DNA of 64,000 bases from positions 1 to 64,000 of the forward strand of contig NZ_JAPDDP010000037.1 of assembly GCF_027587195.1 (NCBI RefSeq), written 5' to 3'. Position 1 is the stretch's first letter. Every line of letters begins with the position of its first letter. The translations under genes were made by a program, and so were the position numbers. Under the pieces are notes generated by a model that saw only the letters and a program-made list of their open reading frames with translations, did not search any database and was not told where the DNA came from. Source of the stretch: Solirubrobacter phytolaccae. GTDB lineage: Bacteria > Actinomycetota > Thermoleophilia > Solirubrobacterales > Solirubrobacteraceae. This document shows positions 1 to 64,000 of this stretch, piece by piece.

Positions 1-828
1 GCTACGATCCGACTTCTCGCCGCCGCCCCCCATCGGGTCGCCGGCCGCCGCCAGGCGGCCCTCCGCGGCGGCGCGCGCCTCGAGCTCGGCGCGCTGCGGG
101 CCGTCCCCCGCGATCACGAGCGGCAGCCCCGCCTGCCCACAGGCCTCGAGCACGTCCGCGAAGCCCTTCTCGGGCGTGAGGCGCCCCGCGGCGAGCACGA
201 ACTCCCCGTTCGCCGCGTTCGACGCGTCCGCGAAGTCGCGTTGCACCGAGCCGAGCACGCGCGCCTTGCCGCCCAGCGGCGCGCCCAGCTCACGCAGGCG
301 GGCGAGGGCGAACGCGCTCGGCACGACGATCTCGTCCGCCGCGCCGGTGATCCGCTTCTGCCACAGCGCCAGGCTCGCGGCGTAGGCCGCGGACTCCACG
401 CGCGACCCGCCGCGGCAGTTGAGCCGCAGCCCCGGCAGCGTGTTGCGCCCGTGGCAGCGCGTGCAGTCCTCGCCGCGCGTGAAGCACGTCGCGACCGCGC
501 ACACGAGCCGGTAGTTGTGCAGGTGCAGCACGACCCGCGCGCCGGCCTGGCGCGCGGCGGCCAGCCCGCGCCAGCCGAACGTCGGGTTGACGTTGTGCGC
601 GTGCACGACGCGCGCACCGGTCCGCTGCACGGCCTTCGTGATCTCGTCGGGACGGAGCCCACCGCGGATGAGGCCGAGCGCGGCGTCTCTCTGCCCGACG
701 GCGGCCGAGTCGCGTTCCAGGACCTCGACGTCCTCGTGCAGGTGCTCGCGGATCAACCACTCCAGGTCCCGGACCGCACGCTCCTCGCCGCCGACGTGGC
801 GGTAGCGGTGGTGGAGGAGCAGGATCAC
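1..828 (-). CDS. Family 4 glycosyltransferase, 3' end beyond the window
   Basis: Likely transfers a nucleotide-activated sugar to a surface glycan on the cytoplasmic face of the membrane. The 276 visible codons read without a stop to base 1. They show a GT4 N-terminal Rossmann half (residues 1-200, with HAHNVNPTFGW and LHLHNYRLV) and the start of the UDP-binding half (FVLAAGRLTPEKGF, VIAGDGPQRAEL). A Cys-rich insert follows the HNYR motif (four Cys within about 20 residues) and could bind metal. The GTG at 828 was chosen because the protein starts directly at the first beta strand (VILLLHHRYRHVGGEE); an in-frame TTG at 834 is an alternative. The last 12 or so residues (GDPMGGGGEKSDRS) do not look like the usual GT4 continuation. 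It is divergent from the tandem glycosyltransferase gene to its right. Confidence 0.85.
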   Translation of the reverse strand, partial: MILLLHHRYRHVGGEERAVRDLEWLIREHLHEDVEVLERDSAAVGQRDAALGLIRGGLRPDEITKAVQRTGARVVHAHNVNPTFGWRGLAAARQAGARVVLHLHNYRLVCAVATCFTRGEDCTRCHGRNTLPGLRLNCRGGSRVESAAYAASLALWQKRITGAADEIVVPSAFALARLRELGAPLGGKARVLGSVQRDFADASNAANGEFVLAAGRLTPEKGFADVLEACGQAGLPLVIAGDGPQRAELEARAAAEGRLAAAGDPMGGGGEKSDRS

Positions 829-829
829 G

Positions 830-857
830 CACAACCCGTAGCACAACGCAGGTTGTG
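830..857. promoter_or_regulatory. CACAAC/GTTGTG repeats between divergent glycosyltransferase genes
   Basis: The 46-bp gap between the two divergent starts holds CACAAC at 830-835, CACAAC again at 842-847 and GTTGTG at 852-857. The last two form an inverted repeat with a 4-nt spacer (GCAG). This could be a binding site controlling both genes, but no regulator can be assigned. Confidence 0.3.
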
Positions 858-874
858 TTACTTCTGGTCGCGCA

Positions 875-2494
875 ATGGCTCCGCCCGCCTCGATCGTCTT
901 CCCGACGCGCAACCGCCGCGACTACCTGGCCGTGGCGCTCGCCTCCGTGGCGCCCCAGGCCAGCGTTCACGGCGCCGAGATCGTCGTGGTCGAGGACGAC
1001 GCCGAGGACGCGCCCACCCGCGCGCTCGTCGAAGGCCACGGCGGCCGCTACATCGCGCTCGGCGCGCCCAAGGGGATCAACGCCGCCCGCAACGCGTGCG
1101 TCGCGCACTCGAGCGGAGACCTCGTGTGCTTCCTGGACGACGACGTCGAGGTCTGGCCCGGCTGGCTCGACGCGCTGCTCGCCGCGGACCCCCGGCACGA
1201 GGCGCTCGGCGGCCCGATCCGGCCAAGGATCGAAGGGAACCTGCACGCGTGCGGGCGCGAGCCGCTGCCGGTCACGGCGCTCGACCTCGGGCCCGAGGAC
1301 CGCGAGGCCGAGTTCGCGTGGGGCGCGAACCTGGCGCTGCGACGGAGCGCGCTCGAGCGGATCGGCCCGTTCGACGAGCGCCTGGGCGGCGCGGGCGACG
1401 AGGAGGACTGGCAGCGCCGGCTGCGCGCCGCCGGTGGCAGCGTGGGCTACGTCGCCAAGGCCGGCGTCGACCATCGGCGTGTCGGGCGTGACGCCACGCT
1501 CCGTGCGCTTTCGCGGGCGAACTTCTACCGCGGCCGCGCCGCGCGTCGGTACGACGTCTTCAAGCGCGCCGACCCCTCGCTGCTCGCGGAGCTGCGGACG
1601 CTGGCGGGCTGCCTCGTGCACATCGTGCGCTACCGCTGCGGGGTCGGCGTGACGCTGACGGCGCTCACGCTCGGGCGGCTGGTCGAGGCGCTCGATCCCG
1701 CGCCCGCCCCGCCGAGCGCCACCGACCCGGACTATCTGAGCGGCCGCTCCGGCACGCTCGGCCGCCGCGGGCTGCTGGTCGGCGCCCTCAAGGACATCCT
1801 CAGCACGCGGCCGCGGCGAACCAAGCGCGGGCCGCGCCGGCGCGTGCACGTCGTCGGCGTCGCGCGCCCCGACAACCTGCGCACCGTCGCGCGCCTGCGG
1901 CGGGAGCTCGCGCGCTCGCGCCACGACGTCGCGCTGCACCTCGCTCCCCCCGCTCCGGGCGCGGGCAAGTGGGCGAACATCAACGCCGCGCTCGCCGCGA
2001 CACCGCTCGGCGACGCCGACTGGCTGCTGCTCGTGGACGACGACGTGATCCTGCCGCGCGGCTTCCTCGACCGCTTCCTGACGCTCGCCGAGGGCTACGG
2101 CTTCGAGCTCGCGCAGCCCGCGCACGCGTTCGCCTCCCACGCGGCCTGGGACGTGACCCGCCGCCGCCCGGGCGTGCTCGCGCGCCGCACGCGGTTCGTC
2201 GAGATCGGCCCGGTCACCGCGATCAGCGCGCGCGCCGCCCGCGAGCTCCTGCCCTTCCCGGACCTGCGCATGGGCTGGGGCCTCGACGGCCGCTGGAGCG
2301 CGATCGCCGCCGAGCACGGCTGGCCGATCGGCGTGATCGACGCCACCCCCGTCCGCCACCTGAAGCCCGTCGCCACCGCCTACCCGCGCGACGAGGCGAT
2401 CGCGGAGGCCGAGGCCTTCCTGGACGGCCGCGCCTACGTCACGCGCACGGAGGCGGCCGAGACGCTGGCCGAATACCGCCGGTGGCCGGCGTGA
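875..2494 (+). CDS. Tandem family 2 glycosyltransferase (two GT-A-like domains)
   Basis: A 539-residue protein with two glycosyltransferase-like modules. The first (residues 5-240) starts with ASIVFPTRNRRDYL and carries a DDD metal and nucleotide-sugar motif at 88-90 (CFLDDDVEVW), followed by GANLALRRSALERIGPFDE and an ED acid pair typical of GT2 catalytic domains. The second (about 325-510) has its own DDD at 388-390 (LLVDDDVILP) and a WGLDGRW segment, but lacks a clear N-terminal GT2 nucleotide-binding start and may be degenerate or have another specificity. The double module suggests addition of two sugars or an alternating linkage in a surface polysaccharide. The start lies right after the divergent gene, and the protein begins directly at the fold. 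Confidence 0.85.
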   Translation: MAPPASIVFPTRNRRDYLAVALASVAPQASVHGAEIVVVEDDAEDAPTRALVEGHGGRYIALGAPKGINAARNACVAHSSGDLVCFLDDDVEVWPGWLDALLAADPRHEALGGPIRPRIEGNLHACGREPLPVTALDLGPEDREAEFAWGANLALRRSALERIGPFDERLGGAGDEEDWQRRLRAAGGSVGYVAKAGVDHRRVGRDATLRALSRANFYRGRAARRYDVFKRADPSLLAELRTLAGCLVHIVRYRCGVGVTLTALTLGRLVEALDPAPAPPSATDPDYLSGRSGTLGRRGLLVGALKDILSTRPRRTKRGPRRRVHVVGVARPDNLRTVARLRRELARSRHDVALHLAPPAPGAGKWANINAALAATPLGDADWLLLVDDDVILPRGFLDRFLTLAEGYGFELAQPAHAFASHAAWDVTRRRPGVLARRTRFVEIGPVTAISARAARELLPFPDLRMGWGLDGRWSAIAAEHGWPIGVIDATPVRHLKPVATAYPRDEAIAEAEAFLDGRAYVTRTEAAETLAEYRRWPA

Positions 2495-2558
2495 CCGCCC
2501 CATGCGCCGCGCGCGCGATGTCGCGGGGCGTGGCCGCGGGCGACGGCGGGGCCGCCTG

Positions 2559-3662
2559 ATGCGCGTCGTCGTCGTCGCGGAGTACTATCCGCGCGCCGCC
2601 GACCCCGCGCTCGGCGTGTGGGCGCACCGGCAGGCGCTCGCGGCGCGGGACGCGGGCGCCGACGTCGAGGTCGTCGTCCTGCACCGGCCCGTGCCGTCGA
2701 AGGCGGCGCTGAAGCGCCGCGACCTGCGTGCGCTCGTCGCGCCGCTGCGGCAGCCGCTGCGCACCACGCTCGACGGGATCCGCGTGACGTACGTGCCGTT
2801 CGTCGCGCCGCCCCGGCCGCGCTCGTACCCGCAGTGGGGCGCGTACGCCGCGCCCTCGCTCGCCTTGGCGCTCAAGCGCCTGCGGCCGTTCGACCTCGTG
2901 CACGCGCACTACGCGGCGCCCGCCGGCGACGCCGTGCGCCGGTTGAACCTCGGCGTGCCGACGGTGATCAGCGTCCATGGCGGGGACGTGCTCGGCGTCG
3001 CCACGCGCTGGAGCAAGGGCCAGGCCGTGATCGAGCGCGCCCTGCGCGCCGCCAAGCTCGTGCTCGCGAACTCCGAGGGGATCGCGGAGCGCTGCCGCGC
3101 GTTCGGCGCGCAGGACGTCCGCGTCGTGCACCTCGGCACGGACATCCCGCGGGCCACGACGACCGGCACGGACGTCGTCACCGTCGGCAACCTGATCGCC
3201 CGCAAGCGCCACGCGGACGTGATCCGCGCGCTGCCGCCCGGCACGCGCTACGTGATCATCGGCGACGGCCCCGAGCGCGCGACCCTCGAGCGGCTCGCCG
3301 CGGGCAAGGACGTCGTGTTCCGGGGCGCGCTCCCGCCCGGCGAAGCCCTCGCCGAGGCCCGCGAGGCCGGCGTCTTCGTCCTGCCGTCGACCGAGGAGGC
3401 GTTCGGCGTCGCCTACATCGAGGCGATGGCCGCGGGGCTGCCCGCGATCGGTCTCCAGGGCGAGTACGGCCCGGAGGAGATCGCGCGCTGTGGCGGCGGG
3501 ATGACCCTGACGACGCCCGAGGCGCTCGCACAGACCATGCACGACGTCCTCGCGAACCGCACCGCGCTCGGCGCCGCCGCCCGCGCGAACGTCGAGGCCA
3601 ACTTCACCTGGGCGCGCACCGGCGCCAACACCGTCGCGGCGTACGAGGACGCGCTCCGATGA
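2559..3662 (+). CDS. Family 4 glycosyltransferase
   Basis: A 367-residue GT4 enzyme, probably soluble or membrane-associated, in the surface polysaccharide cluster. The N-terminal acceptor domain begins MRVVVVAEYYPR and contains VHAHYAAPAG and ISVHGGDVLG. The C-terminal donor domain has VVTVGNLIARKRHADVI, YVIIGDGPER and the E-x7-E element EEAFGVAYIEAMAAGLP, whose two glutamates contact the donor sugar nucleotide in this family. The ATG at 2559 is preferred over an upstream in-frame ATG at 2502, which would add an Arg/Gly-rich tail unlike the family. Its stop overlaps the next gene's ATG in an ATGA, so the two are translationally coupled. Confidence 0.9.
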   Translation: MRVVVVAEYYPRAADPALGVWAHRQALAARDAGADVEVVVLHRPVPSKAALKRRDLRALVAPLRQPLRTTLDGIRVTYVPFVAPPRPRSYPQWGAYAAPSLALALKRLRPFDLVHAHYAAPAGDAVRRLNLGVPTVISVHGGDVLGVATRWSKGQAVIERALRAAKLVLANSEGIAERCRAFGAQDVRVVHLGTDIPRATTTGTDVVTVGNLIARKRHADVIRALPPGTRYVIIGDGPERATLERLAAGKDVVFRGALPPGEALAEAREAGVFVLPSTEEAFGVAYIEAMAAGLPAIGLQGEYGPEEIARCGGGMTLTTPEALAQTMHDVLANRTALGAAARANVEANFTWARTGANTVAAYEDALR

Positions 3663-4630
3663 AGCCCGTCCTGTTCGTCACCAACCACGCGCCGCCGTTC
3701 CGGATCGGCGCGTTCAAGGCGCTGCACGAGCGCGAGAACGTGCACTTCGCGCTGATCGGCGGCGACGTCCGCCACGGCGGCGGAGGCACGGGCGACGAGG
3801 AGCTGCCGTTCCCCGTGATCCACCCGCCGCAGCGCACGGTGGCGCGGATCGCCGCGTCCGGCCGCTACCGCGCGGTGATCGCGGGCCTCTCCGGCAAGGT
3901 CGCGCTTCCCGCCGCCTACGCCGGCGCGCGCGCCGGCCGGATCCCGTTCGTGCTGTGGGCGACGATCTGGGCGCACCCGCGCACCCCCGCGCACGCGCTC
4001 TCCTACCTCCCGCTGCGGCACATCTACCGCCACGCCGATGCGATCGCCACGTACGGCCCGCACGTCAGCGCGTACGTGCGCACCAAGCACCCCAAGGGTC
4101 CCGTGTTCGAGGCGCCGCAGGCCGTCGACGCCACGTTCTGGGGCGCCAAGGCCACCCCCGACCGTCGCGGCGAGTTCCAGATCCTGTTCGCCGGCCGGCC
4201 GACGCGGGAGAAGGGCTTCGACGTCCTCAAGGACGCCTTCGACCTCGGCACGGTGGTGGTCGCGAACGACCGGACTCCGGAGCAACTCCGCAACCTCTAT
4301 GCGGGCAGCGACGTCTTAGTAGTGCCGTCGCTCCCCACTCGGGACTTTCTCGAGCCGTGGGGGCTCGTCGTCAACGAAGCCTTCCACCAAGGAGTCCCCG
4401 TGATCGCGACCGACGCCGTAGGAGCCGCCGCCGGCGGGCTCGTCCAAGACGGGCGCACCGGCCTCATCATCCCCCATGGAGACGTCGTCGCCCTCCGGGA
4501 CGCGATCGAGCGCCTGCGGGACGACCCGACCCTGCGTCACACGCTGGGCGAGAACGCCCGCGAGGCGGTCGCCGCGTACACCTACGACGCCTGGGCGGAC
4601 GGCATGTCCCGCGCCCTGGCCGCCTGCTAG
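3659..4630 (+). CDS. Family 4 glycosyltransferase
   Basis: A 323-residue GT4 protein coupled to the preceding glycosyltransferase by a 4-bp ATGA overlap. It begins MKPVLFVTNHAPPFR. The donor domain shows FQILFAGRPTREKGFDVL, then SLPTRDFLEPWGLVVNEAFHQGVPVIATDAVG, where the E-x7-E spacing (E of LEPWG to E of NEAF) matches the GT4 signature. Typical GT4 enzymes are 350-400 residues, so this is slightly short, mostly in the N-terminal half. The substrate cannot be told from sequence. It follows the same direction as genes from 875 to 7389, which look like one transcription unit for a cell-surface glycan. Confidence 0.88.
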   Translation: MKPVLFVTNHAPPFRIGAFKALHERENVHFALIGGDVRHGGGGTGDEELPFPVIHPPQRTVARIAASGRYRAVIAGLSGKVALPAAYAGARAGRIPFVLWATIWAHPRTPAHALSYLPLRHIYRHADAIATYGPHVSAYVRTKHPKGPVFEAPQAVDATFWGAKATPDRRGEFQILFAGRPTREKGFDVLKDAFDLGTVVVANDRTPEQLRNLYAGSDVLVVPSLPTRDFLEPWGLVVNEAFHQGVPVIATDAVGAAAGGLVQDGRTGLIIPHGDVVALRDAIERLRDDPTLRHTLGENAREAVAAYTYDAWADGMSRALAAC

Positions 4631-4643
4631 CGTGAATTCGCCA

Positions 4644-5261
4644 ATGCGACGGACCGTGTTAATGGCCCTGTTCGCGGCGCTGCTGCTCGTCCCGACGACG
4701 ACGGCCCACGCGCAGGGCAGAGAAGACATCCTCCGGGACTGCGCCGACGACGGCATCCTCGAGGAGAGCTACTCGGCCTCGAAGCTGCGCGACGCCCGGA
4801 ACAACATCCCCGCCGAGCTCGACGAGTACTCGGACTGCCGTGACGTGCTCTCGCGTGAGATCTCCGCGAAGACGAAGACGTCCACGTCCAACAGCGGCGG
4901 CACCGACAACTCCGGCGGCGGCGGGACCGGCGGCGGCGGAGGAGGAACCGGCGGCTCGACCGACACCCCGGCGCCGACCACGACCGACGAGCCCGCGCCG
5001 ACCGCGACGCCGTCCGGGCGTGACCCGGGCATCCAGATCGGCCCGTCCACACCCGAGGACTTCAAAGCCCTCGAGGGCGCCAACCGGTACGCGAACGAGC
5101 CGATCGAGGTCAACGGCCGGCCGATCACGCCCGCCGCGTCCGTCGGTCGCAACGGCCTTCCCGGCACGCTGATCGCCGTGCTCGCCCTGATCGCGGTCGC
5201 CGCCCTCTCGATGGTCGTGCCCTTCGCCCGACGCCGTGTCGTCACCCGTCCGACGCCGTAG
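4644..5261 (+). CDS. Secreted, C-terminally anchored Gly/Thr/Pro-rich protein
   Basis: No enzymatic family recognised. The 205-residue product has a signal peptide (MRRTVLMALFAALLL to a TAHAQ cleavage region), then a short folded segment (about 27-75) with two cysteines, CADDG and DCRD, that may pair. A low-complexity linker follows (about 80-135; GGGG runs, then TPAPTTTDEPAPT). The C-terminus has one hydrophobic helix (LIAVLALIAVAALSMVV) followed by RRR, a tail-anchor arrangement placing the body outside the cell. The ATG at 4644 is chosen because the signal peptide starts there; longer upstream forms lie inside the glycosyltransferase. The next gene starts within its last codons (26-bp overlap), suggesting a link to polysaccharide ligation or export. 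Confidence 0.7.
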   Translation: MRRTVLMALFAALLLVPTTTAHAQGREDILRDCADDGILEESYSASKLRDARNNIPAELDEYSDCRDVLSREISAKTKTSTSNSGGTDNSGGGGTGGGGGGTGGSTDTPAPTTTDEPAPTATPSGRDPGIQIGPSTPEDFKALEGANRYANEPIEVNGRPITPAASVGRNGLPGTLIAVLALIAVAALSMVVPFARRRVVTRPTP

Positions 5262-7389
5262 AAGCTACGTCGCAGGCAGGCACCCGCTGCAGCTCCGGCT
5301 GCAGCAGCTCGACCTGCCGCAGCCGCCGGATTCCGGTCACCCGCTGACCATCGCGATCGTGATCGCCGTCGTCGCGACGGCGTTCGCGTCGCGCGGCGGC
5401 ACGCAGCTGGAGCGCACCACCTGGACGCAGATCGCGATCATGGTCGTGGGCGCACTGCTGTGCGCGGCCGCGCTGCTGTTGCCCCGCAGCCCCCGTGCTC
5501 CGGCCCGCTTCCGCGGCGGCGCCACGCTCGTCTTCTTCACGCTGCTGGCGATCTACACCGCGTTCTCGGTCACCTGGTCGCTGATGGCCAACGACTCGTG
5601 GACCGAGACGATGCGCACGCTTGCGTACCTGTCGGCGTTCGCGGGCGCGCTCGCGCTCGGCCGGCTCGCCCCGGCGCGCTGGAGCGCGCTGCTGTACGGC
5701 ATCGCGCTCGGGGCGGTCGCGCTGTCGTTCTGGTCGCTGCTGACCAAGGTCTTCCCCGGCTGGCTCGCGCCCAACGACTCGTTCGGACGCCTGCGACCGC
5801 CGTCGGACTACTGGAACAGCGTCGGGCTCACGGCCGCGCTCGGCGTCCCGCCGCTGCTGTGGCTCGCCACGCGCCGCTCCGGGCACGCCGCGTTCAACGC
5901 GCTCGCGTGGCCGGGCCTGAGCATCGCCGTGATGGCGCTGATGCTCGCCTACAGCCGCGGATCGCTGCTCGCGCTCGTAATCGGCCTCGCGGTCTGGTTC
6001 GCGCTCGTCCCGCTGCGCCTGCGCGGCGCGGTGACGCTCGGCGGTGTCGTGCTGGCGACGCTCCCGCTCGTGATCTGGGCCTCCGCGCAGGACGGGCTGA
6101 CGCGCGACGGCGCCGAGCTGGCGGTGCGGATCGACGCCGGCCAGGCGCTCGGCGCGCTGCTCCTGCTGCTGATCGTCGCGATGTCGATCGCCGGGCTCGC
6201 GGTCGGGTTCCTCTCCTCCGTGCACGCGCCCGGGGAGCGCACCCGCGTGCGCGCCGGCAGGACGCTGATCGCCGCGATCCTCGCCGTGCCGGTCGTCGCC
6301 CTGATCCTGCTCGCGACCGCCCCGGGCGGCATCAGCGGCCAGGTCTCCAAGGGCTGGAAGCAGGCGACCGATCCCGCCGTCGCCGCGCCGCAGAACACCC
6401 CGGACCGCCTCACCCAGGCGTCGTCGGGCCGTGCCCGCTACTGGCGGGAGGCGCTGAAGGTCCACGCCGAGTCGCCGTGGATCGGCACCGGCGCCGGCGC
6501 CTACGGCACGATGCGGCTGCGCTACCGGATCGACGAGCGCCGGGTCGGGCACGCGCACGGCTACGTCGTCCAGACGCTCTCCGACCTCGGCTGGGTCGGC
6601 CTGCTGATCTCGCTGCTCGCCGCCGGTGCCTGGCTCGTCACCGCGGCGCGCGCCGTCGGCGCCCGGCGCAAGGACAAGGGCCTGCCGTGGGACGCCGAGC
6701 GCGTGGGCATCGCGACGCTCGCGATCGTGGTGATCGTCTTCGGCGTGCATTCGACCTTCGACTGGACGTGGTTCGTGCCCGCGAACGCGCTACCGGCGTT
6801 GATCTGCGCCGGCTGGGTGGCGTCCCGGCCGACGCTGCGCGAGCGCTTCGACGCGCCGCTGCCCGAGGCCGAGCGGCGCGGGCCGTTCGTGACGCTGCGC
6901 ACGCGGCTGGCCGTTCCCGCGACGCCGGACGCGCCCCGGCTCGGGACCAGGCCGCGCGCGGGGCTCGCCGTGATCGTCGTCGCGATCGCGCTGGTGGCCG
7001 CCTGGAGCGCGCTGCAGCCGATCCGCGCGCTGCACGCCCAGAACGCCGCCCTCGCCCGGCTCGACATCGGGCAGTACCCGCAGGCCGCGTCGATCGCCAA
7101 GATCGCGCACGAGCGCAACCCGCTCAGCGTCGAGCCGCTGTTCGAGCTCGCCGCGATCGAGCAGGCACGCGGGAACCGCGAGGCGGCGCTGCGGGCGCTG
7201 GGTGACGCGGTCGAGCGCGAGCCCGCGAACCCGGAGACGTGGCGCCGGCTCGGCCAGACCAAGCTGGACTTCGGTGACGCGAAGGGCGCGCTGAGCGCCT
7301 TCCAGGCCGCCTACTACCGCGATCCGGCCTCGCGCCGCAGCCACTCCGACGTCGTCGTGGCGTCGCGTGCCTTGGCGGGCATCGGCTAA
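5236..7389 (+). CDS. O-antigen ligase/polymerase-family membrane protein with C-terminal TPRs
   Basis: A 717-residue integral membrane protein. About a dozen hydrophobic helices span residues 35-590, with the large extracytoplasmic loop expected of the Wzy_C/O-antigen ligase family between residues 370 and 435 (region ending in SSGRARYWREALKVHAESPWIGTGAGAYG, of which the RYWREAL...GTGAG part is characteristic). After the last helix, residues about 600-715 form tetratricopeptide-type repeats (AALARLDIGQYPQAASIAK, LFELAAIEQARGNREAALRAL, WRRLGQTKLDFGDAKGALSAF). Ligases join lipid-linked glycans to acceptors; polymerases of the same fold extend them. The GTG at 5236 overlaps the preceding gene. 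Its stop overlaps the convergent methyltransferase stop. Confidence 0.88.
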   Translation: MSSPVRRRRSYVAGRHPLQLRLQQLDLPQPPDSGHPLTIAIVIAVVATAFASRGGTQLERTTWTQIAIMVVGALLCAAALLLPRSPRAPARFRGGATLVFFTLLAIYTAFSVTWSLMANDSWTETMRTLAYLSAFAGALALGRLAPARWSALLYGIALGAVALSFWSLLTKVFPGWLAPNDSFGRLRPPSDYWNSVGLTAALGVPPLLWLATRRSGHAAFNALAWPGLSIAVMALMLAYSRGSLLALVIGLAVWFALVPLRLRGAVTLGGVVLATLPLVIWASAQDGLTRDGAELAVRIDAGQALGALLLLLIVAMSIAGLAVGFLSSVHAPGERTRVRAGRTLIAAILAVPVVALILLATAPGGISGQVSKGWKQATDPAVAAPQNTPDRLTQASSGRARYWREALKVHAESPWIGTGAGAYGTMRLRYRIDERRVGHAHGYVVQTLSDLGWVGLLISLLAAGAWLVTAARAVGARRKDKGLPWDAERVGIATLAIVVIVFGVHSTFDWTWFVPANALPALICAGWVASRPTLRERFDAPLPEAERRGPFVTLRTRLAVPATPDAPRLGTRPRAGLAVIVVAIALVAAWSALQPIRALHAQNAALARLDIGQYPQAASIAKIAHERNPLSVEPLFELAAIEQARGNREAALRALGDAVEREPANPETWRRLGQTKLDFGDAKGALSAFQAAYYRDPASRRSHSDVVVASRALAGIG

Positions 7390-7958
7390 CCGCGTTCGGC
7401 GCGGGCGACCAGCAGCTCGCCCGCCCGGTGCACCGCCGGGGTGAAGCCGGACGTGATCAGCGCCTCGGTGAGCGAGCGGCGCGTGAAGAAGCGCACGTGC
7501 TGGCCCAGCGGGTCGAAGTGCGCCTCGAAGCGCGTCAGGGCGATCCAGGCGGCCTGTAGGCGCCCGTGGAAGGGCACGGTGAGGAGCAGGCGCCCGCCGG
7601 GCTTCAGGACCCGGCGCAGCTCGCTCAGCGCGAAGGCCACGTCGGGGATGTGCTCGAGCACCTCCGAGCACCAGACGAGGTCGAACTCGCCGTGGCCGAA
7701 CGGGATCGTGCCGTCGGTCTCGAGCAGGCGGACGTCGGCGCCGGTCGCGCGGGCGCGCTCCACGGCGTGCTCGGCGATCTCGACGCCCGCGCCGTCGTCG
7801 AGGAGCGCGAGGAAGCGGCCGGTGCCGCAGCCGTAGTCGAGGACGCGGTCGTCGGGACGGAGCTCGGCGGTGAGCAGCCCGCGTCGTTGCTCCCACGCGT
7901 ACGGCTCACCGTCCTCGTCGGGGGCGTCCGCCCAGAAGTCCTCGTAGAACTGCCGCAT
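7386..7958 (-). CDS. Class I SAM-dependent methyltransferase
   Basis: A 190-residue methyltransferase of the Methyltransf_11/23 type. It has the AdoMet-binding motif I VLDYGCGTGRFLALL near residues 39-53, an acidic post-I position (GVEIAEHAVERARATGADVRLLETD), motif II-like FDLVWCSEVLEHIPD, and motif III RVLKPGGRLLLTVPF. The small-molecule or glycan target is unknown. The ATG at 7958 overlaps the stop of the DUF4173 gene (TGATG), making it the last gene of the regulator-kinase-DUF4173 operon; a TTG nine bases upstream is possible. It is convergent with the O-antigen ligase gene and shares stop-codon bases with it. Confidence 0.85.
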   Translation of the reverse strand: MRQFYEDFWADAPDEDGEPYAWEQRRGLLTAELRPDDRVLDYGCGTGRFLALLDDGAGVEIAEHAVERARATGADVRLLETDGTIPFGHGEFDLVWCSEVLEHIPDVAFALSELRRVLKPGGRLLLTVPFHGRLQAAWIALTRFEAHFDPLGQHVRFFTRRSLTEALITSGFTPAVHRAGELLVARAERG

Positions 7959-9469
7959 CAGCCCCAATCATGGTCGACACGACACGTTGCGCCCGTGACG
8001 CCGGAGGCCCGCGCCTGGGAGCGAGCGAGGTTGAGGCCACCGAAGCCGTCGGCGGCGGGCCTCGGCGGGACGCACTCCATGCCCTTCAGCGCGGGGATCG
8101 CGTCGGCGGACAGCGTCCCGAGGTAGGTCCCGTCGACCTTGCCCGAGCGCTCGTACCGATCCACGTTCCACTCGGCGATCCGGCGGTCGGGATCGGCGAG
8201 CGCGAACGCGAGGAAGGACGCGACCGTGATCGTCAGCATCGCGCGCGGCAGCCAGCCGGCGCCGCGGGCGACCAGCACGAGCGTGAACAGCGCGCCGAGC
8301 CACAGCAGGATCGCGTGCGCGGCGAACCGCAGGCGCGTGAAGCCGTACGCGTCCTCGAGCAGCTGCAGGCGATGCAGGGCCGACACGAGCATGATCAGCG
8401 TGAGGACGCACAGGGCGGCGAGCAGCCCGCGCAGGAGCGTCCCGCCGTCGCGCGCCCAGCGGGCCGCGGCGCCGACGACCGCGAGCGTGAGCGCCGCCAC
8501 GACGACCAGCTGGCCGAACCCGCTGCGCGCGTACTCGGCGTAGGTGAGGCCGGCGGTGCGCTGCACGTAGCCGTCGCCGCCGAACAGGATCGTCAGCTGC
8601 AGCGCCACGAAGCCGCCCAGCAGCAGCACGAGCGCGCCGAGCGGGAGCGTCCACTCCGCCCGCGCGAGCGTCCGCCGCACCGGGACCGGCGCGGGCCGGA
8701 ACGGCGCGACCGCCACGAACAGCAGGCCACCGCCGAGCGCGAAGAAGAGCGCCGTCACGAGCGCGCGCGGGAGCGGCAGGTCGAGCGTCGGCGCCCACGT
8801 CTCGAGCAACTCCGCGAACGCGGCGTCAGCGGAGATGAGCAGCGGCACGAACACCGCGAGCAACGCGGCCGCGAGCACGGCGCCGCGCGCGGCCGGCCCG
8901 AACGTGGCGCCGCGCGCCGTGACCAGCGCGGCGAGGTACGTGCCCTGCGGGACACGCACCCACACCGCGGCGAGCCCGGCGCCGAGCTCACCCCAGCGCC
9001 GCCCGTGCGACGCCGCGAGCGAAGCCACGGCGACGCACACGAGGAGGCACGGGACCACGACCCACAGCGCCGCACGCAGGCTCGGCACGACCGCGAGCCC
9101 CGCGGCAAGCACCCACCACAGCGTCGTCCAGCGGTCGCGTCGCTCCGGCTCGGGCCGCGTCCGCAGGTCGGCGACCGGCACCGCGGCCGCCCGCCGCACC
9201 CGCGCGGCGATCACGCACAACGCGAGCAGCACGAGCGTGAGGCCGAGCCCCAGCGACGAGCCCACCACGAGCGCACCGGCGGCGACGGCCACGACGACGA
9301 CCCCGCGCGCCGCCCACGCGGGCACGGCGTCGAGCGCGACGGCGAGCCGCCCCGAACCTAAAGCGGGACTGTCCCTCTTTAGATTCGCCGGGCGCTCAGG
9401 GCGTGCGTCATCGCGACCGGTCTCTGCCGGCCGGAGCCCGCCGTCCGGCGGGCCTATGTGATCGGTCAT
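7958..9469 (-). CDS. DUF4173-type polytopic membrane protein
   Basis: A 503-residue membrane protein with roughly ten to twelve hydrophobic helices from residue 50 on. Features of the DUF4153/DUF4173 family include the conserved GLTYAEYARSGFGQL segment near residue 320, YGFTRLRF near 390 and NVDRYERSGKVD in the C-terminal extracytoplasmic tail. Function of the family is unknown. Its ATG overlaps the kinase stop in an ATGA, so it is co-expressed with a two-component system and may be its output or partner in envelope sensing. Residues 27-38 of the hydrophilic N-terminal tail (PANLKRDSPALG) are encoded by a 35-bp palindromic element also found in the MocR gene at 46.8 kb. Confidence 0.8.
   Translation of the reverse strand: MTDHIGPPDGGLRPAETGRDDARPERPANLKRDSPALGSGRLAVALDAVPAWAARGVVVVAVAAGALVVGSSLGLGLTLVLLALCVIAARVRRAAAVPVADLRTRPEPERRDRWTTLWWVLAAGLAVVPSLRAALWVVVPCLLVCVAVASLAASHGRRWGELGAGLAAVWVRVPQGTYLAALVTARGATFGPAARGAVLAAALLAVFVPLLISADAAFAELLETWAPTLDLPLPRALVTALFFALGGGLLFVAVAPFRPAPVPVRRTLARAEWTLPLGALVLLLGGFVALQLTILFGGDGYVQRTAGLTYAEYARSGFGQLVVVAALTLAVVGAAARWARDGGTLLRGLLAALCVLTLIMLVSALHRLQLLEDAYGFTRLRFAAHAILLWLGALFTLVLVARGAGWLPRAMLTITVASFLAFALADPDRRIAEWNVDRYERSGKVDGTYLGTLSADAIPALKGMECVPPRPAADGFGGLNLARSQARASGVTGATCRVDHDWG
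9353..9387. repeat. 35-bp palindromic element, copy 1 (inside the DUF4173 coding region)
   Basis: Imperfect palindrome: left arm 9353-9369 (CGAACCTAAAGCGGGAC), centre T at 9370, right arm 9371-9387 (GTCCCTCTTTAGATTCG). It differs from the perfect copy at 46796-46830 by two substitutions (9357 and 9376). Both copies are followed by CCGGG on the plus strand. On the minus strand it encodes ANLKRDSPAL in frame within the N-terminal tail of the DUF4173 protein. Confidence 0.85.
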
Positions 9470-10473
9470 CGCGGAAGCTCCACGACCACACGGCAGCCGT
9501 GTGGGTCCCGCTCGCGCACGGCGATCGTGCCGCCGTGCGCGTCGACGATCCAGCGGGCGATCGCCAGGCCGAGGCCCGTGCCGCCGTCGCGCGCCGCGCG
9601 CGCAGAGTCCGTTCGATGGAACCGCTCGAACACGCGCTCCGCCTCCTCAGGGGGGATTCCGGGGCCTTCGTCGGTGACTTCGATCGTGGTCACGCCGTCG
9701 GTCGCGGCGTGGGCGCTGAGCCAGATGCGGCCGTCCTCGGGCGAGTGGCGCACCGCGTTCTCCAGCAGGTTCGAGATCACCTGGTGCAGGCGCTCGGAGT
9801 CGCCGGTCGCGCGCAGGTCGCCGGGCTGCACGTCCACGCGCAGCCAGACGGGCTGCGCCATGTAGCGCTCGCCCAGCTCGCACTCGCGGGTCGCCTGCTC
9901 GAGCATCGGCCGGACCGGGAACGGCGCCGGCCGCAGCGCCAGCGCGCCGCTCTCCAGCCGCGAGAGGTCGAGCAGCTGCGCCACCAGCCGACCGAGCCGC
10001 TCGGTCTGCACCAACGCCGTGCGCAGCGCCGCCGGATCGACCGGCTCCACGCCGTCCACGAGGTTCTCCAGCAGCGCCTGCAGCGCGCCGATCGGCGTCC
10101 GCAGCTCGTGGGAGACGTTCGCCACCAGGTCTCGCCGCATGCGGTCCACGTCGGCCAGCTCGGCGGCCATGGCGTTGAACGCGCGCGCCAGCTCGCCGAC
10201 CTCGTCGCGAGAGGAGGCGGTGACGCGGCGCCCGTAGTCGCCGCGCGCCATCGCGCTCGCCGCCGCCGCCATCTCCCGCAGCGGCGAGGTCATCCCGCGC
10301 GCGAGCACCTGCACGATCGCCAGCGCGATCACCGCCGCCACGAACGTCCGCAGCTCGAGCGACCAGCCGAGCCGGAACCCGGCCGCGAGCACGCACACCG
10401 TGCCCGCGACCGTGGACACGATCACGACGCCGAACTTGACCTTGATCGAGCTCAGGCGGTCCAGCGGCCTCAT
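9466..10473 (-). CDS. Sensor histidine kinase (HAMP-HisKA-HATPase)
   Basis: A 335-residue membrane histidine kinase. Two hydrophobic helices (about 12-33 and 42-58) are separated by only a few residues, so there is almost no extracellular sensor loop. HAMP follows (about 60-112), then HisKA with the phospho-acceptor His122 in NVSHELRTP. The ATPase domain shows the N box LLENAVRHSPE, G1 DEGPGIPPEE, F box FERFHR and G2 GGTGLGLAIARWI. The ATG at 10473 overlaps the response-regulator stop (ATGA). The stop overlaps the DUF4173 start in the same way. With no real sensor loop, the signal may come through the membrane or through the DUF4173 partner (inference). Confidence 0.93.
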   Translation of the reverse strand: MRPLDRLSSIKVKFGVVIVSTVAGTVCVLAAGFRLGWSLELRTFVAAVIALAIVQVLARGMTSPLREMAAAASAMARGDYGRRVTASSRDEVGELARAFNAMAAELADVDRMRRDLVANVSHELRTPIGALQALLENLVDGVEPVDPAALRTALVQTERLGRLVAQLLDLSRLESGALALRPAPFPVRPMLEQATRECELGERYMAQPVWLRVDVQPGDLRATGDSERLHQVISNLLENAVRHSPEDGRIWLSAHAATDGVTTIEVTDEGPGIPPEEAERVFERFHRTDSARAARDGGTGLGLAIARWIVDAHGGTIAVRERDPHGCRVVVELPR

Positions 10474-11147
10474 GCCGGCGACTCCAGCGCGTAGCCGACG
10501 CCGTGCACGGTGCGCACCAGGTCCGACCCCAGCTTCCGCCGCAGGCCGCGCACGTGCGAGTCCACAGTGCGCTGGCCGGAGCCGTCGCGCCAGCCCCACA
10601 CGTCGGCGAGCAGCTGCTCGCGCGAGAAGACCGCGCCCGGACGCGCCGCCAGCAGCGCCAGCAGGTCGAACTCGGTCGGCGTGAGGTGCACGATCTCGCC
10701 CTCGGACCGCACCTGCCGCGCCGCGGGGTCGATCTCGAGCGTCCCGAGCCGCAGCGCGTCGCCGGGCGGCGCGGGCCGGCGTTCCACGCGCCGCAGCAGC
10801 GCCCGCACGCGCGCCACCAGCTCCCGCGGCGAGAACGGCTTGGTCATGTAGTCGTCCGCGCCGACGGCCAGCCCGACCAGCAGGTCGGACTCGTCGCCGC
10901 GCGCGGTCAGCATCAACACGGGCACGGGGCGGGCGTGCTGGACGCGCCGGCACACCTCCAGCCCGTCGAGGCCCGGCAGCATCAGGTCCAGCACCACGAG
11001 GTCCGGCCGCACGCGCTCGCACAGCGCGACGCCGTCGTGCCCGTCGTGGGCGACCTCGACGGTGAACCCCTCAGCGCGCAGGCGCGCGGCGACGGCGGAG
11101 GCGATGACCTCCTCGTCCTCGATCACGCAGATCAACGGCCCGTTCAC
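10470..11147 (-). CDS. OmpR-family response regulator
   Basis: A 225-residue DNA-binding response regulator. The receiver (1-118) has the acidic pocket ED at 10-11, phosphorylated Asp54 in VVLDLMLPG, the switch Thr in LMLTARG and the Lys in TKPFS. The winged-helix effector (about 130-222) shows LTPTEFDLLALLAARPG, RTVDSHVRGLRRKLG and VHGVGYAL, the OmpR/PhoB hallmarks. It heads the operon with its kinase, DUF4173 protein and methyltransferase. A 72-bp gap separates it from the divergent metallo-hydrolase gene and must carry the operon promoter. Confidence 0.95.
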   Translation of the reverse strand: MNGPLICVIEDEEVIASAVAARLRAEGFTVEVAHDGHDGVALCERVRPDLVVLDLMLPGLDGLEVCRRVQHARPVPVLMLTARGDESDLLVGLAVGADDYMTKPFSPRELVARVRALLRRVERRPAPPGDALRLGTLEIDPAARQVRSEGEIVHLTPTEFDLLALLAARPGAVFSREQLLADVWGWRDGSGQRTVDSHVRGLRRKLGSDLVRTVHGVGYALESPA

Positions 11148-11219
11148 GACGGCCAGTGTGTCAAGCGCTCGTGCGGGCGTTCAGGGGATGTTGTGTCGAT
11201 TCTGTGCAAACCTCGCGGG

Positions 11220-11978
11220 GTGAAGCTGACCCTGATCCGCTCCGCCACGTTGCGTGTGGAGGTCGCCGGCCACACGCTGCTGGTCGACCCACAGCTCGAC
11301 CCCGCCGGTGCACGAGCGGCCGTGCCCGACACGCCGAACCCGCGCCCCAACCCGGTCGTCGGCCTCCCCGCGCCCGCCGAGGAAGTCGTCGCCGGCGTGG
11401 ACGCCGTGCTGCTGACGCACCTGCACCAGGACCACTGGGACGCGACCGCGCGCGAGCTGATCGCGCACGACACGCCGCTCTTCTGCCAACCGCACGACGC
11501 CGAGCGCCTGCACGCGGACGGCTTCATCGACGCGCGGCCGGTCCACAGCGACGCCAAGCTCGGCGAGCTGCTGATCGCTCGCACGGACGGTCGCCACGGC
11601 ACGGGCGTGATCGGGGAGGCGATGGGGATCGTCTCCGGGTTCGTGCTGCACGCGCCCGGCGAGCCGAGCGTCTACATCGCCGGGGACACGATCCTCTGTA
11701 AGGAGGTCATGGACGCGGTCGACGAGCACCGGCCGGCGCTGATCGTCGTCAACGCGAGCGCCGCACGCTTCAACACCGGCGACCCGATCGTGATGACCAA
11801 CGACGACGTGGTCGAGCTCGCCCGCGCGGTGCCGACCGCGACGATCGTGGCGGTCCACTTCGAGACCGTCTCGCACTCGACGGAGACGCGCGCCGAGCTG
11901 CGGACACGGCTCAGCGCCGAGGGCCTCACCGACCGCGTGCTCGTCCCGGAGGACGGAGCGGAGATCCCGACTCAGTAA
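11220..11978 (+). CDS. UlaG-like metallo-beta-lactamase-fold hydrolase
   Basis: A 252-residue MBL-fold enzyme. It starts VKLTLIRSATLRVEVAGHTLLVDP, the opening strand pair typical of UlaG/RNase-Z-like hydrolases. The metal motif is H67-x-H69-x-D71-H72 (LLTHLHQDHWD); further ligands are likely the Asp in YIAGDTI and the His in VAVHFETVSH. Substrate unknown; relatives hydrolyse lactones or phosphodiesters. The GTG at 11220 fits the fold start exactly and was preferred to longer forms running back into the divergent regulator. Its end overlaps the convergent sugar-transferase gene by 7 bp. Confidence 0.85.
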   Translation: MKLTLIRSATLRVEVAGHTLLVDPQLDPAGARAAVPDTPNPRPNPVVGLPAPAEEVVAGVDAVLLTHLHQDHWDATARELIAHDTPLFCQPHDAERLHADGFIDARPVHSDAKLGELLIARTDGRHGTGVIGEAMGIVSGFVLHAPGEPSVYIAGDTILCKEVMDAVDEHRPALIVVNASAARFNTGDPIVMTNDDVVELARAVPTATIVAVHFETVSHSTETRAELRTRLSAEGLTDRVLVPEDGAEIPTQ

Positions 11979-13501
11979 GCGCCGCGGCGGAAGACGACCG
12001 CCGGGACCGTCTTCAGCAGGATCGCGAGGTCGAGGCCGACCGACCAGCGCTCGAGGTAGAGGAAGTCCAGGCGGACGAGGTCGTCGAAGTCCAGCTCCGA
12101 GCGGCCCGAGATCTGCCACAGGCCGGTCATGCCCGGCGTGACGAGGTAGCGCTTCTTGTGCCAGTCCTCGAGCTGGTCGAAGTCGCGCTGCGGGAGCGGA
12201 CGCGGGCCGACGAGCGACATGTCGCCGCGCAGCACGTTCACGAGCTGCGGCAGCTCGTCGATCGAGTAGCGGCGCAGGAAGCGCCCGACCGGCGTCATCC
12301 GCGGGTCGCGCTTGATCTTGAACAGCGGGCCCGAGGCCTCGTTCAGCGACTCGAGGTCGGCCTGACGCTGGTCGGCGTCCGAGTACATCGTGCGGAACTT
12401 CAGGCACGCGAACGCGGTGCCGCCGATTCCGGGCCGGTAGGAGCGGTAGATCACCGGCCCGCGCGAGGACAGGCGCACCATCAGCGCGCACGCGAGCAGC
12501 ACGGGCGAGATCGCCAGCAGCAGCAGCATCGAGACGACGACGTCGAACGTGCGCTTGATGAAGTAGTCGATCCCGTCGAAGACCGGCGGGCGCAGCTCGA
12601 ACAGCGGCACCGACGTGCCCGGGACGAGCTCCGCGCGCTGGACGAGGATCTCCATCGTCGACGGCGCCACGCGCACGGTCACGCCGCGCTGGTGGCAGGT
12701 GTCCACGAGCTCGACGGCGCGCTCCTGCGGGAAGTCCGGGTCGGCGATGATTACTTCCTGGACGCGGTAGGCGTCCAGCACCTCGGCGACGTCCTCGATC
12801 CGGCCCAGCGAGCGCAGCCCGTTGTCCGGCCGTGGCGTGAGCGAGATGAAGCCGACCATCTCGACCGCCGCGTGGACCTCGTCACGCAGGGCGTGGGCGA
12901 CGTCCTCGATGTGCCGGCCGGAGCCGACGAGCACCGCGCGGCGGCGGTAGCCGGCGGCCCGTAGGATGACGCCCGTGCCCAGCTCGTAGAGCCAGCGGGC
13001 CGAGCCGAGGATCACCACGGCGACGACGAACGTGCCGTAGAAGATGTAGTAGCTGTTGTAGTCCTCGCCGCCGCTCACCAGGCCGTAGACCAGCGACAGC
13101 ACCATCACCTGGAACAGCGACGAGACGATGCGGGCGATGCCGGGCCGCTGCGCCCGCTCGGCGTACAGGCCGGAGCGCGCGAACAGCAGCACCGTGACCA
13201 GGTAGGCGAACGCGACGGTCTCGCGCGCCTCGTGCAGCGACGCGTCCCACGCCCACACGCCCTCGCGCACGACGGCCTTGATCATCAGCGCGGTGACGAG
13301 CGCGGCCAGCAGGCACGCGAAGTCCAGCGCCAGCAGCGAGATCACGCGGGACGCCTTGCGCAGCGTCTCCATCCGCAGCAGGAACGAGAGCAGCGGGGGC
13401 CGCTTGCGGCGCACATCGACCGGTGGCAGCACGAGCGTCTCCCCCGCGCGGGTGTACCGCGGCGCTTGCCGTTCCGGGGTCTTGGTCTGGGTATCTGCCA
13501 C
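11972..13501 (-). CDS. Polyprenyl-phosphate sugar-1-phosphate transferase (WbaP/WcaJ type)
   Basis: A 509-residue initiating enzyme for surface polysaccharide: it transfers a sugar-1-phosphate from a nucleotide sugar to undecaprenyl phosphate. Four N-terminal hydrophobic helices (about 50-185) precede a CoA-binding-like Rossmann domain (RRRAVLVGSGRHIEDV, about 205-320). A re-entrant hydrophobic segment (about 345-370; KRTFDVVVSMLLLLAISP) leads to the catalytic bacterial sugar transferase domain with KFRTMY, RRYSIDELPQL, LRGDMSLVGPRP and VTPGMTGLWQISGRS. GTG start at 13501. It sits just downstream of a UDP-glucuronate decarboxylase on the same strand, so the linked sugar may be xylose or a related residue (inference). 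Confidence 0.93.
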   Translation of the reverse strand: MADTQTKTPERQAPRYTRAGETLVLPPVDVRRKRPPLLSFLLRMETLRKASRVISLLALDFACLLAALVTALMIKAVVREGVWAWDASLHEARETVAFAYLVTVLLFARSGLYAERAQRPGIARIVSSLFQVMVLSLVYGLVSGGEDYNSYYIFYGTFVVAVVILGSARWLYELGTGVILRAAGYRRRAVLVGSGRHIEDVAHALRDEVHAAVEMVGFISLTPRPDNGLRSLGRIEDVAEVLDAYRVQEVIIADPDFPQERAVELVDTCHQRGVTVRVAPSTMEILVQRAELVPGTSVPLFELRPPVFDGIDYFIKRTFDVVVSMLLLLAISPVLLACALMVRLSSRGPVIYRSYRPGIGGTAFACLKFRTMYSDADQRQADLESLNEASGPLFKIKRDPRMTPVGRFLRRYSIDELPQLVNVLRGDMSLVGPRPLPQRDFDQLEDWHKKRYLVTPGMTGLWQISGRSELDFDDLVRLDFLYLERWSVGLDLAILLKTVPAVVFRRGAY

Positions 13502-13558
13502 TGGCGTTATCCAACTGCAACGCGCCGCACCGCGGCACGTTGCGCACTTTCTCCCGGC

Positions 13559-14509
<951 letters not shown>

Positions 14510-14533
14510 GAGGTCAGCATGGTAGCCCGGCGG

Positions 14534-14731
14534 CTATCCGCGCGCGGCTTTGAGCACTTTCTTGCTCACGTCGATGCTGAGCACGTAATTCCCGTTTGGG
14601 AGCTTGTCCGCGAGCCCCTGGTTGGAGAGGCGCTTGCACACGACCGGGCACTTCTTGCACCGCGGCCGGCTCTTGCAGCACTTGTTCTTCGTCTTGACGA
14701 CCCGCGGAAGGTTCTTGTTCTTCTTCGCCAA
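14534..14731 (-). CDS. Small Lys/Cys-rich protein (65 residues)
   Basis: No named family can be assigned. The frame encodes a basic protein starting LAKKNKNLPRVV and containing four cysteines in NKCCKSRPRCKKCPVVCK (five with the final one), arranged C-C-x5-C-x2-C-x3-C, which looks able to bind a metal or cluster. The rest, LPNGNYVLSIDVSKKVLK, is ordinary folded sequence. No ATG or GTG is available in frame between the divergent ferritin gene and the Cys motif; TTG at 14731 is the best start. It lies 27 bp from and divergent to ferritin, so the pair may share iron-responsive control (inference). The steady frame, Cys spacing and non-repetitive composition favour a real gene. Confidence 0.6.
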   Translation of the reverse strand: MAKKNKNLPRVVKTKNKCCKSRPRCKKCPVVCKRLSNQGLADKLPNGNYVLSIDVSKKVLKAARG

Positions 14732-14758
14732 GGAACGGCGGGTATAGCATGCGCCCGC

Positions 14759-15292
14759 ATGGCTGCTGACGCCTTTGTAACGCTTCTGAACGAGCAGATC
14801 GGGCACGAGTACGCTGCCCACCAGCAGTACGTGGCGTGCGCCGTGTACTACGACGCCGAGACCCTTCCGCAGCTGGCGAAGTTCTTCTACGCGCAAGCGC
14901 TGGAAGAGCGCGAGCACGCGATGATGATGGTCCAGTACCTCCTGGATGCCGATGCCGACGTGATCGTCCCGGGCGTGACCGCGCCCCAGGTGCGGTTCGA
15001 GGACATCGTCGAGCCTGTCGCGTTGGCGCTCGCGCAGGAGAAGCGCGTGACCGAGCAGATCAACGCGCTCGCGGGCCGCGCCCGCGCGGAGGGCGACTAC
15101 ACGTCCGAGCAGTTCATGCAGTGGTTCATCAAGGAGCAGGTCGAGGAGGTCGCGACCATGTCCGACCTGCTGCGTGTCGTCGAGCGCTCCAAGGACGACC
15201 CGATGGACATCGAGAACTTCATGGCGCGTGAGATGTCGTCCGGTGAGGGCGCCGACCCCACCGCTCCGGCCGCCGCCGGCGACGCCGGTTGA
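14759..15292 (+). CDS. Ferritin-like iron-storage protein
   Basis: A 177-residue ferritin. The four-helix bundle carries the expected ferroxidase ligands: Glu18 in HEYAAHQQY, and Glu50 and His53 in LEEREHAMMM, with further Glu/Gln residues in LAQEKRVTEQINALA and FIKEQVEEVATMSD. Members oxidise Fe(II) and store it as mineral inside a 24-subunit shell in the cytoplasm. The last 20 or so residues are an Ala/Pro-rich tail. ATG at 14759 is the natural start; the frame is open much further upstream but only as antisense to the epimerase. TenA follows with a 4-bp overlap. Confidence 0.93.
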   Translation: MAADAFVTLLNEQIGHEYAAHQQYVACAVYYDAETLPQLAKFFYAQALEEREHAMMMVQYLLDADADVIVPGVTAPQVRFEDIVEPVALALAQEKRVTEQINALAGRARAEGDYTSEQFMQWFIKEQVEEVATMSDLLRVVERSKDDPMDIENFMAREMSSGEGADPTAPAAAGDAG

Positions 15293-15930
15293 TCCGCTCA
15301 CTCGCGCTGCGCGACGCCGCCGCTCCGCTGTGGGAGGCGTCGCTCACGCACCCGTTCGTGCGCGGGATCGGCGACGGGACGCTCGATGAGCGCGTGTTCC
15401 AGTGGTACATCCGCCAGGACTACCTGTTCCTGATCGACTACGGGCGGCTGCTGTCGTTGGGTGCCGCCCGCGCGCCGCGCCTGTCCTGGATGCGGCGCTT
15501 CGCCGGTCTGTCCCTGGCGGTGCTGGAGACCGAGATGGACCTGCACCGCTCGTTCGCGGCCAAGTGGGGCGTCACCGACCTCGAGGCGACGGCGCTCGAG
15601 CCGGCCACCGCCGCGTACACCGACTTCCTGCTGCGCACCGCCTCGCTCGGCGACTTCTCCGAGCTGGCCGCCGCGGTCGCGCCCTGCATGTGGGGCTACG
15701 CGGAGATCGGCACGTCGCTCGCCGCCTCCGCCACGTCCGACCGCTACCGCGAGTGGATCGACATGTACGCGGGCGAGGAGTTCGGCGAGCTGGCCGACTG
15801 GTCCCGCGAGCTGCTCGACGAGGTCGACGGCGACCCATCGCAGATGGAAGCGGCGTTCGTGGCCTCCTCCCGCCACGAGCTGGCGTTCTGGGAAGCCGCG
15901 TGGGTCGGTGGGAGGTCGGACGGTGCGTGA
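15289..15930 (+). CDS. tenA: TenA-family protein (thiaminase II-like)
   Basis: A 213-residue all-helical TenA/THI-4 protein. TenA hydrolyses aminopyrimidine breakdown products of thiamine for salvage. Key features: the Asp in the IRQDYLFLIDYGR segment (Asp44), Cys133 in APCMWGYAEIG corresponding to the catalytic Cys of TenA, and the C-terminal ELAFWEAAW segment carrying the active-site Glu. TTG start at 15289 overlaps the ferritin stop (TTGA), so they are coupled. No thiamine biosynthesis gene or TPP riboswitch is seen nearby, so a role in another pathway (TenA-like oxidase or hydrolase) cannot be excluded. Confidence 0.85.
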   Translation: MIRSLALRDAAAPLWEASLTHPFVRGIGDGTLDERVFQWYIRQDYLFLIDYGRLLSLGAARAPRLSWMRRFAGLSLAVLETEMDLHRSFAAKWGVTDLEATALEPATAAYTDFLLRTASLGDFSELAAAVAPCMWGYAEIGTSLAASATSDRYREWIDMYAGEEFGELADWSRELLDEVDGDPSQMEAAFVASSRHELAFWEAAWVGGRSDGA

Positions 15931-16672
15931 CTTCGACGAGGTGGCGCGCGCGATCGCGGGCATTCCGTTCATGTCGCCCGCCCAAGGGCGGCTCGTGTAC
16001 GACCACGTCCAGCAGAGCGGCGCGCGCGACGTGCTCGAGCTCGGCACCGCGCACGGCGTCGGCGCGGCGTACATGGCCGCCGCCGGGGCGAACGTCACCA
16101 CGGTCGACTTCGCCGGGGCGAGCTACGACCCCAGCCCCGAGGAGACTGCGCGCCGCGCCGGCGTGGAGCTGAACATCGTGCGCGAGTACTCCTCGTACAC
16201 GTGGTGGCTGAAGACGCAGATCGAGGTCAACGCGGACGCGCACGGCAACGTCACGCCGCAGTACGACTTCGTGTACCTGGACGGCGCGAAGAACTGGACG
16301 ATCGACGGCCTCGCGGTGGTCCTCGTCGAGAAGCTGTTGCGGCCCGGCGGCTGGCTGCTGATGGACGACCTGGAGTGGACGTACGCGCAGGATCCGGGGC
16401 GGGAAGCGACCGACGGGATCGTCCATCGGGACCTGAGCGAGCCCGAACGGACGCAGCCGCACCTGCGGGCGGTGTTCGACCTGATCGTCGCCCAGCACCC
16501 GTCGTTCACGGAGCTGCGCCGGCAGGACGAGTGGTGGGGCTGGGCGCGCAAGAACCCGGACGCGCCGCGCACCTACACGGTCACGACCTCGCAGCCGCTG
16601 TCGGCGCTCGTGACCAACGCGGCGCGCAAGGCGGCTCGAAAAGCCCGCCGTCGTGTGGCATCCTTGAAGTAG
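15923..16672 (+). CDS. Class I SAM-dependent methyltransferase
   Basis: A 249-residue predicted methyltransferase. Motif I is VLELGTAHGVGAAYMAAAG (about 37-55), followed by TTVDFAG, the acidic loop YDFVYLDGAKNW and motif III LLRPGGWLLMDDLEWTYAQD. The layout resembles Methyltransf_24 proteins, which often act on small molecules or glycans. The C-terminal tail is strongly basic (ARKAARKARRRVASLK), perhaps for membrane or nucleic-acid contact. GTG at 15923 overlaps the tenA stop by 8 bp. Last gene of the ferritin-tenA-methyltransferase unit. Confidence 0.8.
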   Translation: MRDFDEVARAIAGIPFMSPAQGRLVYDHVQQSGARDVLELGTAHGVGAAYMAAAGANVTTVDFAGASYDPSPEETARRAGVELNIVREYSSYTWWLKTQIEVNADAHGNVTPQYDFVYLDGAKNWTIDGLAVVLVEKLLRPGGWLLMDDLEWTYAQDPGREATDGIVHRDLSEPERTQPHLRAVFDLIVAQHPSFTELRRQDEWWGWARKNPDAPRTYTVTTSQPLSALVTNAARKAARKARRRVASLK

Positions 16673-16717
16673 ATGGCCACGCGCGCTTTACGAGTACGAG
16701 TACTCGGGCTTACCGCC

Positions 16718-16745
16718 GCGCGCGTCGCTGTCCGCTGACGCGCGC
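16718..16745 (+). terminator. Hairpin followed by pyrimidine-rich tract upstream of ilvB
   Basis: Perfect 9-bp stem GCGCGCGTC (16718-16726) / GACGCGCGC (16737-16745) with a 10-nt loop, followed about 15 nt later by a C/T-rich run (CCCTTTTCCTCTCTCC, 16759-16774). It may end transcription from the ferritin unit or act as an attenuator ahead of the leader peptide. A 10-bp palindrome CGAGTACTCG lies just upstream (16697-16706). Confidence 0.4.
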
Positions 16746-16789
16746 TCCCACGCCGCGTCCCTTTTCCTCTCTCCGCCAAGGAGCTCCAC

Positions 16790-16867
16790 ATGCTGCTCGT
16801 CGTACTCAGCCTCGACCTGACCGCCCTCGTTTCATCCGCACGTAGATGCGCGGCGCCGACGCCCTGA
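16790..16867 (+). CDS. Leu/Val-rich leader peptide upstream of and overlapping ilvB
   Basis: A 25-codon reading frame with a good Shine-Dalgarno (AAGGAG at 16778-16783, 6 nt before the ATG). The product begins [19 protein letters not shown]: 8 of the first 14 residues are Leu or Val, the end products of the pathway fed by acetolactate synthase. Branched-chain-residue leader peptides control ilv operons by ribosome stalling in enteric bacteria and corynebacteria. Unusually, this frame runs 22 nt into the ilvB coding sequence in another frame and stops at 16865, and ilvB has no Shine-Dalgarno of its own. This suggests translational coupling rather than a classical terminator switch (inference). 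Confidence 0.6.
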
Positions 16868-18516
16868 CGCGCGCGCTCGAGCGCGCGGGGGTCGACACCA
16901 TCTTCGGCGTGCCCGGTGGCGCCGCGCTGCCGGTGTACGACGCCCTCTACGACAGCCCGATCCGCCACGTCCTGATGCGCCACGAGCAGGCCGCGGGGCA
17001 TGCGGCCGAGGGGTACGCCCGCGCGAGCGGGAGGCCCGGCGTCGCCATCGGCACGAGCGGGCCGGGCGCGACGAACCTCGTCACCGCGATCGCCGACGCC
17101 CAGATGGACAGCACGCCGACGCTGTTCATCACGGGCCAGGTGAAGACCGCGCTGCGGGGCACGAACGCCTTCCAGGAGGCGGACGTGATCGGCATCACGC
17201 AGCCGATCGTCAAGCACTCGATCGCGATCGAGCGCGCCGACGACATCGCCCAGGCGGTCCAGGACGCGCTCCACATCGCCACGAGCGGCCGGCCCGGGCC
17301 GGTGCTGATCGACCTCCCGACCGACCTCGCGAGCGCGCCCGCGCGGGATGAGACGCACGACGTCTACCTGCCCGGCTACCGCCCGCGCCACCGGCCGAAC
17401 GGGCGCCAGGTGCGGATCGCGGCCGAGGCGATCGCGATGGCGCGGCGCCCCGTGCTCTACGCGGGCGGCGGCGTCGTCAACGCGAACGCGGCGGAGGAGC
17501 TGCGCACGTTCGCGAAGCTCACCGCCGCGCCCGTCACCACGACGCTGATGGCGCTCGGCGCGTTCCCCGCCGACGATCCCGCGTGGCTCGGGATGCTCGG
17601 CATGCACGGCACCCGCGTCGCGAACTGGGCGATGGACGAAGCCGACCTGATCGTGGCCATCGGCGCCCGCTTCGACGACCGCGTGACCGGCGCGATCGAC
17701 GAGTTCGCGCCGCACGCGAAGATCGTCCACATCGACATCGACCCGACGGAGATCGGCAAGATCGTCGACGTCCACGTGCCGCTCGTCGGCGACGCCAAGC
17801 TCGTGCTGGAGGCGCTCACCGGCGCGTACGAGAAGCTCGCGCCGGACCCTGGCCGGCTCGCCGCCTGGTGGTCGCGGATCCGTGGCTGGCAGGCCGACCA
17901 GCCCGCCCGCGCGGCCGAGCCGGAGCCCGGTTGCGTCGATCCGGAGGCGGCGCTGGACGAGCTGTCCGCCGCGCTCGGCGACGCGATCGTCACCACGGAC
18001 GTCGGCCAGCACCAGATGTGGGCGGCGAACCGCCTGAAGTTCAACCAGCCGCGCCAGTGGCTCACCAGCGGCGGCCTCGGCACGATGGGCTTCGGCCTCC
18101 CGGCGGCGCTCGGCGCGCAGGCCGCCTTCCCGGGACGCGACGTCGTCTGCGTGTCCGGCGAAGGCTCGTTCCTGATGAACGTGCAGGAGCTCGCGACCGC
18201 CGTCGAGGAGCAGCTGCCCGTGAACGTCGTGCTGCTCGACAACGCCTGCCTGGGCATGGTCCGCCAGCAGCAGGACCTGTTCTGGAACGAGCGGCGCAGC
18301 GCCGTCAGCCTGGGCGCGAGCCCCGACTGGGAGCTGCTGGCCCGCGCGTTCGGCGTGGCCGTGCGCTCGATCGGCGACGGCGACGAGGTCCAGGACGCGC
18401 TGGCCGAGACGCTCGCCGAGGACGGCCCGGCGATGCTGCACGTCCGGATCGCCCCGGAGGCGAACTGCCTGCCGATGTTCAAGCCCGGCGGCGCGGCTCG
18501 GGAGATGATCGGCTAG
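16846..18516 (+). CDS. ilvB: Acetolactate synthase large subunit (IlvB type)
   Basis: A 556-residue thiamine-diphosphate enzyme that condenses two pyruvates, or pyruvate and 2-oxobutyrate, in valine, leucine and isoleucine synthesis. The catalytic cofactor-activating Glu47 sits in [37 protein letters not shown] is typical of anabolic synthases. The Mg-TPP motif is G438-E-G ([10 protein letters not shown]) ending at Asp465-Asn466 ([13 protein letters not shown]); the usual forms are GDG and NN, so both ends differ conservatively. No regulatory small subunit (ilvN/ilvH) or ilvC follows. Control is likely through the Leu/Val-rich leader peptide that overlaps the start. Its stop codon lies at the edge of an inverted-repeat element. 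Confidence 0.88.
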
Positions 18517-18679
18517 GAGTCCGTTGAAGAATGGGCGATGCACCTGAGGTGGTGCAGCCGCCAGTGCCTCGGGCCGCCCGCTCGAGCGTGGCGTGCCTCT
18601 GGCACGTGAGCCGAGTGGGTGGACCGAGGTGCCGCGGATGTGCCGCATCAGGTGTGTCGGAATTCTTCAACGGGCTCCT
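18515..18679. mobile_element. 165-bp inverted-repeat element, MITE-like
   Basis: Terminal inverted repeats of 18 bp with one mismatch: 18515-18532 (AGGAGTCCGTTGAAGAAT) and 18662-18679 (ATTCTTCAACGGGCTCCT). They bound a non-coding 129-bp core that fills nearly the whole gap between ilvB and the mutase gene. The left repeat includes the last two bases of the ilvB TAG stop. No transposase frame and no clear target duplication are visible. It could be a miniature element mobilised by a transposase elsewhere, an IS remnant, or a large hairpin terminator. Confidence 0.5.
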
Positions 18680-18698
18680 CCTGACGTAACCTGCCCTC

Positions 18699-20375
<1,677 letters not shown>

Positions 20376-20380
20376 GGAAC

Positions 20381-20400
20381 CAGCGCGTCCTGACGCGCTG
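20381..20400 (+). terminator. Hairpin just after the mutase stop
   Basis: Perfect 9-bp inverted repeat CAGCGCGTC / GACGCGCTG with a 2-nt centre, starting 5 bp after the stop codon. No T run follows, so termination is inferred from position and stem strength only. Confidence 0.45.
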
Positions 20401-20407
20401 TCACTTA

Positions 20408-20427
20408 GCGTTTCACGCGTGAAACGC
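20408..20427. promoter_or_regulatory. 20-bp perfect palindrome over a GTG start codon
   Basis: GCGTTTCACG followed directly by its reverse complement CGTGAAACGC. The GTG start (20419-20421) of the secreted repeat protein lies in the right half. As DNA it looks like a dimeric repressor operator. As RNA it would bury the initiation codon. Confidence 0.5.
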
Positions 20428-22914
20428 CTGTCCGCCGTTCTCCTGTTCTTCGCCCTCTCTTCGCCCGCTCACGCGGCGCTCACCGTGTCCACGTCCACGA
20501 CCCAGGCGGGGAGACCCGCGGACGTCACGCTCGAAGCGACGTTCGCGGCCGTCCCGGCGAACGTGAAGCTCAGCCTGCCGCCCGGGCTCGTCGGCAACCC
20601 GAACGCCGACGGCGTCACCAAGTGCCCGGTGGCGACGTTCCGCTCCGGCATCTGCCCGGCCAGCTCCCGGGTGGGCTCGGCGAGCGCCGACACCAGCCTG
20701 CCGGTGCCGGTCCCCGGGTCGGTCTACAACCTCGTGCCCGAGCCGGGCGAGCCCGCGCGGCTGGGCATCGCGATCGAGTTCGTCGGCATCCCGATCGTGC
20801 GCAACGAGGCGTCCATCGCGCTGCGCCCCGACGGCGGCCTGGACTCGACCATCGCCACGCTCGACCCCGGCCCGTTCGGCCTCGACGGCCTCGATCTGAC
20901 GCTCGACGACACGTTCATGACGCTGCCGACCTCCTGCGCGCCCGCGACCGTGACGCTGAACGGCGACAGCGCGTCCTTCACGCCCACCGGCTGTGAGAAC
21001 GTGCCGTTCACGCCGTCCGTGGCGGCCGCGCTCGAGACCCCGCAGCGCGGCGTGCCGAGCGGCGCGACCGTGACGCTGAAGCTGCCCGAGGGCGACTCGC
21101 ACGTCAAGCGCGCGGAGATCGTGCTGCCCGTCGGCACGACGCTGTCGCCGGGCGTCGCGAACGGGCTCGTGGGCTGTAACGACGCGCAGTTCACCGGCGC
21201 GGGCTGCCCCGCCGGCGCGCAGGTCGGCACGGTGAGCTTCGACACGCCCCTGCTCGGCGTGCTCGGTGGGAAGGTCTACTTCGGCGACGGCTTCCGGCTC
21301 TACGTCGTGGTCGACGGGCCCGGCGTGCAGGTCAAACTGGCGGGCGACGTCAAGCTCAACCCGGACAACGGCCAGATCACGACGGTCTTCGACAACCTGC
21401 CCCAGGTGCCGTTCACGGAGTTCGCGCTCTCCTTCCAGGGCGGCGCGAAGGCGGTCCTGAACAACCCGTCGACCTGCGGGACCAAGGACCTGTCCGCGGT
21501 GCTGACGCCGTGGAGCGGGACCGCGCCCAAGGCCGCGTCCGCCAGCTTCACGATCGACGGCGGCTGCGCGCTGCCGGCGTTCGCGCCCGGCCTGAAGGTC
21601 TCGACGGCCTCCACGGCCGCGGGCCGCCCGGCCGGCTCGATGGTGATGGAGATCACGCGGCCCGACGGCGCCGAGGACCTTTCGCGCGTGACCGCCGAGC
21701 TGCCGCCCGGCCTCGCCGGCTCGCTCAAGGGCCTCGCTCCCGGCACGCCGGTCGGGACCGTCGCCGCGACGGCGGGCGCCGGCGACGCGCCGGTCGCGCT
21801 CAACGGCACCGTCTACCTCACGGGCCCGCAGGACGGCGGCCTCGCCGGGTTCCAGATGGTGATCCCGGGCAAGGTCGGCCCGGTCGACCTCGGCACGGTG
21901 ATCGTCAACGCCTCGATCAAGCTGCGCCCCGACGGCGGGCTCACCGTCCAGACCACGCCGCTGCCGCGCCTGATCGGCGGCGTGCCGGTGTCGATCCGCT
22001 CGTTCGCCCTGACGCTCGACCGCCCCGGCTTCATCCTCAACGCGTCCTCGTGCGCGCAGCAGGCCGTGAAGGCGACGCTCGAGGGCGTCGGCGGCACGGT
22101 CGCGGCCGTGTCCGCGCCGTACGCGGCCACGGACTGCGCCGGGCTGAAGTTCTCGCCCAAGCTCGAGGCGACGGTCGGCGCGCGCGGGAAGACCGGCGCC
22201 GGCTCGTTCCCGCCGCTGAAGGCGATCATCAGCGTGCCGCCCGGGCAGTCCTCGACGGCGATCGCGGAGGTCTCGCTCCCGCCGACGCTCGGGCTGGACC
22301 TCAAGAAGCTGAGCAAGGCGTGCGCCCCGGCCCAGTTCCAGAGCGGGACGTGCGCGAAGACGTCCCAGATCGGCACCGCCGTGGCCACCACGCCGCTGCT
22401 CGACAGCGCGCTGCGCAGCCCCGTGACGCTCGCCTCGCCGAACCTCGGCGACATCCCCGGCCTCGCGCTGCAGCTGACCGGTGCCGTGACGCTGCCGTTG
22501 TTCGGCAAGGTCACGCCGCCGAACGGGGCGAAGGGCCGGATCACGAACGCGTTCACCGGCATCCCGGACGTGCCGCTCGAGAAGTTCGAGCTCACGTTCA
22601 CGGGTGGGACGACCTCGCCGCTCAAGCTCAAGCAGGACGCCTGCCACGGCGCCCGGCAGGTCGTGATCGGCAAGCTCACCGGCCACAACGGCACCGTCAC
22701 GAACCTCACCGCCAAGCCGAAGGTGATCGGCTGCCCGCCGACCGTCGTCGTCAAGCGCAAGAGCGGCAAGCTGAAGGCCACGGCCAAGCCCGGACGCGAC
22801 GGCGCGAAGATCAAGAGCGTCAAGCTGGGCTCCAAGACGAAGAAGGGCTACCGGGTGACCGTGAAGGACGCAGCCAAGGAGACGTGGAAGCTGGTCGTTA
22901 GAGTCCGCCGGTAA
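20419..22914 (+). CDS. Large secreted Cys-containing repeat protein, function unknown
   Basis: An 831-residue exported protein. A signal peptide ([19 protein letters not shown]) is followed by repeats of about 170-200 residues, each with a LPPGL...C....F..G.CP..S.VG pattern: [12 protein letters not shown] with [42 protein letters not shown], and [20 protein letters not shown]. Blocks resembling [12 protein letters not shown] recur. The pattern suggests stacked beta-sandwich domains held by disulphides, plausible for an envelope or adhesion role. A basic tail (about 780-831; [17 protein letters not shown]) ends the protein. The GTG start sits inside a 20-bp palindrome. The stop overlaps the carboxylase ATG (TAATG), coupling an exported protein to a metabolic enzyme. 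The family looks lineage-specific; no function is claimed. Confidence 0.75.
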
Positions 22915-24482
22915 TGCGCCAGAAGGCCCCCGAGACGTTCGCGGAGCGCCTTGAGCAGCTCGAAGAGCTGCGCAAGGCCGTCGTGGACCATGCCTCCGAG
23001 AAGGCGGTCGAGAAGCAGCACGCCAAGGGCAAGTACACGGCCCGTGAGCGGATCGAGAAGCTCCTCGACCCCGGCTCCTTCCAGGAGCTGGACACGTACG
23101 TCCGTCATCGCACGATCGACTTCGACATGCAGAAGAACCGGCCGTGGGGGGATGCCGTCGTCACGGGCCATGGGCTCATCGATGGCCGGCGCGTGTGCGT
23201 CTTCTCGCAGGACTTCACCGTCTTCGGGGGCTCACTCGGCGAGGTGATGGCCGAGAAGATCGGCAAGGTCATGGACCTCGCCGAGAAGATCGGCTGCCCC
23301 GTGATCGGCATCAACGACTCGGGCGGCGCGCGCATCCAGGAGGGCGTCGTGTCGCTGGCCGGCTACGCGGACGTCTTCTACCGCAACGTCCGCGCCTCGG
23401 GCGTGATCCCGCAGATCTCGCTCGTGATGGGGCCGTGCGCCGGCGGGGCGGTGTACTCGCCCGCGATCACCGACTTCATCTTCATGGTCAACGAGACCTC
23501 GCACATGTTCATCACGGGCCCCGACGTGATCAAGACGGTCACGGGCGAGGAAGTGGAGTTCGAGGAGCTCGGCGGGGCGATGTCGCACGCGTCCAAGTCC
23601 GGCGTCGCGCAGTTCGTGGCCGAGGACGAGGACGCCTGCCTGGAGGACGCGCGCTACCTGCTCTCGTTCCTGCCCCAGAACAACCTGGACACGGCCCCGC
23701 GGGTCGCGCCGACCGACGATCCCGACCGGATGGACGCGGAGCTGGACTCGATCGTCCCGGACTCCCCGAACAAGCCCTACGACATCCGCGACGTGGTGCG
23801 CTACGTCGTCGACGACGGCGAGTTCCTCGAGGTGCACGAGCACTACGCGCAGAACATCGTCGTCGGCTTCTCGCGGCTCAACGGCCACGCGATCGGCGTC
23901 GTCGGCAACCAGCCGAAGACGATGGCGGGCGTGCTGGACATCGACGCGTCCGCCAAGGCCGCCCGCTTCGTGCGCTTCTGCGACGCGTTCAACCTGCCGC
24001 TGCTGACCTTCGTCGACGTGCCGGGCTTCCTCCCCGGCACCGCGCAGGAGTGGGGCGGGATCATCCGCCACGGCGCGAAGCTCCTGTACGCCTACGCCGA
24101 GGCGACCGTCCCGAAGCTGACCGTGATCACGCGCAAGGCCTACGGCGGCGCCTACGACGTCATGGCCTCCAAGCACCTGCGCTCGGACTTCAACTTCGCC
24201 TGGCCGACCGCCGAGATCGCGGTGATGGGCCCCGAGGGCGCGGTGAACATCATCCACCGCCGCGACATCGCCGCCTCACCCACGCCCGAGGAGCGCCGCG
24301 CGAAGCTGATCGACGACTACAAGGCGCGCTTCGCCAACCCCTACACCGCGGCCGAGCGCGGCTACGTCGACGACGTGATCATCCCGCACGAGACGCGCCC
24401 GAAGCTGATCGCGTCGCTCGAGGCGCTGCTCACCAAGCGCGAGCCCGGCCCGAAGCGCAAGCACGGGAACATCCCGCTCTAG
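22914..24482 (+). CDS. Acyl-CoA (propionyl-CoA) carboxylase beta subunit
   Basis: A 522-residue carboxyltransferase that moves CO2 from biotin to acyl-CoA. Both crotonase-like halves are present: N-terminal [22 protein letters not shown] and [17 protein letters not shown] with the first oxyanion Gly pair; C-terminal [50 protein letters not shown] with the second. The [19 protein letters not shown] region and overall length fit propionyl-CoA carboxylase PccB better than AccD. The biotin-bearing alpha subunit (39580) and epsilon subunit (38644) lie 15 kb away. The ATG overlaps the preceding stop. Confidence 0.92.
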
Positions 24483-25169
24483 GTGCCCTTCACACTGGCC
24501 CACCCAGCAGCGGTTCTGCCGCTGCTGCGGGGGCCGCTGATCGGGCCGGCGCTCGTCGCCGGCGCGATCGCGCCCGACCTGCCGTACTTCCTCACGAGCC
24601 TGGACATCCCCGTCAGCGCGCAGTCTTGGTACGAGCCATTCCTGAACGGCACGACCTCGCACTCGCTCGACGGCGTCCTCGCGGTCGACCTGCCCGCGGC
24701 GCTCGCGCTGCTCGTGGTGTGGCTCGTCGTCCGCCCGGCGCTCGCCGCGATGCTGCCCGCCGTGTTCGGGTCGGCCGCGCCGGTGCGACCCCGTGCGGTC
24801 GGCTGGGTCGTGGTGTCGTTGGCGCTGGGGATCGCCACGCATCTCGCCTGGGACGAGCTGACATGGCTGCGGGTCGTGCAGCACGCGAGCACCGTCCTCG
24901 GCCTCGCGGTCGTAGCTGTCCACCTCTGGCGGCGCCGGACGGGAGCGATCGACCGGCGGCTGCTCGTGTGCGCGGGCGTCGTGCTGGGCATCGCTGTGGT
25001 CGGCGCGCTGGTGTGGACGCGCTCGTGGTGGGACGCGGCTGAGGGGCTCTCCGTCGAAGGCGTGCTGTCCGACGCCGCGAAGGGCGCCGTCGTGGCCGTC
25101 GCCGCGGCCGTCGGCGCCCTCGCGGTCGGCTGGTGGGTCGAGCGCGGCCTTACGGCGGTGCGGGCCTAG
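24483..25169 (+). CDS. DUF4184 membrane protein
   Basis: A 228-residue polytopic membrane protein. The N-terminus MPFTLAHPAAVLPLLRGPLIGPALVAGAIAPDLPYF and the segment SHSLDGVL are the recognisable DUF4184 features; the His and Asp residues recall phospholipase-C/MBL-like membrane hydrolases, but activity is unknown. About five to six hydrophobic helices follow, with ATHLAWDELTW between them. GTG starts at the base after the carboxylase stop, so they are cotranscribed. It is convergent with the secreted protein gene; both stop codons share a CTAG. Confidence 0.75.
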   Translation: MPFTLAHPAAVLPLLRGPLIGPALVAGAIAPDLPYFLTSLDIPVSAQSWYEPFLNGTTSHSLDGVLAVDLPAALALLVVWLVVRPALAAMLPAVFGSAAPVRPRAVGWVVVSLALGIATHLAWDELTWLRVVQHASTVLGLAVVAVHLWRRRTGAIDRRLLVCAGVVLGIAVVGALVWTRSWWDAAEGLSVEGVLSDAAKGAVVAVAAAVGALAVGWWVERGLTAVRA

Positions 25170-26407
25170 CTCGTCGCCGCGGTCGGCTGACCGGAGCCGC
25201 CGCCGCTGTCGTTCGTGACCCAAGCGGCCGTCGCCTGGCCCGTCGGGGAGAGCGCGATGCTCGGCCAGAGCGCGTGGTGCGCGGGGTCGGAGAGCGTGGT
25301 GTCCGCCCCGAACGCGCCGCCGTCGGCGCGCAGCGCGGCGTGGACGGACCACTTCGCGCCGTGGGTCGCCCAGGCGAGCGCGGCGGTGTGGCCCGGACCG
25401 CCCGCGAGCGAGAGGCTCTCGGCGCGCTCGGCGAGGACCTGCGGCGCGGCGAACGGCGCCGCGAACACCTCGAGCGTCCCTCCGTCCTCGTACTTGGCGC
25501 CCGGCTTGGCCCAGGCGACGGTCGCGGTGCCGTCGGCCGAGAACGCGGTGGCCACCTGGGAGCCGCTCGACGTGCCCTTCCCGCCCGTGGAGAGGACGGT
25601 CGGCGCGCTCAGCGGCGCGCCCGCGGTCCCCGACGCCACGCGCAGGCTGGTCGTGGCGGCGGGCTGGGCGAGGTAGGCGACCTGGACGGCACCGGTAGCG
25701 CTCACGGCCAGCGCGACGTCGGACCAGCTGCCGCCGTCCGGGAGCACCTGGTCCGCGCCGAACGTGCCGTCGGTCGCGGTGAGCACATGCAAGGCCGCGT
25801 CCGTGCCCGACTGCACCTGCCACGTGAGGGCTGCGCGGCCGCCTTCGCCGGCCGCGACGTTGATCGTCGGGCGCAGCTTGCTCGTGGCGGGCGGCGAGAC
25901 GGTCTGCGGCTTGTCGAAGCGCAGTTCACCCGGCCGCCGGATCGCGACCTGCGCGCGCCACCCGGCCTGGTCGTGCCATTGCCACGCGGCAATGGCCGTG
26001 CCGTCGCGCGCGACCGCGAGCCGCGGCTGGGTGGCCGAGTGCGTGTTGTCGGAGATCGTGTACGCCTTCACCCGCGTGCCGTCGCCAAGGACGAGCGTCG
26101 CGCGGATGCGCTGGACCGGCTTGTGCTTGCGGACCGTGAGCACGACCGTGCCGCCGTGGTCGTCGGCCCCGTAGTCCCAGACCTTCTCGAACGGATCGGC
26201 GCTGGTGATCGGCTGCGGGGCGCCGAGCCCCTTGGAGGCCGACGCGACCGGCTTCAGCCAGCCCGTGAGGACGGACCCGCCGCTCTGCGCGAGCACGTTG
26301 GCCTCGTCGGCGGTGGAGAGCGTGGTGGGCGGCGTCCACGCCGAGGCGGGCGCCGCGGCCACGGCGGCGACAGCAGTCACGGCCACGGCGGTAAGCAACT
26401 TGGACAT
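25166..26407 (-). CDS. Secreted protein with repeated beta-strand motifs
   Basis: A 413-residue exported protein of unknown function. The signal peptide runs MSKLLTAVAVTAVAAVAAA to PASAW. Repeats of about 45-55 residues follow, with patterns such as PRLAVARDGTAIAAWQ, DVALAVSATGAVQVAYL, QVATAFSADGTATVAWA and PSIALSPTGQATAAWV: a D-G-T-A-x-x-A-W motif as in beta-propeller or sialidase-like blades. The start at 26407 was chosen because the signal peptide begins there and a GGATG lies 5 nt upstream; ATG at 26413 adds two residues. It ends in a Gly/Ser-rich tail and shares CTAG stop bases with DUF4184. Confidence 0.75.
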   Translation of the reverse strand: MSKLLTAVAVTAVAAVAAAPASAWTPPTTLSTADEANVLAQSGGSVLTGWLKPVASASKGLGAPQPITSADPFEKVWDYGADDHGGTVVLTVRKHKPVQRIRATLVLGDGTRVKAYTISDNTHSATQPRLAVARDGTAIAAWQWHDQAGWRAQVAIRRPGELRFDKPQTVSPPATSKLRPTINVAAGEGGRAALTWQVQSGTDAALHVLTATDGTFGADQVLPDGGSWSDVALAVSATGAVQVAYLAQPAATTSLRVASGTAGAPLSAPTVLSTGGKGTSSGSQVATAFSADGTATVAWAKPGAKYEDGGTLEVFAAPFAAPQVLAERAESLSLAGGPGHTAALAWATHGAKWSVHAALRADGGAFGADTTLSDPAHHALWPSIALSPTGQATAAWVTNDSGGGSGQPTAATS

Positions 26408-26471
26408 CGTCATCCAGGCTGGTCGCTCCCGCGCCGCCTTCCGGTCCACCAAGGGGTGAGCGCGCCTGCAC

Positions 26472-27095
26472 CTAGGTCGTCGTGAGGCGGACCAGCCGGT
26501 CGAGCACGCGCGCTTCGAGCTCGCGCTCGGGGTCTGAGCGGGCGACCCAGGGCTCGAACGCCCCGGAAGCGAAGCCCGCCAGGGCGCTCGACAGTAGCGC
26601 GACGCGCAGCGTCAGCTCCGCGCGGCCGACGTCCGGCAGGGCGCGCTCCAACCCCGCGATCAGCCGTTCCGTCGGTGCGGTCGCCAGCTCGCGCAGGCGC
26701 ACGTCCAGATGCTCGAGCGGGGCGGCGAGCGTCTGGCCGACGATCCGGCCCAGCCGTCGCTCCTCCGCGGTCGTCCCGACGGCGACGCGGATCAGCGGGT
26801 GCGCCCACGCCTCGATGAGCTGAGCGGCGGTCGGTGCGGTGGGCAGCGCGTCGAGGGCGGCGAGCTGCGCCTCGACCACGGGCCGTGAGGCCTCGGCCAC
26901 GACCGTGGCGACGAGCGCTTCGCGGGACCCGAAGTGGTACTGCACGGCGGCCACGTTGGCCTCCGCCGCGGCGCTCACGGCGCGCAGCGTGAGGCCGGAC
27001 TCGCCGCGCTCGGCGAGCAGCTCGGTCGCGGCCGCGAGCAGGCGGCGGCGCGTCTCTGCGCCCGCGGCCCGGCGGCCATCCGTCTTGGCGCTCAC
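26472..27095 (-). CDS. TetR-family transcriptional repressor
   Basis: A 207-residue TetR regulator. The helix-turn-helix (about 14-60) reads ETRRRLLAAATELLAERGESGLTLRAVSAAAEANVAAVQYHFGSREALV. The C-terminal ligand domain (about 75-200) includes a DUF-type TetR_C segment and the PLEHLDVRLRELA helices. GTG start at 27095. It is divergent from the SDR gene, and the 81-bp gap holds two TTCAAAC-N4-GTTTGAA boxes that fit a TetR operator, so it most likely represses itself and the dehydrogenase. Confidence 0.92.
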   Translation of the reverse strand: MSAKTDGRRAAGAETRRRLLAAATELLAERGESGLTLRAVSAAAEANVAAVQYHFGSREALVATVVAEASRPVVEAQLAALDALPTAPTAAQLIEAWAHPLIRVAVGTTAEERRLGRIVGQTLAAPLEHLDVRLRELATAPTERLIAGLERALPDVGRAELTLRVALLSSALAGFASGAFEPWVARSDPERELEARVLDRLVRLTTT

Positions 27096-27103
27096 AAGAC
27101 GTA

Positions 27104-27152
27104 TTCAAGCACGCGTTTGAAAACACGCTACCTTTTCAAACAAGCGTTTGAC
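27104..27152. promoter_or_regulatory. Two TetR-type operators between tetR and the SDR gene
   Basis: Box 1: TTCAAGC (27104-27110), 4-nt spacer ACGC, GTTTGAA (27115-27121). Box 2: TTCAAAC (27135-27141), spacer AAGC, GTTTGAC (27146-27152). Each is an 18-bp dyad, and the centres are 31 bp apart, about three helical turns, so two repressor dimers could bind the same face. Confidence 0.7.
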
Positions 27153-27176
27153 TTACTTCTCGAGAGGAAGCACGAA

Positions 27177-27971
27177 ATGGATCTCCAGCTGCACGACACG
27201 ACCGCCCTCGTCACCGGCTCCTCCGCCGGCATCGGGTTCGCGACCGCGGTCGGACTGGCGCGGGAAGGCGCGCACGTCGTCCTGAACGGGCGTGACGCGG
27301 GACGGCTGGACGCGGCGCGGCAGCGGCTGCTCGACGCGGTTCCCGGCGCGAGCATCGACGCTGTGGCCGCGAACGTCGGCACCGCGGACGGCGCCGAGGC
27401 GCTGATCGCCGCCGTCCCGGCGACCGACATCCTCGTCAACAACGCCGCGACCTTCGGGCCGCAGGCCTTCGCCGACATCCCGGACGCCGAGTGGCAGCGG
27501 CACTTCGACAGCAACGTCATGAGCGGCGTGCGGTTGTCGCGTCACTACCTGGCCGGCATGCTCGAGCGCGACCGCGGGCGGATCCTGTTCATCGGCAGCG
27601 ACGCCGCCGTCCAGCCGCAGGTCGACCAGCTCCACTACTCCGTCACCAAGGCCGCGGGGCTGGCGCTGGCGCGCGGGCTGGCCGAGCTGACCCGGGGCAC
27701 GCGCGTGACGGTCAACACGGTCCTGCCCGGCCCGACCGCGACCGAGGGCGTGACCGGCGTGCTCGACGGCCTCTCCGAGCAGACCGGCCTCAGCCACGAC
27801 CAGCTCGTCACGCAGCTGTTCGAGACCAACGTGACGTCGTCGCTGCTCCGGCGGCTGGCGACGCCGGACGAGGTCGCCAACCTGCTCGTCTACCTCGCGA
27901 GCCCGCTGGCCGGGCTCACCAACGGCGCCGCCGTCCGTGCGGAGGGTGGGATCCTGCGCTCGATGATCTAG
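27177..27971 (+). CDS. Short-chain dehydrogenase/reductase
   Basis: A 264-residue classical SDR using NAD(P). The cofactor motif is TGSSAGIG (13-20), NNAA lies at 88-91, and the catalytic residues are Asn113, Ser141, Tyr154 and Lys158 (GSDAAVQPQVDQLHYSVTK). The residue after the second strand (NGRDAGR) suggests NADP preference. The substrate is unknown. ATG at 27177 follows a purine-rich Shine-Dalgarno (GAGAGGAAG). Control by the divergent TetR is indicated by two dyads directly upstream, a layout common for detoxification or catabolic SDRs. Confidence 0.92.
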   Translation: MDLQLHDTTALVTGSSAGIGFATAVGLAREGAHVVLNGRDAGRLDAARQRLLDAVPGASIDAVAANVGTADGAEALIAAVPATDILVNNAATFGPQAFADIPDAEWQRHFDSNVMSGVRLSRHYLAGMLERDRGRILFIGSDAAVQPQVDQLHYSVTKAAGLALARGLAELTRGTRVTVNTVLPGPTATEGVTGVLDGLSEQTGLSHDQLVTQLFETNVTSSLLRRLATPDEVANLLVYLASPLAGLTNGAAVRAEGGILRSMI

Positions 27972-27981
27972 CGTTGCGGCG

Positions 27982-28635
27982 ATGCCGCTGCGCGTGTTGC
28001 TCGCCGACGACGAAGTGCTGCTCAGCGCCGGGCTCGCGCGGTTGCTCGAGGACGCGGGGATCGAGGTCGTCGCGATCGTGGCGCGGGCCGACGAGGTGCT
28101 GCCGGCCGTCGCCGCGCATCGGCCCGACGTCGCCATCACCGACGTGCAGATGCCGCCCGACGGCACGGATGACGGGCTCAGAGCCGCGATCGAGGTGCGC
28201 CGCAGCTACCCGGAGACCGCCGTGCTGGTGCTCTCGAACTTCCTCGAGGAGCGCTACCCGCTGGACCTGATCGGCGAGGACGCGAAGGGCGTCGGGTACC
28301 TGCTCAAGTCGCGGATCGGGGACGTGGACTCGTTCCTGGAGTCGGTGCGGCGCGTGGCGGAGGGCGGGTCGGCGCTGGACCCCGAGGTCGTGCAGCGGAT
28401 GGTGTCGCGGCGCCGTCGGGACTCGCCGATCGACGACCTGACCGCCCGCGAGCGGACGGTGCTCGCGCAGATGGCGGAGGGCAAGTCCAACCACGGGATC
28501 GCCGCGGACCTCGGCGTCACCCCCGCCGCCGTCGAGAAGCACGTGACGGGCGTGTTCAACAAGCTCGGACTGGGCGACGAGCCGCTCCAGCACCGCCGCG
28601 TGATGGCGGTGCTGACGATGCTGCGCGCGTCCTAG
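27982..28635 (+). CDS. NarL/FixJ-family response regulator
   Basis: A 217-residue regulator. The receiver domain has DDE at 9-11, phospho-acceptor Asp54 (VAITDVQMPP) and a Lys in LLKSRIGD. The LuxR-type helix-turn-helix (about 148-212) reads LTARERTVLAQMAEGKSNHGIAADLGVTPAAVEKHVTGVFNKLGL. It lies 10 bp after the SDR gene but faces the PAS kinase, with which it is convergent and shares a CTAG stop. The kinase is of the HisKA_3 type that normally pairs with NarL regulators, so the two are the probable partners. Confidence 0.93.
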   Translation: MPLRVLLADDEVLLSAGLARLLEDAGIEVVAIVARADEVLPAVAAHRPDVAITDVQMPPDGTDDGLRAAIEVRRSYPETAVLVLSNFLEERYPLDLIGEDAKGVGYLLKSRIGDVDSFLESVRRVAEGGSALDPEVVQRMVSRRRRDSPIDDLTARERTVLAQMAEGKSNHGIAADLGVTPAAVEKHVTGVFNKLGLGDEPLQHRRVMAVLTMLRAS

Positions 28636-29678
28636 AGCGGCAGGACCGCGCGGACGCGCGTGCCGACCGCGCCGTCGGCGACCTCGAACGTGCCGTCCAA
28701 CGCCGCGACGCGGTCCTCCAGCCCGCGCAGCCCCGAGCCGCCGGCGATGTCCACGCCGCCGCGACCGTCGTCGGCGACCTCCACCACGAGCCGGCCGTCC
28801 GCCTCGACCACGCGCACCAAGGCCGCCGTCGCCCGCGCGTGCTTGAGCACGTTCGTCAGCGCTTCGGCGATCACGAAGTAGGCGGCCGCCTCCACGCCCG
28901 GAGCGAACCGCGTCTCAGGGATGGACGACTCGACGAGCAGCGGGAGCGGCCCCGTCAGCGACTCCACGGCGGCCGCGATCCCCCGGTTGGTGAGGATCTG
29001 CGGGTGGATGCCGGCGCCGAGCTCGCGCAGCTCGGCGATCGCCGCGTCGACGTCGCCGGCGGCGGCGTCGAGCAGCTCTCGCGTGCCGGGATCCGTCCCG
29101 CGCGAGGCCAGCCGCAGCGACAGCAGCACGCGCACGAGCCGCTGCTGCGCGCCGTCGTGCAGGTCACGGCCGAGCCGTCGCCGCTCGGCGTCGGCGGCCT
29201 CGACGATCCGTGCCCGCGAGGCGTGGATCTCCGCCGCCCGTGCCCGCTCGACCGCCTCGCGCCGCGCCGCCACCTCGTCCTCCATCCGGGACGTCACGTC
29301 GCGGAACACGACCACCGCGCCGCGCCCCTCCTCCATGGCCAACGGCGCGCTGGAGTAGGCGACGCGGAACTTGGAGCCATCGGCGCGCCAGAAGCAGTCG
29401 CCGTACACGCGCACGGTCTCGCCGGTCAGCCGCGGGCGCAGCATCGGGCACTGCTCCTGCGGGAAGTGGCTGCCGTCCCAGTGGGAGTGGTGGATCGTCG
29501 GGTGGCTCACGCGCCCCAGCAGCGCCTCCTCCTCGTAGCCGAGCAGGCGCAGCGCCGCCGGGTTCGCGAACACCACGCGGCCGTCCGGATCGACGAGGTA
29601 GACGGCGTCCGCGACGGCCTCGAGCAGCGCCTGCAGGACGTCACGCGGAGCACTGCCCAGGCGTTCGACGTCGGCCAC
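28632..29678 (-). CDS. PAS-domain sensor histidine kinase (HisKA_3/HATPase)
   Basis: A 348-residue soluble kinase with no membrane helix. PAS domain about 14-130 (LEAVADAVYLVDPDGRVVFANPAALRLLGYEEEALLGR) with a His-rich insert HPTIHHSHWDGSHF that might bind heme or a metal (inference). HisKA_3 dimerisation region has His174 in RRLGRDLHDGAQQRL. ATPase motifs are EALTNVLKHARA (N box), DDGRGG and GSGLRGLEDRVAAL. GTG start at 29678. It is divergent from the Nit1C-type cluster (164-bp gap) and may control it together with the NarL regulator, but no direct evidence is visible. Confidence 0.9.
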   Translation of the reverse strand: MADVERLGSAPRDVLQALLEAVADAVYLVDPDGRVVFANPAALRLLGYEEEALLGRVSHPTIHHSHWDGSHFPQEQCPMLRPRLTGETVRVYGDCFWRADGSKFRVAYSSAPLAMEEGRGAVVVFRDVTSRMEDEVAARREAVERARAAEIHASRARIVEAADAERRRLGRDLHDGAQQRLVRVLLSLRLASRGTDPGTRELLDAAAGDVDAAIAELRELGAGIHPQILTNRGIAAAVESLTGPLPLLVESSIPETRFAPGVEAAAYFVIAEALTNVLKHARATAALVRVVEADGRLVVEVADDGRGGVDIAGGSGLRGLEDRVAALDGTFEVADGAVGTRVRAVLPL

Positions 29679-29699
29679 CCTCGGGTTCTACCGAGGGTG
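29676..29699. promoter_or_regulatory. Hairpin over the PAS kinase start, upstream of the Nit1C-type cluster
   Basis: Perfect 9-bp inverted repeat CACCCTCGG (29676-29684) / CCGAGGGTG (29691-29699) with a 6-nt loop; its left arm contains the kinase GTG. The remaining 140 bp of the gap to 29843 is GC-rich with no clear -35/-10 or sigma-54 site. Confidence 0.35.
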
Positions 29700-29842
29700 C
29701 GCGTGGGGTTCTCCCGACCGTCGGTCTCGGATCCGGACTCGCGGTCCCAACCGGGAGTCGAAAACCCCGGACCGGCGGTCGGTGGGGCCGCACCGGAATG
29801 CGCGAGATCTTGTGCCTCCAAGCTTCCAAGGAGGAACCGACG

Positions 29843-30364
29843 ATGGCGGTAGAGCCCAAGCTCAGCGAGTCCGAGATCGCGAGCCTGATGGAGATCCCCC
29901 ACCCGACGAAGGAGACGGGGGCGTCGATCTACGGGGCGACGAAGGTGTTCCCCGACTACCAGGCCGAGGCCGGCGAGACGTACCTCGGGATGGTGCACGG
30001 CATCGTCCACGAGTCGTCGGTGAGCTTCGTGGCCGTGCTGCTCGCGATCCGCGCGCAGCGCAAGGGCTTCGACAGCGCCCTGTACTTCTTCGGCATCGGG
30101 TCGCTGAACTGCCTGGCCACGCGCGGCTTCCCGACGGTCGGCAGCGAGCTGTTCCCGGGCATGCGCAACGAGAACAACCAGCTCGCGAAGTTCATCGAGG
30201 AGGGCGGCAAGGTGTTCGCGTGCCGGCTCGGCCTCGCGCTCCACGGCGCGCGCGAGGAGGACCTGATGGAGGGCGTGATCCCCTGCCATCCGCTGGACAT
30301 GCAGGACGCGATGATCGAGTACTCGCGCAAGGGCGCGATCATCAACACGACCTGGATGTTCTAG
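29843..30364 (+). CDS. MSMEG_0572/Sll0783-family nitrogen-starvation protein (Nit1C NitB-like)
   Basis: A 173-residue protein of the conserved family named after Synechocystis Sll0783 and Mycobacterium MSMEG_0572, a constant member of Nit1C clusters linked to nitrogen starvation and cyanide assimilation. The biochemical role is unknown. Recognisable features are IPHPTKETGASIYGATKVFP at the N-terminus, then GIGSLNCLATRGFPTVGSELFPGMRNENNQLAKFI and CRLGLALHGAREEDLMEGVIPCHPLDMQDAMIEY. Three cysteines (in SLNCLA, VFACRL and IPCHP) could be functional. ATG at 29843 follows a near-ideal Shine-Dalgarno (AAGGAGG, 29828-29834), the strongest in the window, suggesting high expression. First gene of a five-gene operon. 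Confidence 0.88.
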   Translation: MAVEPKLSESEIASLMEIPHPTKETGASIYGATKVFPDYQAEAGETYLGMVHGIVHESSVSFVAVLLAIRAQRKGFDSALYFFGIGSLNCLATRGFPTVGSELFPGMRNENNQLAKFIEEGGKVFACRLGLALHGAREEDLMEGVIPCHPLDMQDAMIEYSRKGAIINTTWMF

Positions 30365-30368
30365 GGCC

Positions 30369-31436
30369 GTGGACCTCGTACTCCGCACCGAGCTCGCGGT
30401 CCGCGGGCTGCGGGCCGCGCCGCCGCCGGTGCGCCGGCGGGCGGGCGCCGGGCCGTCCGACGACGGGCACTTCGCGTTCCGTGGCGGGTGCGGAGCGACG
30501 TTGCCGCTGGCGGCCGAGTCGCCGTTCTCGCTCGACGACGGCGGCCGCCTCACCCGCGACGGCGTCGTCGTGGAAGACGCGATGGTCGAGCCGATCCAGC
30601 GCCCGCGCTTCTACGACCTGGAGACCGCGGACGGCGTCAAGTACGAGGCGCTCGCGCGGCTGCACGGCACGAACGTGCTCGCCACGACGGTCGTGCAGAC
30701 GTGCATCCGCTACACGCACGAGTCCACGCGCTGCCGGTTCTGCACGATCGAGGAGTCGCTGCGCGCCGGCGCGACGACGCAGGTCAAGTTCCCCGCGCAG
30801 CTCGCCGAGGTCGCCGAGGCGGCGGTGCGGCTGGACGGCGTGGCACAGATGGTGATGACCACCGGCACGTCGAACGGCGCCGACCGTGGCGCGAAGCACC
30901 TCGCGCGCTGCGTGCGCGCGGTCAAGGCGGTCGTGCCGGACCTGCCGATCCAGGTGCAGATCGAGCCGCCGCTGGATCTGGAGTGGATCGACGCGCTGCA
31001 CCAGGCGGGCGCGGAGGCGATCGGCATCCACATCGAGTCGATGGACCCCGAAGTGCGCGCGCGGTGGACGCCCGGCAAGGCGACCGTGCCGTTGTCGCGG
31101 TACTGGGAGGCGTGGGAGCGCGCGGTCGCGGTGTTCGGCCGCAACCGCGTCTCGACCTACCTGCTCGTCGGCCTCGGCGAGGACCCGGACGAGCTGGTCG
31201 CCGACGCCGAGGCGCTGATCGACCGCGGCGTCTACCCGTTCGTCGTGCCGTATCGCCCGCTCGTGGGTTCCCTCGCCCACGCGGACGGCGTGCCCGCCCC
31301 GGACCCGGCGACGCTCCTGAACGTGACGACGCGTGTCGCCAGCGCGCTGGAGCTCGCGGGCATGCGCGGCGCCGACCAGGGCGCGGGCTGTGCGGCTTGC
31401 GGCGCCTGTTCCGCACTGCAGGCGGCGGGCGGATGA
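30369..31436 (+). CDS. MSMEG_0568-family radical SAM protein (Nit1C NitD-like)
   Basis: A 355-residue radical SAM enzyme of the Nit1C cluster; the reaction is unknown. The [4Fe-4S] motif is the unusual C112-x9-C122-x2-C125 (TCIRYTHESTRCRFCTIE) instead of CxxxCxxC, a trait of this family. The barrel continues with MVMTTGTSNG, IQVQIEPPLDLEWI and GIHIESMDPEVR. A second cluster of cysteines, C341-x2-C344-x2-C347, lies at the extreme C-terminus and could hold an auxiliary cluster. GTG start 4 bp after the preceding gene; the stop overlaps the next ATG (ATGA). Confidence 0.88.
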   Translation: MDLVLRTELAVRGLRAAPPPVRRRAGAGPSDDGHFAFRGGCGATLPLAAESPFSLDDGGRLTRDGVVVEDAMVEPIQRPRFYDLETADGVKYEALARLHGTNVLATTVVQTCIRYTHESTRCRFCTIEESLRAGATTQVKFPAQLAEVAEAAVRLDGVAQMVMTTGTSNGADRGAKHLARCVRAVKAVVPDLPIQVQIEPPLDLEWIDALHQAGAEAIGIHIESMDPEVRARWTPGKATVPLSRYWEAWERAVAVFGRNRVSTYLLVGLGEDPDELVADAEALIDRGVYPFVVPYRPLVGSLAHADGVPAPDPATLLNVTTRVASALELAGMRGADQGAGCAACGACSALQAAGG

Positions 31437-32848
31437 ACGACCTGTTGGAGCTGTTGTCGGGGCCCGCGCCGCGTGTCGGCGCGGCGGGGTCATCGCCGGG
31501 GCGCTCCCGCGGAGCCGTGCCGTCGCCACGCCGGTCGGCCGCGGCGCAGCCCGTCGTGGTCGAGGCGTCGGCCGCCCAGCGCGCCGCGTATCGGGCGCTC
31601 CGCCGCCGTGCGTTCGTCGAGGACCAGGGGCTGTTCGCCGGCCACGACGAGGACGCCGCCGACCTCGATCCGCTGACGATCGTGCTCGTCGCCGTCGACC
31701 TGTCCGGTGACGTGCTCGGCGGCGTGCGCGTGCATCCCGAGGACGCGCGGCTCGGCTGGTGGCGCGGGTCGCGGCTCGTCGCGGCCGACGGGCGGATCGG
31801 CGCGCAGCTCGTGCAGGCCGCGTGCGCCCGTGCCGCGACGGCCGGCGCGCTGCGGTTCGACGCGCACGTGCAGCCGCGGCTCGTCAAGTTCTTCGCCCGG
31901 CTCGGCTGGGAGCGGATTCGCCCGATCGAGGCTGCGGGCGCGCCGCACGTGCTGATGCGCTTCCCGATGACGCGCCTCGCCGACACCGCCGCGGTCAAGG
32001 CACCACTCGGCTCGCTCCTGCACGGCCTCCTGCCACAGGACCGCTGGCTCGGCGACGACGGCGTCCCCGTGCCCGGCACGGACGTGATCGCCTGCGTCGA
32101 CGCGATCGTGCCCGCGATGGTCGAGCGCGACCCGGAGTGGGCGGGCTGGTGCGGGATGCTCGTCACCGCGCACGACCTCTCCGCCATGGGCGCGGAGGCG
32201 ACCGGCGCGCTGGACACCGTCGGCGGCCGCGACGCCGCTCACGTCGAGGCGATCCTCGACGGCGTGAGGGCCGGGGCGGAGGCGTTCGGGCTGCCGATCC
32301 TCGGCGGGCACACCCACCTCGGGGTGCCCGCGGCGCTCAGCGTCACCGGCCTCGGCCGCGCGCCGGACCCGATCCCCGCCTCGGGCGGCACGCCGGGCGA
32401 CGCGATCAGCGTCTGCGCCGATCTCACCGGCGGCTGGCGCCCGGGCTACACGGGCCGCCAGTGGGACTCCACCTCCTCCCGCACGCGCGAGCAGCTGGCC
32501 GCGATGCTCGGCGCGGTTCGCGCTGCCCGGCCGCACGCCGCCAAGGACGTGTCGATGGCGGGCCTGGTCGGCACCATCGGGATGCTGGCCGAGGCGAGCG
32601 GGACCGGAGCGACGATCGACGTCGCCGCCATCCCGAAGCCATCGAGCGCGACCTTCGCCGACTGGCTCACGTGCTTCCCGGGCTTCGCGGTGGTGAGCGC
32701 GGGCGGCCCCGCGCCGACCTCGCCCGAGACCGTCACCGCCCGCTGCGGGACCCTGACCGCCGAGCCGGGCATGCGCCTGCGCTGGCCCGACGGCGAGCTG
32801 ACCACGGCGCTCACGAGCGCCCCGACCGGATTGGGACGCGCATGCTGA
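31433..32848 (+). CDS. GNAT acetyltransferase-AIR synthase fusion (MSMEG_0567/Sll0787-like; NitE-NitF)
   Basis: A 471-residue two-domain protein. Residues about 40-180 are a GNAT fold (AYRALRRRAFVEDQGLFAG, VLGGVRVHPED, IGAQLVQAACARAATAGALRFDAHVQPRLVKFFARLGW, where the acetyl-CoA pyrophosphate loop is poorly conserved). Residues about 185-471 are AIR-synthase-like (GTDVIACVDAIVP, MLVTAHDLSAMGAEATGAL, GHTHLGVPAALSVTGLG, KDVSMAGLVGTIGMLAEASGTGATID), a fold that activates a carbonyl with ATP. In some Nit1C clusters these are separate genes. The first 40 residues are a low-complexity tail. ATG overlaps the radical SAM stop; the end overlaps the nitrilase start by 7 bp. Confidence 0.85.
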   Translation: MNDLLELLSGPAPRVGAAGSSPGRSRGAVPSPRRSAAAQPVVVEASAAQRAAYRALRRRAFVEDQGLFAGHDEDAADLDPLTIVLVAVDLSGDVLGGVRVHPEDARLGWWRGSRLVAADGRIGAQLVQAACARAATAGALRFDAHVQPRLVKFFARLGWERIRPIEAAGAPHVLMRFPMTRLADTAAVKAPLGSLLHGLLPQDRWLGDDGVPVPGTDVIACVDAIVPAMVERDPEWAGWCGMLVTAHDLSAMGAEATGALDTVGGRDAAHVEAILDGVRAGAEAFGLPILGGHTHLGVPAALSVTGLGRAPDPIPASGGTPGDAISVCADLTGGWRPGYTGRQWDSTSSRTREQLAAMLGAVRAARPHAAKDVSMAGLVGTIGMLAEASGTGATIDVAAIPKPSSATFADWLTCFPGFAVVSAGGPAPTSPETVTARCGTLTAEPGMRLRWPDGELTTALTSAPTGLGRAC

Positions 32849-33678
32849 CCATCGCCGCCGCCGCGGCACCCTTCGACCGCGACCTGCACGCGAGCTACGC
32901 GACGATCGCCGCCCTCATCGACGAGGCGCGCGCAGCGGGCGCGCAGTTGCTCGTGCTGCCCGAGGCCGCGCTCGGCGGCTACGTGGAGTCGCTGCACGGC
33001 GACACCGAGCCGCCGCCCGCGCTCGACCCCGAAGGGCCGGAGCTCAAGACCGTGATGGCGCTCGCGAAGGACATGGTCGTGTGCGTCGGCTTCTGCGAGG
33101 ACGGCGGCGACGGCACCCGCCACAACGTCGCGGCGTGCGTGAGCGGCGACGGCCTGCACGGCTTCCACCGCAAGATCCACATGCCGCTCGACGAGGGCCG
33201 CTTCACCACGCCCGGCGATTCGCTCGCCGCGTTCGACACGCCGGTCGGCCGGCTCGGGATGCTCATCTGTTACGACAAGGCCTTCCCGGAGGCCGCGCGC
33301 ACGCTGACGCTCGACGGCGCCGAGATCCTCTGCACGCTCTCGGCCTGGCCGCGCAGCGCGACCAACGCGGCGCCGGACCTCACCGACGACCGCCAGTGGC
33401 GCCGCGCCGAGCTCTGGGACCGTGCGCGAGCCGCCGAGAACTCGCTCTTCGTCGCCTCAGCGAACCAGACCGGCAGCTTCGGCCGGCTGGACTTCCTCGG
33501 CGGCGCGCGGATCGTCAACCCGGGCGGCGACATCGTCGCGCAGACCGGCCCGGAACCCGGCCTCGCGATCACCACCGTCGACCTGCACGAGGCGCTCGAG
33601 AAGGCCCGCCGCGCCCTCTCACCCATCCGCGACCTGCGTCCGGACGTGTACCGCACGGCCACCCATGCCCACCGTTGA
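32842..33678 (+). CDS. nitC: Nitrilase-family carbon-nitrogen hydrolase (Nit1C NitC-like)
   Basis: A 278-residue nitrilase. The catalytic triad is clear: Glu41 (LVLPEAALGG), Lys111 (FHRKIHMPLDEGRF) and Cys143 (LICYDKAFPEAAR). In Nit1C clusters this enzyme (NitC/Nit1) is required for growth on cyanide as nitrogen source and is thought to hydrolyse cyanide or a nitrile made from it. The length is short for plant-type nitrilases but normal for Nit1C members. The start overlaps the GNAT-AIR synthase gene by 7 bp and the end overlaps the next gene by 14 bp, so translation is coupled. Confidence 0.9.
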   Translation: MLTIAAAAAPFDRDLHASYATIAALIDEARAAGAQLLVLPEAALGGYVESLHGDTEPPPALDPEGPELKTVMALAKDMVVCVGFCEDGGDGTRHNVAACVSGDGLHGFHRKIHMPLDEGRFTTPGDSLAAFDTPVGRLGMLICYDKAFPEAARTLTLDGAEILCTLSAWPRSATNAAPDLTDDRQWRRAELWDRARAAENSLFVASANQTGSFGRLDFLGGARIVNPGGDIVAQTGPEPGLAITTVDLHEALEKARRALSPIRDLRPDVYRTATHAHR

Positions 33679-35176
33679 CTTCACCCTCCGCTGGGCGGAC
33701 GACACCGAGCAGCGCTGCCAGTCGCCGTCCACCGCGATCGAGCCGTACCTCGCCGAGGGCGCGAGCTACCCGCACGAGGAGCTGCTCCGCCGCACCCGCG
33801 ACGGCCTCACCGCGGCGAGCGACCGCGTCGTCGAGGTCTACGGCATGGCCTGCACGGCCGCGGCGGCCCAGCTCGAGGCGATCGAGCGCGCCGCCCGCCC
33901 CGGCCTCGTGACCGTCACGCGCCTGCGCCGCGCGCCCACCCGCATCCGCTTCCCCGCGCCCGAGCGGCTCTCCGGCCACTACGAGGTCGTGATCGTCGGC
34001 GGCGGCCAGGCCGGCCTCGCCGTCAGCCATTGCCTGCTGGAGCGCGGCGTCCGCCACGTCGTGCTCGAGCGCGACCGCGTGCTCCACAACTGGCGCGACG
34101 CCCGCTGGGACGCGTTCAGCCTCGTCACCCCCAACTGGCAGTGCGCGCTCCCCGGCCACCCGTACGCGGGCGACGACCCCGACGGCTTCATGGTCAAGGA
34201 CGAGATCCTCGCCTACGTCGAGCCGTACGCGCAGGGCAAGCCGGTCTACGAGGGCGTGACCGTGCACGCGGTCCGGCCCGGCTTCGAGGTCGAGACGAGC
34301 CACGGCACGCTCACCGCCGACCAGGTCGTGCTCGCGGTCGGCGGCTACCACGTCCCGCGCGCCCCCGACCTCGGACTGCCCGGCATCCACAGCGCCGCAT
34401 ACCGCAACCCGCACGCGCTCCCCGACGGCCCCGTGCTCGTCGTCGGCACGGGCCAGTCCGGCGCGCAGATCGCCGAGGACCTGCACCTCGCCGGCCGGGA
34501 GGTCCACCTCGCCGTCGGCACCGCGCCGCGCGTCGCCCGCTTCTACCGTGGCCGCGACTGCGTCGCCTGGCTGCAGGACATGGGGCACTACGACATGCCC
34601 GTGACGGAGCATCCGCAGGGCAAGGGCGCGCGGCACGAGGCCAACCACTACGTCACCGGCCGCGGCGGCGGGCACGACCTGGACCTCAGAGCCTTCGCGC
34701 GCGAGCGAATGCACCTGCACGGCCGCCTCACCCACGTCGAGGACGGAACCCTGCACTTCGCCGGCGACCTGCAGCAGAACCTCGACGCCGCCGACGCCAC
34801 GATGGAGCGCATCAAGGACGCGATCGACCGCCACATCGCGGCCAACGCCATCGACGCACCGACCGAGCCCCGCTACACGCCCGTCTGGCGGCCACTCACC
34901 GACGGCTCCGGCACGCTCGAGGCGACCGAGATCAGCACGATCGTCTGGGCCACCGGCTTCACCCCGAGCTGGTCTTTCGTCCACCTCCCCGAGGCCTTCG
35001 ACGCGGACGGCCACCCGGAGCACCTCAGGGGCGTGACCGCCGTCGACGGCCTGTACTTCATCGGCCTCCCGTGGCTGCACACCTGGGGCTCGGGCCGCTT
35101 CGCGGGCATCGCGCGCGACGCCGAGCACCTCGCCGAGGCGATCGGCGCACGCGCCGCGCGCCCGCAGGCGGCCTGA
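33665..35176 (+). CDS. Fusion of MSMEG_0570-type small protein and MSMEG_0569-type FAD oxidoreductase (NitG-NitH)
   Basis: A 503-residue protein. Residues 1-95 (VDFTLRWADDTEQRCQSPST, EGASYPHEELLRRTRDGLTAASDRV, EVYGMACTAAAAQLEAIE) match the small nitrogen-starvation protein that is normally a separate gene in these clusters. Residues about 105-490 are a flavoprotein monooxygenase-like oxidoreductase with an FAD Rossmann motif GGGQAG (112-117), an NAD(P)H motif GTGQSG (261-266) and the C-terminal WATGFTPSW segment. The FAD part has the HNWRDARWDAFSLVTPNWQCALPG segment typical of this family. The likely role is oxidation of a nitrogenous or cyano compound, but the substrate is unknown. Last gene of the operon, ending 3 bp from a convergent gene. 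Confidence 0.85.
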   Translation: MPTVDFTLRWADDTEQRCQSPSTAIEPYLAEGASYPHEELLRRTRDGLTAASDRVVEVYGMACTAAAAQLEAIERAARPGLVTVTRLRRAPTRIRFPAPERLSGHYEVVIVGGGQAGLAVSHCLLERGVRHVVLERDRVLHNWRDARWDAFSLVTPNWQCALPGHPYAGDDPDGFMVKDEILAYVEPYAQGKPVYEGVTVHAVRPGFEVETSHGTLTADQVVLAVGGYHVPRAPDLGLPGIHSAAYRNPHALPDGPVLVVGTGQSGAQIAEDLHLAGREVHLAVGTAPRVARFYRGRDCVAWLQDMGHYDMPVTEHPQGKGARHEANHYVTGRGGGHDLDLRAFARERMHLHGRLTHVEDGTLHFAGDLQQNLDAADATMERIKDAIDRHIAANAIDAPTEPRYTPVWRPLTDGSGTLEATEISTIVWATGFTPSWSFVHLPEAFDADGHPEHLRGVTAVDGLYFIGLPWLHTWGSGRFAGIARDAEHLAEAIGARAARPQAA

Positions 35177-35179
35177 CCG

Positions 35180-36760
35180 CTACGCCGTCCCGGTCGCGAG
35201 CTTCGGCTTCTGCTTGCGCCCGCGGACGGTGAGCGTCGTCTTGGTCCCGGTGCTGCCCGCCTTGGTCACGGTCACCGTGACCTTCGCTCCCTTGGCGAGC
35301 TTGACCTTGCGCGGGAACAGGGTGGTGAGCTTGCGCGTCCCCTGCTTGACGTTCTTGTAGGTCTTGGCCTTCTTGAACGGGCAGCCCTTGCCGGAGCAGC
35401 TGACCTTGACCGTCTCGCCGCCGACCAGCTTGGTCACCTCGACCTTGGTGAGCCGCGTGCGTGTGCCGGTGAACGCCCACTTGAACGTGATCTTCGCGCC
35501 CAGCTTGGGGACCGTCGGGGGCGCGGGCGGCGGCTGCCGGGACACGGACGCGTTGCCGGTCGTGGCCGTGCCCTCGGCGTTGGTCGCGCGGACCCGCGCG
35601 AAGCCGGCGCCGACGAAGTCCGCCGGCAGCGTGAAGGTGAGCGGCACGCCGCCGACGCCCGCGGGCACCGTGACCGGCGCCGTCGACTTGCCGAGCGCCG
35701 CGGTCGTCCCGTAGTCGACGACCACCGTGGTCTCGTTCCCGCGCGGGTCGACGGTGGTGTTGAGGAGGCCGCCGTCCGACGCGCCCACCGTCCCGGTCAC
35801 GCGCGGCGCGGTGCTGACGACCCGCACCACCCGGGCGTTCCCGCGGTCGGTGACGTAGAGGTCCTCGTCCGGCCCGTTCGTGGCCGTGGCCGGCTCGCCG
35901 CCCAGCGCGGAGAAGCCGAACGTCCCGTCCGCGGCGACGCGCGCGACGTTGCCGCTCCCGCGGCCGGTGACGTAGACCTGGCCGGTGGAGGTGATGGCGG
36001 CGCCGATCGGGGTCGTCAGCGTGTTGGGCGGCGGGGTGAGCACGGGCGCGGAGCCGAGGTTCTGATCGACCGGGAAGCGGGCGACGCGTCCGAGGTTGCC
36101 GAGCGCCACGAACACGTTCTGGCCGTCGGACGTGACCGCGCCCGCGCCCGCGCCGGACGGCAAGGTGATCTGCGCCTCGACGGTCAGGGCAGAGCCCGGC
36201 CCCAGGCGGCGGACCACGTCCCCATCGGCGTCGGGCGCGTAGAGCTTCCCGCCCACCGCCACGAGGTCGTAGACCGTGCCGCGCTGCGTGCGGGTGTCGA
36301 TCCCCGTGCCGTCGGCGCTCATCGACCCGACCCGCGAGTCGCCGCAGATCGCGGCGTCGACCGGCAGCGAGAAGTACATGCGTCCGTCGCCGCCGTCCGT
36401 GATCGCCACCGGTCCGCACGGGAACCCCGTCGGGACGTTGTGCGCGGTCGGCTCGGGCGCGGTCGCGTCGAACCAGACGAACTTGTCGCCCGCCGTGTCC
36501 GCGAGCCACACCCGCCCGCCCGGCCCCGCGCTGAGCTGACCGGTGCCGGTACCGGTGTAGCGGTTGAGCACCTGCCCCGCCGGCGAGAGCCGCACGACGT
36601 TCCCCGCCGTCTCGCTCACCCACAGGTTGCCGTCGGGCCCCAACGCGATGCCGTCGGTGGCCGACTGGAAGCCGCCGATCGGCAGGATGGTCGCCGCGCC
36701 GGCCGGCGCAGCGAAGAGACACGTGGCCACGGCGAGCGCCAGCAGGGTGCGTGCGAGCAT
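35180..36760 (-). CDS. Secreted beta-propeller protein with C-terminal Cys domain
   Basis: A 526-residue exported protein. The signal peptide runs MLARTLLALAVATCLFAAPAGA. Residues 25-320 form propeller blades (DGIALGPDGNLWVSETAGNVVRLS, QLSAGPGGRVWLADTAGDKFVW, GAAITSTGQVYVTGRGSGNVARV, NGPDEDLYVTDRGNARVVRV), resembling virginiamycin B lyase/NHL proteins. An Ig- or fibronectin-like stretch follows (about 325-415), then a basic terminal domain (about 425-526) with the C-S-G-K-G-C-P motif and alternating Lys-rich strands (KVKLAKGAKVTVTVTKAG). Lyase activity is not claimed, as the catalytic residues were not traced. Probably an envelope or extracellular protein. Confidence 0.78.
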   Translation of the reverse strand: MLARTLLALAVATCLFAAPAGAATILPIGGFQSATDGIALGPDGNLWVSETAGNVVRLSPAGQVLNRYTGTGTGQLSAGPGGRVWLADTAGDKFVWFDATAPEPTAHNVPTGFPCGPVAITDGGDGRMYFSLPVDAAICGDSRVGSMSADGTGIDTRTQRGTVYDLVAVGGKLYAPDADGDVVRRLGPGSALTVEAQITLPSGAGAGAVTSDGQNVFVALGNLGRVARFPVDQNLGSAPVLTPPPNTLTTPIGAAITSTGQVYVTGRGSGNVARVAADGTFGFSALGGEPATATNGPDEDLYVTDRGNARVVRVVSTAPRVTGTVGASDGGLLNTTVDPRGNETTVVVDYGTTAALGKSTAPVTVPAGVGGVPLTFTLPADFVGAGFARVRATNAEGTATTGNASVSRQPPPAPPTVPKLGAKITFKWAFTGTRTRLTKVEVTKLVGGETVKVSCSGKGCPFKKAKTYKNVKQGTRKLTTLFPRKVKLAKGAKVTVTVTKAGSTGTKTTLTVRGRKQKPKLATGTA

Positions 36761-36769
36761 CGGGCGACC

Positions 36770-36994
36770 CTACCGGTCGCGACGCTGCCGATCCTTCAGT
36801 ACCCCGCCGATCACGACCGCGACGAGCAGCCCGAGCAGCAGCACGTTCTTGATCTTGTTGGCCCACTGCAGCCAGTCGGGCACGTCGATGTCCGGCAGCG
36901 AGACGTTCACCGACGGTCCGTCGATGAGCCGCAGCCCGACGTTCACGGCGACGATCAGCACCACGACGACCAGGACGGAGGCGATGCGTGACAT
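36770..36994 (-). CDS. Small two-helix membrane protein
   Basis: A 74-residue protein without a known family. Two hydrophobic helices (about 4-22, IASVLVVVVLIVAVNVGLRL, and 49-65, NVLLLGLLVAVVIGGVL) flank a 25-residue loop rich in Asp/Pro (NVSLPDIDVPDWL). The end is basic (KDRQRRDR). It has the same strand as the propeller gene, 9 bp upstream of it. A 15-bp dyad lies directly before its ATG. The hairpin topology and conserved-looking loop favour a real gene. Confidence 0.65.
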   Translation of the reverse strand: MSRIASVLVVVVLIVAVNVGLRLIDGPSVNVSLPDIDVPDWLQWANKIKNVLLLGLLVAVVIGGVLKDRQRRDR

Positions 36995-36995
36995 G

Positions 36996-37010
36996 TCCCG
37001 ATCATCGGGA
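36996..37010. promoter_or_regulatory. 15-bp dyad upstream of the small membrane protein
   Basis: TCCCGAT, one centre base C, ATCGGGA: perfect 7-bp arms beginning 2 bp before the minus-strand ATG. It lies in the divergent gap between this gene and phoD; it could be a repressor site or a leader hairpin. Confidence 0.35.
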
Positions 37011-37078
37011 GCTCACGCGCTGTGAACATCCGGCGGTAGTCGACTTCAGGCCCTACCAAAGTCTGTACGCTCGCGCGC

Positions 37079-38647
37079 ATGCTGACCCGTCGCCAGCTCG
37101 TCCGCCGTGGGGCCGCGGGCGCTGCCGTCCTGCTCCTCCCGCCCGCCACCGCGCGCGCCGCCGTGCTCCGCAGCGGCCGCTTCCGCCAGGGCGTCCTGTC
37201 CGGCGATCCCACGCCGACCGGGATCACGCTGGCGACCATCCTCGACGAGGCCGAAGGGCGCGGCAGCGTCCGTCTCGAAGTCGCGCGCGACGCGGCCTTC
37301 CGGCGGGTCGTCGCGTCACGCAACATCACCACGAGCGGCGCCGACGGTCACTCCGTGAAGGCCCGGATCAAGGGCCTGGACCCGCACGAGCGCTACTTCT
37401 ACCGCTTCGAGACGCGCACCACGCAGTCCCCGGTCGGCCGTTTCCAGACGGCGCTCCCGGAGGACTCGAACGAGACGGTGAAGTTCGCGTTCTTCTCGTG
37501 CGCGGACTACACGCACGGCTACTACAACGCCTACGAGCTGATGGCGCGTGAGGACATCGACTTCGTCGTCAACCTCGGCGACTACATCTACGCCGAGGCC
37601 TACCACTCGCGCAAGAGCGGCACGGGCGTCCGCGACGACAAGATCGGCGAGGCCAAGACGCTCGCCGACTACCGCGACAAGTACGCGCTCTACCGCTCCG
37701 ACAAGGCGCTGCGCGACGTCCACGCGAAGTTCCCGATGATCGCCACCTGGGACGACCACGAGGTGGTCGACAACTACGCCGGCAACGCGCCGGGCGGCGG
37801 GCTCGACGCGTCCAAGGGCTACTCGAACGCCCGCAAGAACGCCGGCTACAAGGCGTACTTCGAGGCGATGCCGTTCTTCCCGAGCGGCCGCAGCCGGATC
37901 TACCGCGGCCTGCGCTTCGGCAAGACGGTCGACATGGTCATGCTCGACCAGCGCCAGTACCGCGACGACCAGCCGTGCGGCGACGCCGTCGCCGCGCCCT
38001 GCGCCGACTACGACGCGCCGCGCGCGTACCTCGGTCGCACGCAGCTGGACTGGGTGAAGCAGCGCCTCGCCACCTCACCCGCCGCTTGGAAGGTGATCGG
38101 CAACGAGGCGATGATGATGAACGCCGAGCTGCCGGGCGGGAACTACTACGGCTTCGACTCCTGGCAGGGCTACAGCAACGAGCGCGAGGAGCTGCTCGAG
38201 CACCTGCGTGCCCGCGCGATCAAGGACGTCGTCTTCGTCACCGGCGACATCCACACGTTCATCGCCGGCGACGTGCGCACGCAGCGCAACCGCGGTGAGT
38301 CGGTCGCGCTCGAGTTCGTCGGCGGCTCGATCACGTCGCAGTCGTTCGGGGAGACGAACCTGCCGATCGGCGGCGGCCAGACCCTTCCCGGCAACGACGC
38401 GAACCCGAACACGGCGCCCGCGATCATCGACACGCTGCGCGGGCTGAACCCGTGGGTCGACCAAGCCGACTTCGACCACCACGGGTACGGCCTGGTGGAG
38501 GCGAACGCGTCCAAGTTCGACGTGACGCTCAAGCGCGTGCAGACGATCAAGAAGCGCTCGCGCGCGACGCTGCCGACCGCGGGCTTCACCTACTCGGTGG
38601 CGCGCGGGCAGACGTCGATCAAGGGCGTCAACGGGCCGAAGGGATGA
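37079..38647 (+). CDS. phoD: PhoD-family alkaline phosphatase/phosphodiesterase, Tat-exported
   Basis: A 522-residue exported phosphatase that hydrolyses phosphodiesters or monoesters outside the cell. The N-terminus LTRRQLVRRGAAGAAVLLLP is a twin-arginine signal ending at ARA. The N-terminal Ig-like PhoD domain covers about 35-130. The catalytic domain carries metal-ligand motifs: FFSCADYTHGYYNAY, VNLGDYIYAEAY, IATWDDHEVVDNYAGN, VIGNEAMMM and VTGDIHTF. The length is normal. Its stop overlaps the ATG of the next gene (ATGA). No convincing Pho box was found upstream. Confidence 0.92.
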   Translation: MLTRRQLVRRGAAGAAVLLLPPATARAAVLRSGRFRQGVLSGDPTPTGITLATILDEAEGRGSVRLEVARDAAFRRVVASRNITTSGADGHSVKARIKGLDPHERYFYRFETRTTQSPVGRFQTALPEDSNETVKFAFFSCADYTHGYYNAYELMAREDIDFVVNLGDYIYAEAYHSRKSGTGVRDDKIGEAKTLADYRDKYALYRSDKALRDVHAKFPMIATWDDHEVVDNYAGNAPGGGLDASKGYSNARKNAGYKAYFEAMPFFPSGRSRIYRGLRFGKTVDMVMLDQRQYRDDQPCGDAVAAPCADYDAPRAYLGRTQLDWVKQRLATSPAAWKVIGNEAMMMNAELPGGNYYGFDSWQGYSNEREELLEHLRARAIKDVVFVTGDIHTFIAGDVRTQRNRGESVALEFVGGSITSQSFGETNLPIGGGQTLPGNDANPNTAPAIIDTLRGLNPWVDQADFDHHGYGLVEANASKFDVTLKRVQTIKKRSRATLPTAGFTYSVARGQTSIKGVNGPKG

Positions 38648-38856
38648 ACCGCCGTCCCCGACTCGAGCTGCGTGGCAGCAGCGCCACACCGGAGGAGGCC
38701 GCGGCCGTGATCGCCGCGATCGAACAGTTCATGCGCGACACCACCCCGCCGCCCGTGGAGGAGGGTCCCCAGGTGGTCAGCCCGTGGGTCCAGGCGGCGA
38801 GGCTTGATGGTGTCGACCGCGATCCAGGGAGGGGGTCCTGGACTTCAGGTTCGTGA
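38644..38856 (+). CDS. Acyl-CoA carboxylase epsilon subunit
   Basis: A 70-residue protein matching the small actinobacterial ACC epsilon family, which stabilises alpha-beta carboxylase complexes. Family features: LELRGSSATPEEAAAVIAAIEQF (strand then helix), a variable acidic linker, then SPWVQAARL and the terminal PGRGSW. ATG overlaps the phoD stop (ATGA). The alpha subunit gene starts 724 bp downstream with one minus-strand gene in between, and a beta subunit is at 22914, which supports the call. The small size and overlap make it easy to miss. Confidence 0.65.
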   Translation: MNRRPRLELRGSSATPEEAAAVIAAIEQFMRDTTPPPVEEGPQVVSPWVQAARLDGVDRDPGRGSWTSGS

Positions 38857-38866
38857 GTGGGGGTCA

Positions 38867-39006
38867 CCGGCCGGCACGGCGGCCCCATTGTGCCGGCCGG
38901 CCGGTTCCCACTTGAGTCGCTCATCAAAGGCCCCAGATCAGAGCGACTGTGACCTCTGGAACGCACCCTCGCGCAGGAACTTGCGGTCACCAGAGCGCAG
39001 GTCACA
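38867..39006. repeat. Inverted-repeat-rich intergenic stretch
   Basis: This 154-bp convergent gap holds at least three nested dyads: CCGGCCGGCAC (38867-38877)/GTGCCGGCCGG (38890-38900); AGTCGCTC (38915-38922)/GAGCGACT (38941-38948); TGTGACCT (38948-38955)/AGGTCACA (38999-39006), with CTCTGG/CCAGAG inside the last. GGTCAC occurs three times (38862, 38985, 39000) and inverted once (38949). It likely forms a multi-stem transcript; bidirectional termination is the simplest role. Confidence 0.5.
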
Positions 39007-39010
39007 TCGC

Positions 39011-39571
39011 TTACAACCTGGGCGTCCAGGCATAGCGTTCGACGAACGGCGGACGGAGCACGGTGACGCTCGTGTTGCCCGGCCCGATCACGGTTTGCGG
39101 GTCCGCGCCGGTCACGTGCGTGAGGGCCGCGCGGATCGCGCCGCCGTGGCAGACGACCAGCCACTCACCGCCGGCCGCGGCGAGCTCGTCGAGCGCGCCG
39201 CCGACCCGTGTGACGAATCCCACCCAGGACTCGCCGTCGTCCGCGTGCAGCGGACCGCCGCGCCACGCGCCCTGCTGCTCGTCGGGGAACTCGGCGACCA
39301 TCCGCCCGGCCCACGAGCCGAGGTCGATCTCCCGCCAGCGCGCGTCACGCCGCGCGTCGGGATACCCCAGCAACGCCGCGGTTTCGCTCGCCCGCTGCAG
39401 GTCGCTCGTGACCACCTGCTCGAAGCGCGGCAGAAACGGGCGCAACGCCTCCGCCTCACCGCGGCCGACGTCGGAGAGCGGCGTGTCGGTCTGCCCTTGC
39501 AGGCGACCGTGGGCGTTGTAGGTCGACTGGCCGTGGCGGACCAGGACGATGCGGGCTGGGGATAGGATCAC
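39011..39571 (-). CDS. Histidine phosphatase-family protein (phosphoglycerate mutase-like)
   Basis: A 186-residue cytoplasmic phosphatase. The phosphohistidine motif is R-His13-G (VLVRHGQSTYN); the second catalytic His is in VVCHGGAI, and the acid in WREIDLGSWAG. Substrates of this broad family include sugar phosphates and cofactor precursors such as alpha-ribazole phosphate; none can be assigned. GTG start at 39571. Its start is only 8 bp from that of the divergent carboxylase alpha gene, so their promoters must lie within each other's coding sequence. Confidence 0.88.
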   Translation of the reverse strand: MILSPARIVLVRHGQSTYNAHGRLQGQTDTPLSDVGRGEAEALRPFLPRFEQVVTSDLQRASETAALLGYPDARRDARWREIDLGSWAGRMVAEFPDEQQGAWRGGPLHADDGESWVGFVTRVGGALDELAAAGGEWLVVCHGGAIRAALTHVTGADPQTVIGPGNTSVTVLRPPFVERYAWTPRL

Positions 39572-39579
39572 GCGCCCCC

Positions 39580-41340
39580 ATGTTTACTAGGGTCCTGGTC
39601 GCGAACCGCGGCGAGATCGCGGTCAGAGTGATCCGAGCGTTGGACGAGCTCGGAATCGAGTCGGTGGCGGTCTACTCCGAAGCCGACCGCGACGCGCAGC
39701 ACGTCAAGCGCGCCACCCACGCCTACCTGCTCGGGCCGGGCCCCGCGGCGGAGTCCTACCTGAAGGTGGACAAGCTGCTCGAGGTCATCGCGGAGTCGGG
39801 CGCCGAGGCCGTGCATCCGGGCTACGGCTTCCTGGCGGAGAACGCCGCGTTCGCGCGGGCGCTCGAGGACGCGGGCGTGACGTTCATCGGTCCGCCGGCG
39901 AGCGCGATCGACGCGATGGGCTCCAAGACCAAGGCGCGCGAGCTGATGCAGAACGCCGGCGTGCCGATCGTGCCGGGCACGACGGACCCGGTGGAGACCC
40001 TCGAAGACGCCGAGCGCATCGCCGAGGAGATCGGCTACCCGGTCGCGGTCAAGGCGGCCGGCGGCGGCGGAGGCAAGGGCTTCAGAGTGGCGCTCGAGCC
40101 CGACAAGCTGCAGGACGCCTTCGAGGGCGCCGCGCGCGAGGGCGAGAAGTTCTTCTCCGACGCGACCGTCTACCTCGAGCGCTACCTGCCGGACCCGCGT
40201 CACGTCGAGGTGCAGGTGCTCGCCGACGGCGAGGGCAACGTCGTCCACCTCGGCGAGCGCGACTGCTCGATCCAGCGCCGCCACCAGAAGCTGATCGAGG
40301 AGTCCCCGGCGCCGCTCGTGGACGCCGAGCTGCGTGAGCGGATCGGCAAGATCGCCGTCGACGCCGCGCGCGCCGTCGACTACCGCGGCGCGGGCACGAT
40401 CGAGGGCCTGCTGTCGGAGGACGGCGAGTACTTCTTCCTGGAGATGAACACGCGCGTCCAGGTCGAGCACTGCGTGACCGAGGCGGTCACCGGCGTGGAC
40501 ATCGTGCGCGAGCAGATCCTGATCGCCGCGGGTGAGCCGCTCGGCTTCGGCCAGGACGACATCCACTGGCACGGCCACGCGATCGAGTGCCGCATCAACG
40601 CCGAGGACGCGTCGAAGAACTTCGCCCCCGCGCCCGGCACGGTCGCGCACTACCGCGAGCCGAGCGGCCCCGGCGTGCGGGTCGACTCCGGCGTGCTCTC
40701 CGGCAGCGAGATCACCCCGCTGTATGACCCGATGGTCGCGAAGCTGATCGTCTGGGACGCCGACCGCGAGAAGGCCACGCGCCGCATGGCCCGCGCGCTG
40801 AAGGAGTTCGAGATCGAGGGCGTCAAGACCCTGATCCCGTTCCACAAGGCGATCATGGCCTCCGAGCAGTGGGCCAAGGGCGAGACCTGCCGCGACCTCA
40901 TTGAGGACAAGCAGTGGCTGAAGACGCTCGCGTTCGACGCCGCGCCCAAGCCCGATGACGGCGAGGACGAGACGGTCACCAAGGACTACGTCGTCGAAGT
41001 CGGCGGCAAGCGCTTCGAGGTCCGCGTGCACGGCGAGGCAGGTGGCGCCGCACCGGTCGCCGGCGCCGCCAAGGCCGCGCCGAAGAAGCGTGAGCGCAAG
41101 GCGTCGGGTGGCGCCGGTGGCGGCGACACGCTCGCCTCACCGCTGCAGGGCAATGTGTTCAAGGTGCTCGTCGAGGAAGGCGCCGAGGTTCAAGAAGGCG
41201 CCCTCGTGTGCATCATCGAGGCGATGAAGATGGAGAACGAGATCACCGCGCATAAGGCAGGCACGATTGCCGAGCTGCCCATCAAGGAAGGCGCCGCGGT
41301 CAAGTCCGGCGACACGCTGGCGGTGATCAAGGGTGGCTGA
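39580..41340 (+). CDS. Acyl-CoA carboxylase alpha subunit (biotin carboxylase + BCCP)
   Basis: A 586-residue fusion of ATP-grasp biotin carboxylase and biotin carrier. N-terminal domain FTRVLVANRGEIAVRVIRA; the ATP-binding Gly loop in AVKAAGGGGGKGFR; catalytic EMNTRVQVEHCVTEAVTG near 290. A linker of about 60 Ala/Lys-rich residues leads to the carrier, with biotinylated Lys550 in EAMKMENE. It feeds carboxybiotin to a beta subunit such as that at 22914 for acetyl- or propionyl-CoA carboxylation. It is followed by an M20 peptidase overlapping by 8 bp. Confidence 0.95.
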   Translation: MFTRVLVANRGEIAVRVIRALDELGIESVAVYSEADRDAQHVKRATHAYLLGPGPAAESYLKVDKLLEVIAESGAEAVHPGYGFLAENAAFARALEDAGVTFIGPPASAIDAMGSKTKARELMQNAGVPIVPGTTDPVETLEDAERIAEEIGYPVAVKAAGGGGGKGFRVALEPDKLQDAFEGAAREGEKFFSDATVYLERYLPDPRHVEVQVLADGEGNVVHLGERDCSIQRRHQKLIEESPAPLVDAELRERIGKIAVDAARAVDYRGAGTIEGLLSEDGEYFFLEMNTRVQVEHCVTEAVTGVDIVREQILIAAGEPLGFGQDDIHWHGHAIECRINAEDASKNFAPAPGTVAHYREPSGPGVRVDSGVLSGSEITPLYDPMVAKLIVWDADREKATRRMARALKEFEIEGVKTLIPFHKAIMASEQWAKGETCRDLIEDKQWLKTLAFDAAPKPDDGEDETVTKDYVVEVGGKRFEVRVHGEAGGAAPVAGAAKAAPKKRERKASGGAGGGDTLASPLQGNVFKVLVEEGAEVQEGALVCIIEAMKMENEITAHKAGTIAELPIKEGAAVKSGDTLAVIKGG

Positions 41341-42643
41341 TCTCCAGGGAGAGGTGCTGGACTGGCTCTCGATCCCCTCGATCTCCGCGGGCGCCCGCGA
41401 CGAGGAGGCGCTCCGGCACGCCGCCGCGTGGGCGATCCAACGCGTCCGTCGCGCGGGCGGCACCGCCGAGATGGTCGACACGCCGGGCGGCGCGCCGCTC
41501 GTCGTCGGCGAGCTGCGCTCGGCGAAGAAGAACGCGCCGACCGTGATGATCTACGGCCACTACGACGTGCAGGACCCGGGCGACCCCGAGCTGTGGGACT
41601 CACCCCCGTTCGAGCCGACGATCCGTGACGGCCGCATCTACGCGCGCGGCGCCACGGACGACAAAGGCAACTTCCTCCCGTTGCTGCACGTCGCGTGCGA
41701 GCTCGGGAAGGCCGGCAAGCTGCCGGTGCACATCCGCGTGCTGATCGAGGGTGCGGAGGAGACCGGCTCCGACGACGTCGGCGAGTGGGTCCGCCAGGAC
41801 GCGCGCGGCGCGGACGCGGTGATCGTGTTCGACTCCGGCATGGTCGACGCCGACCGGCCGGCGCTCACGCTCGCCACGCGCGGCATGGTGTTCGCGCACG
41901 TCGAGGTCCGCACGGGCACGCAGACGGCGCACTCGGGCATGTACGGCGGCGCGGCGCTCAACGCCTTCCACGCGCTGCACCGCGCGCTCGCCGCCGTGCT
42001 CCCGGGCGCGGACGGCAAGCTGCCGGAGCCGCTGCGCGCGGGCGTCCAGCCGCCGTCCCCGGCCGAGATCGAGTCGTGGAAGACGCTCCCGACCGGTGAG
42101 GAGGAGCTCGCGGGCGTCGGCGCCCGGCCATCCGATCCCACCGCCACAGCCGAGTTCTACGTCCGCACGACCGCCGAGCCGTCGGTCGACGTCCACCGGG
42201 TCAGCGGCGGGCAGGCGCGCACGATCGTCGTGCCCGTGGCCGAGGCCGACCTGTCCGTGCGGATCGTCGGCGGCCAGCGCTCGGAGGAGATCGCGCGCAA
42301 CCTCGAGCAGCTGCTGCGCGACGCGCTGCCCGACGGCGCCGAGCTGGTGTTCTCCGCCGAGCGCGCCGAGCCGAGCGCGTTCGATCCCGAGCACCCGGTG
42401 CTCCAGGCCGCCCAGCGCGCGCTGGAGAAGGCGACCGGCGTCGCTCCGGCGCTCGTGCGCACCGGCGGCACGCTGCCCGTGCTGGCGGCGTTCGCGGAGC
42501 GGGGCATCCCGGCGATCGTGTCCGGCTTCAGCCTCCCGGACGACGCGCTGCACGCGCCGAACGAGTCCTACCGGCTCGTCGCGCTCGAGCAGGGTGCGGC
42601 GGCGGCGAAGGCGCTCTACGAGGAGCTCGGCGCGCTGAAGTAG
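41333..42643 (+). CDS. M20-family metallopeptidase (dipeptidase-like)
   Basis: A 436-residue zinc peptidase. First metal His and catalytic Asp in IYGHYDVQDP; bridging Asp in RGATDDKGNF; catalytic Glu pair in IEGAEETGSDD; further ligand Asp in FDSGMVD and the last His in DALHAPNESY. The dimerisation domain (about 185-300) begins after TRGMVFAHVEVRTG, with TAHSGMYGGAALNA. This arrangement is that of dipeptidase/CNDP-like members. GTG start overlaps the carboxylase stop. Substrate unknown; general peptide recycling is likely. Confidence 0.92.
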   Translation: MADLQGEVLDWLSIPSISAGARDEEALRHAAAWAIQRVRRAGGTAEMVDTPGGAPLVVGELRSAKKNAPTVMIYGHYDVQDPGDPELWDSPPFEPTIRDGRIYARGATDDKGNFLPLLHVACELGKAGKLPVHIRVLIEGAEETGSDDVGEWVRQDARGADAVIVFDSGMVDADRPALTLATRGMVFAHVEVRTGTQTAHSGMYGGAALNAFHALHRALAAVLPGADGKLPEPLRAGVQPPSPAEIESWKTLPTGEEELAGVGARPSDPTATAEFYVRTTAEPSVDVHRVSGGQARTIVVPVAEADLSVRIVGGQRSEEIARNLEQLLRDALPDGAELVFSAERAEPSAFDPEHPVLQAAQRALEKATGVAPALVRTGGTLPVLAAFAERGIPAIVSGFSLPDDALHAPNESYRLVALEQGAAAAKALYEELGALK

Positions 42644-42644
42644 C

Positions 42645-42857
42645 TCACCGGCGCTCGAAGCGCCTGCGGCACAGGTCCAGCGCGTACTCTGGCGCGTTGA
42701 CGGTCGGCCCGTCATCGAACCGGACGCGCCAGCGGCGCTGGATCCAGCCTGCCTGGCCGACGACGAGACCCTTCGTGCCGCGCGCCACGCCTTCGGGGAG
42801 GGCCTGGTTGGCCATCACCCGGGCGCCGACGTCGATCGTCTCGGTGTGCGTGTCCAC
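42645..42857 (-). CDS. Small SH3-like protein (70 residues)
   Basis: No named family recognised. The product, starting VDTHTETIDVGARVMANQ, contains the pattern G-T-x-G-x-V-x-G-Q-x-G-W followed by RRWRVRFDDGPTVNAPEYAL, resembling small KOW or CAP-Gly-like beta barrels. GTG at 42857 is chosen since the barrel would start there; a later ATG (MANQAL) would cut the first strand. It lies 41 bp downstream of the LuxR-family gene on the same strand and 1 bp from the convergent peptidase stop. Confidence 0.5.
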   Translation of the reverse strand: MDTHTETIDVGARVMANQALPEGVARGTKGLVVGQAGWIQRRWRVRFDDGPTVNAPEYALDLCRRRFERR

Positions 42858-42898
42858 TGGAAGTTCAAACGCGCGCGAGGCGCAGGGATTGCGGTCAT

Positions 42899-45703
42899 TC
42901 AGGCAACGTCCGCAAGCGCCTCTGCAAGCTGCTTGCGCGAGCGTACGCCGAGCTTGACGAACGCGCGACCCAGGTGCGTCTCGACCGTCTTCTCCGTGAC
43001 GAAGAGGGATTGCGCGATCTCGCGGTTGGTCAACCCCTCCGCCGCCATCTGGGTCACGCGGCGCTCGCTCGGGGTGAGCTCGTCGCGGCTCGCGGCCGCG
43101 CTGCGCCGTGGGCGGGCGCCCGTGGCCAGCAGCTCCCGGTGCGCGCGCTCGACGAGCAGGCCCGCGCCGCAGCGGAACGCGCCCTCCTGGCCTGCCCGGA
43201 GCAGGTCCCGGGCGGTGTCGCGACGGCCCGCGCGTACGAGCGCGCGGCCGAGGTCGATCCGGGCGCGGGCGAGCTCGAGCGCGCCTTCGCTGCCCGTCAA
43301 GGCTTCGACCGCCTCGGTCAGCAGCTCGATCCGCCGCTCGCCCGACTCCCCGAGCGCGGCGGCGCGCAGCGCCACGCCGATCGCGCGCGGCGCTCCGATC
43401 TGGCGCGCGAGCCGCAGCTCCTCGGCCGCCAGCGCGCGCCCTTCCTCCAGTCGGCCGAGGGTGAGGCAGACCTCGGCGGCGCTGGAGCGCCACGCGATGA
43501 TCTGCGGCGTCCCGACGCCCCAGCGCTGCTCGCGCTCGCCGCACGCCAGCAGCGCTTCGAGGCCGCCCTCGGCGTCCCCGAGCCGGGCTTTGAGCCACCC
43601 GCGCGCGTGGATTGCCTGGCTGTACGGCAGGTCCTCCGTGGGCTGGGTGGCGAAGAAGTCGTCGGCCAGCGCGAGCAGCTCGGCGTCGCCCTCACCGCGT
43701 TCGAGGCGGGTGAAGACGAGCGCGTTGAGTGCGCACGCGAGGTAGCCCTGGGAGCCCTGGACGTCGTTGCGCAGGTCCAGCGCCGCGGTCGCGTCGGCCT
43801 CCGCCTCGGACAGGTTCCCGCGCCGGTAGTGCAGGAGCGAGCGGAGGCTGGAGGCGGCCGCGAAGCCGACGCTCGAGCCGCGCCGGCGCGCGTCCGAGAC
43901 GGCGCGGTCGTACGCGCGCTCGGCCTCCTCGTAGCGCTCGGAGAACATGAGCGCCGTGGTCGAGGTGACGTAGACGTGGCCGCCCGCGCTGACGTCCGTC
44001 GGCTGCTCGGGGCCGAGCGCGAGCCGGGCGAGCTCGGCCGACCGCTCGCACGGCCCGGCGGCGATCACGGTCTCGAACGCGCTCGCCATCAGGTGCATCC
44101 GGTCCAGCCGCGTGCGGGCCGCGTCGGGAGCCTCCAGGCGCGCGATCTCCGCCGCGAGCAACGGACGCGCCGCGAGCGAGATGTACGCGGCGGAGACCAG
44201 CTCGAGCTCCAGCTCCTCCGCGAGCGGGCCGGCGCCGACCTCCGCGAGCGCGTGTCGCAGCACCTCGATCGCGGCGGGCGAGTCGCCGCGCAGCTTGAGG
44301 CAGCGCGCGAGGTCGACGGCGATCTGGCCGCGCTCGTCCGCGTCGGCGGCCAGCGCGGTCGCCTCGCGGAAGTGCACGACGGCGGCGGGGCGGCCGGACC
44401 GCGCCTCGGCGCGCGCGAGCTCGGTCAGCACGGCCGCGCGCACCTCCGGCGACGGGGGCTCTTCCAGCGCGCGTTGCAGCGAGGCGACGGCCGTGCCCGG
44501 GTCGCCGAGCACGAGCGCCCGCTGGGCGGCCGCGCGGAGCGCCTCGACCGCCCACGCGTCCTCCCGCGGCGCGGTCAGCGCGAGGTGCGACGCGACCTCC
44601 TCGGGCGCGGCGCCGCGGTCGGCGAGCAGGCGGGCGGCGCGGTGATGCCCGTTGGCGCGCACGTGCACGGGGAGGTCGTGGTAGATCGCGCTGAGGACGA
44701 TCGGGTGCACGAAGCCGAGCCGGTCGGCCTCGTCGCGGGTGAGGACGTCGGCGCGGCACAGCGCGTCGAGCGCCTGCTCGGCGGTCGTCGGGTCCTGCTC
44801 GGCGAGCTGCGCGGCGATCGCGGGCTTGGCGCCCTCGCCGAGGATGGCGATCGCCTGGGCCATCGCGGGCGCGTTCGCCGGGAGCCGCTTGAGGCGCTGC
44901 AGCACGACCGTCGAGATCGCCTCCGGGCCGAGCGCGCGGACGGTCGCCGCCTCTTCGTCGGTGGCCTTGAGCCGCTTGTGGACGACCTCGAGCAGCAGCT
45001 CGCGAACGAGGAACGGGTTGCCGCCGGTGGTCTCGTGGCAGGCGCGGCAGAAGCCGTCGCCGGCGTGCCCGTCGACGGCCCCGCGGACCCACTCGCGGAC
45101 GGCTTCACCGCTCAGCGCGGTGGGCCTCAGGACGTGGGTGACCGGGTCCGTGACCAGCGCGCGCAGGACGTCGGACTCCTGCTCGGCGCGCGGGCGGGTG
45201 CCGACGAGGAGCGCGACCGGCAGGTCCTCCAGGCGCCTGAGGAGGAAGCCGAGGAAGCTCAGGCTCGGCTCGTCGGCCCACTGCGCGTCGTCGACGCAGA
45301 CGACGAGCGGCTGCTCGGCCGCGAGGTTCGCGCACAGCCAGTAGAGGCCGTGCAGGCGCGCGTACGAGGACTCCTCGGCGCCGTCGCTGAGGTCGAAGAT
45401 CGGCTTGGCGAGCTCCGCCGCGCCCGCGAACGGCAGCTCCCCGGTGCGCGCGAGCGCGGGCTCGAACAGCTGGCGCACGACGCCGAACGGGAACGCGCGC
45501 TCGAGCTCGGAGCCGCGCGCGTGCAGGACGAGCATGCCCGCTTCGCGGCCCTGCCCGCGGGCGGCGGCGAGGAGGCTCGTCTTGCCGATCCCGCCCGGCC
45601 CCTCGACCGCGAGCGCCTGCCCCGTGCCGGCGCGGGCACGGGCGAGCGTCCGATCCAGCTCGGCAAGGTCCTCCTCCCGTTCGAGCAGCTCTGGCGCGTG
45701 CAC
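42899..45703 (-). CDS. Large ATP-binding LuxR-family regulator (LAL type)
   Basis: A 934-residue regulator. N-terminal AAA/NACHT-like ATPase with Walker A GPGGIGKT (35-42) and Walker B LVVCVDDAQWAD; winged-helix and TPR-like helices fill the middle (about 330-840). The C-terminal LuxR helix-turn-helix (about 868-930) reads LTPSERRVTQMAAEGLTNREIAQSLFVTEKTVETHLGRAFVKLGV. MalT and AfsR-like LAL proteins act as ligand- and ATP-dependent activators. GTG start at 45703. The gene is 12 bp downstream of the MocR gene on the same strand, so two regulators may be cotranscribed. The target is unknown. Confidence 0.92.
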   Translation of the reverse strand: MHAPELLEREEDLAELDRTLARARAGTGQALAVEGPGGIGKTSLLAAARGQGREAGMLVLHARGSELERAFPFGVVRQLFEPALARTGELPFAGAAELAKPIFDLSDGAEESSYARLHGLYWLCANLAAEQPLVVCVDDAQWADEPSLSFLGFLLRRLEDLPVALLVGTRPRAEQESDVLRALVTDPVTHVLRPTALSGEAVREWVRGAVDGHAGDGFCRACHETTGGNPFLVRELLLEVVHKRLKATDEEAATVRALGPEAISTVVLQRLKRLPANAPAMAQAIAILGEGAKPAIAAQLAEQDPTTAEQALDALCRADVLTRDEADRLGFVHPIVLSAIYHDLPVHVRANGHHRAARLLADRGAAPEEVASHLALTAPREDAWAVEALRAAAQRALVLGDPGTAVASLQRALEEPPSPEVRAAVLTELARAEARSGRPAAVVHFREATALAADADERGQIAVDLARCLKLRGDSPAAIEVLRHALAEVGAGPLAEELELELVSAAYISLAARPLLAAEIARLEAPDAARTRLDRMHLMASAFETVIAAGPCERSAELARLALGPEQPTDVSAGGHVYVTSTTALMFSERYEEAERAYDRAVSDARRRGSSVGFAAASSLRSLLHYRRGNLSEAEADATAALDLRNDVQGSQGYLACALNALVFTRLERGEGDAELLALADDFFATQPTEDLPYSQAIHARGWLKARLGDAEGGLEALLACGEREQRWGVGTPQIIAWRSSAAEVCLTLGRLEEGRALAAEELRLARQIGAPRAIGVALRAAALGESGERRIELLTEAVEALTGSEGALELARARIDLGRALVRAGRRDTARDLLRAGQEGAFRCGAGLLVERAHRELLATGARPRRSAAASRDELTPSERRVTQMAAEGLTNREIAQSLFVTEKTVETHLGRAFVKLGVRSRKQLAEALADVA

Positions 45704-45715
45704 GCTCCGCGCATC

Positions 45716-47098
45716 CTAAGCGGGGCACACGGCCTGCGCGAGCGCGGCGACCGTGCCGGGGATCGCGGCGCGCTGCAGCCGGCCGTAGCCGATGACCAGC
45801 GCGGGCTCGTCCTTCGGGGTGAGCCGGTAGGCGTTGAGGCCGTTGACGCGGATGCGGTTCATGGCCAGGCGCGCGACCACCACGTCCTCGTCGGTGCCGG
45901 GCGGCAGGCGCAGCAGCAGGTGCAGGCCCGCCGCGACGCCCTCGACGGTGCAGCCGTCGAGGGTCTGGAGCGCCGCGACCAGCTCGTCGCGGCGCTCGCG
46001 GTACTCGCGGCGGGTCCGGCGCAGGTGGCGGTCGACCTCGCCGCCCGCGAGCAGCCGCGCGTAGGCGCGGGCCGTGATGGCCGGGCCGCCCGAGTCCATC
46101 GCCCAGCGCTCGGCGGCGATCGCGGCGGTGAGGTCCGGCGGCGCGAGCACCCAGCCGAGGCGTAGCGCGGGCGCGAGCGTCTTCGACGCCGTCCCGAGGT
46201 AGACCACGCGATCGGGCGCGAGGCGCTGCAGCGTGCCGACCGGCGCGCGGTCGTAGCGGTACTCGGAGTCGTAGTCGTCCTCGATCACGACGCCACCCCA
46301 CGCGAGCAGCGCCCGCCGACGCTCCGGCGACAGGACCGCGCCCGTCGGGAACTGGTGCGCGGGCGTGACGAGCACGGCGTCGGCCTTCAGCCGTGACGGG
46401 TCGATCCCGTGCTCGTCGACCGGGACGCCGACCACGCCGAGCCCAGCGGAGCGGATCGTCGCCCACGCGTCGTCGAGCGACGGGTCCTCGACCGCGACCC
46501 GCGTCGCCCCGCGCTGCTTGAGCGCCCGGCACGTGAGCCACAGCCCCTGCGTGTAGCCCGACGTGATCACGAGGTCGTGGGGCCGCGCGACCGTCCCGCG
46601 CACCCGCACGAGGTAGGCCGCGAGCTCCCCGCGCAGCTCGTCGTCACCGCGCGGGTCGCCGTAGTCGAGCGCCGCGTCGGGCATCTCGGTGAGCGCGCGC
46701 CGCAGCGCCGCCGCCCACGCCCGCCGCGGGAACGCGGACAGGTCGGGCGCCGTCGCGGTCAGATCCAACCGAGCCGCCCCCACCTCCGGTCCTTGCGAAT
46801 CTAAAGCGGGACTGTCCCGCTTTAGATTCGCCGGGACGGCTCGGACGACCGGTGCGGCGCCGTGGCGCACCTCGATCCAGCCCTCCGCCGCGATCTGCGC
46901 GTAGGCCTCGCTCACGACGCCGCGCGAGACGTGCAGCGACTCGGCCAGCACGCGTGAGGCCGGCAGGCGCGTGCCCGGCGGCATCCCGCCGCCGGTGATC
47001 GCCGCGCAGATCGCGTCCTCGAGCTGGGCCCGCAGCGGCTCCGGGCGCGTGCGGTCCAGCGAGGCGAAGAGCTCCAAAGTGGCACGGTTCAGCGGCAT
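45716..47098 (-). CDS. MocR/PdxR-family regulator (GntR HTH + aminotransferase domain)
   Basis: A 460-residue regulator. Winged helix-turn-helix about 16-84 (PLRAQLEDAICAAITGG, LPASRVLAESLHVSRGVVSEAYAQIAAEGWIEVR), a linker, then a fold-type I aminotransferase domain (about 105-455) with PLP Lys306 in LGTASKTLAP and DDYDSEY. Members sense PLP, often controlling its synthesis. Residues 89-101 of the linker (PANLKRDSPALDS) are encoded by a 35-bp palindrome also found in the DUF4173 gene. The start at 47098 faces the SIS gene 47 bp away, a likely target since MocR genes commonly regulate their divergent neighbour. Confidence 0.93.
   Translation of the reverse strand: MPLNRATLELFASLDRTRPEPLRAQLEDAICAAITGGGMPPGTRLPASRVLAESLHVSRGVVSEAYAQIAAEGWIEVRHGAAPVVRAVPANLKRDSPALDSQGPEVGAARLDLTATAPDLSAFPRRAWAAALRRALTEMPDAALDYGDPRGDDELRGELAAYLVRVRGTVARPHDLVITSGYTQGLWLTCRALKQRGATRVAVEDPSLDDAWATIRSAGLGVVGVPVDEHGIDPSRLKADAVLVTPAHQFPTGAVLSPERRRALLAWGGVVIEDDYDSEYRYDRAPVGTLQRLAPDRVVYLGTASKTLAPALRLGWVLAPPDLTAAIAAERWAMDSGGPAITARAYARLLAGGEVDRHLRRTRREYRERRDELVAALQTLDGCTVEGVAAGLHLLLRLPPGTDEDVVVARLAMNRIRVNGLNAYRLTPKDEPALVIGYGRLQRAAIPGTVAALAQAVCPA
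46796..46830. repeat. 35-bp palindromic element, copy 2 (inside the MocR coding region)
   Basis: Perfect palindrome: arm CGAATCTAAAGCGGGAC (46796-46812), centre T at 46813, arm GTCCCGCTTTAGATTCG (46814-46830). On the minus strand it encodes ANLKRDSPAL in frame in the linker between the DNA-binding and aminotransferase domains. Thirty-three of 35 bases match the copy at 9353-9387. Confidence 0.9.
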
Positions 47099-47145
47099 CG
47101 AAGTGGACCTTCCGGGTGGGCCACTGAGAAGGTACCGTCTGGCCG

Positions 47146-48135
47146 ATGTCCGATATGCCGGAGCTGCGCGCAGGCCCGCCGTGGGCCATGGAGGAGATGA
47201 TCTACGCCGAGCCGGGGCTGGTCGAGCCGATCCTGGCGTTGTCCGGCGCGGTGGAGGCCGCGGAGTCGCTCCGCGAGGGCGGCCCGATCGTCATCGTCGG
47301 CTGCGGCACGTCCGAGCACGCGGCGCTGGCGGGCGCCGCGCTGATCGACGGGGCCGTCGCCCGCGACGCGTTCGAGGCGTCGCTGGCCCCGCAGGAAGGC
47401 GGCGTCTGCATCGCGGTCTCGCACGAGGCCGGCACCGCGGCGACGTTGAAGGCGCTCCAGGCCGCGGCCTACAACGGCGCCCGCACGATCCTGATCACGG
47501 CCAAGCCGGAGGAAGTGGCCGGGGGCGAGCTCGCGCCGGACATCGTCGTCGCCACGCCGCTCGTGGACACGTCGTGGTGCCACACGGTCGGGTACGTCTC
47601 GCCGCTGCTCGCGTTCACCGCGATCGCCGACGCAGCCGACGCCGCGACCTGCACCCGCGTCATCAACGACACCCTCGAGCACCGCGCGCGCTTCACGGAC
47701 GCCGCCCGCGACCTCGCCTCGGTGGAGCGGCTGATCGTCACCGGCAGCGGCCTCGACGAGATCACCGCGCGCGAGCTCGCGCTCAAGGTCGAGGAGGGCC
47801 TGCACCTGCCGACCACGCCGCTCGGGCTCGAGAAGGTCCTCCACGGCCACCTACCGGCCGCCGACGCCACGACGGGCATCGTCGTCCTGCGCATCGACCC
47901 GTCGTCCGCCGCGCAGCGCGACGCCCGCGCCGACGACGTGCTCGCCGCCGTCGCCGAGCTGGGCATGCCTGCCGTCACGATCAACGCGCTGCCCGAGGGC
48001 CACCCGCTGCTCGCGGGCGCGATCGCGCTCCAGCTGCTCACGCTCGAGCTGGTCCACCAGGCCGGCACCAACCCCGACCTGATCCGCCGCGAGCAGCCCG
48101 CCTACAAGGCCGCCGCGGACGCTGCGTCCACGTGA
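47146..48135 (+). CDS. SIS-domain protein (sugar isomerase/AgaS or GlmS-like)
   Basis: A 329-residue protein with two SIS phosphosugar-binding domains. N-terminal domain: IVIVGCGTSEHAALAGAALIDG and AVSHEAGTAATLKAL. C-terminal domain: LIVTGSGLDEITARELALKVEEGLHLPTTPLGLEKVLHG. This is the layout of the isomerase half of glucosamine-6-phosphate synthase without its glutaminase half, as in deaminase/isomerase-like SIS proteins. It probably acts on an amino-sugar phosphate. It is divergent from the MocR regulator and overlaps the EamA transporter by 4 bp (GTGA). Confidence 0.85.
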   Translation: MSDMPELRAGPPWAMEEMIYAEPGLVEPILALSGAVEAAESLREGGPIVIVGCGTSEHAALAGAALIDGAVARDAFEASLAPQEGGVCIAVSHEAGTAATLKALQAAAYNGARTILITAKPEEVAGGELAPDIVVATPLVDTSWCHTVGYVSPLLAFTAIADAADAATCTRVINDTLEHRARFTDAARDLASVERLIVTGSGLDEITARELALKVEEGLHLPTTPLGLEKVLHGHLPAADATTGIVVLRIDPSSAAQRDARADDVLAAVAELGMPAVTINALPEGHPLLAGAIALQLLTLELVHQAGTNPDLIRREQPAYKAAADAAST

Positions 48136-48953
48136 GCGGCGCCCCCGCGGCGCTGCTGGCGTCACTCCTCTGGGGCACCGCGGACTTCCTCGCCGGACGC
48201 GCGAGCCGCGTGCATCCCGCGGTGCTCGTCGCGCTCGTCGGCCAGGCCGCCGGGCTCATCGCGCTCGGGCTGATCCTCTCGATCCGCGGCCTGGACGCGG
48301 AGTCGCTCGTCCCCGGAGCGCTCTCCGGTGCCGTCGGCTCGGTCGCGATCCTCGCCTTCTACCGCGCGCTCGCGCTCGGGACGATGAGCGTCGTCGCGCC
48401 GATCGTCGCCACGTCCGCGATCGTGCCCGTCTTCGCGGGCGTCCTGCTCGACGGCGAGCGCCCTGGTGGCCTGCAGTGGCTGGGCATGGCCATGGCGCTC
48501 GCGGGCGTGATGCTCGCCAGCCGCGAGCCCGTGCACACCACCGCCGTCGACCCGCGCAAGGCGATTCAGCTCGCCCTGGTCGCGGCCTTCTTCATCGGCC
48601 TCGCGCTCGTCTTCCTCGACGGCGCGGCCGAGCACGACTCGCTCGGCGGCGTCTTCGCGGCCCGAATCGTCGGCGTGGCCGTCCTCGGGGTCCTGGCCTG
48701 GCGCGTCGCCGCCCGCGCGCCCCTCAAAGAGCTCCCCAAGCTCGGCGCGATCGGCCTGCTCGACACCGGCGCGAACACCGCGTTCGCGATCGCCACCACG
48801 GGCGGCCTGCTCAGCCTCGTCGCCGTCCTTGGCGGCCTGTTCCCGGTCGTGACCGTCGCGCTGGCCTACGTGATCCTGCACGAGCGGCTGGTCCCGATCC
48901 AGCGCGTCGGCGTGCTCCTCGCGCTGGCCGGGATCCCGCTCATCAGCGTCTGA
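48132..48953 (+). CDS. EamA/DMT-superfamily transporter
   Basis: A 273-residue integral membrane protein with about ten hydrophobic helices in two EamA repeats. First repeat: LLASLLWGTADFLAGRASRVHP and AFYRALALGTMSVVAPIVATSAIVPVFAGVLLDGERP; second: GLLDTGANTAFAIATTGGLLSLVAVLGGLFPVVTVALAYVILHERL. The E-R or ER-L end of each repeat is typical. The GTG at 48132 overlaps the SIS stop. It could move a sugar amine or amino acid linked to the SIS protein (inference from position). Confidence 0.9.
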   Translation: MSGAPAALLASLLWGTADFLAGRASRVHPAVLVALVGQAAGLIALGLILSIRGLDAESLVPGALSGAVGSVAILAFYRALALGTMSVVAPIVATSAIVPVFAGVLLDGERPGGLQWLGMAMALAGVMLASREPVHTTAVDPRKAIQLALVAAFFIGLALVFLDGAAEHDSLGGVFAARIVGVAVLGVLAWRVAARAPLKELPKLGAIGLLDTGANTAFAIATTGGLLSLVAVLGGLFPVVTVALAYVILHERLVPIQRVGVLLALAGIPLISV

Positions 48954-48956
48954 GCG

Positions 48957-50522
48957 CTACCCGGCCGGCAGCGGGTAGGTGTCGAAGTTGTCGACGTGCA
49001 TCTGCGGCTTCGGTACCCCGTCCGCGGTCGGATAGCTCGTGTACAGCCACTGGCGGAAGAACTCCGTCCACCGCGCCGATCGGGCCGGGTCCGTCCGCTT
49101 GACCAGGGCGATGAACTGCTCGGTGGTGGCGCTGCCGTAGGCGTGGTCGGTCAACCAGCGGCGCATCATCGCCTTGAACGTCCCGTCGTTGCCGAGGATC
49201 TCGCGGATGGCCTCGATCGTCGCCGGCGCACGGCGGTAGATGCCGTCACCGTCGAACAGGTCCCGCGGCGTCGCCGGGTCGGCCGGGGCCACGCGCCAGG
49301 AGATCGGATACTCGGGGTTGGCGTAGACGTCGAGGTACCGGTCGCGCGGCGGGACCGGGAAGAACGTCCCCGTCGACGACCACACCCAGGCGGAGAAGAC
49401 GGCCATGCCCTCGCTCAGCCAGACGTCCCGCCACCGGGCGGGCGTCACGAGGTTGCCGAAGAACTGGTGCGCGAGCTCGTGGGCGACGAGGTCGACGCCC
49501 GGCCCGTAGGTGCTGTCGATCTCGGTGATGGCGTACGTGGGCTTGCCCTGGGTCTCGAGCCCGAGCCCGAACGACTGGAGGGTCACGATCCCGCCCACCG
49601 ACGTGAACGGGTAGCGCTTCCCGTAGTACGTGGAGTAGAAGTCGACGATCTCGGAGGAGCGGCCGAGGTCGGTGGCCGACTGCGCTTTGCCCTGGGCGGG
49701 CAGCGAAGACGTGATCGCGGTGTAGAACGGCAGCGGCTTGTTGAGGCTGCCCGCGGCGGGCGTGGTCCGCTTCGGCTTGGTGGGGCTGAGCGAGTTGACG
49801 TCGAACTTGCCGACCGCAACCGACACAAGGAAGCTCGATGTCGGGGCGGTCTCGTTCCAGACGAACGTGCTCGTGGCCCGCTTGCCCCGTCCGGCGGTGC
49901 GCCGGGCGGTCAGGACACCGGTGGCCAGGGCGCTCCAGCCGCGCGGAACGGTGACGCGGGTCGTGTAGGTCGCCTTGTCGGCCGGGACGTTGTTGTTGGG
50001 GTACCACCCCATGGCGCCGGTCGGCTGGGCGACGACGACCGCTCCGGTCTTCGCGTTCGGGACCCACCCCTCCGTCAGAGCGGTCCTGCCCTTCAGCGCC
50101 CGCTGGATCCCGCCGTAGCGCACGACGACACGGAACCGCCGACCGTCGCGCAGCCCGCGCGCCGGGGTGATCACGAGCTTGGAGCGCTTGGCGTCGACGG
50201 TGAACCGGGCCGGCCGGCCGTCGACCGTCACCCCGCGCACCTTGTTCCAGGTCGACAGGTCGAAGCTCAGGCGGGACAGCCCCTGGGTGGCGGTGGCGTC
50301 GATCGTCGCGATCCCCTCGAGCCGCTTGCGGGCGACCGCATAGTCGAGGTCGAGGTCGTAGTGACGGACGTCATAGCCGCCGTTGCCGATCGTCGGGAAC
50401 AGCGAGTCACCGAGCGATCGCGCGCCCGGGGTGAACGCGGACGGGGCGGCCGCGTGGCTTGGCGCGGCGGCGGCGAGGGCGCCCCCGGCCGCGGCGATGA
50501 CCGCGGCGCTCCGGAGGCTCAT
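48957..50522 (-). CDS. Secreted M1-family metallopeptidase
   Basis: A 521-residue exported zinc aminopeptidase-like protein. Signal peptide MSLRSAAVIAAAGGALAAAA to SHA. An N-terminal beta domain (about 40-270) precedes the catalytic domain with H348-E-x2-H352 and Glu371 (VAHELAHQFFGN ... LSEGMAVF), the complete M1 zinc site. A shortened or divergent GxMEN region lies near FGLGLETQGK. It has no large C-terminal helical domain, so it is shorter than typical aminopeptidase N (about 850-900) and resembles the short M1 group. The ATG at 50522 was chosen over an upstream TTG because the signal peptide begins there. Confidence 0.87.
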   Translation of the reverse strand: MSLRSAAVIAAAGGALAAAAPSHAAAPSAFTPGARSLGDSLFPTIGNGGYDVRHYDLDLDYAVARKRLEGIATIDATATQGLSRLSFDLSTWNKVRGVTVDGRPARFTVDAKRSKLVITPARGLRDGRRFRVVVRYGGIQRALKGRTALTEGWVPNAKTGAVVVAQPTGAMGWYPNNNVPADKATYTTRVTVPRGWSALATGVLTARRTAGRGKRATSTFVWNETAPTSSFLVSVAVGKFDVNSLSPTKPKRTTPAAGSLNKPLPFYTAITSSLPAQGKAQSATDLGRSSEIVDFYSTYYGKRYPFTSVGGIVTLQSFGLGLETQGKPTYAITEIDSTYGPGVDLVAHELAHQFFGNLVTPARWRDVWLSEGMAVFSAWVWSSTGTFFPVPPRDRYLDVYANPEYPISWRVAPADPATPRDLFDGDGIYRRAPATIEAIREILGNDGTFKAMMRRWLTDHAYGSATTEQFIALVKRTDPARSARWTEFFRQWLYTSYPTADGVPKPQMHVDNFDTYPLPAG

Positions 50523-50590
50523 GAGCTCATGGACAGACGGCAAATGCGGGTCGTAACGGCCCGCTCACCGATTGGATGCGCCCTAACCGG

Positions 50591-51352
50591 CTACAGCCGG
50601 GTGAGGTTCTTCGCGTGGATCTCGCGCTGCGCCTTGGTGCGCCGCGCGAGCGGCAACGCCGAGCCCGGCAGGCCTTCCAGGTACGCGCGGTCCTCACGCA
50701 GGATCGCCAGCGCGCGCTGCGCGTCGATCGGGCCGCCGTGCCCAGGGACGACGTGCTCCGCCGCCTCGACCAAGGGCTCCAGCCGGTTCAGCGTCGCGAT
50801 GTAGGCGGACACCGAGCCGCCCTCGGAGATCATCGGGATCTCGACGGGTGAGAGGTAGTCGCCCGGGATCAGCACCGCGGCCCAGGGGACCCAGATCGCC
50901 ATGCCGTCGGCGGTGTGGCCGTCGGCCGGCTGCAGCTCGATCGTCTTCTCACCGATGTCGATGAACCCCGGCGTGTCCAGCTTCTGCGCGCCCGGGAGGG
51001 ACAGCGGCGAGGGCCGCGTGACGTACATCTCCTCGTCGAAGTCGCGCAGCTTGCGCTGGGCCGCGCCCGGCTCGTTGATGAGCCGCGCGGCGGTCGTCTC
51101 CGCCGCGCCGAGCGGCGCTTCCGGGAACGAGTAACGACCGAGCAGGTGATCCCAGTCGGCGTGCGTCGCGAGCACCCCGACGACGTTGAACTCGGCCTGC
51201 GCGGCGATCGCCGGCAGGATCTCGAGCTCGTCCGGGAAGACCGGCGAGTCGATCAAGAAGGCCTCGCCGCCACTGCGCACCAGCACGCTCGCCGTGGCGA
51301 ACGCGCGGGAAGTGACGGCGATGACGTCCTCGTGGAGACCTACGGCGCGCAA
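50591..51352 (-). CDS. Metallo-beta-lactamase-fold hydrolase
   Basis: A 253-residue MBL-fold enzyme. Metal ligands are His64, Asp66, Asp68 and His69 (THADWDHL), with a third His in DGHTADGM, an Asp in IPGDYLSP and the last His in VPGHGG. The HADWDH form, with Asp where most have His, occurs in some glyoxalase II-like and lactonase-like members. TTG start at 51352 directly follows the HAD gene stop (1-bp gap), indicating an operon with it. Substrate unknown. Confidence 0.85.
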   Translation of the reverse strand: MRAVGLHEDVIAVTSRAFATASVLVRSGGEAFLIDSPVFPDELEILPAIAAQAEFNVVGVLATHADWDHLLGRYSFPEAPLGAAETTAARLINEPGAAQRKLRDFDEEMYVTRPSPLSLPGAQKLDTPGFIDIGEKTIELQPADGHTADGMAIWVPWAAVLIPGDYLSPVEIPMISEGGSVSAYIATLNRLEPLVEAAEHVVPGHGGPIDAQRALAILREDRAYLEGLPGSALPLARRTKAQREIHAKNLTRL

Positions 51353-51353
51353 A

Positions 51354-52034
51354 TCAAGCGACGCCGAGCAGCTTCGCCGCTTCGAGCAGCGTCTTCACCT
51401 CGGCCGTCGGCTTCTTCTGCGACGCGTCGAGGGTCTCCTTGTTGCGATTGACCCAGATGACCGGGATCTTGGCCTTCAGGCACGGCTCGACGTCGTAGTA
51501 GTACGACGAGGTGACGTGCACCCAGCCCTTCTTGGTGCCGATGCGACGCTCGGCCTCCTTGAAGTGGGCGGGGTCCGGCTTGTAGGACCGGACCTGCTGG
51601 GCCGTGACCACCAGGTCGAAGTCGTTCTTGAAGTAGCGACGGGTCTCGCCGAGCAGCTTGTCGTCGACGTTCGAGATCAAACCGAGCTCGTACTTCTTGT
51701 CGAAGCGATCGAGCTGCGTCTTGGTCTCCTTGAACGGCGGCCAGCGAGAGACCGAGTTCGGGAGGAAGCCGGAACGAGACGGCTCCAGCGGCCAGCCGAG
51801 CTGGCGCGAGATCTGGACCGCGGTGCGCCGGAGCACTTCCGCGTACAGCTCGTACGAGCCGTTCTTGATCTCCTGCTGGGTCTCGAGGAAGAGCGGCACG
51901 AGCTCCTCCTTCGACAGCGTGTAGCCGTCCTTCTCCGCTTCCTTGGCGAAAGCGTCGTACACCCCGGTCTCCCAATCGATCAGGGTGCCGTAGACATCGA
52001 AGGTGACGAACGTGACTTCTTTAGGCAGGGGCAT
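51354..52034 (-). CDS. HAD-superfamily hydrolase, haloacid dehalogenase type II-like
   Basis: A 226-residue HAD enzyme. Nucleophile Asp13 in TFDVYGTLIDW, motif II Ser in LISNVDD, motif III Lys in RSYKPDPAHF and the acidic motif IV near YYYDVEP. FDVYGTL is typical of L-2-haloacid dehalogenases, which replace halogen by hydroxyl, but related HADs are phosphatases; the cap was not resolved enough to choose. ATG at 52034 gives the normal N-terminus; an upstream ATG (52055) would add seven poorly fitting residues. It forms an operon with the MBL gene and is divergent from sucC. Confidence 0.85.
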   Translation of the reverse strand: MPLPKEVTFVTFDVYGTLIDWETGVYDAFAKEAEKDGYTLSKEELVPLFLETQQEIKNGSYELYAEVLRRTAVQISRQLGWPLEPSRSGFLPNSVSRWPPFKETKTQLDRFDKKYELGLISNVDDKLLGETRRYFKNDFDLVVTAQQVRSYKPDPAHFKEAERRIGTKKGWVHVTSSYYYDVEPCLKAKIPVIWVNRNKETLDASQKKPTAEVKTLLEAAKLLGVA

Positions 52035-52111
52035 CGCGGCCGTGCATGATGACATTTCCGCGCGCGAGGTCTGCCGGACGCGCTGCTATGGGTTTGCGCG
52101 GCCACGCGGAA

Positions 52112-52128
52112 CCGAGCGGTAAGCTCGG
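52112..52128 (+). promoter_or_regulatory. Small leader hairpin before sucC
   Basis: CCGAGC (52112-52117), 5-nt loop GGTAA, GCTCGG (52123-52128), 9 bp upstream of the sucC ATG. No Shine-Dalgarno is seen. It may affect initiation or be a chance dyad in GC-rich sequence. Confidence 0.25.
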
Positions 52129-52137
52129 CCGTCCGCC

Positions 52138-53277
52138 ATGGATCTACTCGAATATCAGGGCAAGCAGCTGTTCGCCCGCCATGGGGTGCCGGTGCCCAGC
52201 GGCTCCCCTGCCACCACCGTCGAGGAGGCCGTCAAGGCGGCCGACGAGATCGGTTATCCCTGTGTCGTCAAGGCACAGGTGCAGATCGGCGGCCGAGGGA
52301 AGGCCGGCGGCATCAAGGTGGCGAAGGATCGCCAGGAGGCGGAGACGCACTCCAAGGCGATTCTCGGGATGGACATCAAGGGGCACACGGTCCACGAGGT
52401 GTGGATCGAGGCCGCGTCCGACATCGCCGCGGAGTACTACGCGAGCATCGTCTTCGACCGCAGCGCCAAGCGTCCCCTCGTGATGCTGAGCACGCAGGGC
52501 GGCATGGACATCGAGGAGGTCGCGGAGAACGATCCCGACGCCCTCGTCCGCCTGCACGTGGACCCGCTGCTCGGGTTCCAGGACTTCCACGCCCGTCGTC
52601 TGGCCTTCGAGGCCGGCGTCGACGCGGACGTCGTGCGCCCGCTCGGCGCGCTCCTGACGAAGCTCTACGACGCCTTCATCAAGGAAGAGGCGATGCTCGT
52701 CGAGGTCAACCCGCTGATCGTGACCGCCGACCGCCAGGTCGCCGCGCTCGACGCGAAGGTCACGCTCGACGACAACAGCCTCTTCCGCCACCCGGACAAC
52801 GCCTCGCTGCGCAACGTCGCCGCGGAGGACGAGCAGGAGCAGATGGCGCGCGAGCGCGGCCTGACGTTCGTCAAGCTCGACGGCAACGTCGGCATCCTCG
52901 GCAACGGCGCGGGCCTCGTCATGTCCACGCTGGACGTGGTCGCGCAGGCCGGCGGCTCGGCCGCGAACTTCCTGGACGCCGGTGGCGGATCCAAGGCCGA
53001 GGCGATCACGTCGGCGGTCGAGGTGATCCTCTCGAACCCGAACGTCACCGCGGTGCTGTTCAACATCTTCGGCGGCATCACGCGCTGCGACGAGGTCGCG
53101 CGCGGCCTGATCGAGGCCTTCGACCAGATCAAGCCGACCGTGCCGTTCGTGGTCCGCCTCGACGGCACCAACGACGTCGAGGGCCGCAAGCTGCTCGCCG
53201 ACGCGAATCTGCCCAACGTCCACACCGAGTCCACCATGCTCGGCGCGGCGAAGAAGGTTGTGGAGCTGGCTGGCTGA
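52138..53277 (+). CDS. sucC: Succinate-CoA ligase beta subunit
   Basis: A 379-residue ATP-grasp subunit of succinyl-CoA synthetase (citric acid cycle: succinyl-CoA + NDP + Pi to succinate + NTP + CoA). MDLLEYQGKQLFARHGVPVP and YPCVVKAQVQIGGRGKAGGIKVA form the ATP-grasp start; VEVNPLIVT and LDAKVTLDDN carry metal ligands; the CoA-ligase part has GLVMSTLDVVAQAGG and NIFGGITRCDEVARG. The usual length is about 390. The stop overlaps the sucD ATG by 1 bp (TGATG). Confidence 0.97.
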   Translation: MDLLEYQGKQLFARHGVPVPSGSPATTVEEAVKAADEIGYPCVVKAQVQIGGRGKAGGIKVAKDRQEAETHSKAILGMDIKGHTVHEVWIEAASDIAAEYYASIVFDRSAKRPLVMLSTQGGMDIEEVAENDPDALVRLHVDPLLGFQDFHARRLAFEAGVDADVVRPLGALLTKLYDAFIKEEAMLVEVNPLIVTADRQVAALDAKVTLDDNSLFRHPDNASLRNVAAEDEQEQMARERGLTFVKLDGNVGILGNGAGLVMSTLDVVAQAGGSAANFLDAGGGSKAEAITSAVEVILSNPNVTAVLFNIFGGITRCDEVARGLIEAFDQIKPTVPFVVRLDGTNDVEGRKLLADANLPNVHTESTMLGAAKKVVELAG

Positions 53278-54164
53278 TGGCGATCCTCGTCAACAACGAC
53301 ACGAAGCTCTGCGTCTCCGGCATCACCGGTCGCGAGGGCACGTTCCACACGCTCAACAACAAGAACTACGGGACGAACGTCGTCTCCGGCGTCACGCCCG
53401 GCAAGGGCGGCCAGGACGTCGAGGGCATCCCGGTGTTCAACACGTTCCACGACGCCGTCGAGAAGACCGGCGCGAACACGGCGATGATCTTCGTGCCGCC
53501 GCGCTTCGCCGCCGACTCGATCCTCGAGGCCGAGGACGCGGGCATCAGCCTGATCATCGCGATCACCGAGGGCATCCCCGCCCACGACGAGCTGCGCGTC
53601 TACAACCACCTGGCGACGAACCCCAACGTGCGCCTGGTCGGCCCGAACTGCCCGGGCATCTTGTCGCCGGGCAAGGCCAACGTCGGGATCATCCCCGCGT
53701 CGTTCTTCTCCGAGGGCAACGTCGGCGTCGTCAGCCGCTCGGGCACGCTGACCTACCAGATCGGCAACGAGCTGGCCCAGGCCGGCTTCGGCAACTCGAG
53801 CATCGTCGGCATCGGCGGCGACCCGGTCCCGGGCTCCTCCTTCATCGACATCATCGCCGAGTTCGAGGCCGACCCCGAGACCGAGCTGATCGTCATGGCC
53901 GGCGAGATCGGCGGCTCGGCCGAGGAAGAGGCGGCCGAGTTCATCAATGCCAACGTGACCAAGCCGGTCGTCGCCTACATCGCGGGCTTCACCGCACCGC
54001 CCGGTAAGACGATGGGCCACGCCGGCGCGATCGTCTCCGGCAGCGCCGGCACCGCCAAGGCCAAGCAGGAAGCGCTGGAGGCCAACGGCGTCCGCGTGGG
54101 TCGCACGCCGACCGAGGTCGCGCAGATCGCGGCCGAGATCGCCGGGTCGCTGAAGACCGCGTGA
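53277..54164 (+). CDS. sucD: Succinate-CoA ligase alpha subunit
   Basis: A 295-residue CoA-binding subunit. N-terminal Rossmann fold [39 protein letters not shown]; the phosphorylated His248 in [10 protein letters not shown], which passes phosphate between CoA-succinate and nucleotide. Coupled to sucC. With the mutase and carboxylase genes of the window it would complete propionyl-CoA conversion to succinate as well as its citric acid cycle role. A 13-bp-stem hairpin follows 10 bp after the stop. Confidence 0.97.
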
Positions 54165-54174
54165 GTCCAGGCAC

Positions 54175-54204
54175 GCATGGCAGGCGCCGCCGCGCCTGCC
54201 ATGC
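54175..54204 (+). terminator. Strong hairpin terminator after sucCD
   Basis: Perfect 13-bp stem GCATGGCAGGCGC (54175-54187), loop CGCC, GCGCCTGCCATGC (54192-54204). It starts 10 bp after the sucD stop. No T run follows, as is common in high-GC actinobacteria. An in-frame ATG of the next gene (54177) lies inside the stem, arguing that translation of that gene starts downstream. Confidence 0.7.
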
Positions 54205-54245
54205 TCCGCCGAATCGTTAACGCCGCACGCGCGTTGAGTGCCCCG

Positions 54246-55514
54246 ATGATCCGCGTCTTCCTCGTCCTCGCCTTCCTGCTCGCCCTGCCGACCGCCGCGT
54301 ACGCGGCCGCCGGCGACCCGGACCGTGACTTCGGCCGGCGCGGCACCGTCACGCTGAAGGCCACGGACGCCGACGCGGTCGGCCACGCCGTGAAGGTCCT
54401 GAGCGGCAATCGCGTGCTCGCGGGCGGCTCCGCGGCGGGCCAGCTCGTGCTCGTCAAGCTGCGCGCCTCCGGCTCGCTGGACAGCACGTTCGGCACGCGC
54501 GGCCAGGTCGTCCCGGCCCTCCCGGGCACGTCGCTGGACGGCGTGAAGGGCATCCAGATCGTGCGGGACGGGCGCGTGGTCGCGTCCGGGACGCTGCGGT
54601 TGGCGGACGGCTCCACGCGCTTCGTCACGTTGCGGCTGCTGCCCAGCGGCGAGGTCGACCCGAGTTTCGGCGCCGGCCTCGGCTACGTGCTGAGCGGGCC
54701 GAGCGACGTCGAGCTCAGCGCGATGGCGATGGACCGCAACGGGGTCGTCTACCTCGGCGGCACGTCCGGCGGCGCGCCGTTCCTGATGCGCCTGCTCGGC
54801 GACGGCACGCCCGACACGACGTTCGCGAACCCGGCGCTGGGCATCACGGGCAAGGTCACGAGCATCCTGCTGCGCGCCGACGGCACGGTCACCTACTCCG
54901 TCGCGACCGGCGCGGCCTCGTTCACCGTCGCCCGGCTCCTGCCGACCGGCGCGCTGGACCCGGCGTGGGGCGGCATCGGCGTCGTCACGCACGCGATGGG
55001 CCCGGGCGCCGCGCCCGGGATCGGCGCGGTCGCCGTCCGCCAGGGCCCGTCGAACACGACCCTGGTCGCCGGCACCGACCTCACCGCCACCGGCAGCCCG
55101 CGCGGCAGCGTCATCCGCCTGAACCCGACCGGTGCGATCGACACCCGCTTCGGCAGCAACGGCGTCTCCCGCGTCTCGCGCTCGGACCGCGAGCTCCGCA
55201 TCACGGGCATGGTCCGCGACCGCTCGGGCCGCATCCTGCTGGCGGGCACGGGCCGCTCGCCGGACTCGCTGCTCGTCCGCCTGCGCGCCAACGGCGCCCG
55301 CGACAAGCGGTTCGGCAGCGGCGGCCTCACCTACCCCGTGCTCGGCCAGCCGCCCGGCGGCACGCCGATCTACACCCGCTTCGAGGCGATCGACGTCGCG
55401 GGCAGCAAGGCCGTGGTCGTGGGCTCCGCGGCCGGCCCGGGCACGCTCGTGCGGTCGTTCGGCGGCACGTCGTACACGGGCCGCTTCGCGCTCACGATCT
55501 CGCGATTCGACTGA
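54246..55514 (+). CDS. Secreted delta-60 repeat protein
   Basis: A 422-residue exported protein. Signal peptide MIRVFLVLAFLLALPTAAYA. Then about seven repeats of roughly 55 residues ending in the delta-60 pattern LRASGSLDSTFGTRG, LLPSGEVDPSFGAGLG, LLGDGTPDTTFAN, LLPTGALDPAWGGIG, LNPTGAIDTRFGSNG, LRANGARDKRFGSGG: a beta-propeller-like repeat of unknown role. ATG at 54246 is chosen because earlier ATGs fall in the sucD terminator hairpin and lack a signal sequence start. It overlaps the convergent decarboxylase gene by 23 bp. Confidence 0.85.
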   Translation: MIRVFLVLAFLLALPTAAYAAAGDPDRDFGRRGTVTLKATDADAVGHAVKVLSGNRVLAGGSAAGQLVLVKLRASGSLDSTFGTRGQVVPALPGTSLDGVKGIQIVRDGRVVASGTLRLADGSTRFVTLRLLPSGEVDPSFGAGLGYVLSGPSDVELSAMAMDRNGVVYLGGTSGGAPFLMRLLGDGTPDTTFANPALGITGKVTSILLRADGTVTYSVATGAASFTVARLLPTGALDPAWGGIGVVTHAMGPGAAPGIGAVAVRQGPSNTTLVAGTDLTATGSPRGSVIRLNPTGAIDTRFGSNGVSRVSRSDRELRITGMVRDRSGRILLAGTGRSPDSLLVRLRANGARDKRFGSGGLTYPVLGQPPGGTPIYTRFEAIDVAGSKAVVVGSAAGPGTLVRSFGGTSYTGRFALTISRFD

Positions 55515-56808
55515 CCCGCTCGTGAAGCCACGGCACGTGTGGCTCGTGCTCGGGCTTCATCAGCACTGAGCGGAGCACGCGCACGCCGTCGGCGTCCAGC
55601 TCGATCTCCGGGTGAGCGGCGGCGAAGGCGTCCGCGCCGATCCGGAGCGTGCTCAGGAACACGGGGTCCTCGCCGGACATGCCCGCCTGCAGCACGCGCT
55701 CGGACGCTGCGTCGATCTCCGAGGCGCGGGTCCCGCTCGGGAAGTACGTGAGGATGTCCAGCTCCGGCTCGCGGTGGAGCGTGAGCACGTCGGACGCGCG
55801 GATGAGCGCCGCCCAGGCCTGCGCGGCGCGCACGCCGGCCGACAGGATCGGCGCCAGGTCCAGCGCCCGCAAGGTCAGCCACAGCGCCGCCGCCGCGGCG
55901 CCGGCACGCGAGCACTCGAGCGAGATCTCGCCCAGGTGCAGCTCGGCGGAGGTGAAGTACGTGTAGGGCGAGTCGTGCTTGTACAGGCGTCCGACGCCCG
56001 GGTCGCGGAACAGCACCGCGCCGCAGCCGTAGGGCTGGAGCCCGTGCTTGTGCGGGTCCACGACCACGCTGTCGGCCTCGGCGATGGCGCGGAACGGCGC
56101 GCCGTCGATCAACCCGCTGTCCGCCAGCAGCGCGAAGAACCCGCCGTACGCAGCGTCGACGTGCACGCGCACGCCGTACTGCTCGCGGAACGAGACCGCC
56201 CGCGCGACGTCGTCCAGCGTCCCCGTGCCGGTCGTGCCCGCGGTCACGACGATCGTGCCGACGCCGCCGGAGCGGCACAGCCCTTCAACGTGATCGAGGT
56301 CGATCCGCCCGGCCGTGTCCGCCGGTGCCTCGATCCCCTGCACGCCGAGCACGGCGCACATGCGGGAGTGCGTGTAGTGCGCGTTCGCCCCGTGGACGAC
56401 GGCCTTGTCCGGGTGCAGCTCGCGCGCCACCCACAGCGCCTCGAGGTTCGCGATCGTGCCCGAGGAGGTCAGGTGCCCGAGCGCATCCTCCGGAAAGCCG
56501 AACATGCGCGCGAGCCACTCGACGACCTCGATCTCCATCGCGCTCGTCGCGGGCCCGCCGTCCAGCGCGTGGTTGTTGGTGTTCACGTGCAGCGCCGCCG
56601 TGTACGCCGCGATCGCGACCGGATGCGGCGGCTTGAGCATCTGCCCCGCGTAGCGCGGGTGGTGGAACGGGTAGTTCGAGCCCATCCGCTCCACGAACTC
56701 GCCCCACGCGGCCTCGAACCGCGCCGGGTCCGGAGTCAGCGACGGATGCGGCGGAGCCGGCTCACGCCAGCCCGCGACGGCGTCGAGCGCACGCGAGACG
56801 TAGTCCAT
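55492..56808 (-). CDS. Group II PLP-dependent amino acid decarboxylase
   Basis: A 438-residue fold-type I decarboxylase (glutamate/aromatic amino acid/tyrosine decarboxylase family). N-terminal PHPVAIAAYTAALHVNTNNHALDGGPATSAMEIEVVEWLA; GHLTSSGTIANLEAL; His144 in ANAHYTHSR stacking on PLP; Asp218 in VHVDAAYGGF; PLP Lys254 in VVVDPHKHGLQPYGCG. The substrate cannot be fixed; the kynurenine operon next door suggests an aromatic amino acid, but a role in beta-alanine or glutamate decarboxylation is also possible. It is divergent from the aminotransferase gene with a 20-bp gap. Confidence 0.88.
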   Translation of the reverse strand: MDYVSRALDAVAGWREPAPPHPSLTPDPARFEAAWGEFVERMGSNYPFHHPRYAGQMLKPPHPVAIAAYTAALHVNTNNHALDGGPATSAMEIEVVEWLARMFGFPEDALGHLTSSGTIANLEALWVARELHPDKAVVHGANAHYTHSRMCAVLGVQGIEAPADTAGRIDLDHVEGLCRSGGVGTIVVTAGTTGTGTLDDVARAVSFREQYGVRVHVDAAYGGFFALLADSGLIDGAPFRAIAEADSVVVDPHKHGLQPYGCGAVLFRDPGVGRLYKHDSPYTYFTSAELHLGEISLECSRAGAAAAALWLTLRALDLAPILSAGVRAAQAWAALIRASDVLTLHREPELDILTYFPSGTRASEIDAASERVLQAGMSGEDPVFLSTLRIGADAFAAAHPEIELDADGVRVLRSVLMKPEHEPHVPWLHERVSRIARS

Positions 56809-56828
56809 ACACCGCTAGTCTGCCGGGC

Positions 56829-57917
56829 ATGGCCACGATCTCCTTCGCCCGTGGGGCGCCGTCGCTCGACATCGTTGATGTGGAAGGCCTCAAGGAGGCC
56901 GCGAAGCTCGCGTTCGAGCAGGATCCGGCCGGGACGACGGCCTACGGGACGAGCGTCGGCTACGTGCCGCTGCGCGAGTGGATCGCGGAGCAGCACGGCG
57001 TCGCCGTCGAGCAGGTCCTCGTCACCAACGGCTCCATGCAGGCCGACGCGTTCCTGTTCGAGCTGCTCGTGCAGCCGGGCGACGCGGTGATCGTCGAGAA
57101 CCCGACCTACGACCGCACGCTGCTGAACCTGCGGGCTCGCGGCGCGGACGTGCACATGGTCGAGCTCGAGGCCGACGGCATCAGCATCGAGGCGCTGGAG
57201 AACGTGCTCGCCACGGGCCTGCGCCCGAAGCTCGCGCACATCATCCCGAACTTCCAGAACCCGGCCGGCTACACGCTCTCCGCGGAGAAGCGCGCGAAGC
57301 TGCTGGCGCTCGCGGCCAAGCACGACTTCACGATCTTCGAGGACGACCCGTACGTGTCGATCCGCTTCGAGGGCGAGCCGATCGCGAGCATGTTCTCCCA
57401 GGACCAGGACGGCAAGGTCGTCTACGCGTCCTCGTTCTCGAAGACCGTCTGCCCGGGCATCCGCGTCGGCTACCTGGTCGGCCCGCAGGCCGTGATCAAG
57501 CAGATCCAGACGCTCGCGACGAACACGTACATCTCGCCGAACATGGTCAGCCAGTCGATCGTGAACCAGTTCGCGCGCTCCGGGCGCATGGACGGCGCGA
57601 TCGAGACGGTCAAGACCAACCTGAAGGCGCGCAAGGACGCGGTGGTCAGCGCGCTCCAGCGCGAGATCCCCGAGGCGCAGTTCGCCAACCCGTCCGGCGG
57701 CTACTTCATGTGGGTCGAGCTGCCCGAGGGCGTCGACGCGGCCGAGCTCGAGAAGGCCGCGGCCCAGCGCGAGGTGCAGTTCGTCAAGGGCAGCGACTTC
57801 GGCGGCTCCGCCAACACGCTCCGCCTCGCCTACTCGGGCGTCACGCCGGAGCAGATCGACGAGGGCATCACGAAGCTCGCGGACGCGCTCCGCTCCCTTG
57901 GAGTCGCAGCTTCATAG
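56829..57917 (+). CDS. PLP-dependent aminotransferase (LysN/KAT II-like)
   Basis: A 362-residue class I aminotransferase, without the GntR domain of MocR. Tyr and Asn in NPTYDRTLLN and NFQNPAGYTLS; Asp in EDDPYVSIRF; PLP Lys205 in SSFSKTVCPGIRVGYL with Arg212. This group includes 2-aminoadipate and kynurenine aminotransferase II-like enzymes, and here it overlaps kynurenine formamidase by 20 bp. It therefore may transaminate kynurenine, tryptophan or other aromatic amino acids (inference). First gene of the kynurenine operon. Confidence 0.87.
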   Translation: MATISFARGAPSLDIVDVEGLKEAAKLAFEQDPAGTTAYGTSVGYVPLREWIAEQHGVAVEQVLVTNGSMQADAFLFELLVQPGDAVIVENPTYDRTLLNLRARGADVHMVELEADGISIEALENVLATGLRPKLAHIIPNFQNPAGYTLSAEKRAKLLALAAKHDFTIFEDDPYVSIRFEGEPIASMFSQDQDGKVVYASSFSKTVCPGIRVGYLVGPQAVIKQIQTLATNTYISPNMVSQSIVNQFARSGRMDGAIETVKTNLKARKDAVVSALQREIPEAQFANPSGGYFMWVELPEGVDAAELEKAAAQREVQFVKGSDFGGSANTLRLAYSGVTPEQIDEGITKLADALRSLGVAAS

Positions 57918-58551
57918 GTACGGCCAGGACCCCTCGCAGTACGGCGTGCTGTACGGCGAGGGGCCCGTTGCCGTGCTCATCCACGGTGGGTTCTGGAAGG
58001 CGCAGTACGGCCTCGATCTGATGGAGCCGCTGGCGCACGACCTCGCGGCGCGCGGCTGGGCGGCGTGGAACATCGAGTACCGCCGGATCGGCAACGGCGG
58101 CGGGGTGCCGGAGACGCTGGACGACGTCTGCGCCGCGATCGAGAAGCTGGACGACCTGCCCGTGGACCGCTCGCGCGTCGTCGCGATCGGGCACAGCGCC
58201 GGCGGCCATCTCGCGGCCTACGCCGCCACCCGCGTGCGGGTGACGGGCGTGGTCTCCCAGGCGGGCGTGCTGGATCTGCAGCGCGCGCGGGAGCTGCGGC
58301 TCTCCAACGGGATCGTCGACACGTTCCTGGGCGAGCATCCGACCAGCGTCGCGTCGCCGATCGAGCGGTTGCCGCTCGGCGTGCCGACGTTGCTCACGCA
58401 CGGCGGCCTGGACGACATCGTCCCGGTGGAGATCTCACAGCGCTTCGCCGAGGCTTCGGGCGCCAGCCTCATCGTCGAGCCCGACGAGGACCACTTCGGC
58501 CACATCGACCCGGACAACCCGTTGTGGAAGGCGGTGCTGGCATGGCTGTGA
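57898..58551 (+). CDS. kynB: Kynurenine formamidase-like alpha/beta hydrolase
   Basis: A 217-residue alpha/beta hydrolase. Oxyanion motif H29-G-G-F-W (VLIHGGFWKAQYG), as in animal-type kynurenine formamidases; nucleophile Ser100 in AIGHSAGGHLAAYAA; Asp in HGGLDDIVP and His in DEDHFGHID complete the triad. It hydrolyses N-formylkynurenine to kynurenine and formate. TTG start at 57898 overlaps the aminotransferase gene by 20 bp; the stop overlaps kynureninase by 10 bp. Assignment rests on the motif together with the adjacent kynU. The symbol is functional: classical KynB belongs to a different, cyclase-like fold. Confidence 0.8.
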   Translation: MESQLHRYGQDPSQYGVLYGEGPVAVLIHGGFWKAQYGLDLMEPLAHDLAARGWAAWNIEYRRIGNGGGVPETLDDVCAAIEKLDDLPVDRSRVVAIGHSAGGHLAAYAATRVRVTGVVSQAGVLDLQRARELRLSNGIVDTFLGEHPTSVASPIERLPLGVPTLLTHGGLDDIVPVEISQRFAEASGASLIVEPDEDHFGHIDPDNPLWKAVLAWL

Positions 58552-59753
58552 CCCGCGAGGACGCGCTGCAGCTGGACGCACGCGATCCCCTCGCCCCGTT
58601 CCGCGAGCGCTTCGTGATCGAGGATGCGCATCGCCTCTACCTGGACGGCAACTCGCTCGGCCGACTGCCGAAGGGCACTCGCGAACGACTGCACCGCGTG
58701 ATCGACCAGTGGGGCTCAGAGCTCGTCGGCGGCTGGCACGACTGGATCGACGCCCCCACCCGCACCGGCGACGCGCTCGCCGAGGTCCTGGGCGCACAGC
58801 CCGGCACGATCCTCGTCGCCGACAGCGTCACGGTGAACCTGTTCAAGCTCGTCAACGCGGTCCTCGACGCGCGGCCGGAGCTCACGCACCTGGCGACCGA
58901 CCAGGACAACTTCCCGACCGACCGCTACGTGCTCGAGGGGATCGCGAAGGCCCGCGGGCTGGAGCTGACGATCTTCGAAGTCGACCCGCTGCTCGGCCCG
59001 CAACCGTCCGACGTCCCCGACGGCGCGCTCACGGTCCTCAGCCACGTCGCCTACCGGTCGGGCGCGCTCGCGGACATCGCCGCCTTCCCCAACGACCGCC
59101 TCATCTGGGACCTCAGCCACTCGGCCGGCTCCGTTCCCGTCGAGCTGGAGGCGAAGGGCGTCCGGTACGCCGTCGGCTGCACCTACAAGTACCTCAACGC
59201 CGGTCCGGGCGCGACGGGCTACCTCTACGTGCGCGAGCCCGAGACGCTCGTCACCCCGATCCAGGGCTGGTTCGGCCAGGCGCGCCAGTTCGAGATGGAG
59301 CGCCCGTACGAGCCCGCGCCCGGCATCTCCCGCTTCCTCGCGGGCACGCCGCCGATCCTCGTCCTGGCCGCCGTCGAGGAGGGCGTGCGGATCACCGCCG
59401 AGGCCGGCATCGAGGCGCTGCGCGAGAAATCGGTCGCCCAGACCGAGCTGCTGATCGCGCTGCACGACCAGTGGCTCGCGCCGCTCGGCTTCACGGTCGG
59501 CACGCCGCGCGAGCCGCACCTGCGCGGCTCGCACGTCAGCCTCCGGCACCCCGAGGCCTGGCCGATCTGCAAGGCGCTGATCGAGCACGCCGACGTCATC
59601 CCGGACTTCCGCGGCCCGGACTCCGTGCGCCTCGGCATCGCGCCGCTCTACACGCGCTTCGTCGACGTCTACGACGCGCTGGACCGCCTCCGGGACCTCG
59701 TCGAGCGCGGCGTGCACCGCGAGGTCGACGCCAGCGTGTCGCGTGTGACCTAG
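58542..59753 (+). CDS. kynU: Kynureninase
   Basis: A 403-residue PLP enzyme cleaving kynurenine to anthranilate and alanine. Family features: YLDGNSLGRLPKGTRERL at the N-terminus; GGWHDWIDAPTRTGD; DSVTVNLFKLVNAVLDARP; FPTDRYVLEGIA; LIWDLSHSAGSVPV with Asp190 and His193; PLP Lys216 in VGCTYKYLNAGPGATGYLYV; QGWFGQARQFEM. The C-terminal HVSLRHPEAWPICKAL fits. The stop shares a CTAG with the convergent VOC gene. Tryptophan dioxygenase (kynA) is not in the window. Confidence 0.95.
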   Translation: MAVTREDALQLDARDPLAPFRERFVIEDAHRLYLDGNSLGRLPKGTRERLHRVIDQWGSELVGGWHDWIDAPTRTGDALAEVLGAQPGTILVADSVTVNLFKLVNAVLDARPELTHLATDQDNFPTDRYVLEGIAKARGLELTIFEVDPLLGPQPSDVPDGALTVLSHVAYRSGALADIAAFPNDRLIWDLSHSAGSVPVELEAKGVRYAVGCTYKYLNAGPGATGYLYVREPETLVTPIQGWFGQARQFEMERPYEPAPGISRFLAGTPPILVLAAVEEGVRITAEAGIEALREKSVAQTELLIALHDQWLAPLGFTVGTPREPHLRGSHVSLRHPEAWPICKALIEHADVIPDFRGPDSVRLGIAPLYTRFVDVYDALDRLRDLVERGVHREVDASVSRVT

Positions 59754-60208
59754 GCCATGGCCTCTTCCGTGCGGCGCTGCATCTCGGCCTCGTCCATGTC
59801 CTCGATGTGCGTGCAGATCATCCAGCGGTGGCCGTACGGGTCGCGCAGCGAACACGCGCGGTCGCCGTGGAAGGTGTCGTTCGGCTCGTTGACGCCGGTC
59901 GCGCCCGCCTCGACCGCCTGCGCATAGAGCGCGTCGGTGTCCTCGGTGTAGATCATCAGCGCAACCGGCACGGGCTGGTCAGCGGTCGGCGCGACGGACC
60001 CGAACTCCGGGAACGAGTCGCTCACGCACACGATCGAGGTCCCGATCCGGAGCTCGGAGTGCATGAGCTTGCCGCCCATGACCAGCTTGAGCCGGACCTC
60101 GGCGCCGAACGCGCGCTCGTAGAACCCCAGCGCCTCGACGCCGCCTTCGACGGCCAGCACGGGCGTGACGGTGTGGAATCCCTCGGGAATGGGCTTGACG
60201 GAAGACAT
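59750..60208 (-). CDS. VOC/PhnB-like glyoxalase-fold protein
   Basis: A 152-residue vicinal-oxygen-chelate protein of the PhnB-like type. TVTPVLAVEGGVEALGFYERAFGAEVRLKLVM and ALMIYTEDTDALYAQAVEAGATGVNEPNDTFHGDRACSLRDPYGHRWMI give the two beta-alpha-beta-beta-beta modules; FHGDR...DPYGHRW is the typical C-terminal signature. Such proteins include resistance and dioxygenase-like members, but many have no known activity. Divergent from the AraC gene (48 bp). Confidence 0.88.
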   Translation of the reverse strand: MSSVKPIPEGFHTVTPVLAVEGGVEALGFYERAFGAEVRLKLVMGGKLMHSELRIGTSIVCVSDSFPEFGSVAPTADQPVPVALMIYTEDTDALYAQAVEAGATGVNEPNDTFHGDRACSLRDPYGHRWMICTHIEDMDEAEMQRRTEEAMA

Positions 60209-60256
60209 GCCGCCACGCTAAGCCGCCGCAAAGCGCGCGTATTGTAAGAACGCGAC

Positions 60257-61030
60257 ATGGACGTGGAGAGCCGGGGCATCCTGCGGCCCGAGGAAGCGCG
60301 CCGCCACTTCGACCTCCGGCGCGTGCCGCCGTCCGCCGACCTCGCGCACCTGATCGACCGCCACTGGGTCGTCGAGTGGGATCTGACGGAGCCGTACACC
60401 GTCGAGATCGTCACCCACCCGAGCGTGAACCTCACCTTCGAGCCCGACGGCGGCTGGATCACCGGCGTCTTCACGGAGCGCTGGCAGCGCGAGCTGACCG
60501 GCTCGGGCCACGTGATCGCGACCAAGTTCCGCCCCGGCGGCTTCCATCCCTTCCACCCCGTGTCCGCGCACACGCTGACGAACCAGGTGCTCGCCACCGA
60601 CGCGGTGTTCGGCCCGTTCAAGCCCACGTCGTTCGCGGAGCTCGAGGACGGCCTGCGCACCCACGGCTGGACCGACGACCCGCGCGTGGACGAGATCGTC
60701 GAGCTGCACGCCGCGATGCTGCGCGACCCGAGCATCACCCGCGTCGAGCACCTGTGCGCCCACGCCGGCTACTCCCCGCGCACGCTCCAGCGCCTCTTCC
60801 GCGAGTACGTCGGCGTCACCCCGAAGTGGGTCCTGGACCGCATCCGCCTGCACGAGGCCGCCGAGCGGATGGCCGACGGCAACGCCGACTGGGCGAGCAT
60901 GGCGCTCGACCTCGGCTACTTCGACCAGGCGCACTTCATCAAGGCGTTCAAGGCCGTCGTCGGCCGCTCGCCCGCCGCGTACGCGATTGGGTGCAGAACG
61001 CAACCACTCGCGTCCACCATTGGTACATAG
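60257..61030 (+). CDS. AraC-family transcriptional regulator
   Basis: A 257-residue regulator. The N-terminal sensing domain (about 15-140, FDLRRVPPSADLAHLIDRHWVVEWDL) is of the DUF6597 type often found in AraC regulators with small hydrophobic ligands. C-terminal double helix-turn-helix (about 158-240): VEHLCAHAGYSPRTLQRLFREYVGVTPKWVLDRIRLHEAAERM, then DLGYFDQAHFIKAFKAVVGRSPAAYA. It is divergent from the VOC gene, a probable target. A GC-rich structured leader of the next gene begins 7 bp downstream. Confidence 0.9.
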   Translation: MDVESRGILRPEEARRHFDLRRVPPSADLAHLIDRHWVVEWDLTEPYTVEIVTHPSVNLTFEPDGGWITGVFTERWQRELTGSGHVIATKFRPGGFHPFHPVSAHTLTNQVLATDAVFGPFKPTSFAELEDGLRTHGWTDDPRVDEIVELHAAMLRDPSITRVEHLCAHAGYSPRTLQRLFREYVGVTPKWVLDRIRLHEAAERMADGNADWASMALDLGYFDQAHFIKAFKAVVGRSPAAYAIGCRTQPLASTIGT

Positions 61031-61036
61031 ACGCAA

Positions 61037-61110
61037 CGCGGCGGTCACATGCGGACCGCCGCGACCCGAAAGGGTCTGAGGGTCCCTGAAGGCGGCTGGA
61101 AGCTGCCTTC
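61037..61110 (+). promoter_or_regulatory. Hairpin-rich 5' leader of the large secreted protein
   Basis: Stem 1: CGCGGCGGTC (61037-61046)/GACCGCCGCG (61054-61063). Stem 2: GACCC-GAAA-GGGTC (61063-61076), a GNRA-type tetraloop. Stem 3: GAAGGCGGCT (61088-61097)/AGCTGCCTTC (61101-61110), with one G-U pair. An AGGAG Shine-Dalgarno follows at 61118-61122. The compact stems resemble a riboswitch or other cis-acting RNA; no known class was matched. Stem 1 could also serve as the araC terminator. Confidence 0.5.
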
Positions 61111-61127
61111 GAGAACTAGGAGCTCCC

Positions 61128-64000
61128 TTGCCCCAGTTGCTTCTCACGCGGCGGCGCGCAACCGCCGCGGCGGTCGTCGGCGCACTCGCGCTGGCCGCAC
61201 CCGCGTCCGCGGAGCCGGTGAAGGCCGGCCCGGCGGTCCCGGACGAGCTGGCGGTGTTCACCGTCGGCGGCGCGCTCGTCTCACCCGGCTTCTACAGCAC
61301 CGACGGCATCGCGCTGCACCGCGTTTCTACGACGGACGGCGCCTACCGCGGCCGGATCACGTTCCCCGCCACGGGCGACACACCGCTGACCGTCATCACC
61401 TCCGGCGCGACCGCCCGGATCGGCGCGCTCGAGCGCTCCGTCGACGGCAGGACGCTCAACTTCCCCGCCGCCGCCGTCCCCGCCGGGTCGAGCTCGTTCG
61501 TCGCCATGTCCGCGTGGAACTCGGTGCGCGTGAACGCCGACGGCACGACCGGCCAGGTGCCGTGGGGCACGGGCTGGGTCCCGTCGATCGGCCAGGACGT
61601 GCTCGCGTCGGCGACAGTGGACAACTCCCGCTACTGGGTCGCCGCATACTCGGACCGCCCGTTCGGCACGATCGCCCCGGGCGAGAGCGCGATCACGTCG
61701 GTCGCCACCACGAGCGCGCTCACTCCGGCGTGGAACGTCGAGATCGCCGACAACACGCTCTACGGCTTCAGCAACGACGGCCTGCTGCGCCTGCCCGGCG
61801 GCGGCCTGCCGACCGCGGCGAGCACGGCCGAGCCTGAGCTCGTCCAGCGCATCAGCGGCGCGTTCGACGGTGCCTTCGTGGACACCGACGGCGTCGGTGG
61901 CAGTGACACGCTGTATGTCTCACGCGGCGTGCGCGGCCTGTTCAAGTACGTGCGCTCGGGCGACGCCTGGGTCCAGCGCGGCTACGTGACCGGCAACTTC
62001 GCGCACGTGACCGCGCGCGCCGTCGCCGGCGCGGTCGAGATCTTCGCGAGCGCGACCACCAACGCGGTCGTCACGAAGACCGTCGACACGGCCGAGGCCG
62101 GCGCGGAGCTGGTCACCACCGGCCCGACGACGATCGGCCGCGCCCCCTCGGGCCTGCGTTACACCGGTGTCGCGTTCGCGCCGGGCACCGGCTTCCCGGC
62201 CGACAGCACGCCGTACCCCGCCGCGCCGCCGACCATCACCACGGCGACGACGACGGTCGACACGAACCTGGAAGCGCCCAGCAAGGCGACGGTGGCGATC
62301 GAGGTCAGTGACCCGAACACGCCGGTGTCCGAGCTGACGGTCACGGCCACGTCCAACAACGCCGCGTCGCTCCCGAGCGACCGCATCACGCTCGGCGGCA
62401 CGGGCCACACGCGGACGGCGACGTTCGACCCGGTCGCGATCGGCTCGGCCGTTGTGACGTTCACGGTCAAGGCCGGTGACGACACGCGCACCGTCGCCGT
62501 GACCGTGCGCACCACCGGCCCGGCCCCGGACCCGACCGCGCACTACTACAGCGGCGCGGTCGACCTCTCGGCCAACCTGGACGTCGGCGGCGACTACTTC
62601 CTCGGCATCTCCGACGAGGTCAACACCGTCCACCTGTTCAAGAAGGGCGTCTCGGGCGGTCCGATCACCTCTTGGAGCGACGGCTTCCCGGGCGGCGAGA
62701 CGGACTTCGAGGGCGTCACGCGCTTCGGCAACACGGTCGTGTGGTCGGGCTCGCACGGCAACAACCGCTCCGGCTCGGCCCGTCCCGAGCGACGCTTCCT
62801 CGCGTTCCAGACGATCAGCGGTTCCGGCGGCGCCGTCGACCTCAACTGGTCGCACTCCTACACGCGGCTGTGGCAGCAGTGGAAGGACTGGGACGCGGCC
62901 AACGGCCATGGCCTCGGCGCCAACCACCTGAAGTTCGCCGCCGCGACGCGCCCGGGCCTGATCCCGAACGCGCCGAACGGCTTCAACGTCGAGGGCCTGA
63001 CGATGGCGCCGGGCTCGCAGAGCGTCGCCTGGTTCGGCATGCGCGCCCCCACCATCACCGGTGCCGACGGCATCGAGCGCGCGCTCATCCTGCCCGTCAA
63101 CAACATCGACAAGCTGACGGACAACAGCGTCAACGCCGAGCTCGGCCAGCCGGTCCTCCTCGACCTGGGTGGCCGCTCGATCCGCGACATCGCCAAGAAC
63201 GCGAAGGACCAGTACCTGATCTCCGCGGGCACGGGCGACACGGACGACTCGATCAAGAACTGGGCGCTCTACACGTGGGACGGCAACGTCGACCACACGC
63301 CGCAGCTGGTCAAGGTGCTGCCGACCGACGAGTCGCGCATCGGCGCCTGGGAGGGCATCGCCGAGCTGCCGGCCGACCTGGTCGCCGGCAGCCGCGTCCT
63401 GATGACCGCCGACTCCGGTGACACGGGCCTCGGCAAGTCCTACGGCCAGTACGTGACGCTGGACGCGCCGCATCCCGCTCCGGCGCTGGTGACCGGCATC
63501 ACCGCCACGGCCAAGCCGGGCGCGATCGACCTGCGCTGGGACGCGTCCGACCGCGCGACCGCCTACTACATCACCGTCAAGGACGCGGCCGGCGTCGACG
63601 CCCCGGGCACGCCGAAGATCGTCACCGGCACGAGCGCGACGCTGGAGCCGCTCACCGCCGGTACCGAGTACACCGTCAACGTGCGCGCGCAGAACGAGGC
63701 CACGCGCACCGCCAACGGGACGTCGGTGAAGGCGACGCCGACGCAGGGCGCGCGGATCGCCACGACGATCAAGGTCGAGCTCGTCGGCGAGCCCGTCGTG
63801 GGCCAGCCGCTCAAGCTCGTCGCGACTTTGAGCGACCCGGCCGCCACCGGCACGATCCACCTGTACGACAACTTCACGTCCGTCCGCGGTCCGAACAACC
63901 TCTACGACCTCCCGGTCGTCGATGGCAAGGTCGAGGCCGACATCACCGACCAGACCGGCTCCGGTGTGCGCTCGTACCGCGCGGAGTTCACGTCCTCGAA
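61128..64000 (+). CDS. Large secreted multidomain protein (DUF3616-like, FN3 and Ig-like domains), 3' end beyond window
   Basis: 957 codons are visible with no stop. TTG start at 61128 is supported by AGGAG 5 nt upstream and a signal peptide (MPQLLLTRRRATAAAVVGALALAAPASA). Residues about 30-340 are beta-rich with no clear family; 345-465 Ig-like; about 470-780 resemble DUF3616-type propeller sequence (FLGISDEVNTVHLFKKG, TDFEGVTRFGNTVVWSGSHG, FNVEGLTMAPGSQSVAWFGMRAP). Residues about 785-875 are fibronectin type III (DLRWDASDRATAYYITV, LTAGTEYTVNVRAQNEA), then an Ig-like repeat (VELVGEPVVGQPLKLVATLSDP). Probably a surface or extracellular protein; function not claimed. Confidence 0.8.
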   Translation, partial: MPQLLLTRRRATAAAVVGALALAAPASAEPVKAGPAVPDELAVFTVGGALVSPGFYSTDGIALHRVSTTDGAYRGRITFPATGDTPLTVITSGATARIGALERSVDGRTLNFPAAAVPAGSSSFVAMSAWNSVRVNADGTTGQVPWGTGWVPSIGQDVLASATVDNSRYWVAAYSDRPFGTIAPGESAITSVATTSALTPAWNVEIADNTLYGFSNDGLLRLPGGGLPTAASTAEPELVQRISGAFDGAFVDTDGVGGSDTLYVSRGVRGLFKYVRSGDAWVQRGYVTGNFAHVTARAVAGAVEIFASATTNAVVTKTVDTAEAGAELVTTGPTTIGRAPSGLRYTGVAFAPGTGFPADSTPYPAAPPTITTATTTVDTNLEAPSKATVAIEVSDPNTPVSELTVTATSNNAASLPSDRITLGGTGHTRTATFDPVAIGSAVVTFTVKAGDDTRTVAVTVRTTGPAPDPTAHYYSGAVDLSANLDVGGDYFLGISDEVNTVHLFKKGVSGGPITSWSDGFPGGETDFEGVTRFGNTVVWSGSHGNNRSGSARPERRFLAFQTISGSGGAVDLNWSHSYTRLWQQWKDWDAANGHGLGANHLKFAAATRPGLIPNAPNGFNVEGLTMAPGSQSVAWFGMRAPTITGADGIERALILPVNNIDKLTDNSVNAELGQPVLLDLGGRSIRDIAKNAKDQYLISAGTGDTDDSIKNWALYTWDGNVDHTPQLVKVLPTDESRIGAWEGIAELPADLVAGSRVLMTADSGDTGLGKSYGQYVTLDAPHPAPALVTGITATAKPGAIDLRWDASDRATAYYITVKDAAGVDAPGTPKIVTGTSATLEPLTAGTEYTVNVRAQNEATRTANGTSVKATPTQGARIATTIKVELVGEPVVGQPLKLVATLSDPAATGTIHLYDNFTSVRGPNNLYDLPVVDGKVEADITDQTGSGVRSYRAEFTSS

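What the first reader, a model, noticed from the sequence alone, without database searches (positions are those of the whole stretch)
46796..46830. Perfect copy of the palindromic element within the MocR linker (copy 2)
Seventeen-base arms meet at a single central T with no mismatch. Drift normally breaks such a long palindrome inside coding sequence. Its perfection suggests a recent insertion or selection on the DNA/RNA hairpin rather than on the protein. The two base differences in copy 1 point to this one as closer to the active form. A hairpin in the mRNA between two domains could also pause translation or transcription.
Basis: partly seen in the sequence, partly recalled or inferred. Interest (0 to 1): 0.7.

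Follow-up and report, generated by a model that had tools for sequence, protein, structure and literature searches.

The report
Transposase-linked palindrome inside MocR gene
The perfect 37-base palindrome in this regulator gene is one of about 26 copies of a small repeat in a soil actinobacterium (Solirubrobacter) that appears to be spread by a single-strand "REP-type" transposase; it sits in a tolerant protein linker, has been at that spot in related species for a long time, and is a new but recognisable member of a known kind of repeat.

Summary
It is one of 26 dispersed copies (consensus TAAAGAGGGAC N GTCCCTCTTTA; reversed-pattern control 0). Four Solirubrobacter genomes with such a transposase carry 26-56 copies; two congeners without it carry none; a third without it has 11 eroding copies. 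Paralogous transposases are framed by palindromes with other cores, and relatives in many phyla by GGGGTCAG-type inverted repeats: the published TIRYT/TIRtron group. "Recent insertion" and "closer to the active form" are not supported: the MocR linker is occupied at the same place in several congeners, and this copy departs from consensus by a compensated pair. Copies are read in two frames, so no shared peptide is selected. Pausing was not tested. Verdict: new member of a known kind; the unusual part is that orthologous sites in sister species can carry different palindrome families.

The parts
46795..46831 (.). Perfect palindrome, arms 18 + central T; the element copy in question
46802..46824 (.). 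23-bp family core TAAAG[A/C]GGGAC N GTCCC[T/G]CTTTA
45716..47098 (-). Host gene: MocR-family (PdxR-like, NF052282 367 bits against cut-off 320) regulator, 460 aa; palindrome read in frame as ANLKRDSPALDS
46853..47032 (-). GntR winged-helix domain (residues 23-82)
45878..46726 (-). Aminotransferase class I/II domain (residues 125-407)
9358..9382 (.). Copy 1 (25-bp core, one mismatched pair), in the N-terminal part (residues 89-97) of a DUF4153 ORF
7958..9646 (-). Stop-to-stop ORF that holds copy 1; DUF4153 domain at residues 180-521

Best explanation
The palindrome is a non-autonomous, REP-like hairpin element whose spread depends on a Y1 HUH transposase of the RAYT/TIRYT kind encoded elsewhere in the same genome. 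Inferred mechanism, by analogy with IS200/IS605 and TnpA-REP: the enzyme recognises the folded single strand, cuts next to the hairpin foot with its tyrosine and moves single hairpins or two-hairpin units (about 75 bp centre to centre) to new places; insertions that fall in frame in tolerant interdomain linkers survive. The MocR copy is an old, inherited insertion in such a linker, possibly once a doublet. Its two arms have changed together since, by concerted replacement from other family members, template-switch correction between arms, or selection for the hairpin; these three are not separated here. Shown: copies, flanked transposase, co-distribution, shared orthologous sites, paired changes. 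Inferred: cutting chemistry, movement, direction of replacement.
For: 26 copies in the genome, 0 for the reversed pattern. Only two Y1 transposases in the genome: the one at C4:13803-14129 lies between copies at C4:13694 and C4:14311. In G004, G001 and G006 the type-A transposases are likewise flanked by type-A palindromes on both sides, while paralogues are flanked by other cores (GGGGTCTGACCCC, GGCCCAGGGCC, ACGTCCAGGACGT). HUH (NHxH) and Tyr residues invariant in 11 proteins; NCBIfam REP_Tyr_transpos is the only or best family, 57 bits. Copies: own 26, G001 55, G006 55, G004 56, G002 11, zero in the 36 other genomes. G002 lacks a type-A transposase and has 3 of 14 perfect cores against 18 of 27 here (Fisher p 0.009) and at least 40 of 55 in G006 (p 0.001). 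Sites empty in some congeners: L063 and L072 in G002, L072 in G004, L071 in G006. MocR site occupied in own, G004, G001/G006, and as a degenerate 75-bp doublet in G005. In 15 orthologous comparisons 6 core pairs changed on both sides, all still complementary, 0.8 expected. Copies in at least nine places inside ORFs, several between domains, in two different frames.
Against: No movement has been seen; no precise target rule was found. The NCBIfam match is below its cut-off (57 of 80 bits). The GTAG foot of classical REPs is absent. The 15 comparisons share species and repeat the same family variant in G002 (TGAAG..CTTCA), so the excess of paired changes is not six independent events; eleven one-sided core changes exist as well.
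Confidence: 0.85

Rival explanations
1. The palindrome is a binding site (operator or chromosome-organising site) for a host protein; the copies are its regulon and the compensated changes keep a symmetric site.
For: High sequence conservation of the 23-bp core and strict symmetry.
Against: Many copies lie inside unrelated ORFs rather than upstream of genes; the copy number goes from 56 to 0 between species of one genus; transposase genes are framed by it; species differ in which core occupies the same site.
Confidence: 0.06
2. Selection on an mRNA or DNA hairpin in this gene (transcriptional or translational pausing between the two domains of MocR) keeps the palindrome perfect.
For: Very stable hairpin in the mRNA; all three changed pairs between own and G004 within the palindrome are compensated; MocR paralogues carry such palindromes in or near the same linker.
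Against: The congeners G002 (sister species) and G003 have MocR without it; the same repeat lies in unrelated genes and intergenic places; copies are eroded in the species without the cognate transposase.
Confidence: 0.12
3. Recent insertion: perfect because young.
For: It is the longest perfect copy in the genome; copies of the family are absent at some orthologous sites, so turnover occurs.
Against: Occupied at the same position with the same left junction (CCGGCGAA) in G004 and G001/G006, and degenerate in G005; a re-insertion into the same place would have to be assumed.
Confidence: 0.1

Closest known systems
TIRYT / TIRtrons (TIR-associated tyrosine transposases; Di Nocera et al. 2013, PMC3733652; mostly subclass 2.1 in Quentin et al. 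2018, PMC6006769)
   Same: Y1 HUH transposase framed by inverted repeats with the GGGGWSAS motif (GGGGTCAG in type B, AGGGACAG in type A); TIRs as moderately abundant dispersed families, singly or in dimers; some TIRs self-complementary; same protein family as the GGGGTCAG-flanked relatives found here.
   Different: In Solirubrobacter the TIR is itself a perfect palindrome, several core families coexist, and the host is an actinobacterium; many copies sit in frame inside genes.
RAYT / REP / REPIN systems (Nunvar 2010, PMC2817692; Bertels and Rainey 2011, PMC3116915)
   Same: Transposase flanked by its own palindromes, dispersed cognate copies, copy number tied to presence of the transposase, doublets, palindromicity kept through paired changes.
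   Different: No GTAG/GTGG foot; perfect odd palindrome instead of imperfect hairpin; doublet spacers not conserved.
Rickettsia palindromic elements (RPE) and intragenic REPs
   Same: Palindromic repeats inserted in frame in unrelated genes.
   Different: Shorter, with an identifiable dedicated transposase, and not confined to coding regions (RPE size and lack of transposase from general knowledge).

Membership tests
RAYT (TnpA-REP) | HUH motif and catalytic Tyr in a Y1_Tnp domain | tested here: met
   PF01797 47.8 bits (cut-off 23); NHxH and Tyr columns invariant
RAYT (TnpA-REP) | Gene flanked by two cognate palindromes with dispersed copies | tested here: met
RAYT (TnpA-REP) | GTAG/GTGG tetranucleotide at the 5' foot of the hairpin | tested here: not met
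   feet are mostly GAAC, TTTC, AATC or GTCGC in the listed copies
RAYT (TnpA-REP) | NCBIfam REP_Tyr_transpos above curated cut-off | tested here: not met
   57.3 bits against 80 (type A); paralogues 63-77 bits
TIRYT / TIRtron | Transposase framed by terminal inverted repeats with GGGGWSAS | tested here: met
   type B GGGGTCAG exact, type A AGGGACAG one base off; 30 of 37 relatives share an inverted 11-mer, about 20 with GGGGTCA
TIRYT / TIRtron | C-terminal helix-turn-helix extension (subclass 2.1) | not tested
   type-A proteins are mostly 186-214 aa; a dedicated HTH search was not run
TIRYT / TIRtron | Transposition activity on its TIRs | not testable with these tools
   needs a biochemical or genetic assay
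Rickettsia palindromic element | Sequence family and host clade | tested here: not met
   actinobacterial genus, own family, own transposase

The most novel reading that the evidence does not exclude
At orthologous sites the whole palindrome core is overwritten in place by the family of another resident transposase (same gene position, same outer sequence, new core), so that palindrome populations are homogenised by conversion at fixed addresses instead of by new insertion.
Probability: 0.25. Interest if true: 0.65.

Novelty: new member of a known kind. Interest (0 to 1): 0.42.

Why it matters
It places the poorly studied TIRYT branch of REP-type transposases in an actinobacterial genus with several coexisting palindrome families, each next to its own transposase, and with a species that lacks one. 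The orthologous sites with swapped cores, and the copies kept in frame in protein linkers, make a natural experiment on whether such repeats move, are converted in place, or are selected as hairpins.

Tried and rejected
A regulon/operator reading was rejected on gene context and patchy species distribution. A shared selected peptide was rejected because copies are read in two frames (KRDSPSL and KEGxSLF). A conserved doublet spacer was sought and not found. Direct boundary definition from empty MocR linkers failed because the linker cannot be aligned; empty sites elsewhere gave no consistent target sequence. No PDB chain matches the transposase by sequence at E 0.01. Such palindromes were not found in MocR homologues of other genera. 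A literature search for Solirubrobacter with palindromes and transposases gave nothing specific; TIRYT is named in only two held papers.

Full report
What is there. The palindrome at 46795-46831 is perfect over 18+1+18 bases, one base pair longer than reported. Nothing else in the window exceeds arms of 10, and first-order Markov simulations of the window never exceeded 12. It is read in frame through the linker between the GntR and aminotransferase domains of a MocR/PdxR-like regulator.

A dispersed family. The genome (7.74 Mb) holds 26 matches to CTAAAGAGGGACNGTCCCTCTTTAG within three mismatches, none for the reversed control, plus one more degenerate copy next to another. The consensus has A-T at the sixth pair from the centre; the window copy has C-G there on both arms, copy 1 on one arm only. 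So the statement that this copy is nearest the active form does not hold, although it is the longest perfect copy. Outside the 23-bp core the feet vary among a few types (GAAC, TTTC, AATC, and a second palindrome GCGACANNTGTCGC).

The transposase. The genome has two Y1_Tnp proteins. One, at C4:13803-14129, lies between two copies of this palindrome, about 85 bp upstream and 180 bp downstream of the domain match; its C terminus is even encoded by the downstream copy. The same arrangement holds in G004 and twice in G001/G006. Paralogous transposases in the genus are framed by palindromes of other cores: GGGGTCTGACCCC, GGCCCAGGGCC, ACGTCCAGGACGT. The genus is most likely Solirubrobacter: the closest named carriers of the transposase are S. 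deserti and S. taibaiensis. Relatives in many phyla are framed by inverted repeats starting GGGGTCAG(GTCTT), which is the GGGGWSAS motif of the TIRtrons of Di Nocera et al. (PMC3733652), assigned mostly to subclass 2.1 by Quentin et al. (PMC6006769).

Distribution. Type-A copies: 26 here, 55 in G001, 55 in G006, 56 in G004, 11 in G002, none in two other congeners and in 34 genomes of the family and order. G002 has a transposase of another type only; its type-A copies are few and eroded (3 of 14 perfect cores, against 18 of 27 here). This suggests that perfection depends on continued presence of the transposase rather than on use by the host; it is one lineage, so it is suggestive only.

History of the MocR site. 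The palindrome stands at the same place after CCGGCGAA in G004 and G001/G006, the latter with a second copy 75 bp on; G005 has two degenerate palindromes 75 bp apart in the same linker; G002 and G003 have none. On the MocR tree own and G002 are sisters (support 0.97) inside a group with G004, G001/G006 and then G005. One old gain with loss in G002 is the shortest history. Against G004, three pairs within the 17-bp arms differ and all three are compensated. Two MocR paralogues, in G004 (type B) and G006 (type A doublet), carry such elements in or near the same linker, so this linker is a tolerant landing place.

Other sites. Copies inside ORFs sit in a fatty-acid synthase between domains, between the halves of a double ABC transporter, in the central region of an MFS transporter, in an EamA transporter, an S9 peptidase and others. 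At several orthologous sites sister species differ in the core family: the EamA site has type A here and in G002, GGGGTCAGACCCC in G004 and nothing in G006; the L041 site has type A here and in G004 and AAGGCCCTGGGCCTT in G002; the L062 site has type A in three species and a GGGGTC core in G004. Whether this is conversion in place or re-insertion at a preferred place is open, and it is the most interesting loose end.

Paired changes. Across 15 orthologous comparisons, 6 of 165 core pairs changed on both sides, all remaining complementary, with 0.8 expected if sides changed independently; 11 changed on one side. The comparisons are not independent. Selection for the hairpin, arm-to-arm template switching, and replacement by family members all predict this.

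Conclusion. The finding is a TIRYT/RAYT-associated palindromic element, ordinary in kind, unusual in host, in its perfect symmetry and in its orthologous core switches. The anatomy and co-distribution are shown here; the movement and its chemistry are inferred from the known enzymes.

Noticed in passing
L076 (G000:C149:21207-21530) with palindromes near L076:1399 and 1992-2016: Second Y1 transposase of the genome, framed by a different palindrome (TTAAAGGCCCAGGGCCTTTAA); neighbours look like a histidine kinase and a glycerate-kinase-like gene.
   Followed up: partly
L062 4390, L067 4431, L068 4653, L069 4677, L070 4464, L071 4558: A second palindrome AAACGCGACANNTGTCGC abuts many type-A copies on one side, and in G004 both sides of a type-B core; its owner is unknown.
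   Followed up: no
L145-L153 (G006): Type-A copies often come in pairs 75-78 bp apart (up to 99) with unrelated spacers, also inside MocR genes; REPIN-like spacing without a conserved spacer.
   Followed up: partly
L106/L147 (G006:C378:337486-337586) and L096 near 1748-1776 (G004:C46): MocR paralogues carry a type-A doublet and a type-B palindrome in or near the same interdomain linker, independent of the window's gene.
   Followed up: partly
L122 (G008) about 1317-1420: Transposase of another genus preceded by at least four tandem GGGGACTGTCCCC palindromes with short spacers.
   Followed up: no
window 20408-20427: Perfect palindrome GCGTTTCACGCGTGAAACGC, arms of 10, within chance range.
   Followed up: no
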